Below are positions 1 to 42,761 of a stretch of 42,761 nucleotides of DNA, one piece after another. The notes under the pieces are model-generated. The model saw only the letters and a list, made by a program, of their open reading frames with translations. It was not told the origin of the DNA and did not search any database. Numbering within the stretch: the first letter of the stretch is position 1; every line of letters begins with the position of its first letter. The stretch is from Desulfobacterales bacterium (GTDB lineage Bacteria; Desulfobacterota; Desulfobacteria; Desulfobacterales; SpSt-501). The position numbers and the translations under genes are program-made. The stretch covers positions 1-42,761 of the forward strand of contig JAUQXK010000066.1 of the NCBI GenBank assembly GCA_030834695.1, given 5' to 3'.

Positions 1-108
1 GAGAATCTCATACGGTATTTCGACAACAAAAAACATGCCGGAACCAGCAGTTGTTGCTCTTGAGGTAGGGGCGCCGAGGGGAATGAGGCTGCAAAATGGA
101 GGAGATTA

Positions 109-708
109 ATGAACCCATACGCCATCTTTCCGGAACGCGGGGTTCATGAAAGTGGGGCCGTTTCGGACACTTTCCGGTCACTGGGAATCCATAGCTTTCT
201 TGAGGCATGCCGGTATGTTCACGAACTGCCTTACGGCTACAACTCAGACCGCGACGATCTAATGATCCTGTTCAAGGAGAAGATGGGCACCTGCAGCACC
301 AAGCATGCGGTCATCGCAACGCTTGCAGCCGAACTCGGCCTGGCCATCAGCAGGGGAGTCGGCATCTACCCGATGACAGAAGCAATTGTGACCGGGGCAT
401 ATAAAATTTTATCCGAATACGGTTTGCCATATGTGCCGATGATCCACTGTTTTCTGGAATATGAAAATTATCGGGTCGATCTGACCGAGGGGAACCGCAA
501 CGGGAAAAATCGACCGATAGATGACTTTCTCTACACGGACCGGGTTGCGGCCACTATTTCCGCCAAGGACGAATACATGATCTACCGAAAAGCCTTGAGC
601 GAAGTCATTCTTAAACGCGCCGAACTCAAGGGCGTTGACATCAAGCGCATCCTGCATGCCCGGGAAGAGGGGCTCATACTCTTGAAGGCGAACATTCAAA
701 TGCCTTGA
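109..708 (+). CDS. Transglutaminase-fold (papain-like) conserved protein
   Basis: A 199-aa soluble protein with no signal peptide. Cys62 in the stretch GTCSTKHA, His113 in MIHCFLEY and Asp124 in YRVDLTEG follow the Cys-His-Asp order and spacing of transglutaminase-like enzymes. That fold covers cysteine peptidases, amidases and peptide:N-glycanase-like proteins, so the substrate cannot be named. The ATG is preceded by GGAGG at good spacing. The stop lies 11 bases before the arsN2-like start, with that gene's ribosome site directly downstream, so the two are probably co-transcribed. Nothing in the protein itself points to arsenic; a link would rest only on the neighbours. Confidence 0.75.
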   Translation: MNPYAIFPERGVHESGAVSDTFRSLGIHSFLEACRYVHELPYGYNSDRDDLMILFKEKMGTCSTKHAVIATLAAELGLAISRGVGIYPMTEAIVTGAYKILSEYGLPYVPMIHCFLEYENYRVDLTEGNRNGKNRPIDDFLYTDRVAATISAKDEYMIYRKALSEVILKRAELKGVDIKRILHAREEGLILLKANIQMP

Positions 709-719
709 TGGAGGCGCAT

Positions 720-1145
720 ATGAACACCTTCGCGAAACCGAGCGAGACAGCCGCAAAACAACTGCTTTCCGAGTCGGGCTTGCCGATTGAAGACATCACC
801 GCAAAGCATCTGCAGCATTTTTTCTCCTGCGGGCCAGGCCCGGACCTTGAAGGGCTGGTCGGGCTTGAGCTTTACGGCGAGGTAGCATTGCTGCGGTCTT
901 TAGTCGTAGCACCCAACCAGCGAGGGTCGGGGCTGGGCTCTCGGCTGGTCGAGCACGCCGAACACTATGCGCGCGATCGAGGGGTAAAATCCCTCTACCT
1001 TCTGACAATGACTGCCGAAGCGTTCTTTCTGCGCCGCGGGTATGCCCGGCTTCTGCGCGAAAATGCCCCTGAAGCCATTCGAAACACAAAGGAATTCAGC
1101 GGGATCTGCCCTCTAAGCTCGGCTTTCATGGTCAAGAATCTATGA
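720..1145 (+). CDS. arsN2: ArsN2-like GNAT N-acetyltransferase
   Basis: A 141-aa single-domain GNAT acetyltransferase. The acetyl-CoA loop reads QRGSGLG (residues 67-73), after the beta4 strand LLRSLVVAP. The C-terminal part FFLRRGYARL is the usual GNAT ending. Length and the repeated pattern (SGLP near residue 20, GLVGLE, LYLLTMTAEAFF) match the ArsN2 family found in arsenic resistance clusters. ArsN1 enzymes acetylate organoarsenicals such as arsinothricin; the ArsN2 substrate is less settled. The start at 720 is chosen because GGAGG sits at 710-714, five bases upstream; in-frame TTG 705 and ATG 708 overlap the preceding stop. It converges on arsM, which supports the arsenic assignment. Confidence 0.8.
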   Translation: MNTFAKPSETAAKQLLSESGLPIEDITAKHLQHFFSCGPGPDLEGLVGLELYGEVALLRSLVVAPNQRGSGLGSRLVEHAEHYARDRGVKSLYLLTMTAEAFFLRRGYARLLRENAPEAIRNTKEFSGICPLSSAFMVKNL

Positions 1146-1209
1146 AAACTTTGTAACAGTCAACTTGTGGCGCCTTGTGCCATGCAATGGCGCAACCGCG
1201 TTTTTTATG

Positions 1210-1258
1210 GTGGGTGTGGCTTCCAGCCACGATAATCGCGGCAAGATGCCGTTCCCAC
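1210..1258. repeat. REP-like palindromic unit
   Basis: Two perfect small hairpins lie side by side: GTGGCT-TCC-AGCCAC (1216-1230) and CGGCA-AGA-TGCCG (1239-1251). They are enclosed by an outer pair GTGGG (1210-1214) and CCCAC (1254-1258), so the whole unit can fold as a three-way cruciform. This resembles bacterial REP/BIME units placed between convergent genes. No second copy was found in this window. Confidence 0.55.
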
Positions 1259-1282
1259 AAAATCCTCCTAACCCCCTTGCAA

Positions 1283-1312
1283 GACAATCCGCACCCCAAG
1301 GTGCGGATTGTC
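1283..1312 (-). terminator. Perfect 13-bp hairpin after arsM
   Basis: GACAATCCGCACC (1283-1295) pairs perfectly with GGTGCGGATTGTC (1300-1312) around the loop CCAA. It begins four bases beyond the arsM stop codon, in the gap between convergent arsN2 and arsM. Neither flank has a clear T tract, so termination may be Rho-assisted, or the hairpin may protect the 3' end of either transcript. Confidence 0.6.
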
Positions 1313-1315
1313 GAA

Positions 1316-2146
1316 TCAGCCCGCCTTGGTCGCAACCACCTTGATGCTCACGATCGATTTTCCGATTTCCTTGACCTTATCGGGCGTGAGCCTGGCCTCT
1401 TCGATGATCGCCTGGACGACCGGGTCCGCTGCCGCTTCTCCCAGATAGAAAGGACTCTCGCCGACCACCTCCACGGCCGCAAAACCGGCTTCGGTGAGCA
1501 TGTGGAGGTAGTCGTTCTTGAGGCTCGCGCCGGCCACGCAGCCCAGGTATGCCGCCGCTGAGTTCGCCAGGACCGGGGGCAACGGCCGCAGCAGGACGAC
1601 ATCGGAAAGCGTCAGCTTGCCGCCCGGCTTCAGAACCCTGAACGCCTCTGTAAAGACTTTCGGCTTGTTGGGCGACAGGTTGATGACGCAGTTGGATAGG
1701 ATGACATCCACGGAATTGTCGATCACGGGCAGGTACTCGATGTCGCCCAGCCGGAATTCGACGTTGCGATACCCGCCCTTTTTGGCATTCTCCCAGGCCT
1801 TCTTGACCATCTCCGGGGTCATGTCCACCCCGATCACCCGGCCCTGTTCGCCGACGGCTTTGGCCGCCAGAAAGCAGTCGAACCCCGCCCCCGAGCCGAG
1901 GTCCAGCACGGTCTGCCCCTCCCGGAGAGACGCGAGCGCCACGGGATTGCCGCAGCCAAGCCCGAGATTCGCCCCCTCCGGGACCTGGTTCATCTCATCG
2001 CTGGAATACCCGATCATTTCCCCGATCGTTTGGATCGATGCACTCGAGCCGCAGCAGGACGACGGAGCTCCGCAGCAGGGCCTGCTTTCCATGGCGACGC
2101 GGCCGTAGCCTTCCTTCACCTTGTTTTTGATTTCCTGGTGTTCCAT
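1316..2146 (-). CDS. arsM: Arsenite S-adenosylmethionine methyltransferase
   Basis: 276 aa, cytoplasmic. SAM motif I is LDLGSGAGFD (residues 81-90). The cysteines expected of As(III) methyltransferases are present: Cys65 (GLGCGNP), Cys153 (SNCVINLSP) and Cys203 (YLGCVAGAS). An N-terminal Cys-rich stretch (Cys24, 25, 31, 32) is typical of bacterial ArsM. The enzyme methylates trivalent arsenic stepwise to methylated, partly volatile products. The ATG at 2146 is preferred over GTG 2149 because GGAGG (2156-2152) lies five bases from the ATG. It is the second gene of a unit with the AbrB-like gene, 40 bases apart, and shares that gene's operator-covered promoter. Confidence 0.93.
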   Translation of the reverse strand: MEHQEIKNKVKEGYGRVAMESRPCCGAPSSCCGSSASIQTIGEMIGYSSDEMNQVPEGANLGLGCGNPVALASLREGQTVLDLGSGAGFDCFLAAKAVGEQGRVIGVDMTPEMVKKAWENAKKGGYRNVEFRLGDIEYLPVIDNSVDVILSNCVINLSPNKPKVFTEAFRVLKPGGKLTLSDVVLLRPLPPVLANSAAAYLGCVAGASLKNDYLHMLTEAGFAAVEVVGESPFYLGEAAADPVVQAIIEEARLTPDKVKEIGKSIVSIKVVATKAG

Positions 2147-2186
2147 CACCGCCTCCAGTGACCATGTATTTTAAAACAACTGACCA

Positions 2187-2465
2187 TCAGGACGCTATAA
2201 TGTCCTTCATCATCGGCCCCAGCATGCCCTTCACCATGTTTGCAAGGGAATCGGCCTTGACCATGGTAATGCAGCACGTCTGCCCATCCTTTTCCCAGCC
2301 GATCAGCACCAGCTTGTCTCCTGCCTGGATACCGGCCTTTTCACGAATGGTCTTGGGCAGCACCATCTGGCCCTTCTCGTCCACGCTGACCATCGCCTCC
2401 ACCTGGCAGCACCCAGGGCCGACGCCCGAAAAACACGACAACGCTTTATTCTTTTTTGCCGCCAT
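2187..2465 (-). CDS. AbrB/SpoVT-family small protein with Cys pairs (HgcC-like?)
   Basis: A 92-aa protein with a central AbrB/MazE swapped-hairpin domain (SVDEKGQMVLPKTIREKAGI, about residues 27-46, followed by AGDKLVLI). Unlike standard AbrB proteins it has a Cys-rich front (CFSG...GCCQVE) and a second Cys pair (TCCITM), suggesting soft-metal or metalloid binding. Related proteins next to mercury-methylation genes have, from memory, been called HgcAB-associated; hgcA and hgcB are not in this window. The start at 2465 has GGAGG eight bases upstream; GTG 2474 is too close to that site. It leads the arsM unit and may be its regulator, but this is inference from position and fold. Confidence 0.75.
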   Translation of the reverse strand: MAAKKNKALSCFSGVGPGCCQVEAMVSVDEKGQMVLPKTIREKAGIQAGDKLVLIGWEKDGQTCCITMVKADSLANMVKGMLGPMMKDIIAS

Positions 2466-2502
2466 GCGGATCACCTCCGACCAGTTCGTAGTTTTTTAGG
2501 AA

Positions 2503-2533
2503 TTCAAAATAGTAAGAAAATTTTGAACGTCAA
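2503..2533 (-). promoter_or_regulatory. Promoter of AbrB-arsM unit covered by palindromic operator
   Basis: On the minus strand a -35 TTGACG (2533-2528) is followed after 16 bases by a -10 TATTTT (2511-2506). A perfect inverted repeat, TTCAAAAT and ATTTTGAA separated by 9 bases (2503-2510 and 2520-2527), spans the spacer and the -10. This is the classic placement for a repressor. No arsR is in the window; the AbrB-like product or a distant ArsR are candidates. Confidence 0.6.
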
Positions 2534-2643
2534 GAAATATCGTCCAATCGACCGGCGCGGGGGATTGCCCCGGGACCGCCCACTTTGGACAACGGCGCAG
2601 GCTGCGTTATCTTTTCTCATCCCGAAACTACAGAGCGTCTATT

Positions 2644-3279
2644 ATGGCGAACCTCAGGTTGCGACTACCGGTCATTTTCAGATGGTTGATCTGGACGACA
2701 GCGGCATGCTGTCTCTCCACAGCAGGCCACCCGGCAAGCGTGCCAACCGGCCCAAGCCGTTCGGGAGGTGAAATCGCCATCTACCATTTGACGCCCGACG
2801 AACGGGGCGGCAAAGCCTATCAGCTGGTTTATCTGGTGCGGGTGCCGCTGGATGTGTACTGGAATTTCAAGACCGATTTCGACAACGATTTCTTGTTGGA
2901 CAACAAATACATTCGCGAGCACCGTTTCGTTTCAAGGTCCGACGACATTGTAATCACCGAAGACAAATATACCAACACTCCCGACGTTTTCTTCATGTGG
3001 CAGACCACGGTTCGCTCGAACGCCCATCGCCTGGATTTTGTGCTCATGAATCCTAAAAATTGCAGCCAGCTCTTCCATTATGGCTCCATAAAGATGGAAG
3101 CGGTCGAGGAGGGAACCCGGGTGACCCAGATGGCCTATTTCGACTTCATCGGCGCCTCGCTCTGGGCGGACTATCCCTGGGGCGGGGGGATGAAGGATTT
3201 CTTAACGTACACGGCGCGCTGGGAGCAGGACATCGTTTTACGTCTCAAGAACCGATATTCCGGCAAGACCGCCCAATGA
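2644..3279 (+). CDS. Exported SRPBCC/START-like protein
   Basis: A 211-aa protein with a basic start and a hydrophobic segment (about residues 9-28, ending near an AGHPAS stretch), consistent with a signal peptide or anchor. The remainder has the alternating strand pattern of the SRPBCC (polyketide cyclase/START) fold: a start like VRVPLDVYWNFKTDF, a middle with ITEDKYTNTPDVFFMW, and an end with a long C-terminal helix (GGGMKDFLTYTARWEQDIVLRL). Such domains bind hydrophobic ligands in a deep pocket. No strong ribosome site precedes the ATG. The next gene starts 15 bases later, so the two form a pair. Family placement rests on pattern only. Confidence 0.6.
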   Translation: MANLRLRLPVIFRWLIWTTAACCLSTAGHPASVPTGPSRSGGEIAIYHLTPDERGGKAYQLVYLVRVPLDVYWNFKTDFDNDFLLDNKYIREHRFVSRSDDIVITEDKYTNTPDVFFMWQTTVRSNAHRLDFVLMNPKNCSQLFHYGSIKMEAVEEGTRVTQMAYFDFIGASLWADYPWGGGMKDFLTYTARWEQDIVLRLKNRYSGKTAQ

Positions 3280-3294
3280 ACGCGGTGAGGCAAT

Positions 3295-4809
3295 ATGGAT
3301 GACACTCGAGAATTGAGCCTCAGGCAGCTATGGGCTCCCGTTTTCTTGGCATTTCTGCTGACAGCCTGCACCATCATACCCGCTCCGACCCGGTCGCCCC
3401 ACATCGGCGGGGGCGGCGTGTTAGGGGGATGCGCGGACTTTTTCGCCTCGCTGGATGGACGCGCGTCGGAGTCTCAGGCATTGGATCCGGGCGCCTTCCG
3501 GGTGGAAGGGTACCCTTACTTGCGCACGAATCGTTTTCTGGCGTCCTTTCGCGAAGCGGCTGCGGACAAGGCCGCCTTCGCCGTATGGGTGGACCGAATG
3601 CAGGCGCTCGATCAGGAGTCCCGTCGGCATGAAATCGCCAATCTGCCGGCAGCGGCCGAGCCGCCCGCCGGCACTCTAAACGGCGCGGCAGAACTCAACG
3701 CCAGGGTAGCCAACTGCGGCAACCTTCTGAAAGCGGCGGACTTTCAGGATGCCGAATCCCGGGTGGCGCTGGGAAATAAAACCAGGGTGCCGGATGAGTA
3801 CCTGGCTCTGCCGCGGATGCTGGGCCTTTATCCCTTGACCAGCCTTTTTATCTCTAATGGCGTGCGGAACTGGCATACCGAGGCCCGCAGGGCCTTCTCC
3901 ACCGACCCTCCGGTCGGGTGGCGGGCCATTCGCTACGTTCCGGAGAAAAGCACCGAATTCTCAGATAAGAGTCAAATAGTCGCGTCGACCAGACGCGACA
4001 TCCTGGGAATACCGATCTACTCTGCAACCGACCTGGAGGCCCTCTTTTGGATGTATGCCCCGGTCTGGGAAGTCCAGACGGAGGCCGAATACGATCGGAT
4101 CGGCGTCCCGATCTGGACGCCGAGAGGAGAGCTCGGCATCGACACCCGGCAGCCGGCGACGTACACGCTGCTTTCGTTTACGCGTTTCGGCAAAGAGATC
4201 CTGACTCAGCTCAACTACATCATCTGGTTTCCCGCACGGCCCAAAGAGCATGCTCTGGACATCTACGGAGGGCTGCTCGACGGTGTGAACTACCGTGTCA
4301 CGCTGGACAGGAACGGGAAGCCCCTGCTTTACGAGACGATTCACAATTGCGGCTGCTACTACGAAGCCTACCCCACCGAGCGGCTGCGGGTTCGCGAGAA
4401 GATAGAATACGCCGAACCGCCGCTGATCCTCAGAGCACCCGAGTTGACACCTATAAATGAGCGCATGACCGTGGCCATGGAAACCCGGACGCACTATGTC
4501 CAGCATCTCTACCCGCCTGCCCGCCGGCCTCATCCCGAAGCGATGGCCTATACTCTCGAGGACTACAGCGCGCTTCGCAGCCTCCCCGATTCAAAAGTCG
4601 GCCGCAGAAGCATGTTCAGCCCCGACAGCCTCGCGCCGGGGAGCGAGCGGCTGGAGCGCTTTATCCTCTGGCCAACCGGCGTGGTCTCCCCCGGTGCCAT
4701 GCGCCAATGGGGCCGCCACGCTGTTGCCTTCGTGGGCGAACGCCACTTCGATGACCCGGATTCCATGGATAAAATGTTCATCGATCCGATGCGAAGCGAA
4801 GCTCCCTGA
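3295..4809 (+). CDS. Large lipoprotein of unknown family
   Basis: A 504-aa protein with a signal sequence and lipobox (FLAFLLTAC, lipidated Cys25), so probably anchored to the inner or outer membrane. I do not recognise the family. Visible features are a long mixed alpha/beta body with many Arg and Pro residues, a HNCGCYY motif (His350, Cys352, Cys354) that could bind metal or form a disulphide, and a C-terminal region (WPTGVVSPGAMRQWGRHAVAF) that looks conserved in style. The SRPBCC-like gene lies 15 bases upstream, suggesting that the two act together in the envelope, perhaps on a lipid or other hydrophobic compound. That role is inference only. Confidence 0.65.
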   Translation: MDDTRELSLRQLWAPVFLAFLLTACTIIPAPTRSPHIGGGGVLGGCADFFASLDGRASESQALDPGAFRVEGYPYLRTNRFLASFREAAADKAAFAVWVDRMQALDQESRRHEIANLPAAAEPPAGTLNGAAELNARVANCGNLLKAADFQDAESRVALGNKTRVPDEYLALPRMLGLYPLTSLFISNGVRNWHTEARRAFSTDPPVGWRAIRYVPEKSTEFSDKSQIVASTRRDILGIPIYSATDLEALFWMYAPVWEVQTEAEYDRIGVPIWTPRGELGIDTRQPATYTLLSFTRFGKEILTQLNYIIWFPARPKEHALDIYGGLLDGVNYRVTLDRNGKPLLYETIHNCGCYYEAYPTERLRVREKIEYAEPPLILRAPELTPINERMTVAMETRTHYVQHLYPPARRPHPEAMAYTLEDYSALRSLPDSKVGRRSMFSPDSLAPGSERLERFILWPTGVVSPGAMRQWGRHAVAFVGERHFDDPDSMDKMFIDPMRSEAP

Positions 4810-5106
4810 AAAATCTGCGAACGCCCCGAAAGCCTTGGTAGCGAGTTCCACCAGGTGCATGGGTACCGCCCTTTGCTAAAAGCTGAAGGCGAGAGGTTCC
4901 CTGCTTCAATTTGAGAGGCCTATGCAGCGAGGGCATCCGGGACCGTCCGCAAACACATTATTATGTTCTTCAACTCTTGAATTAAATTTTTTTCTTGACT
5001 TACTCTCTTCCCCCATGCCAGGTTTGAAATCATAGCATACTGATGGAGTTGGGATTCCACGCTTCTGGGGTGTGCTTCACCTCTTCCTTCAAAAAGAACA
5101 GCGACC
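4810..5106. other. Intergenic, AT-rich leader before the Rieske operon
   Basis: No gene is seen here. The stretch from about 4958 to 5000 is AT-rich compared with its surroundings and must carry the promoter of the Rieske-cytochrome b operon. There is a TTGACT at 4995-5000, but no acceptable -10 lies 16-18 bases after it, so I do not call a promoter. Confidence 0.4.
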
Positions 5107-5619
5107 ATGCTCGAGAACAAAGTCAGTATCTCCCGGCAAACCGCAGTAGAAAATCAGTTCCAGATCTCGCGCCGTGCATTTCTTACGACGTCCGTGCTGG
5201 CAGGCGGCGCGGTCGTTCTGGCGGCCATCCCCATGGTGTCGATCGTTGTTCTTCCTTCTCTGAAAAAAGGCACTGGCAAATGGGTCGATTTCGGCAAAGC
5301 GGACAAGCTGCCTCCGGATGATTTCAGCATGCTGTCCTACGAGTTCATGACGAAGGACGGCTGGATTGACCTGCCGCAGCGAGGGTTTGTCTGGGCCAAG
5401 ACCGATGCCAAGAACGGCGTCAAAGTCTTTTCTTCAACCTGTTCCCATCTGGCCTGCAACGTCATCTGGAACAGGGACACCCGCATGTTCGAGTGCCCTT
5501 GCCACACAGGGCGATTCGACCCGGACGGACTGCCGGTGGCAGGCCCCCCAAAGAAACCGCTTTTTCTTCTGCCGCATAAAGTCGAAGAGGGCAAAATTCT
5601 GGTTCACATAACCCTTTAA
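5107..5619 (+). CDS. Rieske [2Fe-2S] protein of a bc-type complex
   Basis: 170 aa. The N-terminus carries a twin-arginine signal/anchor (SRRAFL, residues 21-26, then a hydrophobic segment to about 49), so the cluster is exported folded by Tat and stays anchored in the membrane. Rieske box 1 is CSHLAC (Cys112, His114, Cys117) and box 2 is CPCHTG (Cys130, Cys132, His133). Cys112/130 and His114/133 should bind the cluster, and Cys117/132 form the stabilising disulphide. The box pattern is that of high-potential quinol-oxidising complexes, not dioxygenase ferredoxins. It is the first gene of a four-gene unit with cytochrome b and two haem proteins, and would pass one quinol electron to the periplasmic acceptor. 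Confidence 0.92.
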   Translation: MLENKVSISRQTAVENQFQISRRAFLTTSVLAGGAVVLAAIPMVSIVVLPSLKKGTGKWVDFGKADKLPPDDFSMLSYEFMTKDGWIDLPQRGFVWAKTDAKNGVKVFSSTCSHLACNVIWNRDTRMFECPCHTGRFDPDGLPVAGPPKKPLFLLPHKVEEGKILVHITL

Positions 5620-5652
5620 CCCGCGCCCACCATCGGGCGAAGGAGGCCAATC

Positions 5653-6642
5653 ATGCAGAAACCAATGAAACTTGGCATTCTGACATGTGTCCTGCTGTGT
5701 GTCCTGGGGCTGTTCCTTTTATCAAACAACGTCACCGGGGCCGCCAAACAGACCCTGACCGCCGGCTACTCGAAGGCGGCCCCCACCGGCCTGGATGACC
5801 CGCTATGGGGGAAAATCAAGCCGCTTGAGGTCCCCTTCGACGGCAAGGAGATCTTTGCAGGCAAGAAAACGGCGGTAACCACCAAAGCCGTCTTTACGGA
5901 CAATGAAATCTATTTCTGGTTCAACTGGAAGGATGCCACCCTGAGCGTAACCAAGGAAGCCTGGAAGTTCGACGGACAGGCCTGGTCGCGCCTTAAGGGC
6001 GACGAGGACCGGCTTTCGCTTCTGTTCGAAATCAACCGCATCAACAACTTCGCCACCAAGGGCTGCGCCGTGACCTGCCATGTCCCGCCGGGAGCGCCCA
6101 ACGCTAAGGAGGGCAAGTTCGGCACCGCGACCGATGCCGAGAAGGGCGACCTGTGGCACTGGAAGGCGGCCCGCTCCGATCCTGCCGGCTATGCCGACGA
6201 CGGCTACCTGGCCAAAATCAGCGACACCAAGGGCGGCCGCAAGGGGGATGCGGGCAAGGGCGGCGACAAGCAGAACATGACTGCTGACAAATCCAAGCCC
6301 ATGTACATGCTGGCCCCGGGCAAGAAGCTAGCCAAGAACAACATCCTGTTGGCAGCCGACGCGGTTGAAATCGCCGACTATTCGGTCTTCAAAACCGGCG
6401 ATGTCGTCACCTCCCGCATGCCGATGGCTGCGGAAGGTTCGTTTGGCGACATCAAGGCCGTCAGTCGCTATGCGGACGGCGCCTGGACGGTGATTCTCTC
6501 CCGCAAGCTGGATACGGGGCACGATGACGATGTGACCTTCAACCCCCAGAAGAAATACAGCTTTGCCATGGCTCTGTTCGACGACTCCAAGGACCAGGAT
6601 TCGTATGATTCGGAAGTTCTGACCCTGGAGTTCAAGAAATAG
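5653..6642 (+). CDS. Ethylbenzene-dehydrogenase-type haem-binding protein 1
   Basis: 329 aa with an N-terminal signal segment (hydrophobic residues 7-29, ending at an Ala-rich site), so periplasmic or membrane-tethered. The body matches the EB_dh/DMSO-reductase haem-subunit family (PF09459-like beta sandwich): WGKIKPLEVPF near residue 52, VFTDNEIYFWFNWKD at 80-94, GDLWHWKAARS at 165-175, and a final FAMALFDDS. It also contains C138-AVT-C142-H143, a CX3CH sequence that could hold a covalent c-type haem with an unusual spacer. GGAGG is well placed before the ATG. A paralogue follows cytochrome b in the same operon. Probable electron acceptor from the Rieske protein, standing in for cytochrome c1; haem content is not proven. 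Confidence 0.85.
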   Translation: MQKPMKLGILTCVLLCVLGLFLLSNNVTGAAKQTLTAGYSKAAPTGLDDPLWGKIKPLEVPFDGKEIFAGKKTAVTTKAVFTDNEIYFWFNWKDATLSVTKEAWKFDGQAWSRLKGDEDRLSLLFEINRINNFATKGCAVTCHVPPGAPNAKEGKFGTATDAEKGDLWHWKAARSDPAGYADDGYLAKISDTKGGRKGDAGKGGDKQNMTADKSKPMYMLAPGKKLAKNNILLAADAVEIADYSVFKTGDVVTSRMPMAAEGSFGDIKAVSRYADGAWTVILSRKLDTGHDDDVTFNPQKKYSFAMALFDDSKDQDSYDSEVLTLEFKK

Positions 6643-6684
6643 CAAGCATGTCCTTGATAAACAGGCCCCCCGGGATGGAATGCC

Positions 6685-7764
6685 ATGACCGAAGCGCAAT
6701 CTGAAACCACGGAACAGGAACCGCTTTTTGCAGCAGCTGGGGGAGGTTTGGCTATACTGCTCAAGGTGGAAGTGCCTGCGGATGCCATCTGCTGGCACCG
6801 GTTTTTTGGAGCGATGCAACTGGCGCTGCTTTGCCTGCTGTTTCTCTCCGGGGGGTTGATGGCTTTTGCCTATACCCCGGTTCCGGGCACAGCCTATGAC
6901 AGCGTCGATTATTTTCAATTCAGCCTCCCGCTGGGAAACGTAGTACGCGGGTTGCATCACTATGCATGGAACCTTCTGCTGATCGTCATGGGGCTGCACT
7001 TACTCAGAGCGCTCATCCTGGGGGCCTACAAGGCCCCCAGGCAAATCGTCTGGATCTCCGGGGTGGCGTTTTTTCTGGTTATACCGTTATTTATCATCAC
7101 CGGCGACCTGCTGCCCTGGGACCAAAAGGGATATTGGTCAACTCAAGTACGCTTCAGCATCATCGCCTCTATCCCGGTGGTCGGGGATTTTCTCGTACAG
7201 CTGTTTCGCGGCGGCTCCCTGACCGGAATTGTCGCCTTGACCCGCCTTTACGTTCTGCACATCCTGCTGCTGCCCTGCGCCCTCGTTCTGCTGATCGGCT
7301 TGCACCTGTATTTCCTGGCCACCCGGGGGATTTCGGGGCCCCTGTCAGACGATGAGATCCCAAGGCCGAAAGCCCTTTTCATGCCGACCATCGTCAACCG
7401 CTGGCTGGCACTATTCATCCTGACTGCGATCGGGATGGGACTTGTCGCCTGGCATTGGCCGGCCGCTCTCGGTGATCCGGCCGATCCGACTGATTCTGCG
7501 TTCATTCCCCGTCCGGAGTGGTGGGTGTTGTTTCTGAACCAGCTGGTCGCCATTTTCAAAGGCCCGTTCATGGTCCTCGGATCGGCGATCATCCCCGGAG
7601 GGCTGGTCTTTTTGCTTGGGGCGTTGCCCTTCCTAGACCGCTCGCCCGAACGCCGCCCTTCCAAGCGCATGGGCGTCATGGTGGCAGCGGCAGTAGTTCT
7701 GGCAGCCGTGACGGTTCTGTCCGTCATGGGGTATGTCGAGCACTTCGTGCGGCCTGAACATTGA
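6685..7764 (+). CDS. Cytochrome b (fused b6/subunit IV type)
   Basis: 359 aa, mostly membrane helices. Four haem-ligand histidines are visible in two helices: His91 and His105 (13 residues between) and His192 and His207 (14 between, the spacing seen in b6 and Firmicute forms). The quinol-site signature normally written PEWY reads PEWW (residues 277-280). The PWDQKGYW stretch (144-151) and VLFLNQL after PEWW fit the Qo region. The protein combines the b6 part with subunit IV-like helices in one chain. It lies between two haem proteins and after the Rieske gene, so it is the quinone-binding core of this complex. The start ATG has GGGATGG upstream. Confidence 0.92.
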   Translation: MTEAQSETTEQEPLFAAAGGGLAILLKVEVPADAICWHRFFGAMQLALLCLLFLSGGLMAFAYTPVPGTAYDSVDYFQFSLPLGNVVRGLHHYAWNLLLIVMGLHLLRALILGAYKAPRQIVWISGVAFFLVIPLFIITGDLLPWDQKGYWSTQVRFSIIASIPVVGDFLVQLFRGGSLTGIVALTRLYVLHILLLPCALVLLIGLHLYFLATRGISGPLSDDEIPRPKALFMPTIVNRWLALFILTAIGMGLVAWHWPAALGDPADPTDSAFIPRPEWWVLFLNQLVAIFKGPFMVLGSAIIPGGLVFLLGALPFLDRSPERRPSKRMGVMVAAAVVLAAVTVLSVMGYVEHFVRPEH

Positions 7765-7823
7765 GGGTTTCATAAAGTGATTTTGGACGCTGCATCATCG
7801 GAAGGCACGAAAAGAGGTAGGCC

Positions 7824-8819
7824 ATGTCAAAATGGTTGATTGCGGGAATCGCTGCCCTATTAGGCGCTGCCATGGTATTTGCGGCGGCGCCATCGCCGGA
7901 TGACACCGGAGTCATGGTGATAACCGCCCGCCATGTCAAAACACCGCCGGCCGGAATCGATGACCTTGCCTGGCAGGGCTTAGCTTCGGTTCAAATCCCG
8001 GTCGCGGGCCGCCTGGAGATGGCCGATGTCAAGGGAACCGTTTCTACAAAAGCCTTATTTTCCGACGACGAACTTTACTTCCTCCTTAGCTGGGAGGATC
8101 CGACCTGCAGCACCATCAAGGAGTCTTGGCAATTCGAAGGGGGAAAATGGGTTCATCTCAAGGGGGACGAGGACCGAATAGCACTTCTGTTTGAGATCGA
8201 TCGGATCAACCAGTTTTCGTCCAAGAGCTGTACCGTGGTCTGTCACAGCCCAGCAGACCTGCCCCGGAGCCAGTGGAAGCTCGCCACCCGGAGTCCGTCT
8301 GAAAAGGGTGACCTCTGGCATTGGAAGGCGGCTCGGTCGGCGCCCTACCGGCACGCCGATGACGGCTGGCTCACTGTGGCCGGCACCCCCTCCGGATCTT
8401 ACCGTGAAACCGGCCGAAGATACGACGCGGGGGGCGGCGGAGATATCAAAAACGAAACGCCCGACGGTGCACGCCCGCTTTACATGCAGGACCCTGCGCG
8501 CAAACCGTCGGCGCCCGGCTTTTTGCTCCTGGAGGAAGCCGTCCCTATCAAGGACTACTCCATCTTCGAGGCGGGCGACGTGATATCCTATCGCCTCCCT
8601 GTGAAGCCTGTTGGATCACGGTTTGATGTAAAGGCCGACAGCCAGTACGCCGATGGCCGCTGGACGGTCATGCTGCACCGCAAGCTCAACACCGGTCAGG
8701 AAGACGATGTCGTCTTCGACGTCCGCAGGCGATTCAGCTTCGCCATCGCGGTTTTTGATGATTCCGGCGCCGACCACTCCAAGGCCACCCGCAGCCTGGT
8801 GTTGATCTTCAAACGCTGA
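7824..8819 (+). CDS. Ethylbenzene-dehydrogenase-type haem-binding protein 2
   Basis: 331 aa, a clear paralogue of the protein before cytochrome b. It has a signal peptide (residues 1-22, ending AAAPS), a matching LLFEIDRIN core, C136-TVV-C140-H141 (again CX3CH at the same place), GDLWHWKAARS at 162-172, and the same C-terminal region (FAIAVFDDSG). Conservation of the CX3CH and of the WHW region between otherwise diverged copies argues that both are functional. It ends the operon, with a strong terminator 18 bases downstream. The second copy may form a heterodimer with the first or pass electrons on to a soluble partner; neither can be decided from sequence. Confidence 0.85.
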   Translation: MSKWLIAGIAALLGAAMVFAAAPSPDDTGVMVITARHVKTPPAGIDDLAWQGLASVQIPVAGRLEMADVKGTVSTKALFSDDELYFLLSWEDPTCSTIKESWQFEGGKWVHLKGDEDRIALLFEIDRINQFSSKSCTVVCHSPADLPRSQWKLATRSPSEKGDLWHWKAARSAPYRHADDGWLTVAGTPSGSYRETGRRYDAGGGGDIKNETPDGARPLYMQDPARKPSAPGFLLLEEAVPIKDYSIFEAGDVISYRLPVKPVGSRFDVKADSQYADGRWTVMLHRKLNTGQEDDVVFDVRRRFSFAIAVFDDSGADHSKATRSLVLIFKR

Positions 8820-8837
8820 ATTGCCATGGCTCTTGAG

Positions 8838-8877
8838 AGGACAAAGCAGGCTTTCTGCATTGTCCTTCTTTTTTCTT
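8838..8877 (+). terminator. Rho-independent terminator of the Rieske-cytochrome b operon
   Basis: AGGACAA (8838-8844) pairs with TTGTCCT (8860-8866), and inside it GCAG (8846-8849) pairs with CTGC (8855-8858), with only an A/A mismatch between the two helices. The T tract TCTTTTTTCTT follows at once. It marks the end of the four-gene unit. Confidence 0.88.
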
Positions 8878-8897
8878 GATGGGTCGATTCGAATTTC

Positions 8898-10127
8898 TCA
8901 TTCATCGGCCGGCCCATCGGCGCGAGGATCTGGAGCGCAAACCGGCGCTGGTTGCGGAGCGCTGGTTTCAGCGGGCGGGGGTGGCATCAGGTGGCGGGGC
9001 ACGAACGCAAGGGTGGCCACCAGCGTGGGCACGACGGCACTCGCGATCACCGCGGCAACGAGAAATGAATACTGCTCCCGCGACACGATCCCGTTGGTCA
9101 ACCCGTAGATAGCCGAGATCGTCCCGAAAGTGAGCCCGGTCGACATCAGCAGGGTGTAAAACCAACGCTCGTTGCGCTCCTGCCGGAATTTCGCCACCAC
9201 GGGATACATCCCGAAAATCTTGCTCGCCACTTTACCTCCGAGAAGCAGCAGGAACACGAGAGGCCCGCCGACCACCACCGGCAGGGACACGAGCGAGCCG
9301 GCGCGGATAAAATAGAAGGGGGTCAGAAAGCCGATGGTCAGGGTGCGCATCCGGCGCACCCACAGACGGTCCTCCGCCGCCATGCCTGCCAGCACCATCC
9401 CGGCAATGTAGGCCGGCAGCACCGCCTCGCTCCCCGACCAAAGCGCCAGGGCGCCCAGCCCAAATAACACCAGCAGCACCCACTTGGCGCGGATGGCGGC
9501 CGTACGATAGGCGTAGCGCCGGCTGATGTGCTTTGTAAGAAACGGCAGCATACCGATCACCAAGGCGCTGACGGCCACAAAGACGACGGTCTTGTAAGTA
9601 AACGGCGCGAAAATAAGCCCCAGAGCAATCACCGTGCCCAGGTCGGTGACGAAACACGCCCCCAAGATCCCCATCCCGTACTCGGTGCGGTTGAACCCGG
9701 TTTCCAGCATGACGGCATAGACCACGGCCATCGACGTGGTGGAAAGGGCCACTCCGGCCAGCCAGCTCGCCCGCGGGTCCCACCCCAGCAGAAAATAAGC
9801 GATTGCGGCACAGCCCAGAAAGGGTGCGGCAAAGCTGAAGAGGCCGACCACGGTCACTTCCTTCCACTTGCTTCGCAGCACCGTCGGCTCGAGTTCCGCC
9901 CCGGCCAGAAACGTGAGCACCACGGCCCCGGATGCCGCCAGAAAGCGCAGCCAGGAGGCATCGGCGCATAGGGCACCGGGCCCGATAAAACGCTCCGCCA
10001 CGAAGCCCGCGACGATCCCCACGCAGATTTCAACCAGCGCCATGGACACCTTGAGGTGGTTGGCGACGATGGTGGCGACAACGGCCAGCGACAACCAAAG
10101 GGCGGCCAGGGTAAAAGTTTCGGCCAT
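8898..10127 (-). CDS. Cation/proton antiporter (CPA2/KefB-like)
   Basis: A 409-aa membrane protein with about 11-13 hydrophobic segments, of the monovalent cation:proton antiporter family. FLAGAELEP (about residue 88) is the familiar FLAGxELxx motif, and SWLAGVALSTTSMAV matches the TM4-5 region. The C-terminus is a short Pro-rich tail with no TrkA-N domain, so it resembles the short CPA2 or Na+/H+ exchangers. The start at 10127 is chosen from TAAGGAGAGC just upstream; the longer frame would add 52 residues that run into the DUF1232 gene. It lies 17 bases after the DUF1232 stop and probably shares its transcript. Ion specificity is not evident. Confidence 0.85.
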   Translation of the reverse strand: MAETFTLAALWLSLAVVATIVANHLKVSMALVEICVGIVAGFVAERFIGPGALCADASWLRFLAASGAVVLTFLAGAELEPTVLRSKWKEVTVVGLFSFAAPFLGCAAIAYFLLGWDPRASWLAGVALSTTSMAVVYAVMLETGFNRTEYGMGILGACFVTDLGTVIALGLIFAPFTYKTVVFVAVSALVIGMLPFLTKHISRRYAYRTAAIRAKWVLLVLFGLGALALWSGSEAVLPAYIAGMVLAGMAAEDRLWVRRMRTLTIGFLTPFYFIRAGSLVSLPVVVGGPLVFLLLLGGKVASKIFGMYPVVAKFRQERNERWFYTLLMSTGLTFGTISAIYGLTNGIVSREQYSFLVAAVIASAVVPTLVATLAFVPRHLMPPPPAETSAPQPAPVCAPDPRADGPADE

Positions 10128-10144
10128 CAAGCTCTCCTTAAAAA

Positions 10145-10537
10145 TCAGGGCGCTATGAAAAAACTCGCCAAATAGCGAACCGTTAGAACGAACAAGCCTA
10201 TCCAGATCAGAATGATGATGCCTCCGGCAACCCAATTCTTGGGTTTTCTGGCCTTCATAGTCAATGAGGCCTTCTCTCGGCAATCCCGCAGTACTTCTGC
10301 CGGAATCAGTTTTATCACCAGCGCGATGCCTAACGGAATCAGAATCAGGTCGTCCAGATAGCCGAGTACCGGGATGGGATCGGGAATCAGATCAATGGGA
10401 CTGAATGCATAGGCCACAACGACGATTGCAGCCAGCCGCGCATGCCAGGGCACCCTTCGGTCCTTGGAAGCGAGATAGAGCGCATACACTTCCTGCTTCA
10501 GCTTTCGTGCCCTTGCTTTCCAGCCTTCAAATGTCAT
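10145..10537 (-). CDS. DUF1232 (YkvA-like) membrane protein
   Basis: 130 aa. The family hallmark YAFSPIDLIPDPIPVLGY plus the LDD that follows is complete (about residues 43-63), flanked by a basic N-terminal helix and a second hydrophobic helix near residue 105-125. Function of DUF1232 proteins is unknown; they are small inner-membrane proteins often found near transporters. Here it is 54 bases after the NTF2-like gene and 17 bases before the antiporter on the same strand, so all three are likely one transcript. Confidence 0.85.
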   Translation of the reverse strand: MTFEGWKARARKLKQEVYALYLASKDRRVPWHARLAAIVVVAYAFSPIDLIPDPIPVLGYLDDLILIPLGIALVIKLIPAEVLRDCREKASLTMKARKPKNWVAGGIIILIWIGLFVLTVRYLASFFIAP

Positions 10538-10591
10538 TGCACTCCACCACTACATCGGGTCGGCGCTGGGATATGATATACAACAACAGGC

Positions 10592-11026
10592 CTACGGCTG
10601 TGATTTCGACCACACCGGCAGAAGGCGGACCCTCTGACCGTCGATTTCAAGCGTCGTCTTCGAATACGTCAGCTTCCGGATGATCTTGCCGCCCTCGAAA
10701 TGCAGCACATCGACCCCGCGGCGCTTCTCGATCCTGCCCTCGCAACCCGTTTCGATCGATGGCCACTCCAGCTGCCAGCGGTAGAGCACCTTCTGCTGGA
10801 GTTCGTCGATGAAGGTCTCCTCCTCGGTGAAGCGGAAGCCGCCGTGGCGGGCAAACCAGTCGGACCACGCCCGGCGCAGGTTGTCCTTTCCCTCCGCCTT
10901 CCCGCCGGTCCAATTTTCGAAAAAGACATCCTCGTGGAACAGTGCCACCACTCCGTCGAGGTCGTGGTCGGCCCAGGCCTGGTGCCACTGATGCAAAGCG
11001 ATCTCTATCTCTCTTCGTGAAAGCAT
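10592..11026 (-). CDS. NTF2/SnoaL-like protein
   Basis: A 144-aa protein with the cone-shaped NTF2/SnoaL fold pattern: an opening helix (REIEIALHQWHQAWADHDLD), then GVVALFHEDVFFENW, GKDNLRRAWSDWF, and beta strands ending with FEGGKIIRKLTYSKT. Members include isomerases, dehydratases and small ligand-binding proteins; no catalytic set can be picked here. It has no signal peptide. It is first in the run leading to DUF1232 and the antiporter. Function is open. Confidence 0.75.
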   Translation of the reverse strand: MLSRREIEIALHQWHQAWADHDLDGVVALFHEDVFFENWTGGKAEGKDNLRRAWSDWFARHGGFRFTEEETFIDELQQKVLYRWQLEWPSIETGCEGRIEKRRGVDVLHFEGGKIIRKLTYSKTTLEIDGQRVRLLPVWSKSQP

Positions 11027-11144
11027 GCGGCAGCCACCCCTTCCTTCCGGTCATTGGTAACCTTAGAGTCGTTTCCGTGCCACCTCAGTCGGTTCGAGTT
11101 TGTTGTTCCTTATTAAGGGTCTCATAATTGTCTTAACGTGGTCA

Positions 11145-11240
11145 TTCCGGCATGTTTTTAGCCGGAACCCAGTGAATTCAACCCGTTCTGGATGCCCCCG
11201 TATCGTGGTACGGGGCAGGCTTATCAAGCCTGCCCCGGAG
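11145..11240. repeat. Cluster of three palindromes
   Basis: Three perfect inverted repeats lie within about 95 bases: TTCCGGC-N9-GCCGGAA (11145-11167), CCCCGTA-N6-TACGGGG (11196-11215) and GGGGCAGGCTT-ATC-AAGCCTGCCCC (11212-11236). The second and third share the GGGG at 11212-11215, so they are alternative structures. They fill the 307-base gap between the NTF2-like gene and the EamA gene, where no gene is seen. This looks like a composite of dispersed palindromic repeats; it may also end transcription of the EamA unit. Confidence 0.55.
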
Positions 11241-11333
11241 ATCATTGATCCGGGGTCCGGCATGACGGTACTATTTCGAGACGATTAATAAGATCCGAAA
11301 GGCAGGGCGCGGCGGTCTCGCACTCAGGATCGA

Positions 11334-12224
11334 TTACGGTTTTAGGTGCCTCTCGCTGCGATAGGTGGCGATAATCCCGGCTGAACACGTGATCACCGCT
11401 CCGACCAGCGTCAACCCGTCCATCGTCTCGCCCCAGAAAACCCAGCCGATGATGGCGGCAAAGACCACGTTGCCGTAGTTAAACGGCCCCACCTGTCCGG
11501 CCGGCGCCAGGCTGTAGCCCTTGGTCAGGCACATCTGGGCCATGATCGCCAATACGCCCATCACGCAAAGCGCCCAGAGCATGTGGCCTGTTGGGTCTTG
11601 CCAGGCCCATATGAGCGGAACAGCGGAAACGAGAGTGCCGAACAACGTAAAATAGAACACGACGCGCACGACCGGCTCGGTGACGGTCATGCGGCGGATG
11701 CCCACGATGGCGAGCGCCGCCAGCAGGCCGCTCGCAAGCCCCACCAGCCCGGCCGCTTGAAAAAGGCCAAGGCCCGGCTTGAGCACCAGGGCGATGCCGA
11801 CGAAGCCGACGGCCACCGCGATTTTGGTTTGACGGCTGACCGGCTCCTTCAACCAGAGCCATTCGATGATCGGGATGAAGATCGGCAGCGTGTAGCAGAG
11901 CAGCATGGCATCGGCAAGCCGCAACAGTTTCAACGCGATGAAAAAGCAGTACATGGCGCCCAGACCAGCCGCGGCCCGCAGCAGGTGCAGGTGCGGGCAG
12001 TTGGTCTTGAGGCTCAGGCCCCGATGGCGGAACTTCAACCAGGGGAGCAAAAGCGCCATGGCTACCGCATTGCGGAAGAAGACGATAACCTCGGTCGGCA
12101 GGTCCGCCGATGCGGCTTTCACGAGGGCTCCAACCCCGGAAAACAGCAGGGCTGAGGCGAGCACCAGCAGCCCACCCGCAACGGGCCGGCTGCGGCGGGG
12201 AGTCTGTAAGGTCAAAGGCTGCAC
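11334..12224 (-). CDS. EamA/DMT-family transporter
   Basis: 296 aa with ten hydrophobic segments arranged as two EamA repeats, the pattern of drug/metabolite exporters (for example YdcZ/RhaT/amino-acid exporters). Signals include VIVFFRNAVAMALLLPW in the first repeat and AGQVGPFNYGNVVFAAIIG with FWGETMDG in the second, a strong EamA signature. The GTG at 12224 is preferred: the longer open frame overlaps the neighbouring oxidoreductase gene and would add a non-homologous 140 residues. It follows the amino-acid dehydrogenase genes, from which a palindromic repeat separates it, so export of a related metabolite is plausible but unproven. Confidence 0.83.
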   Translation of the reverse strand: MQPLTLQTPRRSRPVAGGLLVLASALLFSGVGALVKAASADLPTEVIVFFRNAVAMALLLPWLKFRHRGLSLKTNCPHLHLLRAAAGLGAMYCFFIALKLLRLADAMLLCYTLPIFIPIIEWLWLKEPVSRQTKIAVAVGFVGIALVLKPGLGLFQAAGLVGLASGLLAALAIVGIRRMTVTEPVVRVVFYFTLFGTLVSAVPLIWAWQDPTGHMLWALCVMGVLAIMAQMCLTKGYSLAPAGQVGPFNYGNVVFAAIIGWVFWGETMDGLTLVGAVITCSAGIIATYRSERHLKP

Positions 12225-12253
12225 GGATGGTGATTCCGAAAAACCTTCATTTT

Positions 12254-12272
12254 CCCCCTTTGAAAAAGGGGG
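12254..12272. repeat. Small palindromic repeat CCCCCTTT/AAAGGGGG
   Basis: CCCCCTTT (12254-12261) and AAAGGGGG (12265-12272) form a perfect hairpin with a GAA loop, followed by a GGGGGATTTT run. It lies between the oxidoreductase stop and the EamA start. A related, degraded sequence (runs of C, then AAAGG, then AAAGGGGAAAAAG) is at about 19698-19736. Both look like members of a widespread intergenic repeat. Confidence 0.45.
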
Positions 12273-12309
12273 CAGGGGGATTTTAAAGCAACTTCCTCTT
12301 GCTGAGGCT

Positions 12310-13716
12310 TCACGGCCCCTCTCCGGCCAGCGTGCCGAGGTAGACCGGTTTGACCGGGACGCGAACGGATGGCAGGGGAACGTGTGCAAGCGGTTTCCCG
12401 GTGAGCGCCGCCAGCACGTCGAGCAGAATGATCTTGCAGGTGCTGCCCTGGCAGATCCCCATACCGCAGCGGGTGGCTTTCTTGATCGCAGCCGGCGTGT
12501 CGAAACCGTCGGCGACCGCCCGGCGGAGGTCTCCCAAATTGACGTCTTCGCAACGGCAGACGGGCACATCGTCGGGCAGGCTGCGCATCCATTCGGCCAT
12601 GTAGCCTGCCGCAAAGTCATATTGGGCATTGAAGTAGCGCGCAAAGACCATCTGCCTCCGGCGGGCCTTCTTGAGTGCTGAGATTTCTCGCCTCATGTTA
12701 ATGGAGTTGACTCGGGCCATGCGCTGCAGGATCGAAAATGCGGCAAGGCGTCCCTCGATTAGAGACTTGGCGGCTCCGCCGATGGCCGTGACCTCTCCGG
12801 CGGCATAAATTCCTTCGGCGCTGGTTTCGAGGTCCTCGTTCACTTTCACGACCCAGCCGCCCATCCCGGAGTTAAATGCCAGGCCGCAGCCGGCCAGCTG
12901 GGCCAGCTCGACATTGGCCGTAAAGCCGAATCCGATGCCAAGGCAGCCGGCCCGATAGGCCGTTTCGCTGCCGGGAATCACCACCCCCGAACGGTCAACG
13001 CGGGCCGCTACCACCTCGCGCAGGCCGTCGTGTCCCCGGGCCTCGATGATGCGGGTCGCGTTGCAGACGTCGGTCCCGGCCAGCCTCAACCGAGCCAGCA
13101 TAGCGCCGCCCAGGGCGAACTTGGCGGACTGCTGTACCAAAAGGCGGGGCGCCGGCATCCGTTTGGAAAACGGCGCCTCGTCCAAAACGGCGGGCACCCG
13201 GCCACCGCTCTTTTGAATGTCCCGGGCAACGGCAGTCAGGAAGAGTCCGGCGCCGGCCACCAGCGTCTCAGCTGCCGGAAGGATGCCGGACTGCTTGATA
13301 AGTATTTGGATGGCGCCGGTGGCAAGCACCCCGGGAAGCGTCCAGCCCTTAAATGGGACGAACCGTTCCCTCGCGCCGGTCGCCAGAAGGACATGATCGC
13401 AGCTGATGGCGGAAATTCCGCTGCTTTCATCCGCTACCAGAATCTCAAAGCCGGATTCTATGCCGAGCACTTCCGTACGGTTTACGATCTCAACCGAAGA
13501 TTGCGGCAACCGCTCGATCAGGCTCAACCCCCGATGTCTCACCGGGTCGAACCAGGATCGCCCCGCCTGCCGTCCGCCGCGCAGGTACTGACCGCCCGGG
13601 TGCAGGTTGTCGTCCAGCACCAGCACCTTCACGCCAAAGCGGCCCAGCACATCGGCGGCCGCCATGCCGGCGAGCCCGCCCCCGACAATGGCGACATTAA
13701 CGCGCTTAGCGACCAT
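12310..13716 (-). CDS. FAD/NAD(P)-binding dehydrogenase subunit with BFD-like [2Fe-2S] (HcnB/LhpE-like)
   Basis: 468 aa. The N-terminus has the FAD Rossmann motif AIVGGGLAGMAAA, and GEVTAIGGA near residue 310-320 is the second FAD-contact region. The C-terminus carries a bacterioferredoxin-associated-ferredoxin-like [2Fe-2S] site: Cys387 and Cys389 (CRC), then Cys417 and Cys422 (CGMGIC), with a further Cys427. This architecture is that of the large subunit in HcnABC, octopine/nopaline oxidases and D-hydroxyproline dehydrogenase. It overlaps the 2Fe-2S subunit gene by 11 bases, so the genes are coupled. The substrate is probably an imino or amino acid, not proven. Confidence 0.87.
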   Translation of the reverse strand: MVAKRVNVAIVGGGLAGMAAADVLGRFGVKVLVLDDNLHPGGQYLRGGRQAGRSWFDPVRHRGLSLIERLPQSSVEIVNRTEVLGIESGFEILVADESSGISAISCDHVLLATGARERFVPFKGWTLPGVLATGAIQILIKQSGILPAAETLVAGAGLFLTAVARDIQKSGGRVPAVLDEAPFSKRMPAPRLLVQQSAKFALGGAMLARLRLAGTDVCNATRIIEARGHDGLREVVAARVDRSGVVIPGSETAYRAGCLGIGFGFTANVELAQLAGCGLAFNSGMGGWVVKVNEDLETSAEGIYAAGEVTAIGGAAKSLIEGRLAAFSILQRMARVNSINMRREISALKKARRRQMVFARYFNAQYDFAAGYMAEWMRSLPDDVPVCRCEDVNLGDLRRAVADGFDTPAAIKKATRCGMGICQGSTCKIILLDVLAALTGKPLAHVPLPSVRVPVKPVYLGTLAGEGP

Positions 13717-13996
13717 CGGTGGCGACCTCCATACCCTCGCGCACCTCTGTCATGCAAGCGCGCCGGTCGGGCAAGCCGTCCACGGTCACCCGGCATTCTT
13801 GACAAACCCCCATCCCGCAGAAGCCGCCCCGGGCGGTCTTGGCGGGGTTGTTGAACGAATGCCTCAATGTCCGGATGCCTGCGGCCAGCAATGCCGCAAA
13901 AAGCGTTTCGCCGGTGTAGGCCGCCACCGGGGCCCCGTTTACCCGGATCGTCACTCGCTTTCCGCGTCTCCGGCCCTTGATCCGCAAATCGCTCAT
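13706..13996 (-). CDS. [2Fe-2S] ferredoxin-like subunit (HcnA/LhpF-like)
   Basis: A 96-aa protein with one plant-type [2Fe-2S] domain: Cys60, Cys65 and Cys68 in CGMGVCQEC, and Cys81 in RACMTE. It has no signal peptide. This is the small iron-sulphur subunit of HcnABC/LhpBEF-type flavoprotein dehydrogenases, which moves electrons from the FAD subunits to the quinone pool or to a partner. Its start overlaps the preceding DAO-family stop by four bases (ATGA-type) and its stop overlaps the next start by 11 bases, which is tight translational coupling of the three subunits. Confidence 0.88.
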   Translation of the reverse strand: MSDLRIKGRRRGKRVTIRVNGAPVAAYTGETLFAALLAAGIRTLRHSFNNPAKTARGGFCGMGVCQECRVTVDGLPDRRACMTEVREGMEVATDGR

Positions 13997-15153
13997 GCTG
14001 CCCCCTCGTGAAAACGCTCCAGTCGGAAAGCGTCCAGAGGAAACCGGGTCCGGCCGATGGCGATCAGGTCGGCGATGAGCTCGCCGGTGATGGCCGAAAG
14101 TGCGATGCCGTCGCCCTCGTGGCCGGCGGCCATGATGAAGCCGTCCAGCCCCGCCACCTTTCCTAAAATCGGCAGGCCGTCCGGCGTGTATGGGCGCAGA
14201 CCGCCGAAGGTGCGAATCACCGGTATGCGCTGTAGGGCCGGAATGACCGGGACGATGCGGCTGGCGATCGTACGGATGCCGGCGAAGGTGGTGCGGCGGT
14301 CGAAGCCCACGAACTCGCGGGTCGAGCCGATCAGGATGTTGCCGCTATCGGCCTGCTCGAGCGAAAAGCCCATCCCGCCCCTCTCGGCGAGCTCCGGCTT
14401 GAACTTGGCAGCTACATACTGGGCGGAAATCAGGCAGTGCCGGATCAAGGGTGGCACCGCCGCCGTGACCAGGATCTGCCCGCGCCGCGGCGTGATGGGG
14501 ACCTCCAGGCCTGCCATCCGGCCGACATCGGCCGCCAGGGCCCCGGCGGCGTTGACGACGACGGGGGCGCTGATTCGGCCGTTATCGGTAAAAACCGCGA
14601 TGGTTTTACCCGCAGCCCTCTCGATCCCCTTGACCGCTTCGCCCATCAAAATCCGCGCCCCTGCGGATTTTGCAGTGCGAAGGAACGCGAACGTGAGCGC
14701 ATACGGGTTCACCTGGGAGTCCAGCGCCGAGAAGGTTGCCGCAATCACCCTCTGCGAAAGGCACGGCTCGCGGCGCCGGGCCTCATCTCCTTCGATCAGT
14801 TCCACACCGAGGCCGGTCCGGCGCTGCTCTTCTATAAATAGCCGCATGGCAGCCAGTTCGGCATCGCTTTCGATCAGGCACATGCCGCCGGGATTTTTGA
14901 ATTCGATGCCGTCGCCGAGGACATCGATCAACCCATCGAATCGCCTGCGGCTTTCCATGGCGAGCTTCAGGTGCAGGCCGGGCTTTTTGGACTGAAGGAA
15001 CACGAGTCCGTCGCAAGCCCCTGAGCTGCCGGCGGCTGGACTGCTCTTTTCGATGAGCAGCGGCTTGATTCCATGGCGGGTGAGATGAAACGCGATGGAA
15101 GCGCCGATGACACCGGCGCCGATGATCAGGACATCTGCCTTTGGGGGACTCAC
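13993..15153 (-). CDS. DAO-family FAD dehydrogenase subunit (HcnC/LhpB-like)
   Basis: 386 aa in the DAO (glycine oxidase/D-amino-acid dehydrogenase) family. The FAD motif IIGAGVIGASIA is near residues 8-19, followed by LLIEKSSPAAGSSGA. The C-terminal GLRPYTPDGLPILG and AAGHEGDGIALS are the usual FAD/substrate-closing motifs. It is the substrate-oxidising subunit of the three-part enzyme. A GTG start at 15153 is chosen because it lies 14 bases after the TRAP permease stop, behind AAGGAA; the upstream open frame runs inside the TRAP gene. Co-transcription with a TAXI/TRAP uptake system says the substrate is imported. Candidates are hydroxyproline, proline-like or other D-/N-substituted amino acids. 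Confidence 0.87.
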   Translation of the reverse strand: MSPPKADVLIIGAGVIGASIAFHLTRHGIKPLLIEKSSPAAGSSGACDGLVFLQSKKPGLHLKLAMESRRRFDGLIDVLGDGIEFKNPGGMCLIESDAELAAMRLFIEEQRRTGLGVELIEGDEARRREPCLSQRVIAATFSALDSQVNPYALTFAFLRTAKSAGARILMGEAVKGIERAAGKTIAVFTDNGRISAPVVVNAAGALAADVGRMAGLEVPITPRRGQILVTAAVPPLIRHCLISAQYVAAKFKPELAERGGMGFSLEQADSGNILIGSTREFVGFDRRTTFAGIRTIASRIVPVIPALQRIPVIRTFGGLRPYTPDGLPILGKVAGLDGFIMAAGHEGDGIALSAITGELIADLIAIGRTRFPLDAFRLERFHEGAA

Positions 15154-15167
15154 GGAGAACGTTTCCT

Positions 15168-17060
15168 TCAGGCTTCCTGGCGGGCGTCCGGGGTCCCCGC
15201 CGCAGCCGATCGGCTTTCCAAGTAGGACCAGACCCAGGTCCCCAAACCGGCGCAAATCCCGATGATGATATAGATCTCATCGCTGAACACCAGGAAGCAC
15301 GCCGCTGCGATCAGAAACGTCCGCTGGACAAACCTGAGCGGTCCGAAAAGGTGCCCGATCACTCCGGCGGACAGGCAGATCACACCGAAGACGGTCGTTG
15401 CAAACGTCAGGGCGATCTGCCAGGGGCTTCCGTTCAGCAGCAGTTCCGGCTGGAAGACGAAGGCAAAGGGCACCAGGAATCCGGCGATCCCCAGTTTGAA
15501 GCCTTCAAACCCGGTGGCCATGGGCTCGGCGCCGGCGATGTTGGCGGCGGCAAAGGCGGTGACCGCGTCCGGCGGGGTCATGTCGGCCAGCACCGCGTAG
15601 TAGAAAACAAAGAAATGCGCGGCCAGGGCCGGGACGCCAAACTTGCTGAGCGCGTAGGCACCGACGGTAACGGCGATGATGTAGGAGGCGGTCGTGGGAA
15701 TCCCGGTCCCGAGCACGCTCACGACGAGGAAGACCAGGATCAACACCAGAAGGAGCGAATTCAACGAAAACGAAACCAGGATGGATCCGAACGATAGGGC
15801 GACGCCGGTGCGGGTCAGCACGCCGACCACCATGCCCGATCCGGCCAGGACCGCGGCGATCAGGGCGCAGTTCACCAGCGACCCGAAAAAGATGTCCAGC
15901 AATTTTTTCGGGTTGAGCCAGGTCTTGCGATCGAGAAAGCTGAGAAGGAGCGTGACCCATATGGTGTGAAAGGCCGCCTTGGAGGGCGAGTAGCCGTAGG
16001 CCAGCAGGCCCACGACCGCCAGAAACGGCAGAAAAAAATAGCCGTGGCGGACGAGCCGGCGGAATGCCGGCCTTTCCGATCGTTCGATGGGCCGGATCCC
16101 GCGCTTCAGCGCGATGAAGTGCACCATGCAGAAGACGCCCAGGTAATAGAGGATGGCCGGAATAACTGCCACCTTGATGATGGTGAAATATGGCACCCCG
16201 GTCACTTCGGACATGATGAAGGAGCCGGCGCCCATGATGGGCGGCATGATCTGGCCGCCGATGCCCGCAACGGTTTCGATGGCCGCGGACTGTTTGGGAG
16301 TGTACCCGCTGCGCTTCATGAGCGGGATGGTGAAGGAACCCGTGGCATAGACATTGGCGACCGTGGAACCGGAAACGGTACCGTAGAGCGCGGAGGAGAT
16401 GACGGCGATCTTGGCCGCACCGCCCCGGGCCCAGCCCGCGGCCCAGCCCGCGAAGTCGATCAGGAAGTCGCCGGCGCCGGTCTGAAGCAGCACGGCCGCA
16501 AAAAGGATGTAAATATAAAGAATTTCGGCCGAGATCCCCATCAGGAAGCCGAAAATGCCCTCGTCGTTCGGCAGGTAGAGGATTTCCACCGCGCGATCGA
16601 TGGTAAAGGGCTTGTAGTGAAACATGCCGGGCCAATACTGGCAGGTCATGAGGTAGACCAGGGTGACTGCGACGGTTGCGGCAAACCACTTGGAGATCGA
16701 CCGTCGGCAGGCCTCGATGGCGGCAATCGCCAGAAGGCCTCCCAGCACCACCTCCTCCGGCCGTACGGCGTGGAAGCCGACGAAGCGCTGGTTCAACCGG
16801 TCGGCATAAAAAACCGTATATAACGACGCCACCAGACACAGGACCGCCGCCGACAGGTCGATCACGCTCGGACGGTGGCGGGGGGATTTCTTCCAGGCCG
16901 GGTAAAGCAGGTAGACAAACGGCAGGAGCATGGACAGGTGCAGGCCGCGAAACGTACGGGGTTCGGGTGAACCGAACCCTGCACAATAATAATGGAAAAC
17001 AGCGGCGATGACCGCCGTAACCAGAATCAATACCTTCCAGGGTCGATTCAGTTGACGCAT
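15168..17060 (-). CDS. TRAP transporter fused permease (4TM/12TM)
   Basis: 630 aa with about 16-18 hydrophobic segments: an N-terminal small-permease (DctQ-like) part, joined to a large DctM-like part. GGQIMPPIMGAGSFIMSEVTG and SALYGTVSGSTVANV are the two DctM hallmark regions (near residues 270 and 230). This fused form (TIGR02123 type) works with TAXI-type binding proteins and uses an ion gradient for import. The binding-protein gene lies 73 bases upstream, and the DAO-family dehydrogenase starts 14 bases downstream, so uptake and oxidation are one unit. Confidence 0.93.
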   Translation of the reverse strand: MRQLNRPWKVLILVTAVIAAVFHYYCAGFGSPEPRTFRGLHLSMLLPFVYLLYPAWKKSPRHRPSVIDLSAAVLCLVASLYTVFYADRLNQRFVGFHAVRPEEVVLGGLLAIAAIEACRRSISKWFAATVAVTLVYLMTCQYWPGMFHYKPFTIDRAVEILYLPNDEGIFGFLMGISAEILYIYILFAAVLLQTGAGDFLIDFAGWAAGWARGGAAKIAVISSALYGTVSGSTVANVYATGSFTIPLMKRSGYTPKQSAAIETVAGIGGQIMPPIMGAGSFIMSEVTGVPYFTIIKVAVIPAILYYLGVFCMVHFIALKRGIRPIERSERPAFRRLVRHGYFFLPFLAVVGLLAYGYSPSKAAFHTIWVTLLLSFLDRKTWLNPKKLLDIFFGSLVNCALIAAVLAGSGMVVGVLTRTGVALSFGSILVSFSLNSLLLVLILVFLVVSVLGTGIPTTASYIIAVTVGAYALSKFGVPALAAHFFVFYYAVLADMTPPDAVTAFAAANIAGAEPMATGFEGFKLGIAGFLVPFAFVFQPELLLNGSPWQIALTFATTVFGVICLSAGVIGHLFGPLRFVQRTFLIAAACFLVFSDEIYIIIGICAGLGTWVWSYLESRSAAAGTPDARQEA

Positions 17061-17133
17061 TCGTTCAAGGGGCTCCTGCCGTTCGTCTCCGGATGACTGG
17101 TTTAATTGCTCAAGGTGAAACGCTGCAGGTGTC

Positions 17134-18114
17134 TTATTTCAACAACCCTTTTTCCTTGTAATACTTGATGGCGCCCGGATGCAGCGGCACGCCGCAGCCC
17201 GTCGGGCCGTCCTTGATTTCGTATGGTTCCATGCTGGAGTGGACCTTGCGGGCCTTTTCGAAGTTGTCGTTGAAGGCTTTGGTCAACCGGTAGGCCAGTT
17301 CGTCGCTCATGTCCTTGTGCACGGTGATGACGCTGCCGGCAGCAGCGGTCACGACATCCTTGGTGTTCGCCGCTTTTTCATAGGTACCGGCTGGAATCTT
17401 GCCGGGAGTGATGCCGTACTGTTCGAGATGCTTGAGGGCGCCGGCCGAAAAATCGATCAGCTTGAGCTTGCGGCCGACCGACGCCTCAGTCACGGCAGCG
17501 CCGGGAAGGGCGAGGAAGGTGAAGACACCGTCTGCGTTCTGGTCCTTGAACTGGTTTGCCTGGAAGGCATAGTTGCCGCGCAGGAAGGTGAAGCCGGCTT
17601 TCTCGAGATCGGGGATGCTGGTCTTGTAGGAATCGAGCACGCGCTCCAGCACCCAGGTGTCCGAACTGCCGGCCTGGGAGATGGCCAGGCGCACCTTCTT
17701 CTTCTGGCCGAAGATTTCGTCCATGCTGTTGAGCGGGGAATCCGCGTCCACGTAAAAGTGGAAGTAGTTCATGCTCATGCCGCCGGCCAGCGCCCTGAGT
17801 TCCTCAAGAGGCTTTTCAAACGGTGCCATGCCTTTGTAGGCCGCCGCATTCAGAAAAGGCAGCCCCCAGCCGATCTCGGCTCCCTTGCTGGCAACCACCG
17901 CCGGGTTCTGCAGCCCGCCGCCGGGGATGACCTTGATCACGATGTTCGCGTCGGCTTCCTTGATGATGGTAGCGATGCCGCCGGCGATGCTGTACCAACC
18001 GCCGCCGGCTCCGCCCGCGGTCCATGTGAGGGTGACCTGCTGCGCCTGCAACGGCAGGGCGGCGAAAACCATGAACGAACAAACAGCGGCGAAAACCCCG
18101 AAGCTCCTTTTCAT
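17134..18114 (-). CDS. TAXI-family TRAP substrate-binding protein
   Basis: 326 aa with a signal peptide (residues 1-24, ending PLQAQ). The TAXI signature is clear: WTAGGAGGGWYSIAGGIATIIK near residues 31-52 (a GG-W-Y motif), then a hinge-rich two-lobe body and a C-terminal GCGVPLHPGAIKYYKEKGLL. It is the periplasmic binding part of the fused TRAP permease that follows. TAXI systems carry glutamate, other amino acids or dicarboxylates; the dehydrogenase genes downstream favour an amino- or imino-acid. GGGAGG lies six bases before the ATG, and a good promoter is found upstream. Confidence 0.93.
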   Translation of the reverse strand: MKRSFGVFAAVCSFMVFAALPLQAQQVTLTWTAGGAGGGWYSIAGGIATIIKEADANIVIKVIPGGGLQNPAVVASKGAEIGWGLPFLNAAAYKGMAPFEKPLEELRALAGGMSMNYFHFYVDADSPLNSMDEIFGQKKKVRLAISQAGSSDTWVLERVLDSYKTSIPDLEKAGFTFLRGNYAFQANQFKDQNADGVFTFLALPGAAVTEASVGRKLKLIDFSAGALKHLEQYGITPGKIPAGTYEKAANTKDVVTAAAGSVITVHKDMSDELAYRLTKAFNDNFEKARKVHSSMEPYEIKDGPTGCGVPLHPGAIKYYKEKGLLK

Positions 18115-18177
18115 TCGACACCTCCCGAAATGGTTGAAAAACTGGCCCTGCGGCCGATTTTGTGATTAAACTGAAAG

Positions 18178-18207
18178 CAAATAGCAGCGCCGAATAAAAG
18201 CTGTCAA
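18178..18207 (-). promoter_or_regulatory. Sigma-70-type promoter of the TAXI-TRAP-dehydrogenase unit
   Basis: On the minus strand TTGACA (18207-18202) is followed after 18 bases by TATTTG (18183-18178); a 17-base spacer would give CTATTT. It sits about 65 bases upstream of the TAXI gene, in the region shared with the divergent racemase-family gene. Confidence 0.55.
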
Positions 18208-18262
18208 GCAATACTTGGGGAAGCGGGTTGTTTGTCGGAAGCCCTGATGGTAAATAGCCGGT

Positions 18263-18964
18263 ATGAGCGAGAACCCCAACCCTGCCGCCATCGGCATTCT
18301 GGTGATGGATGCCCGAATCGAGCGCATCCCTGGGGATGTGGGCAACCCCGCCACCTTTCCCTTTCCGGTGCACCTTCGCACGGTAACCGGCGCCACCCTC
18401 AAGCGGCTGATCCACGAACGCGACCGATCCTTGCTGAAACCGTTCGTCGAAGCCGGATGGGCGCTGGTGAGGCAGGGGATCGGGGCGCTGACCACCACCT
18501 GTGGTTTCATGATCCTCTTTCAGGAAGAACTTGCCCGGGAATTCCCCGTGCCGGTGTTCACCTCGAGCCTGCTGCAGTTGCCCTTCATCCAGGCGACCCT
18601 GCGCCCTCTGGACCGCATCGGAATTATTACGGCGGATGCCTCCAACCTGGCGTCGGAGCACCTGCGCAAAGCCGGCGGCGACACGGACCGGCTCACGGTG
18701 GTCGGGCTTGAAAACCAGCCCAGATTCCGGGAAGCGATATTCGAAGGAACCGGACGCATTGATGTGCAGGGCGTCGAATCAGAGGTGGTGGAACAGGCCG
18801 AACGATTGCTGGCGGCCGACCCGCGCATCGCCGCGATCCTCTTCGAATGCGCCAATCTTCCACCCTACGCGGCCGCCGTCCAGGCAGCGCTGAAGCTGCC
18901 CGTCTATGATTTTTGCACCATGCTCCACCACGTGCACGCCGCTCTGGTGAGAACCTCTTTTTGA
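18263..18964 (+). CDS. Asp/Glu/hydantoin racemase-family protein
   Basis: 233 aa. Two catalytic-type cysteines sit in the right halves of the fold: TTTCGF (about residue 78) and FECANLPPYA (about residue 195), the Cys pair used by two-base Asp/Glu racemases and by maleate isomerases. It is cytoplasmic, with no signal. It is transcribed away from the TAXI/TRAP/dehydrogenase operon with 148 bases between starts, which suggests joint regulation: the racemase may convert the imported amino acid to the isomer that the dehydrogenase takes. No strong ribosome site is seen. Its TGA stop lies on the end of an inverted-repeat element. Confidence 0.82.
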   Translation: MSENPNPAAIGILVMDARIERIPGDVGNPATFPFPVHLRTVTGATLKRLIHERDRSLLKPFVEAGWALVRQGIGALTTTCGFMILFQEELAREFPVPVFTSSLLQLPFIQATLRPLDRIGIITADASNLASEHLRKAGGDTDRLTVVGLENQPRFREAIFEGTGRIDVQGVESEVVEQAERLLAADPRIAAILFECANLPPYAAAVQAALKLPVYDFCTMLHHVHAALVRTSF

Positions 18965-19086
18965 TGGCTTCGTGAAAAGCCCAATCTCGCCGTTGCGCTT
19001 CATCTCGCAGTCGCTGCGGCGCACTGCCAGTACGTCTCGCTCCGCGAAGCCGCGCGCCTTGACCGTGGTCTCTTCACGAAGCCATC
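18963..19086. repeat. MITE-like element, copy 1 (14-bp perfect terminal inverted repeats)
   Basis: GATGGCTTCGTGAA (18963-18976) is repeated in perfect inversion as TTCACGAAGCCATC (19073-19086), enclosing about 96 bases. The inner part, read on the minus strand, has GTCAAGGCGCGCG, a stretch with GAGCGA-GCGTACT, and GATGAAGCGCAACG in the same order as copy 2 at 20859. The left end overlaps the racemase stop codon (TGA 18962-18964). It carries no gene and resembles a non-autonomous mobile element or a structured dispersed repeat. Confidence 0.75.
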
Positions 19087-19103
19087 GAAACGACTTGCCG
19101 TTT

Positions 19104-19622
19104 CTATCGGTCGAAAAAGATGTTTTTTCCGGTGGCCGACAGCGGAATCCCCATCACGAAGTCCCAGTCCACCATCTGGGTTTCGCGCGCAACCGTCCCG
19201 ATGCGGTACATGATGCGGTTATCCACGTTCAGCATGCTCGCGGTCTTGACGGCCGAACCCAGGGCGATGCCCATATCGAGCAGGCGGAAGGCGCAGATCG
19301 GCCCGGAGAATTCCCGCGCATTCCTTGCCTGCTGCTCAAAACTCTTGCAGTCCGGGTAACCGCAGGCCCCGCAGTCGAGCCCGACGGCCTTTGAACCCTT
19401 CAGCCCGATGAGCACCACGGCCCCCGAACGCGCGACTCCTTTGGCGTCACGGTCAAAGTCCTTTTTGCCGGTCCGCTCCCCGAAGCGGGCCATCGCTTCC
19501 GCGAGAGTCTGGAGCGCAGCCCCTGTCAGGATCTGCGTCTGCACGAAACTCACCCCTTTGCTCTTCGGGGCCGTCACCGCTGAAAGCTCCATTAACTTGG
19601 CGGCAATTTCGATGGCGTCCAT
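19104..19622 (-). CDS. DUF2148 ferredoxin-like protein
   Basis: A 172-aa cytoplasmic protein. The core LDCGACGYPDCKSFEQQA (about residues 82-99) is the DUF2148 signature, with Cys83, Cys86, and Cys91 and a further Cys near residue 109 (GPICAFR) as likely ligands of an iron-sulphur cluster. These proteins are common in anaerobes and their function is unknown; a redox or signalling role is often supposed. It stands alone on its strand, facing away from dmeF, with about 165 bases between starts. Confidence 0.83.
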   Translation of the reverse strand: MDAIEIAAKLMELSAVTAPKSKGVSFVQTQILTGAALQTLAEAMARFGERTGKKDFDRDAKGVARSGAVVLIGLKGSKAVGLDCGACGYPDCKSFEQQARNAREFSGPICAFRLLDMGIALGSAVKTASMLNVDNRIMYRIGTVARETQMVDWDFVMGIPLSATGKNIFFDR

Positions 19623-19748
19623 TCTTCCTGCTCCTTTCGGGTTTACTTAAGACTTTTCGCTGGTTACAATGTGGTCTCATAGAAATCGATTAAATTCCCT
19701 CGCCCCCCTTGCCAAAGGTGCCAAAGGGGAAAAAGAAATGAATTGAGC

Positions 19749-19770
19749 CTGTCGATTTGTTTATCGATAG
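19749..19770 (+). promoter_or_regulatory. Possible operator upstream of dmeF
   Basis: CTGTCGAT (19749-19756) and ATCGATAG (19763-19770) form an inverted repeat with one mismatch and a 6-base spacer, 17 bases before the dmeF start. A metal-responsive repressor would fit, but none is encoded here. Low confidence; it could be chance. Confidence 0.3.
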
Positions 19771-19787
19771 GATGGCGCGCGATTGTT

Positions 19788-20741
19788 ATGCATCGTTACA
19801 CCCTCCATCGCTGGCAGCACAACCATCGTTTTGACCTGGATAACGACCACGGCGAGCGATCCACTCACCGGGTAATCGTTTTGACGCTGGTCATGATGGT
19901 GGTCGAGGTCGGCGCCGGCCTCGCTTTTGGCTCCATGGCGCTTTTGGCGGACGGCTGGCACATGGGCACCCACGCGGTGGCCCTGGGAATCACGGCGCTG
20001 GCATACTACTTCGCCCGGCGGCATGCCGACAACCCCCGGTTCACCTTCGGCACCGGCAAAGTAGCCGAACTCGGGGGATTCGCCAGCGCCGTGGTGCTGG
20101 CGGTGGTCGCGATCATCATGGCGGCCGAGTCGCTGCAACGGTTGATCGCACCCCAGCCCATCCGCTTCAACGAAGCCATCGCGGTGGCCGTGGCGGGCCT
20201 CATCGTCAACGTGGTCAGCGCCTTCATGCTCCAGGACCGGCACTCTCATGATCACTCGGACGAGCGCGGAAAAGGACACCACCACGATCACAATCTCAAG
20301 GCGGCCTACCTGCATGTGCTGGCCGACGCCCTGACCTCGCTTCTGGCCATCGTGGCGCTGTTGACCGGCAAAGCCTTTGGCTGGGTGTGGATGGACCCTT
20401 GCATGGGGATCGTCGGCGCGGTCATCATCACCAAATGGGCCTATGGCTTGCTGATGGACACCGGCCGCATCCTGCTCGACCGCGACGTCGACCCGCGATT
20501 CGTCTCCGAGATCGTGCAGCGGATCGAAACGGACTCCGACAACCGGGTGTCCGACATTCATGTCTGGCGAGTCGGCGCCGGCAGCCTTTCCGTTATCCTA
20601 TCGATCGTGACCCATCACCCCCAACCTCCCGAACACTATAAACAACTGATCGGCGACCTCGACGAGGTCGCGCATGTCACCGTGGAAGTGAACCGCTGTG
20701 AAGGCGAATCCTGTCTCCAGCCGCCCGTTCCGGGCGTCTGA
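19788..20741 (+). CDS. dmeF: Cation diffusion facilitator (DmeF-type metal exporter)
   Basis: 317 aa, six membrane helices. The N-terminus RWQHNHRFDLDN fits the DmeF subgroup (Co/Ni/Fe export). The metal site pair HxxxD is visible in two helices: MALLADGWHMGTH (the helix 2 Asp-His site) and YLHVLADALTSLLA (the helix 5 His-Asp site). A His-rich cytoplasmic loop (DRHSHDHSDE, GHHHDHN) lies between helices 4 and 5 and probably buffers metal. The C-terminus is the usual soluble alpha/beta domain. The ATG at 19788 has AGGATGG upstream; the frame opens earlier at a TTG but without a good ribosome site. A GC-rich hairpin ends the transcript. Confidence 0.9.
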   Translation: MHRYTLHRWQHNHRFDLDNDHGERSTHRVIVLTLVMMVVEVGAGLAFGSMALLADGWHMGTHAVALGITALAYYFARRHADNPRFTFGTGKVAELGGFASAVVLAVVAIIMAAESLQRLIAPQPIRFNEAIAVAVAGLIVNVVSAFMLQDRHSHDHSDERGKGHHHDHNLKAAYLHVLADALTSLLAIVALLTGKAFGWVWMDPCMGIVGAVIITKWAYGLLMDTGRILLDRDVDPRFVSEIVQRIETDSDNRVSDIHVWRVGAGSLSVILSIVTHHPQPPEHYKQLIGDLDEVAHVTVEVNRCEGESCLQPPVPGV

Positions 20742-20787
20742 ATAAGAAATGCGAATCGCCTCGCGGACAGCTTCCAAAAAAGACACA

Positions 20788-20820
20788 GGGGCGCCTCCGG
20801 GTAAACCCGGGCGCCCCTTA
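20788..20820 (+). terminator. GC-rich hairpin after dmeF
   Basis: GGGGCGCC (20788-20795) pairs with GGCGCCCC (20810-20817), and inside it CGGGT (20798-20802) pairs with ACCCG (20805-20809) around AA. It is a very stable stem, 46 bases after the dmeF stop. The following TTATCC is a weak T tract. Confidence 0.7.
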
Positions 20821-20858
20821 TCCATTTCCACAATAAAACTCTGGCAGGCTTAAACGTT

Positions 20859-20985
20859 GAAAAACGGCGCCTCAGGCTGTCAGTCAAGGCGCGCGAAGAG
20901 CGGAGAGCGAGGCGTACTTCCGGTACGTCGCGGCGACTCGGCGATGAAGCGCAACGACGGATCACGGCCTGAGACGCCGTTTTTC
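20859..20985. repeat. MITE-like element, copy 2 (19-bp terminal inverted repeats, one mismatch)
   Basis: The left end GAAAAACGGCGCCTCAGGC (20859-20877) returns as GCCTGAGACGCCGTTTTTC (20967-20985), differing from a perfect inversion at one base. The inner 90 bases align with the reverse of copy 1 (shared GTCAAGGCGCGCG, GCGTACT and GATGAAGCGCAACG), so the two copies lie in opposite orientation with different ends. The right end overlaps the pckG stop codon (TGA on the minus strand at 20986-20984). Confidence 0.75.
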
Positions 20986-22771
20986 ACCCGAGCCGCTCCT
21001 TCAGGGCTTTGAGCTGAGCACCCAGACGCGCCGGCAGCCGTCCGCCGAACTGCTTGAAGTGCTGATCGATATCGGGAAGCTCGGCTTTCCAGGCGGCCGC
21101 GTCCACCTTCATCAGCTCCGCCAGGTCCTGAGCCGGAATCGACAGCCCCTTCAGATCGAGTTCACCGTCCTTCGGCAGGATACCGATCGGCGTCTGGCGG
21201 CCTTCCGCCTTTCCGCTCACCCGCTCGCACATCCACTTCAGCACCCGGCTGTTCTCGCTATAGCCCGGCCACAGCCACTTTCCCTCGGGGCTCTTGCGGA
21301 ACCAGTTCACGTAGAAAATGCGCGGGGCCCTGGCCGCCAGCTTGTCGCCCATGTCGAACCAGTGCTGGAAATAGTCGCCCATGTTGTACCCGCAGAAGGG
21401 CTTCATGGCAAAGGGGTCGCGCCGCAGGTTGCCGACCGCGCCGATGTTGGCGGCCGTGGTTTCGGATGCGGCCGTCGAGCCCATGAACACCCCGTGGTCC
21501 CAGTTGTAAGCTTCGTGCACCAGGGGCACCACGCTGGCACGGCGTCCGCCGAAGATGAAAATGTCGATCGGCACCCCGTCCAGCTTCTCCCAATCCGGGC
21601 TGATGACCGGGCACTGCCGGGCCGGCGCCGTGAAGCGGGCGTTGGGATGGGCGGCGTCCACCTTGCTCGCCGGAGTCCAGTCCTTGCCCTTCCAGTCGAT
21701 GGCGTGTCCCGGCGGCGGGCCGTCGAAGCCTTCCCACCAGATGTCGCCGCTGTCGGCCAGTGCGCAGTTGGTGAAGATGACGTTTTGCTTGAGGGTGTCC
21801 ATGGCCGCGGGATTCGAGTCGTAGGACGTCCCGGGCGCCACGCCGAAGAATCCGCTTTCAGGGTTGATGGCGTAAAGCCGGCCGTCGGGCCCGATCTTCA
21901 TCCAGGAGATGTCATCCCCGATGCACTCGGCTTTCCAACCGGGAATGGTGGGATTGATCATGGCGAGATTGGTCTTGCCGCAGGCCGACGGGAATGCGGC
22001 CGCAATGTGGAAGCTCCGCCCCTCGGGATTGGTGAGCCGCAGGATCAGCATGTGCTCGGCCATCCAGCCTTCGCGCCGGGCCGCGGCCGAGGCAATCCGC
22101 AGGGCCAGGCATTTCTTGCCGAGCAGGGCGTTCCCGCCATAGCCCGAGCCGTAGGACCAGATCAGGTTTTCTTCCGGAAAGTGGCTGATGTATTTCTGTT
22201 CGATCGGAGCACAGGGCCAGAGAACATCTTTCTGGCCCTTTTCAAGCGGTGCGCCGATGGAGTGCAGACAGGGGATGAACTCGCCGTCGGGTCCCAGGAC
22301 ATCAAGCACCCGGGTGCCCACGCGGGTCATGACGTGCATGTTGCAGACCACGTATGGGCTGTCGGTGATCTCGATGCCGATCTTGGCCAGCGGCGAGCCG
22401 ACCGGACCCATCGAGAAGGGAATCACATACATCGTGCGGCCCCGCATGCAGCCCTTGTAAAAGCCGGTCATGGTTTTCTTCAACTCGGCCGGGTCGATCC
22501 AGTTGTTCGTGGGGCCGGCTTCGATCTGGCTGGCGGTGCTGATATATGTGCGGTCTTCCACCCGGGCGACATCGCTGGGATCCGAGCGAAAGAGAAAGCT
22601 GTTGGGCCGCTGTTTGATCGGAATGGCGGCACCGCTGGCAACCATTTGCTGCATGAGCCGATTGTACTCATCGGCGGAGCCGTCGCACCAGTAAACACTG
22701 TCGGGCAGACACAAGGTAGCGCATTCCTGAATCCACTGATTGAGCCTGGTGTTGCGAGAAGGTGATTTCAT
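20984..22771 (-). CDS. pckG: Phosphoenolpyruvate carboxykinase (GTP)
   Basis: 595 aa, the usual length for the GTP-dependent family. The nucleotide-binding P-loop/mobile Cys motif [12 protein letters not shown] is at residues 260-271 (Cys264, Lys266). GDDISW and the FIFGGRR motif further on are the metal and substrate regions; YGSGYGGN (about 207-214) and the FFGVAPGT stretch also fit. It interconverts oxaloacetate and PEP with GTP/GDP. In an anaerobe it can act in gluconeogenesis or in anaplerotic CO2 fixation. The ATG at 22771 is chosen because GGAGA is at proper spacing; an upstream GTG (22780) is too close to it. A TTGACA promoter lies about 50 bases upstream. Confidence 0.97.
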
Positions 22772-22817
22772 TCCGCTCACTCTCCGGTTTAAAGTGTAGG
22801 ATTGAATGTGGACGTTG

Positions 22818-22846
22818 ACGATATTTTACCTCATGCGGGTTGTCAA
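22818..22846 (-). promoter_or_regulatory. Sigma-70-type promoter of pckG
   Basis: TTGACA (22846-22841), a 17-base spacer and TATCGT (22823-22818) on the minus strand, just upstream of the pckG start. The -35 is perfect and the -10 is weak. The rest of the 186-base gap between pckG and fdhE shows nothing else. Confidence 0.6.
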
Positions 22847-22957
22847 GGAAAGCTTTCGGGTTCTATTCTAGTGTTTTGCTTCGCATTTTTGACGACGACC
22901 GGGTGGGATGCGCTCGCAGAAATATCGCCGGAATGGCTCTATGATCGTATCAATAGA

Positions 22958-23830
22958 TCAAACCGGCAATTGAGCGGGCCAGCTGGCCACATATTCTGCT
23001 TCGGCGGCCTTGAGGTCGAGATGCAGGCTGGCCACATGTTCGAGAGGGGGGTAACAGCGGCGTGCGAGTACCCGCGTGTCCACCGTCTTGACGTAATTGC
23101 GGCAGGATTCGCAGGCGTCCACACGGTATTCCTTCTCTTCCTCGCTGTAGAGGTACAAAAGCCCCTGCTGCTCCCGGCTCCCGCAGAAAGGACACAAAGC
23201 GCGGTTCACGGGCCACTTGTGCCAGCAGAAGCTGCAGAAGAGATAGCGCTGCCCTTCGCCTTCCAGCCACGCGATCGCCGGCGGGCTGCCGCACACCGGG
23301 CAGTATCCCTGTTCTCCGGATGGGGAGGAATCGAGATATGGGGCCAGTTGGACGGCACAAGTGCACAGGGAAGGCCGCAGACTGTGGTAGAGGAAAAAAG
23401 CCAAGGTTTTTGGCTCCACACCCATTTCTTCAGCGCCGGCGAGGATGTCGGACTCCTGCGCTTTTAAGAATGGCCCGAAAAGAGCTGTTACTTTTGACGA
23501 CTGGCCGGACAGCACCTGCGCCGCCCCGGCCAGCTCCGACCCGCAGTCGACGGTAATGCGGCAAAGCTCTTTCAGGAGATCCTCGGAAGCCTTCGGATCG
23601 ATGACCATCTCCGAGGTCATGACCAGTGGCAGTTTTTCACGGTGCTTGATGCGGATCAGCTCATCGGACAGGTGGACGGGCGGCAGGGAGATACGGAGCC
23701 GCGCGTCTTCCTGGGCTGCAAAAATATGTGCGTAAAACGTGATGAGTTTAACGTAGGAAGGCCTTGCGGCGATGATAGCGTCGGCCGCCTGCCGCACCAT
23801 TTCCGGAGTATATTCAGCGGGTGGATTCAT
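22958..23830 (-). CDS. fdhE: Formate dehydrogenase accessory protein FdhE
   Basis: 290 aa, cytoplasmic. Four CxxC pairs in the second half (177-180, 199-202, 213-216, 240-243) form the rubredoxin-like metal sites of FdhE, and the CESCRNYVKTVDTR region is the conserved tail. FdhE is needed for assembly of active, Tat-exported formate dehydrogenases and binds the catalytic subunit. Being last in the fdhA-fdhB-fdhE unit supports this. A strong hairpin lies in the gap before it, which may set its expression below that of the structural genes. Confidence 0.92.
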   Translation of the reverse strand: MNPPAEYTPEMVRQAADAIIAARPSYVKLITFYAHIFAAQEDARLRISLPPVHLSDELIRIKHREKLPLVMTSEMVIDPKASEDLLKELCRITVDCGSELAGAAQVLSGQSSKVTALFGPFLKAQESDILAGAEEMGVEPKTLAFFLYHSLRPSLCTCAVQLAPYLDSSPSGEQGYCPVCGSPPAIAWLEGEGQRYLFCSFCWHKWPVNRALCPFCGSREQQGLLYLYSEEEKEYRVDACESCRNYVKTVDTRVLARRCYPPLEHVASLHLDLKAAEAEYVASWPAQLPV

Positions 23831-23886
23831 GATTGGACGTTATTTCCTCGGTCGATGGGGATGTCGCCGTTTAAATGAAAACAGCA

Positions 23887-23914
23887 GGGGGGAGGAAACC
23901 CGTCCCCTCCCCCC
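23887..23914 (-). terminator. GC-rich intercistronic hairpin between fdhB and fdhE
   Basis: GGGGGGAGG (23887-23895) pairs perfectly with CCTCCCCCC (23906-23914) around a 10-base loop, 27 bases after the fdhB stop and about 57 bases before fdhE. There is no T tract on the minus strand. It may be a partial terminator or an mRNA stabiliser that keeps the FdhE level low. Confidence 0.55.
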
Positions 23915-23940
23915 TGAGCGTGTTGGTTAACAGCGCGGTC

Positions 23941-24660
23941 CTAGCCCAGCTGCGAGAAGAAATTCCTCAGCGGGCTCAACATCCGCTGCATGGCCACCGC
24001 GCGCGTGATGTCGATCTCGCGTTCGGAGGCCACCGCGTATTCCCAGTACAGGTTTGGATCGTAGGCAACCAGGTAGATCACCCGGGTCTTATCCGGGTTG
24101 AGCAGGGTCGCCTTCGGAAACTTGTGCCGGACCTCAGCCAGGCGCGCCTGGGCCCACACCCGCATGTCCTTGTAGTCGCCGAAGTTCATGGCGCCCGTGG
24201 GGCAGGTCTTGACGCAGGCGGGCAAAAGTCCGTTGGATACCCGGTCGATGCACATGTCGCACTTGGCCAGGCTGCCGTCGGGCCCCTTGCGGGGAATGTT
24301 GTACGGGCAGGATTGAATGATGCTGTCGGCGTCCAGGTCCTTGGTCACCTTGGTGTAGATGACCGCACCGGTGGCCTGGTTTTTGTAAATGGCTTGCGGT
24401 TCGCCGGCGGCCTCCAGGCACGGCGGTTCGGTGCAGTGCCGGCACTGATCCGGGAAAAACAGCCACTGCAGCTTCTTGTCGATCTCGGCCTCGCTCATCC
24501 GCACAAGCTTGTAAGTCGTGAAGGAGAGATCTTCCGGGTTCTGAAACGAGCCCCGGTTGACGGTTTTTTCCGCCGGCAGCTTCTTCCACTGCTTGCAGGC
24601 GATCTGGCAGCCGCGGCAGCCGGTGCAGGTGGTCGTGTCGATGAAGAATGCCTTGCTCAT
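23941..24660 (-). CDS. fdhB: Formate dehydrogenase beta (iron-sulphur) subunit
   Basis: 239 aa with ferredoxin-type cluster ligands for four [4Fe-4S] sites: Cys12, 15, 18 and 22 (CTGCRGCQIAC), a CRHCTEPPC set, the CPYNIP cysteine that shares cluster with it, and CDMCID with CVKTCPTG. It lacks its own signal peptide and any C-terminal membrane helix, which the FdnH/FdoH beta subunits have. It is therefore a soluble periplasmic partner carried out with FdhA through Tat, like Desulfovibrio FdhAB. It lies 20 bases after fdhA. Acceptors may be periplasmic cytochromes c, none of which are in the window. Confidence 0.95.
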   Translation of the reverse strand: MSKAFFIDTTTCTGCRGCQIACKQWKKLPAEKTVNRGSFQNPEDLSFTTYKLVRMSEAEIDKKLQWLFFPDQCRHCTEPPCLEAAGEPQAIYKNQATGAVIYTKVTKDLDADSIIQSCPYNIPRKGPDGSLAKCDMCIDRVSNGLLPACVKTCPTGAMNFGDYKDMRVWAQARLAEVRHKFPKATLLNPDKTRVIYLVAYDPNLYWEYAVASEREIDITRAVAMQRMLSPLRNFFSQLG

Positions 24661-24680
24661 ATAAGATCACCTCCTTCCGT

Positions 24681-27600
24681 TTAGATCTTCACGATGTTGA
24701 CCATGAAGGCCTTGGTTTCGGGAATGCGCGTGTTGGGGTCTCCGGTTGACGGCGTGAGCAGGTTGATGCTCTCCTCCTTGCCGCTTGCCGGCCAGCGCCA
24801 GCCGTAGTGCCAGGGAAAGCCGACCTCGTGCACGATCAGATCGCCCAGTTTGAAAGGCTTGAACCGCTTGGTCACGATGGCCGTGCACTCCACCGCACCC
24901 CGCGCCGAAACCGCCTTGACCCGCTCGCCGTTCTTGATCTGTTTGAGGGTCGCCAGCTCCTCGCTGAGTTCGACGAACATCTGCGGCTGCATTTCAAGCA
25001 GCCAGGCCTGGGGCCGGGTCATGAGACCGGTCTGCCAGTGCTCGCTCACCCGGTAGCTGGTGCCCACGTAAGGATAGCGGGGGTCGCAAGTGGCGAAGGC
25101 GTCGGCCTTGCCGCCCCACACCGGCGCCACGGGGCTCATGCGCTGTGCGTTCATGTAGTTCTTTTCCACCGGGCACTCGAGCGGCTCGTAGTGTTCCGGG
25201 AAGGGGCCGTCATTGAGACCCGGGCCGAAAATCTGGGCGAAGCCGTGGCGGGTCATGATGAACGGCCAGCGTGCAGCGGAGTTCGGGTTCTGCAGGTTTC
25301 CCAGCGGGGGCCAGGGGCCGTCAGGCACATCGCCCACCCACTTTCCGCCGTCCCACTTAATCACCCAGTCTTTCATGTCCCTGGGTTGCCCGTTGAGGTC
25401 CACCGAGGCACGGTTGTAGATGATGCGGCGGTTGACCGGCCAGGCCCACGCGAACTCGGGATAAAGGCCGATGTTGTTGGGGGCATCCTGCTGGCTGCGA
25501 CGGGCGGCCATGTTGCCCTTGTCGGTGTAGCTGCCGCAGTAGATCCAGTTGCCCGAGGCCGTGGTGCCGTCCGCCTGCAGGAACGCGAAGCTCGGCACCA
25601 GGCTGCCCTTCTTGTAGACCGTGTCCCCAACCTTCACGTCATCCAGGAAGTAGCCGTTGATCGTTTTGGCCACCTGGTGTGGGTCGAACTCGCCGTGCGA
25701 ATTGGCATAATCCCACTTCAATTTGAGAACTGGCTCGGGGAACGCCCCGCCCTCTTTCTTGTAAAGCTCCCTGATCTTGTTGCCCAGGGCCAGGATGATA
25801 TCACCGTCCGGGCGGCTCTGCCCCATGGGCTTGGGTCCGGCGTAGCGCCACTGCATCCAGCGGCCGCTGTTGGTGATGCTGCCCTCTTTTTCGACCGAAA
25901 CGCAGGCCGGCAGCATGAACACTTCAGTCTTGATCTTGGCCGGGTCTACGCCCGGGCCGTGCCAGAAGGAGCCGGTCTCGTTGTCGAAGAGGTTGACGTT
26001 CACCATCCAGTCGAGCTTGGCCATGGCTTGGCGGTTCTTGCCGGCGTTGGATCCGCTGCAGGCCGGGTTCATGCCCCAGGCGAAAAAGCCCTTGATGGAC
26101 CCCTGATGCATGACGTCGAAGAGATCCAGCCAACTGTATGCCTTGCCCGCATCGAGCTTGGGCATCCACTGATAGCCGAACTCGTTCTCCTTGGTGGCGG
26201 CGTCGCCGAAAAAGGCCTTGAGCAGGCTGACCATGTACTTGGGCTCGTTCTGCCACCAGTTGGCGCTCAGCGGGTCGGTGCTCTTGGCCCGGCGCTTGAG
26301 GTAGTCTTCCAGCTTCGGCCAGTTGGTGGCCGGTGACGCCAGATACCCGGGAATAATGTGGAAGAGCAACGCCTGGTCGGTGGAGCCCTGGACATTGGAC
26401 TCTCCGCGCAGGGCGTTGACCCCGCCGCCCGCCACACCCATGTTGCCGAGCAGCATCTGGATGATGGACATGGTGCGGATGTTCTGCACACCCACGGTGT
26501 GCTGAGTCCAGCCCATGGCATACATGATGGTGCCGGCCTTGCCCTTGGCGCCCGTGGCGGCATAAACTTTGTAAACTTCCACCAGATCCTTCTCGGGGGT
26601 GCCGGTGATCTTGGAAACCAGGCTCGGGTTGTAGCGCGAGTAATGCGCCTTCAGCAGCTGAAAGACGCAGCGCTTGTCCTGAAGGGTCAGGTCTCGCTTG
26701 GGCACGCCGTTGGCATCCGTCTGCAGGGACCACTTACTCTTGTCGTAGGAACGCTTCTGGGCATCGTAGCCGGAAAAGAGCCCGTCCTTGAAGTCAAAGC
26801 CCTCGCCCACCAGCATGCTGGCGTCCGTGTAACCGACGACGTACTCCTCGTCGTAGAGCTTGTTGTCGATGATGTACTTGATCATGCCCCCCAGGAAGGC
26901 GATGTCGGTCCCGGAGCGCAGGGCCGTGTAAATGTCCGCCTTGGCCGAGGTGCGCGTGAAGCGCGGATCGACGTTGATGAGCTTGCCGCCCCGGTTCTGG
27001 GCCTCGGTGACGTATTTAAAGGAAATCGGGTGGTTCTCGGCAGCGTTGCTGCCCATGATGAGAATCACATCGCTGTTCTTAAGATCGATCCAGTGGTTGG
27101 TCATCGCACCGCGTCCGAACGACTCTGCCAGAGCCGCTACCGTCGCGCTGTGTCAGATACGGGCCTGGTGTTCGATGTACACCAGGCCGATGGACCGCAG
27201 AAACGCCTGGTAAATCCAGCACTCCTCGTTGTCGAGCGCTGCGCTGCCCACTGAAGCGATGGCCTCCGTGCGGTTGACGGTCTCGCCATTGGCGTTCTTG
27301 GCCGTGAAGCTGGCGTCTCGGGTGGCCTTCACCCGTTTGGCGATCGTTTCCAAGGCCCAGTCCCAGGAAACCTTCTTCCATTCCTTGGCGCCGGGTGCCC
27401 GGTACATGGGCTCAGTCAGCCGGTTCTTGTTTTCGGCCAGCTGGGAGAGCGAAGCGCCCTTGGAGCACAGGGCCCCGCGGTTGATGACGTGGTTCGGATC
27501 GCCCTCGATGTTGATGACCCGGCCGTCCTTCTGGCTGGTGTGGACGATGGCACCGCAACCCACCGCGCAGTAGCAGCAGATGGTGGTTGTTTCCTTGGCC

Positions 27601-27725
27601 GCCTTGGTCTTGAGCTCGCGGGCGTGCGCCATGACGGGTTTGAGATCGGTTCCCAGGCCGCTGAACGCCACCCCCGCCGCGGCGGCGCCCGTGACCTGGA
27701 CAAACTGCCTGCGTGTCAGTTCCAT
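24681..27725 (-). CDS. fdhA: Formate dehydrogenase alpha subunit, selenocysteine-containing
   Basis: 1014 aa when TGA at 27155-27153 is read as selenocysteine (Sec191); open frame continues on both sides in the same phase. The context ARI-Sec-HSATVAALA then FGRGAMTNHW is the catalytic Sec site of formate dehydrogenases. A Tat signal (TRRQFVQVTG) lies at the N-terminus, and the [4Fe-4S] motif CCYCAVGC with a later CSKG precedes the molybdopterin domain. The rest is the bis-MGD (Mo or W) oxidoreductase body. It oxidises formate to CO2, or does the reverse, in the periplasm. The ATG has AGGAGGGG nine bases upstream. Reading it as two ORFs would be an annotation error. Confidence 0.97.
27118..27138 (-). 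promoter_or_regulatory. SECIS-like hairpin for Sec191
   Basis: Starting 14 bases after the UGA, a 9-bp stem (AGCGGCTCT with AGAGTCGTT, including two G-U pairs) closes a GGC loop, on the minus strand. Position and form fit a bacterial SECIS element read by SelB, which directs selenocysteine insertion. The sel genes are not in the window. Confidence 0.7.
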
Positions 27726-28127
27726 AGATCAGTCCCCTCCTCTCTGAGATTTACGCAACGATCCATAATAATTGTATAAAACAATTCATTATCGCCGGAG
27801 CCGACATCTGCACCTCGACCCCTCTCACGGAATTGGACTTAGCATTTAGGCAGGAAAAGGAATGGGAAAGCTCAGTTCTTTGTTTGTTAGTAAAAGACCC
27901 GAGATTGTATACTTGGAACGCTATAGGCGAGTCAGAAATAATTGTCAATAATTTATTATTAGTAATTTTAATAGGTTATGCCATTTTTGATATAGCCATA
28001 CGATTCTTAGCTTTACCAGAGAACCACCACCTTGTTCCAATAGTTGCTTGATGTTGCACGATACCCGCAGAGGCCAACGAACGCCAAAAACAAATTATGC
28101 TGAAAACGGCCAGGCGGCCAGGAGGAG
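27726..28127. other. AT-rich leader region upstream of fdhA
   Basis: About 400 bases without a convincing gene. From about 27890 to 28030 it is clearly AT-rich. It holds the fdhA promoter, a 5' leader of some 185 bases, and a small inverted repeat AATTGT-N5-ACAATT (27771-27787) about 50 bases before the start that might be a regulator site. A 72-codon open frame here has no ribosome site or recognisable product. Confidence 0.5.
27920..27948 (-). promoter_or_regulatory. Sigma-70-type promoter of fdhA-fdhB-fdhE
   Basis: TTGACA (27948-27943), 17-base spacer, TATAGC (27925-27920) on the minus strand. The -35 is perfect and the spacing ideal. Transcription would start near 27913, leaving a long leader. 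Confidence 0.7.
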
Positions 28128-28463
28128 CTACGGTGAGACTCTCCGCAACAATAGGGAAAAGCCCCCGGGAAGTTCAAAGACCAGAGCTTTCTCTGAAGGG
28201 ATCGCCTTGGCGACTACTACCCCTCCGGTCTTCAGATGCAGCCACAAGGCTCCGCTGCGTTCTTCCCAGCGCAGGGGCGTGCTTTCCTGGGCCGCCATCC
28301 ACTGACCCTTGCCGCCGGCTTGAAGCGTCAAAGTCACCGTACCGGCCGGGTCCTGCTCCGGCTGCCCCACATATTGCCCTTCCCAAAGGGATCTGGATTC
28401 ACACGATGCGCTCAACAGACCTGCCAGCAGCAGCCCCGCCAGCAGCCGATAAACTGGTTTCAT
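28128..28463 (-). CDS. Small lipoprotein
   Basis: 111 aa with a signal peptide and lipobox (LLSASC, Cys21). The mature part is a compact beta-rich domain (strands TVTLTLQAGG, QWMAAQ, LRWEERSGALWLHL, FSLLLRRV), reminiscent of small outer-membrane lipoproteins related to NlpE/META-type barrels, but I cannot name a family. Its start overlaps the stop of the MauE/DoxX-like gene by four bases, so it is the last gene of the seven-gene sensory/thiol operon. Function is unknown. Confidence 0.7.
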   Translation of the reverse strand: MKPVYRLLAGLLLAGLLSASCESRSLWEGQYVGQPEQDPAGTVTLTLQAGGKGQWMAAQESTPLRWEERSGALWLHLKTGGVVVAKAIPSEKALVFELPGGFSLLLRRVSP

Positions 28464-28945
28464 CCTTCCACCTCCGGCAGGGATTTAAAAACTCGGCCTT
28501 CCAGTTGCAGCGCCGAGGGGAAAAAATAAACCTGGAGTGTCATCGCAAGCCACAAGAGGTCCCGCCCGAGGGTGCCCCAACCCAGGGGGTCTTCCACGGA
28601 TGTGAAGCACCCGCATCCGATGGGGATCCCCCTCAGCAGAGTGACCAGAATCACCACGCTGAAGAGCACCAACATGCCTCCAACCACTGCCGCCGCGGAT
28701 TTGGTTCGAATCCCAAGAACCATCAGAACACCGCTGACCAACTCGACCCAAGGCATGACCAGGGCTGTTAGGTTCACCGCCCAGAATGGCAGAAGCTGGT
28801 AGCTGGCGATGGTTTCGGCGAACTCACTCGGGAAGTTAATCTTGTACATGCTGGCGTAAATGAAAATCCCACCCACGTAAACCCGCAGCAACAGACCCAC
28901 CCAGGGATGCCCCATCCATCTCCTCAATATCGGAAACCCCTTCAT
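28460..28945 (-). CDS. MauE/DoxX-like membrane protein with CGC motif
   Basis: 161 aa with four membrane helices (about 15-35, 55-75, 85-105, 125-145). The pattern GIFIYASMYKI in helix 1 and the C111-G-C113 pair after helix 3 (GIPIGCGCF) match the MauE/DoxX group, whose members support disulphide formation or methylamine dehydrogenase maturation. The Cys pair faces the periplasmic loop in that family. Its start and the stop of the GAF-rhodanese gene overlap (ATGA), and it sits in an operon with a TlpA-like thioredoxin, which strengthens a thiol-redox role. Confidence 0.82.
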   Translation of the reverse strand: MKGFPILRRWMGHPWVGLLLRVYVGGIFIYASMYKINFPSEFAETIASYQLLPFWAVNLTALVMPWVELVSGVLMVLGIRTKSAAAVVGGMLVLFSVVILVTLLRGIPIGCGCFTSVEDPLGWGTLGRDLLWLAMTLQVYFFPSALQLEGRVFKSLPEVEG

Positions 28946-30684
28946 GGCGCCACCGGCAGCCCTTTCTCTTCCCAGGCCCCCATGCCACCCTCCACCACCT
29001 TGATATGTTCGTGGCGCTGCAGCAGCCGCTGTGCCACATCGTCGTCATACCGCTTGCTGATGGTGCGGCCGTAGACCAGCACGGTCTGTTCGGGTTTAAG
29101 CATTCGGCCGAGCTTCATGGGGTAGAGAATGTCGAACAGCGCCGCGGGGATGTTGATTGCATCCGGGAGGTGTTTTTGCTGAAAGAGCTCCGGTGGACGG
29201 GCATCCACCAGCACCGCCTCGCCCCGGGAAATCAATTGGTGGGCGGTGAGCACATCGACCCGCTGCACCTGCGCCTGAAAAACGACTTCAGGCACTACCG
29301 GGATGCCGTTCGGGCTGGAATAGTTGAATGCCAGAGATAGAACGGTCGAGGTAAAGAGGACCAGCAGGACATCGGATAGGCGCAAGCGTCCGGACCGCTC
29401 CGCCTCTCTTTGAATCAGCTGCTTCAAGCGGCTTTTGGCTACTTCCAGAAGCCGAATCTGGTTCCGGGCCTCGGTCAGCTCGGCAATCGTCTGGCGCAGA
29501 TCCGTATTGGTGCGGCCCAGATCTTCGTTGAGCGCCTGGATGGTTTCAAACGCCCGGGCATTTTTCAGAAACACCATGCAACTGGCAGTCAGCCCGCGCA
29601 AGAGTTCCAGTTCGTCGGCCCCGAGGCCGGGCTTTCCCAGCGAAGCCCCTAAAGCGGCCAGCCCCAGCAGCGAGTCATCCACCGTGAACAATACCGCCGT
29701 ATGGACGGTGAAATTCATCTCGCTTGCGGAGAATACCGCTTGCGGGTCAACGATGAAACCGATCGACATCGGATCGAGACGCCGATACTCGGTCGCTTGA
29801 AATCCGCGGTAAAGGTACTTTTCCACCTCCTCCAGATCCCATTTCCGACCCGTCGAGGCACCTCGGCAGGCGCAGCTGACCTTCCGGCTCTTTCGGTCGC
29901 AGAGCAGGACGATGCCCTCTCTCGCCCCGAACGTGCCCATGAGGGTCAGCACAAAGGTTTCAAGCAGCTTTTCGGTGGCGATGATCGGGCTCAGCTCGGC
30001 GGTGAATTCATAAAGTGTTTGAAGATAAAAAACCCGCCGGTCCAGGTTCGCGCGCGCCTTTTCAGCTTGACGCAACGCTTCCTGCAGGTCCACACCCTGA
30101 CGCATCAAACCGGCGCTGAGATGCTCGATCTGACGGTTGAAGAGATGATGGGCCAGGGCATTGGTCATGGTTCCCGTCAGGTTGAGGAGGGCGGCGGCGT
30201 CCGCATCGGCAAGAGGCGGCCCTGAAATCCTATGGCCGAAAGCCGCCAGCACGGCATAACTTGAGTCGATGGACTGCTTGATGACAATGGTCGTATCGGC
30301 CGGCAGACGTCCCGGATCAGCGCCCGGCCGTGGTATTGCCAGCTCCGCATGCTGGGACAATTGCCCCTGGCTCAGGTAGTCGTCAGCGATGAGGCCCAGG
30401 CTGCGCTCACAGGCTTCAGCTTCATCACCGATTAGCCCTCGGTGAGCGAGATAACCCTGCCCCGTTCGTGTGTTTACCAGAATGGCCAGCCCGCTCGCGA
30501 TTCCGAAAATGCCCATGGCCGTGAGCAGGTAAGTCTCCATGATTTTTCGGGGCTGCGTGATTTCGGAAAGCTCGCATGCGGTTTCATAAAGGGCGTTGAG
30601 GTGAAACACGCGTTTGTCGAGCTCATGCTGAGCCTGTGAGGCGCTCTCGAATGCATCTCGCAACTCGGACTTCGACGGGACCAT
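28942..30684 (-). CDS. Tandem GAF-like sensor with membrane helix and degenerate rhodanese domain
   Basis: 580 aa. Two GAF-like units (about 28-185 and 215-390) repeat the phrase RVFHLNALYETACELS / RVFYLQTLYEFTAELS, then come a coiled coil (395-428) and one membrane helix (434-455). The C-terminus (475-580) is a rhodanese domain: VLVDARPPELF, HLPDAINIP and VVEGGMGAWEEKG are intact. The usual catalytic loop CxxGxR is replaced by VYGRTISKR, with Gly539 where the Cys should be, so it is probably inactive as a sulphurtransferase and may be a binding module. The sensor part would be cytoplasmic and the rhodanese periplasmic. It starts five bases after the TlpA-like stop. Confidence 0.8.
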   Translation of the reverse strand: MVPSKSELRDAFESASQAQHELDKRVFHLNALYETACELSEITQPRKIMETYLLTAMGIFGIASGLAILVNTRTGQGYLAHRGLIGDEAEACERSLGLIADDYLSQGQLSQHAELAIPRPGADPGRLPADTTIVIKQSIDSSYAVLAAFGHRISGPPLADADAAALLNLTGTMTNALAHHLFNRQIEHLSAGLMRQGVDLQEALRQAEKARANLDRRVFYLQTLYEFTAELSPIIATEKLLETFVLTLMGTFGAREGIVLLCDRKSRKVSCACRGASTGRKWDLEEVEKYLYRGFQATEYRRLDPMSIGFIVDPQAVFSASEMNFTVHTAVLFTVDDSLLGLAALGASLGKPGLGADELELLRGLTASCMVFLKNARAFETIQALNEDLGRTNTDLRQTIAELTEARNQIRLLEVAKSRLKQLIQREAERSGRLRLSDVLLVLFTSTVLSLAFNYSSPNGIPVVPEVVFQAQVQRVDVLTAHQLISRGEAVLVDARPPELFQQKHLPDAINIPAALFDILYPMKLGRMLKPEQTVLVYGRTISKRYDDDVAQRLLQRHEHIKVVEGGMGAWEEKGLPVAP

Positions 30685-30689
30685 GCCGC

Positions 30690-31250
30690 TCAGCGCACCA
30701 ACTCGTTGATAAGTTTCAGCAGGGCATCCACATTCTCGATAATCCCCAGGTGCGTATAAAGAACCTTGCCCTGGGGATCGACCAGCAGGGTGAAGGGGGT
30801 GCGGGGCTCGCCAAGTAATTTATGGATCTCAAACTTCGGATCGGGAGTGACAGGAAAGCTGTACTGCACCTGTTCATAAAGATATTTGATCTCATTGTTA
30901 TTCCCGCCGACCGCGATGGCCAGCATTTTAACCTGTCCCTTCAGTTTGCCTTTTTCGATTCGGTTGAAAAGCGTGTTGAAGAGCGGCGCCTGCTGATAAC
31001 ACTGCGGGCAATAGACTCCGATGATTTCGACCAGCACCAGCCGGGCGGGGATATCCCCCAATCGAAAGCCCGGCTGGCTGATTCCAAGGTATTCCCTGGC
31101 TTTTTCGGATTCCGGGGTCTGAAGCTCAAAAAGCGGCAGTGTGTCCCCCTTCTTGGGGAGACCGGCGCACCAGGCCGTCCCGGTAGTTAGGCTGGCCGAC
31201 CATAAACCGGTCAGCGCCAGCATCCCCATCAACATCCGCCACGATTTCAT
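30690..31250 (-). CDS. TlpA-like periplasmic thioredoxin-fold protein
   Basis: 186 aa with a signal peptide (residues 1-28, ending TAWCAG). The thioredoxin fold has a CPQC active site (Cys81-Cys84) in VEIIGVYCPQC, followed by the cis-Pro region TPFTLLVDPQG. TlpA/ResA-like proteins reduce or isomerise periplasmic disulphides. ATG 31250 is preferred over GTG 31304, since the signal peptide then starts properly and the longer frame overlaps the response-regulator stop. It lies between the regulator and the GAF-rhodanese gene in the same operon. Confidence 0.85.
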   Translation of the reverse strand: MKSWRMLMGMLALTGLWSASLTTGTAWCAGLPKKGDTLPLFELQTPESEKAREYLGISQPGFRLGDIPARLVLVEIIGVYCPQCYQQAPLFNTLFNRIEKGKLKGQVKMLAIAVGGNNNEIKYLYEQVQYSFPVTPDPKFEIHKLLGEPRTPFTLLVDPQGKVLYTHLGIIENVDALLKLINELVR

Positions 31251-31300
31251 AAGAAAGCCTTTCTTGACTTCAAAACTGAGCAACCGTACGGCCGCTATCC

Positions 31301-32008
31301 TCACGCCAGCGCCTTTTCCAGCGAATCCACCAGCGGCACGATCTTGGAGAGCCCTACTATCTCGAAGACTTTTCTGAGGTTCTCCGAAAGCTCGGCCACC
31401 ACAACGTGGCGACCTTGTTTCTGGCTGTCCAGAAGCAGCTGGGTCAAGACGGCGATGCCGGCTCCGTTGATCGTGGCATTCTCATCGAAGTGCAGCACGA
31501 TGCGGGGCTTATTGAGTGCCACGGCCTCCTGGTAAAGGGTTTGAAGCCGACTTTCGGTTTTCGCCGTGATGTTGCCCTGAATCACGATCACAGCGGCTTG
31601 TTCGGTCGGCTGCAAGGCCATCTGCCAGCCCTGCTCGCCGGCGAGCCGCCGGCGTTCTTGCGCGCGCCGGATCGCCTGCTCGAGCAGATGACGCTGAATG
31701 GGCTTGTTGATGAAATCGGTGGCATCCAGGTTGAGCGCCTGGATCGCCAGATCCATGTCCCCATGGCCGGTGATGACGATAACCTCGGCCAAGGGGTCGA
31801 TCTGCTTGATGCGCTTGAGGACTTCTATGCCGTTCATGCCCGGCATCTTGATGTCCGTCAGAACGATGCTCGGACGCTCGCGGCTGAATACATCCAGCCC
31901 CTGCTGGCCGTTTTCCGCCGTGAACACCTCGTATCCGCCAGCTGCCAGCGTCAAACGAAACATCATCAACGTGGGTTTCTCATCGTCGATGACCAGAATC
32001 TTTTCCAT
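31301..32008 (-). CDS. Response regulator: receiver domain fused to STAS domain
   Basis: 235 aa. The receiver (1-120) has the acidic pair in VIDDEKP, phosphorylation Asp52 (LTDIKMPGMNG), and the Thr/Lys pair near residues 80 and 102 (VITG, FINKPI). The second half (about 135-235) is a STAS domain of the anti-sigma-factor-antagonist type (IVIQGNITAKTE, INGAGIAVLT, VVVAELSE). The Ser that is phosphorylated in SpoIIAA-like proteins is Ala183 here, so control must come through the receiver. No DNA-binding domain is present; output should be by partner binding. It lies directly after the histidine kinase gene. Confidence 0.88.
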   Translation of the reverse strand: MEKILVIDDEKPTLMMFRLTLAAGGYEVFTAENGQQGLDVFSRERPSIVLTDIKMPGMNGIEVLKRIKQIDPLAEVIVITGHGDMDLAIQALNLDATDFINKPIQRHLLEQAIRRAQERRRLAGEQGWQMALQPTEQAAVIVIQGNITAKTESRLQTLYQEAVALNKPRIVLHFDENATINGAGIAVLTQLLLDSQKQGRHVVVAELSENLRKVFEIVGLSKIVPLVDSLEKALA

Positions 32009-32022
32009 TAGGTATCCTTGCG

Positions 32023-34041
32023 CTAGGTTGCGGCAAAACTGAGTTTAAACGTGGTGCCTTCTCCTTCACACGTTTTCAGATCAATCGTGCCGCCGTAATC
32101 TTTGACGATCCCGTAAATAATCGCCAGCCCGAGCCCCATGTCGATACTGCTTTCCTTGGTGCTGAAAAACGGTTCGAAAATCTTGTCACGTACCGCCTCG
32201 CTGATTCCGATGCCATCGTCCTCGACCTCCGCCACCACCTGGACGCCTTCCCGATACGTCCGGACGACGATCTTTCCGGCCGGATGGCCGGCATGGCGCT
32301 GCCTTTTTTCGCTGATGGCGTCTCGCGCATTGGTGACCAGATTGAAGAAGACCTGCTGAAGCCGGTTGTCATGCGCCATGATCGTACCGATCCCCGGGGT
32401 CAATTCCAACTCCAGGCGGATGTTGTCCAGTTCGAACTGGCGGCCGACCAGGGAGAAGACGGCCTGGATGGGCTTGTTGATGTCCACGCGCTCCATCACA
32501 AGCTCGGCCTTGCGCCCAAAGGATCGCAGCGTGTTGATGATCTCAGCGGCCCGATCGACCTGGGTGCTCATCTCGGTGACTACCTGATGAAGATCGACCG
32601 GGGGGATATCGCGATTCGCCTCGACCATCATGCCCAGAAAATCGCTGCCCATCTTGATGGCATTCAGCGGCTGGTTCAGCTCGTGGGCGATGCCGGCCGA
32701 CATTTCACCCAACGACTTCATCTTGCTGGCCTGAATCAGCTGCGCGTCCTTCTCGACCATCTCGGTGATGTCGGTGGAGGCGAGCACGATGGCCGGCTGA
32801 CCCTTGTAAGTGGTGTTGGATGCGTGGAGGTTCACGTAAAAAGGCGTGTGGCCTTTCTTGTAATGCAGCGCCTTGGGGTAGGTGACCAGCCCGTGGCTTT
32901 CCCCCTGGCCCTGGAGCGATTGAAAGTACTCGTGCGTGTGCTCGGGGGCCAGCTCCATGAAGGGCCTGCCGATCAACTCCTCGCGGCTGTACCCGTAAAC
33001 TTCGACGGCCCGCGGGTTGGCGTCGATGATGTCGAAAGACTGGTGGTTGATGACGAAGATGGGGTCGGGACCACTGTCGAACAGGGAGCGGTATTTTTTT
33101 TCGGATTCGCGCACACGGCGCCGGTAAAGTCGAATGCCCCAGATCATGTTGTAAAAAGCATCCGCCAGCTGTGCCACCTCGTCGCCCCTTTGGCGGCGGT
33201 AAAACTGGCAGTCTCGGCATACCGGATCGGCTTCGCCCATTTTGTCCCCCGGTGCCGCAGCCGCCAGGTTCCCGTCCAGGTGCCGGCAGGGCACGTCGGG
33301 GTTGGCGAAGGCCGGGCACTCCTGCGGCTGCCCGCCCTTCGATACCTGCTCGGCGTCCAGCTTTACGTCGAAGTTGCCCTTGCTCAGTTCCTCGGAAATC
33401 TGTGTGAGCTTAAAGATCGGCCGGGTGATGTATTTGGCCAGGCGGTGGGTGATGACGAAAACGATCACGACCACCAGGGACAGAAACCCCAGAAACGTGG
33501 TTCGAAGCTTGCCGACCAGCTGGTCGATATGGTTCTTGTTGAGCCCCACATGCACGGTGCCGATACGGTAGATCCCCTGCGTCACGGGGATGGCGATGTC
33601 GTACGCCGTCTGGTCGCCGATCCGGAACAGGCGCACACTCTTGGTCTCGTCCGGCGGGACCCGGTTGGCCATCCGCAACGACTCGGGAAACTGCCTCATG
33701 AGCGTGTGGCTGAGCACCTGGTCCTCACGATCGCTCACAAAGATATACGAAACTAGGTGCTGGCGCTCCTTGAGCTTGGCCTCGTCGAAGATCAGGCTGA
33801 GCAACTCGGGGTAGTTCTTGTCGAGGATGTACCCGCTGCTGCGCTCGGCGATCGTCCGGGCAATCGCTATCCCCCGCAGTTCAAGCTCGGAAATGAGGTT
33901 GTCGACCAAAATCCAGCGGGCCAGCACGGCGATGATGGCGCTGATAACCAGGATAACCGCGATGATAGAAAAGAAAATCTTGTTCTTGAGGCTGATATCT
34001 CGGAAGCGCTTGGCGGCTTCCCGGATGACATCGCGCTTCAT
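32023..34041 (-). CDS. Membrane sensor histidine kinase with Cys insert in HAMP
   Basis: 672 aa. TM1 is at about 22-42, a periplasmic domain at 43-180, TM2 at 182-200. HAMP begins at 201 and is interrupted by a segment with Cys242, Cys252, Cys275 and Cys278 (CX9C...CXXC), before resuming at GDEVAQLADAF (286-296). Then come PAS (about 318-430), the HisKA box with His453 in AGIAHELNQPLN, and HATPase_c with the N box NLVTNARDAI, G1 DDGIGI and G2 GLGLAI. It is a class of kinase that senses from the periplasm, perhaps with the neighbouring binding lipoprotein, while the Cys set may bind Fe-S or Zn or sense redox. It is seven bases after the lipoprotein gene. Confidence 0.9.
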   Translation of the reverse strand: MKRDVIREAAKRFRDISLKNKIFFSIIAVILVISAIIAVLARWILVDNLISELELRGIAIARTIAERSSGYILDKNYPELLSLIFDEAKLKERQHLVSYIFVSDREDQVLSHTLMRQFPESLRMANRVPPDETKSVRLFRIGDQTAYDIAIPVTQGIYRIGTVHVGLNKNHIDQLVGKLRTTFLGFLSLVVVIVFVITHRLAKYITRPIFKLTQISEELSKGNFDVKLDAEQVSKGGQPQECPAFANPDVPCRHLDGNLAAAAPGDKMGEADPVCRDCQFYRRQRGDEVAQLADAFYNMIWGIRLYRRRVRESEKKYRSLFDSGPDPIFVINHQSFDIIDANPRAVEVYGYSREELIGRPFMELAPEHTHEYFQSLQGQGESHGLVTYPKALHYKKGHTPFYVNLHASNTTYKGQPAIVLASTDITEMVEKDAQLIQASKMKSLGEMSAGIAHELNQPLNAIKMGSDFLGMMVEANRDIPPVDLHQVVTEMSTQVDRAAEIINTLRSFGRKAELVMERVDINKPIQAVFSLVGRQFELDNIRLELELTPGIGTIMAHDNRLQQVFFNLVTNARDAISEKRQRHAGHPAGKIVVRTYREGVQVVAEVEDDGIGISEAVRDKIFEPFFSTKESSIDMGLGLAIIYGIVKDYGGTIDLKTCEGEGTTFKLSFAAT

Positions 34042-34048
34042 GGTCGGC

Positions 34049-35284
34049 TCAACGAAGTGCGTTCAGCTGGGTCTTGATGTCCGCCCAGTCCTTGATTAGG
34101 GAGAACTGGCCATTCTCCAGCCGGGTGAAATAAACACGATCCAGTCCTTGGTGGTCGTTGGCGCTGAAAGCAATGTTGATATCAAAACCCAGGGACAAGT
34201 CACGGATCGATTCGATGGCGTTGATAAACGTTTCACGGGTGAGATCAGCCCCGGCCCGATTCAGGCCTTCGACCAACACTCTGGCGTTGATGAATCCCTC
34301 GAAGCCCACAAAATTGGGCTGGTCTTCCGGAAAATAGCGTTGAAGGAGCGTGACATAACCGACCGGTCCGGTCAGCAGGGAACTGGGATCGAGGCGGTCG
34401 GGCGGCGGTACCACCTGGGACATGATGACCGTGATACCTTGCTGGTTTTCAAGCCTCCGCGCCAGCTCATCGGCCCCTACGAACGACACCAGATAAAACA
34501 AAGGGTGAAATCCCCGTTCATGAGCGAGCCGGATGAACTTGGCGCACGGATCGTAGGTTCCGATCATCACTACGGCTTCAGCCCCGGATGCCATGATTTT
34601 ATTGAGCCCCTCCTGCACGTCCAGGGTGCCACGGTTGTAAGATCCTCCAGCGACCGGAGCCAGATTGAACCGCTTCAACGCCAGTTCCGTTCCGGTGAGG
34701 CCGTCAAAACCGTAAGCATCGTACTGGTAAAATACAGCAATCTTCCGCAACCCCAAATCATCGATCAGGTGCCGAACGGCGGCGCCGGTTTCCTGATAAT
34801 AGGATGCCCGCACGTTGATCAGGTAGCGGTTGAACGGTTCGCGCAATGCATTGGCGCCGGTGAACATTCCCAGCAGCGGAATGCGGGCCTCCTCGATCAT
34901 CGGCAGAACCTTGACGGTCGTGGGAGTGCCGACATAACAGAAAAGGGCAAACACTTGATCGTCGATGATGAGCTTCTGGGTGTTCGCCATGCACATCGGC
35001 GGGTCGTAACTGTCGTCATAGGCGACCACCTTGATAGTGCGGCCGTGAACCCCGCCCTGCTCGTTGATGTGGTTGAGATAGCTCATCGCCCCGCGAAAGG
35101 TCTGCGTACCCAGAAAACTGGCGTGCCCTTTCAGCGCCAGAGATGATCCCAGAAGGATCTCCTGCGCTGTTACCCCTGAGCTGACGGCCTCCGGCGCCAC
35201 GCTTTCATCGGAGCTGTTGCAGCTGGCCAGGAAGCATAAAAAAAACATAATCAAAACAAAGTGTTTTCCAAGCAGACGACGCAT
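34049..35284 (-). CDS. Branched-chain-type (type I) substrate-binding lipoprotein
   Basis: 411 aa. Signal and lipobox FLASC give a lipidated Cys22. The body is a type I periplasmic binding fold (Peripla_BP_6): ILLGSSLALKGHASFLG near the start, VVAYDDSYDPP, VFALFCYVGTPTT, IAVFYQYDAYGFDG. There are no ABC permease or ATPase genes nearby; instead a histidine kinase follows within 7 bases, so it is probably a sensory co-receptor, as in other binding-protein/kinase pairs. ATG 35284 is chosen because the signal starts there; an upstream ATG (35374) would put 30 non-signal residues first and would fall at the predicted transcription start. It is the first gene of the seven-gene operon. Confidence 0.85.
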   Translation of the reverse strand: MRRLLGKHFVLIMFFLCFLASCNSSDESVAPEAVSSGVTAQEILLGSSLALKGHASFLGTQTFRGAMSYLNHINEQGGVHGRTIKVVAYDDSYDPPMCMANTQKLIIDDQVFALFCYVGTPTTVKVLPMIEEARIPLLGMFTGANALREPFNRYLINVRASYYQETGAAVRHLIDDLGLRKIAVFYQYDAYGFDGLTGTELALKRFNLAPVAGGSYNRGTLDVQEGLNKIMASGAEAVVMIGTYDPCAKFIRLAHERGFHPLFYLVSFVGADELARRLENQQGITVIMSQVVPPPDRLDPSSLLTGPVGYVTLLQRYFPEDQPNFVGFEGFINARVLVEGLNRAGADLTRETFINAIESIRDLSLGFDINIAFSANDHQGLDRVYFTRLENGQFSLIKDWADIKTQLNALR

Positions 35285-35382
35285 GGGCCAACGCCGTGTT
35301 TCATGGCATACAGCTATGATAGGAGCGTCAACGGTTCGTTCGAGTAATTCCTGGTCGGATTGAAGCGGATTCATTCTTTTGA

Positions 35383-35411
35383 TTTATATAAAAAATCATG
35401 CGCCTTGTCCA
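35383..35411 (-). promoter_or_regulatory. Sigma-70-type promoter of the seven-gene operon
   Basis: TGGACA (35411-35406), 17-base spacer and TATAAA (35388-35383) on the minus strand, one mismatch from consensus in each box. Transcription should start near 35377, giving a leader of about 90 bases to the chosen start of the binding lipoprotein. Confidence 0.65.
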
Positions 35412-35468
35412 TGAAATTCATGGCTTCTGCGAGTGCGCTCGCTTCTCCCGGCCAGCACCGCTAACAGC

Positions 35469-35497
35469 TTGACGCCGCGATGGAATTCTTTTATGCA
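35469..35497 (+). promoter_or_regulatory. Promoter of the cupin gene
   Basis: TTGACG (35469-35474), 17-base spacer, TATGCA (35492-35497) on the plus strand, about 75 bases before the cupin start. Confidence 0.5.
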
Positions 35498-35573
35498 TCG
35501 AACCATCGACAACACCTCCCGGCTTCCCAAGTGCATACCAGGCGGGAGACACCTTAACCAGATGGAGGCATGC

Positions 35574-35981
35574 ATGTCTTTGAATCCGCAGGAACTGAAG
35601 GGGTTGATCGACTCGACGCCCAACGTGTCTGTTTTGCTCAATCTTCCAGGGTATTACGCGAAGCGCCAGCTGCCCGAGAAAGGGGTGGACAGCGAAGTGG
35701 TCTACGATTGCCCGCGCACCCAGATGATGGTCCGAACCGCCGTGAAGGGCACTCAGATCGGCAACCACTTTCACACGGTTTCCGACGAGATCGTCATCGT
35801 GGTGGGAGGCCGCGGCGAAATTCTGGTGAACGGCGAATGGAAGCCGGTGAAGGCGGGCGACGTCCATGTCTGCCCGCGCGGCATCGTTCACGATACCCGG
35901 GCGCTGGAGGAAAACCTGCAGTACATCTCGGTCTTCACCCCGCACTTGCCGCCCGGGACAGACATCAACTGGATCAAGTGA
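35574..35981 (+). CDS. Cupin-domain protein
   Basis: 135 aa, a single small beta-barrel cupin. Metal-type residues are His in GNHFHTVSDE (His-x-His, then Glu) and His near the C-terminal strand (GDVHVCPRGIVHD). Cupins include dioxygenases, isomerases and sensors, so no reaction is assigned. Start 35574 is selected by GGAGG (35564-35568) five bases upstream; the longer frame has no ribosome site. It is a one-gene unit converging with the RES toxin gene, with 27 bases between stops. Confidence 0.82.
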   Translation: MSLNPQELKGLIDSTPNVSVLLNLPGYYAKRQLPEKGVDSEVVYDCPRTQMMVRTAVKGTQIGNHFHTVSDEIVIVVGGRGEILVNGEWKPVKAGDVHVCPRGIVHDTRALEENLQYISVFTPHLPPGTDINWIK

Positions 35982-36008
35982 GCTTGACGGGCAGGGGGCG
36001 AATCGGTG

Positions 36009-36467
36009 CTATTGGATGAGCCGTTTGTCGAATCGGTAGGCTTCGACATCGAGTATTTTGACATGCTTCATGTCGCGGTGGGACGGATTGATCAGCACGT
36101 TGTGCTCCCCCGGCACAACGGCTGAGGGAACGTACAGCAGCAGGTGCGAATTTTTTAAGATCCAGTCCGTACCGATTGTTGCCAGTTGTGGGGGAGGAGG
36201 GTAGTGATCCCAGTTTGGCGGCAGGTCTTTGATGGGAATGGTCGCCTTGGAAGCTGCATCCGGGACCTCCAGGGTTGCCATTTTAAGATTCCTGGGGATG
36301 ATGGCGATCGGGACGTGCACGAGATACTCGACGGTCGCCAAAGCCCGGCTCTCGGCCGTGTACAAAACGGCCGTCCCCTTCACGTTCCACCGGCCTCCGG
36401 CGATGCGCGCACCGGCGCCGGACAGATCACGAATGTGTGTCGCCTTCGCCAGGCGGTAGACCTGCAT
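36009..36467 (-). CDS. RES-domain toxin
   Basis: 152 aa, whole-length RES domain. YRLAKA with Arg5, the GARIAGGRWNVKG stretch, Tyr37 and Glu47 (VEYLVH) match the family's Arg-Glu-Ser pattern. RES toxins degrade NAD+ or ADP-ribosylate targets and stop growth when the antitoxin is lost. Its start overlaps the antitoxin's stop, the usual arrangement of RES-Xre modules, which gives coupled translation with antitoxin first. Confidence 0.92.
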   Translation of the reverse strand: MQVYRLAKATHIRDLSGAGARIAGGRWNVKGTAVLYTAESRALATVEYLVHVPIAIIPRNLKMATLEVPDAASKATIPIKDLPPNWDHYPPPPQLATIGTDWILKNSHLLLYVPSAVVPGEHNVLINPSHRDMKHVKILDVEAYRFDKRLIQ

Positions 36468-36898
36468 CAGGCCGCCACCCCGTGTTCGATGCGGGTGAGC
36501 TCGTCCAGAACCATGTCGATGCCGAACCGTGAAGGCAGCAGGCTCTTCGGGGAACGGCCCCCCAGCGCCGTGCTGGGCTGATCGATCCAGGCCCTGAAGC
36601 TGTCATTATCTTCAAACACCTCCATTCCCCGAGCGGCGACTTCCGCCAGGTGGAGGATGTTCTCGGAAACGACCCGGTCGAAGTGCTCCTTGGGCGCGTA
36701 GCGCTGAATCGTACGCTCCGTCACCGGCAGCAGCGCCGCCATCTGGCTGACAGGCAGCCCCATGAATTTCGCCAGATACAGCAGTGCCTCCTTGGACACC
36801 CCTTTCCGGCTGAGATCGATAAGGTCCATCCGCGTCCGAACCTCCCGCCCGAGCGCCTTTTTCCCGCCGAGCAGCTGAGTGACGCTTGAAATGGTCAT
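36467..36898 (-). CDS. Xre/MbcA/ParS-type antitoxin (DUF2384)
   Basis: 143 aa. An N-terminal helix-turn-helix region (about 34-66, LAKFMGLPVSQMAALLPVT then ERTIQRYAP) is followed by the toxin-binding DUF2384 part with ALGGRSPKSLL at 111-121. It binds the RES toxin and represses its own promoter. The start at 36898 has GGAGG four bases upstream; the longer frame would start in the promoter. It is the first gene of the pair. Confidence 0.92.
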   Translation of the reverse strand: MTISSVTQLLGGKKALGREVRTRMDLIDLSRKGVSKEALLYLAKFMGLPVSQMAALLPVTERTIQRYAPKEHFDRVVSENILHLAEVAARGMEVFEDNDSFRAWIDQPSTALGGRSPKSLLPSRFGIDMVLDELTRIEHGVAA

Positions 36899-36936
36899 AA
36901 CGCCTCCGCTTTTTATGCCTACGATAGGTGTCTTAA

Positions 36937-36990
36937 AAAATACAGACAAATGTCGCGGCTGTCAATGACATCTGTGTCATGACATCTGTG
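36937..36990 (-). promoter_or_regulatory. Promoter and repeated operator of the RES-Xre pair
   Basis: TTGACA (36965-36960), 17-base spacer and TATTTT (36942-36937) on the minus strand. ATGACATCTGTG occurs twice head to tail (36965-36976 and 36979-36990, 14-base period) at and beyond the -35, and the palindrome GACATTTGTC lies inside the spacer. The shared GACA/TGTC half-sites suggest cooperative binding of the Xre antitoxin for autoregulation. Confidence 0.65.
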
Positions 36991-37626
36991 CCGCCCGAGG
37001 CAACGGGAGATTTTATATCGGGGGAGATGTTAATAACCAGACCTGGGATTAATTTCCAGTATCTCTATCCATCCAAAAATGGACAGGAGATGCAGACTGT
37101 CAGTACCGCCTAAACGGGGGGAATCGCTTTTCGTTGGATATATCCCAGAGGAACAATCTATCCAGGTTTTTCCTATCCGAAATCATATCCACACTTTTCA
37201 TGAATACGCTTTGTTTGAGATTACCTGACCACACCATCAAGTTTTCAAACTTTTCAAAGATTCTATTCATCGCCGAAGTCCCACCGTCAGCATCAGCAGA
37301 AAATAAAGAGCGGATGGGCTTTTTTTAAGCATAATCCGGATATTTATAATTCTTAAAAAAAACAGCAGGTGCAACTGCCCTGTCAAATATAGCTGTTTTC
37401 TTGGGGAGGAAGTTTCCTGAGGTATTTCCCACTCCCCGCTTCAAATGCTGCCAGAAGCGGACGCATCCCACTGCAACAGATCAGGTGCATGCGGATGTTA
37501 TGCGGAAATTTGTTAAAGCAGGGTCTGATTGCCCTTCGACGCACGCCCTCCATTCTGATCTACGAGAGCGGCCTTTTGGGTCTTCTCGAGTCATTTAGCA
37601 CGAATGATTTGCTCGAAGATGCGGGA
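36991..37626. other. Non-coding, partly AT-rich gap
   Basis: About 640 bases without a supported gene between the RES-Xre promoter and the sulP stop. Composition is more AT-rich than the flanks from 37020 to 37400. There is a weak hairpin, AAAGAGC (37305-37311) with GCTTTTT (37318-37324) including one G-U pair and followed by further T residues, which could be a plus-strand terminator. Short open frames here have no ribosome site or recognisable product. It may be a decayed gene region. Confidence 0.4.
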
Positions 37627-39375
37627 TCAGGTCTCGGAATAGCCGCCCGTTCCCGTCGTGCCCTGGAACTCGTCGATGACATCGGCCACCGAGATTCTGC
37701 GACCGAAGTAGCCGACCAGTTCCTCCATTCCTTCGGCGCGCAGGATATCGCGCACCGTTGCGCGCGCCGCGGCGAGTCGCAGGCGAATCCCTGACGCCTG
37801 CAGTTGCGCGTTCAAGGTCGCCAGCATGCGCACACCGGCCAGGTCGACGAGGGGTGATGCGGACAGATCGCATACCACCAGCTTCAGCGGTTCGCGGGCA
37901 GAGCGGATTTTCTGCCAGATAGCGTCGCGCACATGCTCGACGTTGAAGTAGAGCAACGACGCATCGACGCGGAACGCCAGCGCGCCTGGGATAACCTCGT
38001 TGCCAGGATTGCGCGCCAAGTCGGAGTAACTCCGGGTGCCCGGAATGCGGCCGAGAAAAGCTACGTGCGGGTACGCAGCGCGCCGTATCAACAACAGGAG
38101 CGAAAACAGGACCGCCACCAGCACACCTTTAAGAATACCCAGTAGCAGAACGGCGGCGAAAGCGACCATCGATATGATGAATTCGAAATGACTAACGCGC
38201 CATACGTGACGCAATTCGGAAATGTTGACTAGTCCCTTGACGGCGACCAGAACTATGGCCGCTAGCACCACGTTGGGCAGGTTGCTCAACAACCCGGTCA
38301 AATACAGCAGGCATATGGCGATCGTGAGTGAGGCGAATACCAGCGCCAGCGGCGTCTTGGCACCGGCCTTGTCATTCACCGAAGACTGCGAAAGCCCGCC
38401 CGCTACCGGGTAGGCCTGGAACAAGGCCGCACCCAGATTCGCCGCGCCCAGGCCGAGCAGTTCCTGCCGCGGATCGATTTCGTCGCCGTGCGCTTGCGCC
38501 AAGGCCCGGGCGGCGGAAACGCTTTCCACGTACGCCAGCAGCATGCACGCGAACGCCAGGGGGATCACCCCATCCACATCGCGCAGTCGCAGCTCCGGTA
38601 AATGGAAGCCGGGCAAGCCGGTCGGCAAAGCACCAACCACCTTGAGCCCAAGATCGCCCAACGGCGTCACTGACAACGCGATGATGGAAATCACCACCAC
38701 GACCAGCGCGACCGGCCGGCCCGGCAGTAAATTTTCCCCGAGCAGCAGCACCCCGAGCGTGGCGAGGCCGAAAACCAACACGGCGATATTGGTATCCGGA
38801 AGCTGACCGCCCAAGACGACGATGCGTTCGAAGAAGTTTTCCCCGCCACCCTTTACCCCGAACAGCTTAGGCAACTGGGTCATGGCAATGGTCAACGCAG
38901 CGCCGGCCTTGAAGCCCAGTAGAATGGTTTCGCTTATAAAGTTGACCAGCTGGCTCAATCGCAGAAGCCAAGCCAGCACGCACATGCCTGCTATGACCAG
39001 CGCCGTCAGCGCGGAAATGCCGGCCCAGCGTCCGGGATCGCCCGCCGCCATGCCGGCGACCGTGACACCGACGAGCATCGAGATCGCAGAGGTAGGACCG
39101 ACCGCAAGCTGCCGGGACGAGCCGAACAGGGCATAGAACAGGCCGCCGACCAGATAGCAGTAGATGCCATATTGCGGCGGCAGGCCGGCGAGCGATGCGT
39201 AGGCGAGGGACACCGGAATGCCGTAGGCAGCCAACGTCACGCCGGCGATCGCGTCGTGCGGGAGCCACTGAAGGCGATACGCAGCGAGCCACTGCGCCGG
39301 GGGAAAGGCCTCCCGCCACCCCCGAACTTCGGTTCGGACAGCAAGCTCGCGCGCCGGTCCCGCTTTTTCAGCCAT
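37627..39375 (-). CDS. SulP/SLC26-family anion transporter with STAS domain
   Basis: 582 aa, about 12-14 membrane helices. The SulP signature is LAAYGIPVSLAYASLAGLPP and the text after it (about residues 48-75), and PVAGGLSQSSVNDKAGAKTP is the second conserved region. A C-terminal STAS domain (about 460-565) has VVCDLSASPLVDLAGVRML. Likely substrates are sulphate, bicarbonate or dicarboxylates; family members in sulphate reducers often import sulphate, but nothing fixes this here. SD GAGGGG is nine bases before the ATG. It is apparently a separate unit from the pqi operon, whose last gene stops 92 bases upstream. Confidence 0.92.
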   Translation of the reverse strand: MAEKAGPARELAVRTEVRGWREAFPPAQWLAAYRLQWLPHDAIAGVTLAAYGIPVSLAYASLAGLPPQYGIYCYLVGGLFYALFGSSRQLAVGPTSAISMLVGVTVAGMAAGDPGRWAGISALTALVIAGMCVLAWLLRLSQLVNFISETILLGFKAGAALTIAMTQLPKLFGVKGGGENFFERIVVLGGQLPDTNIAVLVFGLATLGVLLLGENLLPGRPVALVVVVISIIALSVTPLGDLGLKVVGALPTGLPGFHLPELRLRDVDGVIPLAFACMLLAYVESVSAARALAQAHGDEIDPRQELLGLGAANLGAALFQAYPVAGGLSQSSVNDKAGAKTPLALVFASLTIAICLLYLTGLLSNLPNVVLAAIVLVAVKGLVNISELRHVWRVSHFEFIISMVAFAAVLLLGILKGVLVAVLFSLLLLIRRAAYPHVAFLGRIPGTRSYSDLARNPGNEVIPGALAFRVDASLLYFNVEHVRDAIWQKIRSAREPLKLVVCDLSASPLVDLAGVRMLATLNAQLQASGIRLRLAAARATVRDILRAEGMEELVGYFGRRISVADVIDEFQGTTGTGGYSET

Positions 39376-39467
39376 GAAGTGATCCCCTCATATACTCATG
39401 AGCACTTCAGCATTGCACTGCTGCTATGCGCGAGTGATTTCGGAATTATCGGGACGATCCGGTTTCG

Positions 39468-40175
39468 TTAGATCCATCCCTCTTCCTCAAATCGGATCTT
39501 GAGCTGGTCGGCAACTTCCTTGGCGGCCTGCTTGGCCCGGCCCTGGATCTGAGCACTCCCGGAATACTCCCCGTAGCCCTGCACGCCGGCTTGGACGGCG
39601 AGCCCGACAGGGTTGTGGGTGACCAGAAGGGCCGCAACGCCTAATGCACCGCCAGGCATCTTCCCTCCCCCGGCATCGATCGACCCCTGCCCGAGCTTGC
39701 GGGGGCCGCTGACCGTCATCTGGTAGCCTTCGACCAGGGTTTTAAGCTCGGAGGCACCGGAGCCAAACCCAAGGGTCACGCGTTTCAGCTGGCTTCCCTC
39801 GTCAACCGACAATAGATACCCGCGAATCATGATGTCATTTACCTTGGAAACCGTCTGGGGGGTCGCTCGGACGGCAGAGAGGCCCATCCCCCGGATGTTG
39901 GCGGCAAGCTCCTCGGCGATTTGCATCCCCACTTGCTTTTCCAGTTCTACCTGCTCGGCTGTCGGCGGTGTGGCCGGCGACTCAGTCTGCCCGGCAAGGG
40001 CCGAGTCGGGGGCGACTCCCTCGGGGTTGGTCACAAAATCATACACGATAATCTGGGCGGGCCGCGGAAGCTTCCCTGCCGAGTACCTCTCGCGGTCCGA
40101 AACCTTGGTCGACGCGCAGCCAAACGCCAAAAAGAGCAAAAGCAGAAATGAAGTGAAAACAAGGTGTCTTTTCAT
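39468..40175 (-). CDS. DUF4410-family lipoprotein
   Basis: 235 aa with signal and lipobox (FLAFGC, Cys20). The DUF4410 pattern is seen in QIIVYDFVTNP (about 40-50), VGMQIAEELAANIRGMG, and MIRGYLLSVDEGSQLKRVTLGFG. A Gly-rich segment (GGALGVAALL, then GVQGYGEYSG) may contact membrane. The protein should sit in the envelope. It follows pqiC by 104 bases on the same strand, after pqiA and pqiB, and could be an added part of that lipid-transport system; such a link is not established. GGAGG lies five bases before ATG 40175. Confidence 0.85.
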   Translation of the reverse strand: MKRHLVFTSFLLLLFLAFGCASTKVSDRERYSAGKLPRPAQIIVYDFVTNPEGVAPDSALAGQTESPATPPTAEQVELEKQVGMQIAEELAANIRGMGLSAVRATPQTVSKVNDIMIRGYLLSVDEGSQLKRVTLGFGSGASELKTLVEGYQMTVSGPRKLGQGSIDAGGGKMPGGALGVAALLVTHNPVGLAVQAGVQGYGEYSGSAQIQGRAKQAAKEVADQLKIRFEEEGWI

Positions 40176-40279
40176 GGGAACCTCCAGGTTTGCAGTTTTC
40201 ATTTTTTAATGCAACTAGTTTTAAATCTTCAAGAACAAAAGGCGTGATGTCAGCGCCTCGATTGACTCGGGCTGTCCGT

Positions 40280-40882
40280 CTATCTGAGTTTTTCAAGCTC
40301 GGCGGCGATCGCTCGGCTCAAGTGACCGATCGCCCGGCTCTGAGCGCTCACCAGGTCCAAGTACTCCAGGCCGCTGACCTGCTCCTCGATCACGGACTGA
40401 TTCACCGCAATCTCCATTTTCCCTTTCTGTTCCTTGATGGTCCAGACGGCGTTCAGCCAGACACTGCTCCCGGGCAGCCCGTCAAACCGGTTAATGTTCA
40501 CGACCACCCGGACGTCCGGATCGATGGCCATGTCGTCGGTAGAGACGGTCGCACGCTTGCCTGTCAGAAGGCCATTGAGGTTTACCACCAGCACCCGTTT
40601 AATCTCATCCGCCAGCGCTCCCGCCCATCTATGAAAATCAGAAAAACTGATTTGCTGATCGTTCGTGCGGGTGGCGATCTGCGGCCGCTGGAGCAGGTCC
40701 GGAAGAATCACCGGCCCGACGGCCACGGTGAACGTGGGAACCGAAGCCGCCTTGGCTGACGGAGGCTGCAGCGGGGCCAAGGTGTAATACCTGGCAGGCG
40801 GGTTTGTTGCGCATCCGGCGAGCACGAGGCCCAGCATTCCAATGCCTAAAGCGAATTTGACAACACATCTCACTGCGTTCAT
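40280..40882 (-). CDS. pqiC: PqiC-like ABC-type transport auxiliary lipoprotein
   Basis: 200 aa with lipobox LVLAGC (Cys24), then the ABC-trans-aux (DUF330) domain: RYYTLAP, VAVGPVILPDLLQRPQIATR, and FHRWAGALADEIKRVL. In E. coli PqiC forms an outer-membrane-anchored ring that contacts the PqiB tube. Start overlaps the pqiB stop by four bases, so the genes are translationally coupled. Confidence 0.93.
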   Translation of the reverse strand: MNAVRCVVKFALGIGMLGLVLAGCATNPPARYYTLAPLQPPSAKAASVPTFTVAVGPVILPDLLQRPQIATRTNDQQISFSDFHRWAGALADEIKRVLVVNLNGLLTGKRATVSTDDMAIDPDVRVVVNINRFDGLPGSSVWLNAVWTIKEQKGKMEIAVNQSVIEEQVSGLEYLDLVSAQSRAIGHLSRAIAAELEKLR

Positions 40883-42558
40883 TTTTCTGATCCTTTCCCT
40901 CTCAAGAGCGATTCCGGATGAGCTTCGAGAAATTCCGTCAACAGCCGCAGGGAGCGCGCGGCCCCGGCGATTTCGTCCAGCGCCGCTTTCACCCGGTATT
41001 GCTGGGGGGAGTCCGCCGCCAGCGAGCTTTCGGCGGCGGCGAGCGAACGCTGCGCCTGCTGCAGAGTGGCCGTGACCTCGGGTGCTGTCCGCGTGCGGAG
41101 CTCGACCGTAAACGCCTGGAGTTCTTTGACGGCGGCGTTCAGGGACTTCACGGTTTCGAGCAGCTCCGGCGAGTTGACGATGCGCTTGGCGCCCTGCATG
41201 GTGTCCCGCAGGTCGTTTCCGATCTGCTCGATGGGGATCTTGTCAATTTTGGCGACCAGCTGGGTCACCTTCGAACCGATCTCCTCCAACTGGGTCGGTG
41301 TCGTCGGGAATTCCGGGTATCCGTATCTTCCCCCTCGCACCATCTTGGCAGGTTTGGCGTCCGGGAATAAATCTATCGCGATATACAGCTGGCCGGTTAA
41401 GAGATTCCCCGTACGCAGCTGGGCGCGGAACCCTCTCTCGATGAGATGGTCGACTAAGGTTTCCCGAGTCACCCCGTCCGGCAGCTGGCCGATGAATGAA
41501 ATTCGTTCCGGTTCCGCTGCGATGATCACTGGAATTTTGGCTTTATTCAATTTGAGGTCAAATTCCGGTTTGATGTCAATTACTTGTCCGATCGGGATTC
41601 CCCGGAATTCAACCGGTGCGCCAACACCTAGTCCTCTGACCGATTCGTCGAAGAACAGAACATAATGATTCTTGACGCTGTAAATCTTTTGTTTGGCGGC
41701 TTCGTGACTCGGAAAAAGCTTGAAGGTTGAGTCTTCCGGGGCTTCCTTCTCCCGCCCGGGGTCGCCGTCGATCGAGTCGAAGGCGATGCCTCCGACCAGG
41801 ATGGTGACCAACGACTCGGTTTCCAACGTGATGCCGGTGGCATCGAGTTTTAAGTCCACACCGCTTGCGCTCCAGAACCGCGTGCTGTTCCGGACAAACA
41901 GGTGGTAGGGGGCATTCACGAAAACCTTGGAGATGATCTTCGTGCCGTCCTCGCTGAGGTTGTAGGCCACGACCTCCCCGGCCCGGATCTGCCGGTAGTA
42001 GATCGGCGCCCCGACCTCAAGGGAACCTCTGCGCTCCGATTCGAGGATGAAATGCCTTCCCGGAAGCCCGGTCGTAACGATAGGCGGCTCCTCCAGCCCC
42101 TGGAAGGAGGTGGCGGGTTTTCCCTTTTTCCCCGGGTCCACATCGATGTACGCACCTGAGAAGACCGTTCCCAGTCCGTGGATGGCACTGGCCGAAACGC
42201 GGGCGCGGACCACCCAGAAACGAGTGTTCTCTGAAAGGAAACTCTCCGCCTCCTTGACGAGCTGCGCCTTGGCTACCACGTGCGACAGGTCCTTGCCGAG
42301 GTGGACTTCCTCGACGACCCCGATTTCCACATCCTTGAATTTGATTTTGGTCTTTCCGGCTTCCAACCCATCTGCCGATTTGAAGGTGATGGTGATCACC
42401 GGGCCTTTTTCCGTCAGGGCCTTCACCACCAGCCATCCGCCGATCAAGACTGCCACCAACGGCACGAGCCATACCAGCGAAAAGCGCCGCCTGTCGGTCT
42501 TGACGGCTGTAGCGGGAACTTCCGGAAAGCCGGCGTCCGACGGATGTTGATTATTCAT
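40879..42558 (-). CDS. pqiB: PqiB, MCE-domain intermembrane transport protein
   Basis: 559 aa with one N-terminal membrane helix (about 27-46) and three MCE domains in series. Their pore-type starts are visible: ITFKSADGLEAGKTKI (about 56-71), SLEVGAPIYYRQI (about 178-190), and DESVRGLGVGAPVEF near residues 300-320. A long C-terminal helical part (about 430-540) should form the coiled-coil needle reaching the outer membrane. PqiB hexamers carry lipids across the periplasm. The ATG at 42558 has AGGAGA upstream and overlaps the pqiA stop. Confidence 0.95.
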   Translation of the reverse strand: MNNQHPSDAGFPEVPATAVKTDRRRFSLVWLVPLVAVLIGGWLVVKALTEKGPVITITFKSADGLEAGKTKIKFKDVEIGVVEEVHLGKDLSHVVAKAQLVKEAESFLSENTRFWVVRARVSASAIHGLGTVFSGAYIDVDPGKKGKPATSFQGLEEPPIVTTGLPGRHFILESERRGSLEVGAPIYYRQIRAGEVVAYNLSEDGTKIISKVFVNAPYHLFVRNSTRFWSASGVDLKLDATGITLETESLVTILVGGIAFDSIDGDPGREKEAPEDSTFKLFPSHEAAKQKIYSVKNHYVLFFDESVRGLGVGAPVEFRGIPIGQVIDIKPEFDLKLNKAKIPVIIAAEPERISFIGQLPDGVTRETLVDHLIERGFRAQLRTGNLLTGQLYIAIDLFPDAKPAKMVRGGRYGYPEFPTTPTQLEEIGSKVTQLVAKIDKIPIEQIGNDLRDTMQGAKRIVNSPELLETVKSLNAAVKELQAFTVELRTRTAPEVTATLQQAQRSLAAAESSLAADSPQQYRVKAALDEIAGAARSLRLLTEFLEAHPESLLRGKGSEK

Positions 42559-42761
42559 GTCTCTTCTCCTTTGCATCCCATATCAAGCGGGGGTCGAAGC
42601 TCATGGCGGCCACCATGGTGATGACCACCACGGCGGCGAAGTGCAGGGCGGCCGGTCCGGCCTGGATCGTGGCCAGGGCCCCGAGATTCACCAAAGCCAC
42701 CAGGATGGTGACCACGAATATGTCCAGCATGGACCAGCGACCGACCGCCTCGGTGATGAGG
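42551..42761 (-). CDS. pqiA: PqiA membrane protein (C-terminal part, cut by window edge)
   Basis: The last 69 codons of a gene that begins beyond the window. GRWSMLDIFVV, an Ala/Val-rich helix and FAAVVVITMVAAMSFDPRL plus a short IWD are the hallmark PqiA C-terminus. The TAA at 42553-42551 lies inside the pqiB start region, so the genes overlap. PqiA is the inner-membrane partner of PqiB. The order pqiA-pqiB-pqiC is that of E. coli. Confidence 0.93.
   Translation of the reverse strand, partial: LITEAVGRWSMLDIFVVTILVALVNLGALATIQAGPAALHFAAVVVITMVAAMSFDPRLIWDAKEKRHE

Follow-up and report, generated by a model that had tools for sequence, protein, structure and literature searches.

In the maturation of methylamine dehydrogenase, the MauD/MauE system brings together a MauE-family membrane protein and a thioredoxin-fold CPxC protein encoded in one operon, and in sensory pairs of the TorT/TorS type the gene for a type I binding protein stands directly before that for a membrane sensor kinase. 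With respect to the redox control of a periplasmic enzyme, the sections that we consulted of three papers on FdhAB of D. vulgaris, a much-studied CO2-reducing formate dehydrogenase, describe a C845–C872 disulfide whose reduction activates the enzyme and whose state decides between an active and an oxygen-protected form (PMC11323313, PMC11134731, PMC13397495). Those sections name no physiological partner that sets the disulfide, and our search of the open-access PMC literature found no description of a physiological reductant of this switch or of the gene set considered here.

The window, that is, the whole stretch of DNA that was analyzed, comprises positions 1–42,761 (42,761 nucleotides, forward strand) of contig JAUQXK010000066.1 from a Desulfobacterales bacterium (GCA_030834695.1). 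It contains a cassette of seven genes, given here in their 5′ to 3′ order:

34049..35374, minus strand: type I periplasmic binding lipoprotein (PBP); Pfam Peripla_BP_6
32023..34041, minus strand: histidine kinase (HK), sCache_3_2-(HAMP)-PAS-HisKA-HATPase by Pfam
31301..32008, minus strand: receiver-STAS protein (RR-STAS), without a DNA-binding domain; Pfam Response_reg and STAS
30690..31304, minus strand: TlpA/ResA-like thioredoxin-fold protein with a CPQC motif, probably exported; thioredoxin-like Pfam match
28942..30684, minus strand: GAF/rhodanese protein with tandem GAF-like domains, a coiled coil, one transmembrane (TM) segment (about 436–456) and a rhodanese-like domain; Pfam Rhodanese
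28460..28945, minus strand: MauE/DoxX-like membrane protein with a GCGCF motif; PF07291
28128..28463, minus strand: small lipoprotein, predicted to form a small beta barrel

This content and order are as given in a preliminary description of the locus, which had also remarked on the absence of an ABC transporter and of a DNA-binding regulator; a Pfam search of the seven proteins likewise returned neither an ABC transporter nor a DNA-binding domain. The genes are tightly packed, as had been stated, and more closely than the gaps of up to 60 or so bases quoted earlier: overlaps reach 4 bases, and the widest gap is about 14 bases. A single promoter had been proposed as well, for which we obtained no confirmation: a scan of positions 27600–36000 for sigma-70-like sites placed none on the minus strand ahead of the PBP gene and two on that strand inside genes, the total of 7 sites comparing with 3.6 (sd 2.2) in shuffles. 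Rfam gave no matches at the gathering threshold within the window.

The sensory genes head the cassette. The real start of the PBP is suggested to be the ATG near 35281 because of the lipoprotein signal, and two cysteines outside the lipobox are kept in 27 of 27 PBP sequences. The kinase has HisKA and HATPase matches above the Pfam cut-off, a HAMP match just below it and, between HAMP and PAS, an insert with four cysteines (residues 242, 252, 275 and 278), all of which are retained in 21 of 23 relatives. The phosphoacceptor side of this two-component phosphorelay is also intact, the receiver Asp being present in all 16 aligned RR-STAS proteins.

Among the downstream proteins, the CxxC motif of the TlpA-like protein is retained in 52 of 52 sequences and both cysteines of the MauE CGC motif in 64 of 64, the PF07291 match of the latter scoring 86.8 bits against a cut-off of 27. 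The small lipoprotein has no Pfam or NCBIfam match, and its predicted fold weakly resembles NlpE, YedD and lipocalin-like lipoproteins. Pfam detects no GAF domain in the GAF/rhodanese protein of the window, and its GAF models give weak matches to no more than 3 of 28 relatives; the assignment comes from the predicted fold, which resembles tandem GAF proteins (top Foldseek matches to PDE5A, PDE6 and phytochrome chains, E 1.7e-8), the low overall TM score (about 0.2) reflecting a different arrangement of the domains. The rhodanese-like domain, probably periplasmic, carries Gly in place of the catalytic Cys, aligned to YC of 6mxv and invariant in alignments A1 (23 sequences), A2 (28) and A5 (21). 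We therefore reject an active rhodanese sulfurtransferase, as the active-site loop lacks its catalytic Cys, and with no Cys conserved among the aligned members there is no support for counting the protein among the thiol proteins, where the preliminary description had placed it.

The cassette is a real conserved unit, and more than a chance arrangement. Far from being confined to one strain, a concern raised earlier, the gene set turns up in genomes that represent ten or more family codes within the phylum Desulfobacterota, and all seven genes are found together at 23 of 38 distinct loci of the GAF form (window counted); contig ends explain only 5 of the 15 GAF-form loci without the full set. 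In a sister form, a cyclic-nucleotide (cNMP) domain replaces GAF and RR-STAS is missing. Specifically, RR-STAS accompanies the GAF form at 36 of the 36 loci having upstream sequence and the cNMP form at none of 27, at least four of which end close upstream. The cNMP domain was identified in 20 of 21 short forms, and at all ten loci examined a cNMP-TM-rhodanese-MauE fusion joins the rhodanese domain to MauE. Locus L113, first labelled as a cNMP form, is truncated and groups with the GAF form in the tree; it is excluded from the 27, except in a Fisher test that used 28 (1/28). The cassette is found in many sulfate-reducing bacteria.

About 400 bases downstream of the cassette begins a periplasmic selenocysteine formate dehydrogenase (FdhAB), which the preliminary description had missed:

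24681..27725, minus strand: fdhG/fdhA catalytic subunit with a twin-arginine-type N-terminus; closest solved relative D. vulgaris FdhAB
27153–27155, minus strand: in-frame TGA (Sec) of fdhG
25173..25175, minus strand: first switch Cys codon (= D. vulgaris FdhA C845)
25086..25088, minus strand: second switch Cys codon (= D. vulgaris FdhA C872)
23941..24660, minus strand: fdhB iron-sulfur subunit; Fer4_11
22958..23830, minus strand: fdhE-like formate dehydrogenase accessory gene

The window FdhG aligns with D. vulgaris FdhA across the entire C-terminal 807 residues and contains both switch cysteines, with PLEC and ATCD falling on positions 845 and 872 of 6sdr chain A. Met405 (the M in YAMGWT) and the Sec codon are also kept; the hairpin that follows this codon has a z of −1.5, which is not significant alone.

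Co-location of the cassette with formate dehydrogenase extends well beyond the window. Once cassette genes and overlying shadow frames (judged by position) are set aside, Fdh genes are the commonest recurrent neighbours, lying within about 6 kb at 15 of the 38 GAF-form loci in five arrangements, although these linkage counts, like the switch counts below, are not phylogenetically independent, and at L073 and L074 linkage rests on FdhB/FdhE only. On the rhodanese tree the linkage label requires at least nine changes. Within the Desulfovibrionaceae, 19 of 30 carriers place fdhG no more than 11 kb away from the rhodanese segment, against an expectation of about 0.5 in 30 (about 0.017 per genome); by contig coordinates at least 10 of these 30 are shared with the first set (G329, G443, G267, G097, G470=L097, G472=L099, G488=L074, G490=L080, G544=L075 and G587=L078), and the linkage holds for 13 of the 20 new carriers. 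Of the 11 carriers with no fdhG in that range, G488 has FdhB at a contig edge. In G595, fdhG and fdhB sit between the lipoprotein and PBP genes on the same strand.

The linked enzyme is also of a particular type. Both switch cysteines occur in 26 of the 27 distinct cassette-linked FdhG copies having that region, whereas 22 of the 24 unlinked paralogs examined, in 15 linked genomes, lack one or both of them. By set, the linked copies with the pair number 12 of 12 in the first and 19 of 20 in the Desulfovibrionaceae, the "cassette genome, unlinked" group of the first set containing duplicates and one copy that is actually linked (L193, G097). Of the 9 GAF-form genomes, 8 have the first-Cys motif (all 9 when judged by sequence), compared with at least 112 of the 386 others (p=4e-4); among cNMP-form genomes it occurs in 3 of 11. 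There are departures from the pattern: G457 (L082) has the cassette and a single FdhG without the pair, G145 has a copy without it 13 kb from the cassette and a double-Cys (CC) copy on another contig, in G509 the copy without the pair is nearer the cassette than the CC copy, and the CC copies of G569 and G495 are unlinked. A check of 26 genomes yielded no FdhG for 5 of them (G025, G453, G460, G462 and G467), among them those of L085 and L087, loci that also have no TlpA and no lipoprotein.

Because the cassette often stands beside a switch-carrying formate dehydrogenase, that switch may have in it the controller that has been missing. We propose, with a probability of roughly 0.47, that the cassette encodes an envelope thiol-redox relay which is gated by a signal and mainly serves the periplasmic FdhAB encoded next door. 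An envelope or redox signal would be sensed by the binding lipoprotein together with the kinase, the latter through its Cache domain and cytoplasmic four-Cys insert, and would lead to phosphorylation of RR-STAS. This protein would then dock on the GAF/pseudo-rhodanese membrane protein at its GAF part, in the cytoplasm. From there the signal would cross the membrane and reach the rhodanese domain, which, though catalytically dead, would gate the MauE (CGC) and TlpA-like (CxxC) pair with the small lipoprotein assisting. Electrons would most plausibly flow so that this pair reduces the allosteric disulfide of FdhA, oxidation being the less likely direction, and FdhAB would thus be toggled between an active, oxygen-sensitive state and a protected resting state. 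We regard as more doubtful the fullest version of this proposal, namely a novel inside-out redox control. Here a signal from the cytoplasm, carried by the RR-STAS phosphorelay or, in the sister form, by a cyclic nucleotide, would be relayed across the membrane by a tethered dead rhodanese to a MauE/TlpA thiol pair, and this pair would open and close the allosteric disulfide of a periplasmic CO2 reductase. FdhAB would thereby gain the physiological controller that has so far gone unnamed, and the pseudo-rhodanese would be a signal transducer of a type of which we know no other example. With the cassette beside the switch-type copy and most of the examined switch-less paralogs elsewhere, the question becomes testable with named candidate proteins, which could also serve as partners that keep FdhAB active in applications.

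The strongest competing account, which we consider possible but rather unlikely, is that the cassette serves many clients as a general thiol-redox module of the Desulfobacterota envelope under signal control, and is placed beside fdhAB through shared conditions (formate/H2 cycling, O2 exposure), FdhA not being a substrate. Consistent with this, no Fdh gene is seen in the available flank at 23 of 38 GAF-form loci, ten of which have several kb of sequence on both sides (L067, L068, L070, L071, L078, L083, L085, L087, L091 and L099), and the cNMP form is linked at only 1 of 27 loci (L114). The switch is, moreover, common in cassette-free genomes: among Desulfovibrionaceae without the cassette, 26 of the 30 FdhG with the highest scores have it, as do 32 of 64 FdhG from a score-ordered cassette-free sample of the phylum, samples ordered by match score or genome handle rather than drawn at random; a cassette-only trait it is not. 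What a general module leaves unexplained is the near-constant presence of the Cys pair in the linked copy when it is missing from most same-genome paralogs examined, as well as the position of fdhAB inside the cassette in G595. The switch-type FdhA is also a distinct isoenzyme, and linkage may reflect another of its traits.

A module devoted to FdhAB maturation or quality control (cofactor sulfuration, Fe-S or W/Mo insertion, folding of the exported enzyme), with no activity switch, appears improbable. FdhE-like accessory genes in several of the Fdh-linked clusters would fit such a role, but cofactor insertion takes place in the cytoplasm, before Tat export, which speaks against it, as does a rhodanese domain without a sulfur-carrying Cys.

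Still less probable, to a marked degree, is the model of the preliminary description, in which binding protein and kinase control an anti-sigma factor through a STAS partner switch and the thiol proteins are redox effectors or sensors. The conserved phosphorelay and envelope thiol unit survive from it. The partner switch is not supported, because the STAS domain usually lacks the phospho-Ser: although its profile matches anti-sigma antagonists, Gly takes the place of the SpoIIAA phospho-Ser in the window protein and in 17–18 of 20 relatives, Ser being kept in 2 of 20 (L086 and L100). The cassette furthermore has no PP2C or anti-sigma kinase gene, and the presence of RR-STAS instead follows the GAF form. 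In a search of its own genome, the sole full-length, high-identity match to RR-STAS was the query itself, the other matches listed being mostly receiver-only. A thiol branch of cytochrome c maturation (CcmG/ResA-like), suggested by the TlpA-like protein being nearest to ResA/DsbE among NCBIfam and PDB matches, is very unlikely, as only 3 of the 75 loci scanned have ORFs with at least three CxxCH motifs and multiheme neighbours are thus not recurrent.

Taken against described systems, the cassette combines familiar parts in an arrangement of its own. Like MauD/MauE, it pairs a MauE-family protein with a thioredoxin-fold CPxC protein; the differences are a thioredoxin of ResA/TlpA-like type, the additional presence of a lipoprotein and a pseudo-rhodanese membrane protein, and a phosphorelay encoded at the start of the operon. 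As in TorT/TorS, the PBP gene immediately precedes that of a membrane sensor kinase, whereas the response regulator ends in STAS and its output apparently goes to a membrane protein. The STAS fold is shared, by profile, with SpoIIAA/RsbV, from which the cassette protein differs in its usual Gly, in its fusion to a receiver and in having no cognate kinase or phosphatase gene alongside. Single-domain rhodaneses of the GlpE and YnjE type have the same fold, but the cassette domain lacks the catalytic Cys and is TM-tethered to GAF or cNMP domains. Finally, the window FdhG shares with the D. vulgaris enzyme both switch cysteines, Met405 and the Sec codon; the consulted accounts of that enzyme name no physiological partner of its disulfide, whereas in the window a cassette of thiol proteins adjoins the gene.

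All seven cassette genes lie on the window's minus strand, one after another in the order of the preliminary description; neighbours overlap by as much as 4 bases or are separated by at most about 14. Pfam backs their domains except for the GAF domain, the small lipoprotein and the HAMP domain, the last of which lies slightly below the cut-off. The single operon promoter proposed in the same description was not confirmed: a promoter scan returned no sigma-70-like site in front of the operon. Overlooked there was a set of formate dehydrogenase genes: fdhG, fdhB and an fdhE-like gene start about 400 bases downstream of the cassette on the same strand.

Cassette genes and fdhG in the window
34049-35374, minus strand: binding lipoprotein (Pfam)
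32023-34041, minus strand: histidine kinase (Pfam; HAMP slightly below cut-off)
31301-32008, minus strand: receiver-STAS protein, RR-STAS (Pfam)
30690-31304, minus strand: TlpA-like CPQC protein (Pfam)
28942-30684, minus strand: GAF/TM/rhodanese protein (Pfam for rhodanese; GAF without Pfam support)
28460-28945, minus strand: MauE (Pfam)
28128-28463, minus strand: small lipoprotein (without Pfam match)
24681-27725, minus strand: fdhG, with an in-frame TGA at 27153-27155

The window also holds a RES-domain gene (36009-36949) with a 160-aa ORF upstream, which looks like a RES-type toxin-antitoxin pair.

The window FdhG aligns with structures of Desulfovibrio vulgaris FdhA across all 807 residues past the TGA region. 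According to published work, FdhA activity is governed by a C845-C872 disulfide, the reduced enzyme being active with a low formate Km and the oxidised enzyme resting and protected from O2 (PMC13397495, PMC11134731, PMC11323313). The equivalents of both switch cysteines, as well as Met405, are kept in the window enzyme.

With respect to distribution, the GAF/rhodanese protein was matched in 12 of 58 genomes (its own and relatives, mostly of the same order) and, at phylum level, in 15 of 395 genomes (E<=1e-30). A TM-rhodanese profile matched 42 of the 395 (E<=1e-25): 20 above 190 bits, 13 at 130-152 bits and nine weaker (genomes G147, G074, G112, G080, G176, G227, G334, G373 and G438; some with in-frame stops), which are possibly further variants or decayed copies. 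A species-genome collection scanned with a single peptide pattern yielded 53 loci in Desulfobacterota groups or in unplaced 'Deltaproteobacteria' or 'Proteobacteria' MAGs. Removal of duplicates left 68 loci (L numbers), comprising 38 of the GAF form, 28 initially labelled as a short, cNMP form and two without a strong rhodanese match. The full seven-gene set is present at 23 of the 38 GAF-form loci, the window counted. The 15 incomplete loci include five cut by contig ends (L040, L046, L072, L081, L084), a variant of five without adjoining binding protein and kinase (L071, L078, L080, L086, L099), two missing the binding protein (L073, L083), two missing TlpA and lipoprotein (L085, L087) and L115, without a lipoprotein match. 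The kinase match at L070:4417-6002 (Desulfoferrobacter suflitae DRH4) is interrupted by about 1.6 kb.

Of the 38 GAF-form loci, 15 (the window, L066, L069, L073, L074, L075, L077, L095, L097, L104, L115, L040, L052, L053 and L055) have formate dehydrogenase genes no more than about 6 kb away, as has one of 27 cNMP-form loci (L114); with 28 short-form loci as initially labelled, Fisher's test gives p=9e-4. Only FdhB/FdhE are visible at L073 and L074, and at the latter (genome G488) FdhB sits at the contig edge. The placements vary: downstream on the same or the opposite strand, upstream on the same strand or divergent, and, at L073, between FdhB and FdhE. Mapped onto the rhodanese tree, the linkage label changes at least nine times among GAF rows. 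Within the family of G329, called Desulfovibrionaceae here because L077, which matches G267 of that family by coordinates, carries this name, the rhodanese profile was found in 30 of 159 genomes (E<=1e-45), at least 10 of them already in the first locus set. FdhG occurs in 29 of these 30 carriers versus 40 of 60 cassette-free genomes chosen in handle order. The distance from the rhodanese segment to an fdhG on its contig is at most 11 kb in 19 of the 30, and in 13 of the 20 carriers new to the analysis, where a simple model of chance predicts about 0.017 per genome. In G595 (L336), fdhG and fdhB are inside the cassette, between the lipoprotein and binding-protein genes, all on one strand.

The adjoining copy is nearly always of the switch type. 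Specifically, in the first set all 12 linked FdhG copies that cover the region have both cysteines, and all 19 linked Desulfovibrionaceae genomes, G495 included, have a linked copy with the pair; G509 carries a second, nearer copy without it. Combining both sets, which share five genomes, the pair is found in 26 of 27 distinct linked copies. Of 24 unlinked paralogs examined in 15 linked Desulfovibrionaceae genomes, 22 are missing one or both switch cysteines (two partial G495 paralogs excluded; 22 of 22 in one subset), and the two with the pair are in G569 and G495. The first-cysteine motif, present in 120 of 395 phylum genomes, occurs in eight of the nine of GAF form, the ninth (G097) having Asp in place of Glu, versus 112 of the other 386 (p=4e-4); it is found in three of 11 short-form genomes, the form of some being judged by reading-frame length. 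Against specificity, the pair is also present in 26 of the 30 highest-scoring FdhG from cassette-free Desulfovibrionaceae, in 32 of 64 from a score-ordered, cassette-free phylum sample and in 21 of 31 other copies of cassette genomes (duplicates included), and G457 and G145 are exceptions to the association.

In terms of chemistry, the rhodanese catalytic cysteine position, aligned to the Cys of 6mxv, is an invariant Gly (alignments of 23, 28 and 21 members). The STAS position matching the SpoIIAA phosphoserine, Ser58, is likewise Gly in the window and nearly all of 20 aligned proteins, with Ser in two (L086, L100). The TlpA-like CxxC is conserved in 52 of 52 proteins and both MauE cysteines in 64 of 64, while a cysteine-conservation check across relatives found none in the GAF/rhodanese or RR-STAS proteins. 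This pattern suggests that redox chemistry would reside in TlpA and MauE. A four-cysteine insert that separates the kinase's HAMP and PAS domains (CPAF/Y...PC...CxxC, residues 242-278; 21 of 23 relatives, exceptions L069 and L076), possibly a metal, Fe-S or thiol sensor, and two binding-protein cysteines apart from the lipobox (27 of 27) are perhaps sensors.

The AlphaFold model of the GAF/rhodanese protein (pLDDT 84.5, pTM 0.45) has two alpha/beta domains, long connecting helices, a rhodanese fold and a helix (436-456) that coincides with the hydrophobic segment; its Foldseek ranking is headed by tandem GAF proteins, among them PDE5A and phytochromes. For the lipoprotein, the model (pLDDT 92.1) shows a small beta barrel weakly resembling NlpE, YedD and lipocalin-like lipoproteins, with no match at E<=0.001. 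The short form runs TlpA (missing at some loci), cNMP-TM-rhodanese, MauE, lipoprotein; 20 of 21 proteins examined have the cNMP-binding domain, and L109, also among the 21, has nearly nothing ahead of the rhodanese. A tree of the rhodanese part separates the two forms, the sole exception being L113, truncated at a contig end, which falls with the GAF form. RR-STAS accompanies the GAF form at all 36 loci whose upstream sequence is present (it is cut at L072 and L081) and the cNMP form at none of 27, at least four of which are cut close upstream (L060, L096, L103, L118). This distribution suggests that RR-STAS acts on the GAF part. At 10 of 10 loci examined among the 130-152-bit matches (L168-L177), a single polypeptide combines cNMP, TM-rhodanese and MauE and is followed by the lipoprotein gene, an arrangement that supports rhodanese and MauE as putative direct partners. 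By eye, acyl-CoA dehydrogenase-like (L049, L090, L098, L101, L108, L110, L112) and aldehyde ferredoxin oxidoreductase-like ORFs (L049, L090, L098, L118) lie near seven and four cassettes, mostly of the cNMP form.

Since the switch exists in genomes without the cassette, the cassette is unnecessary for the disulfide as such. Nevertheless, a cassette adjoining an Fdh adjoins one of the switch type, and where a genome has several Fdh it nearly always adjoins the switch-type copy. Most probably, then, the cassette would add regulated control of the FdhA switch. We favour reduction of the disulfide, given that the TlpA-like protein most resembles the ResA/DsbE type, whose members are reductants; oxidation, the opposite direction, is possible. 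Searches of open-access PMC papers listed neither a description of the gene set nor a physiological reductant. Each part of the cassette, which would be an envelope thiol relay dedicated to its task and controlled by a two-component system, is of a known kind, and the combination and its putative dead-rhodanese transducer are, as far as we could see, undescribed.
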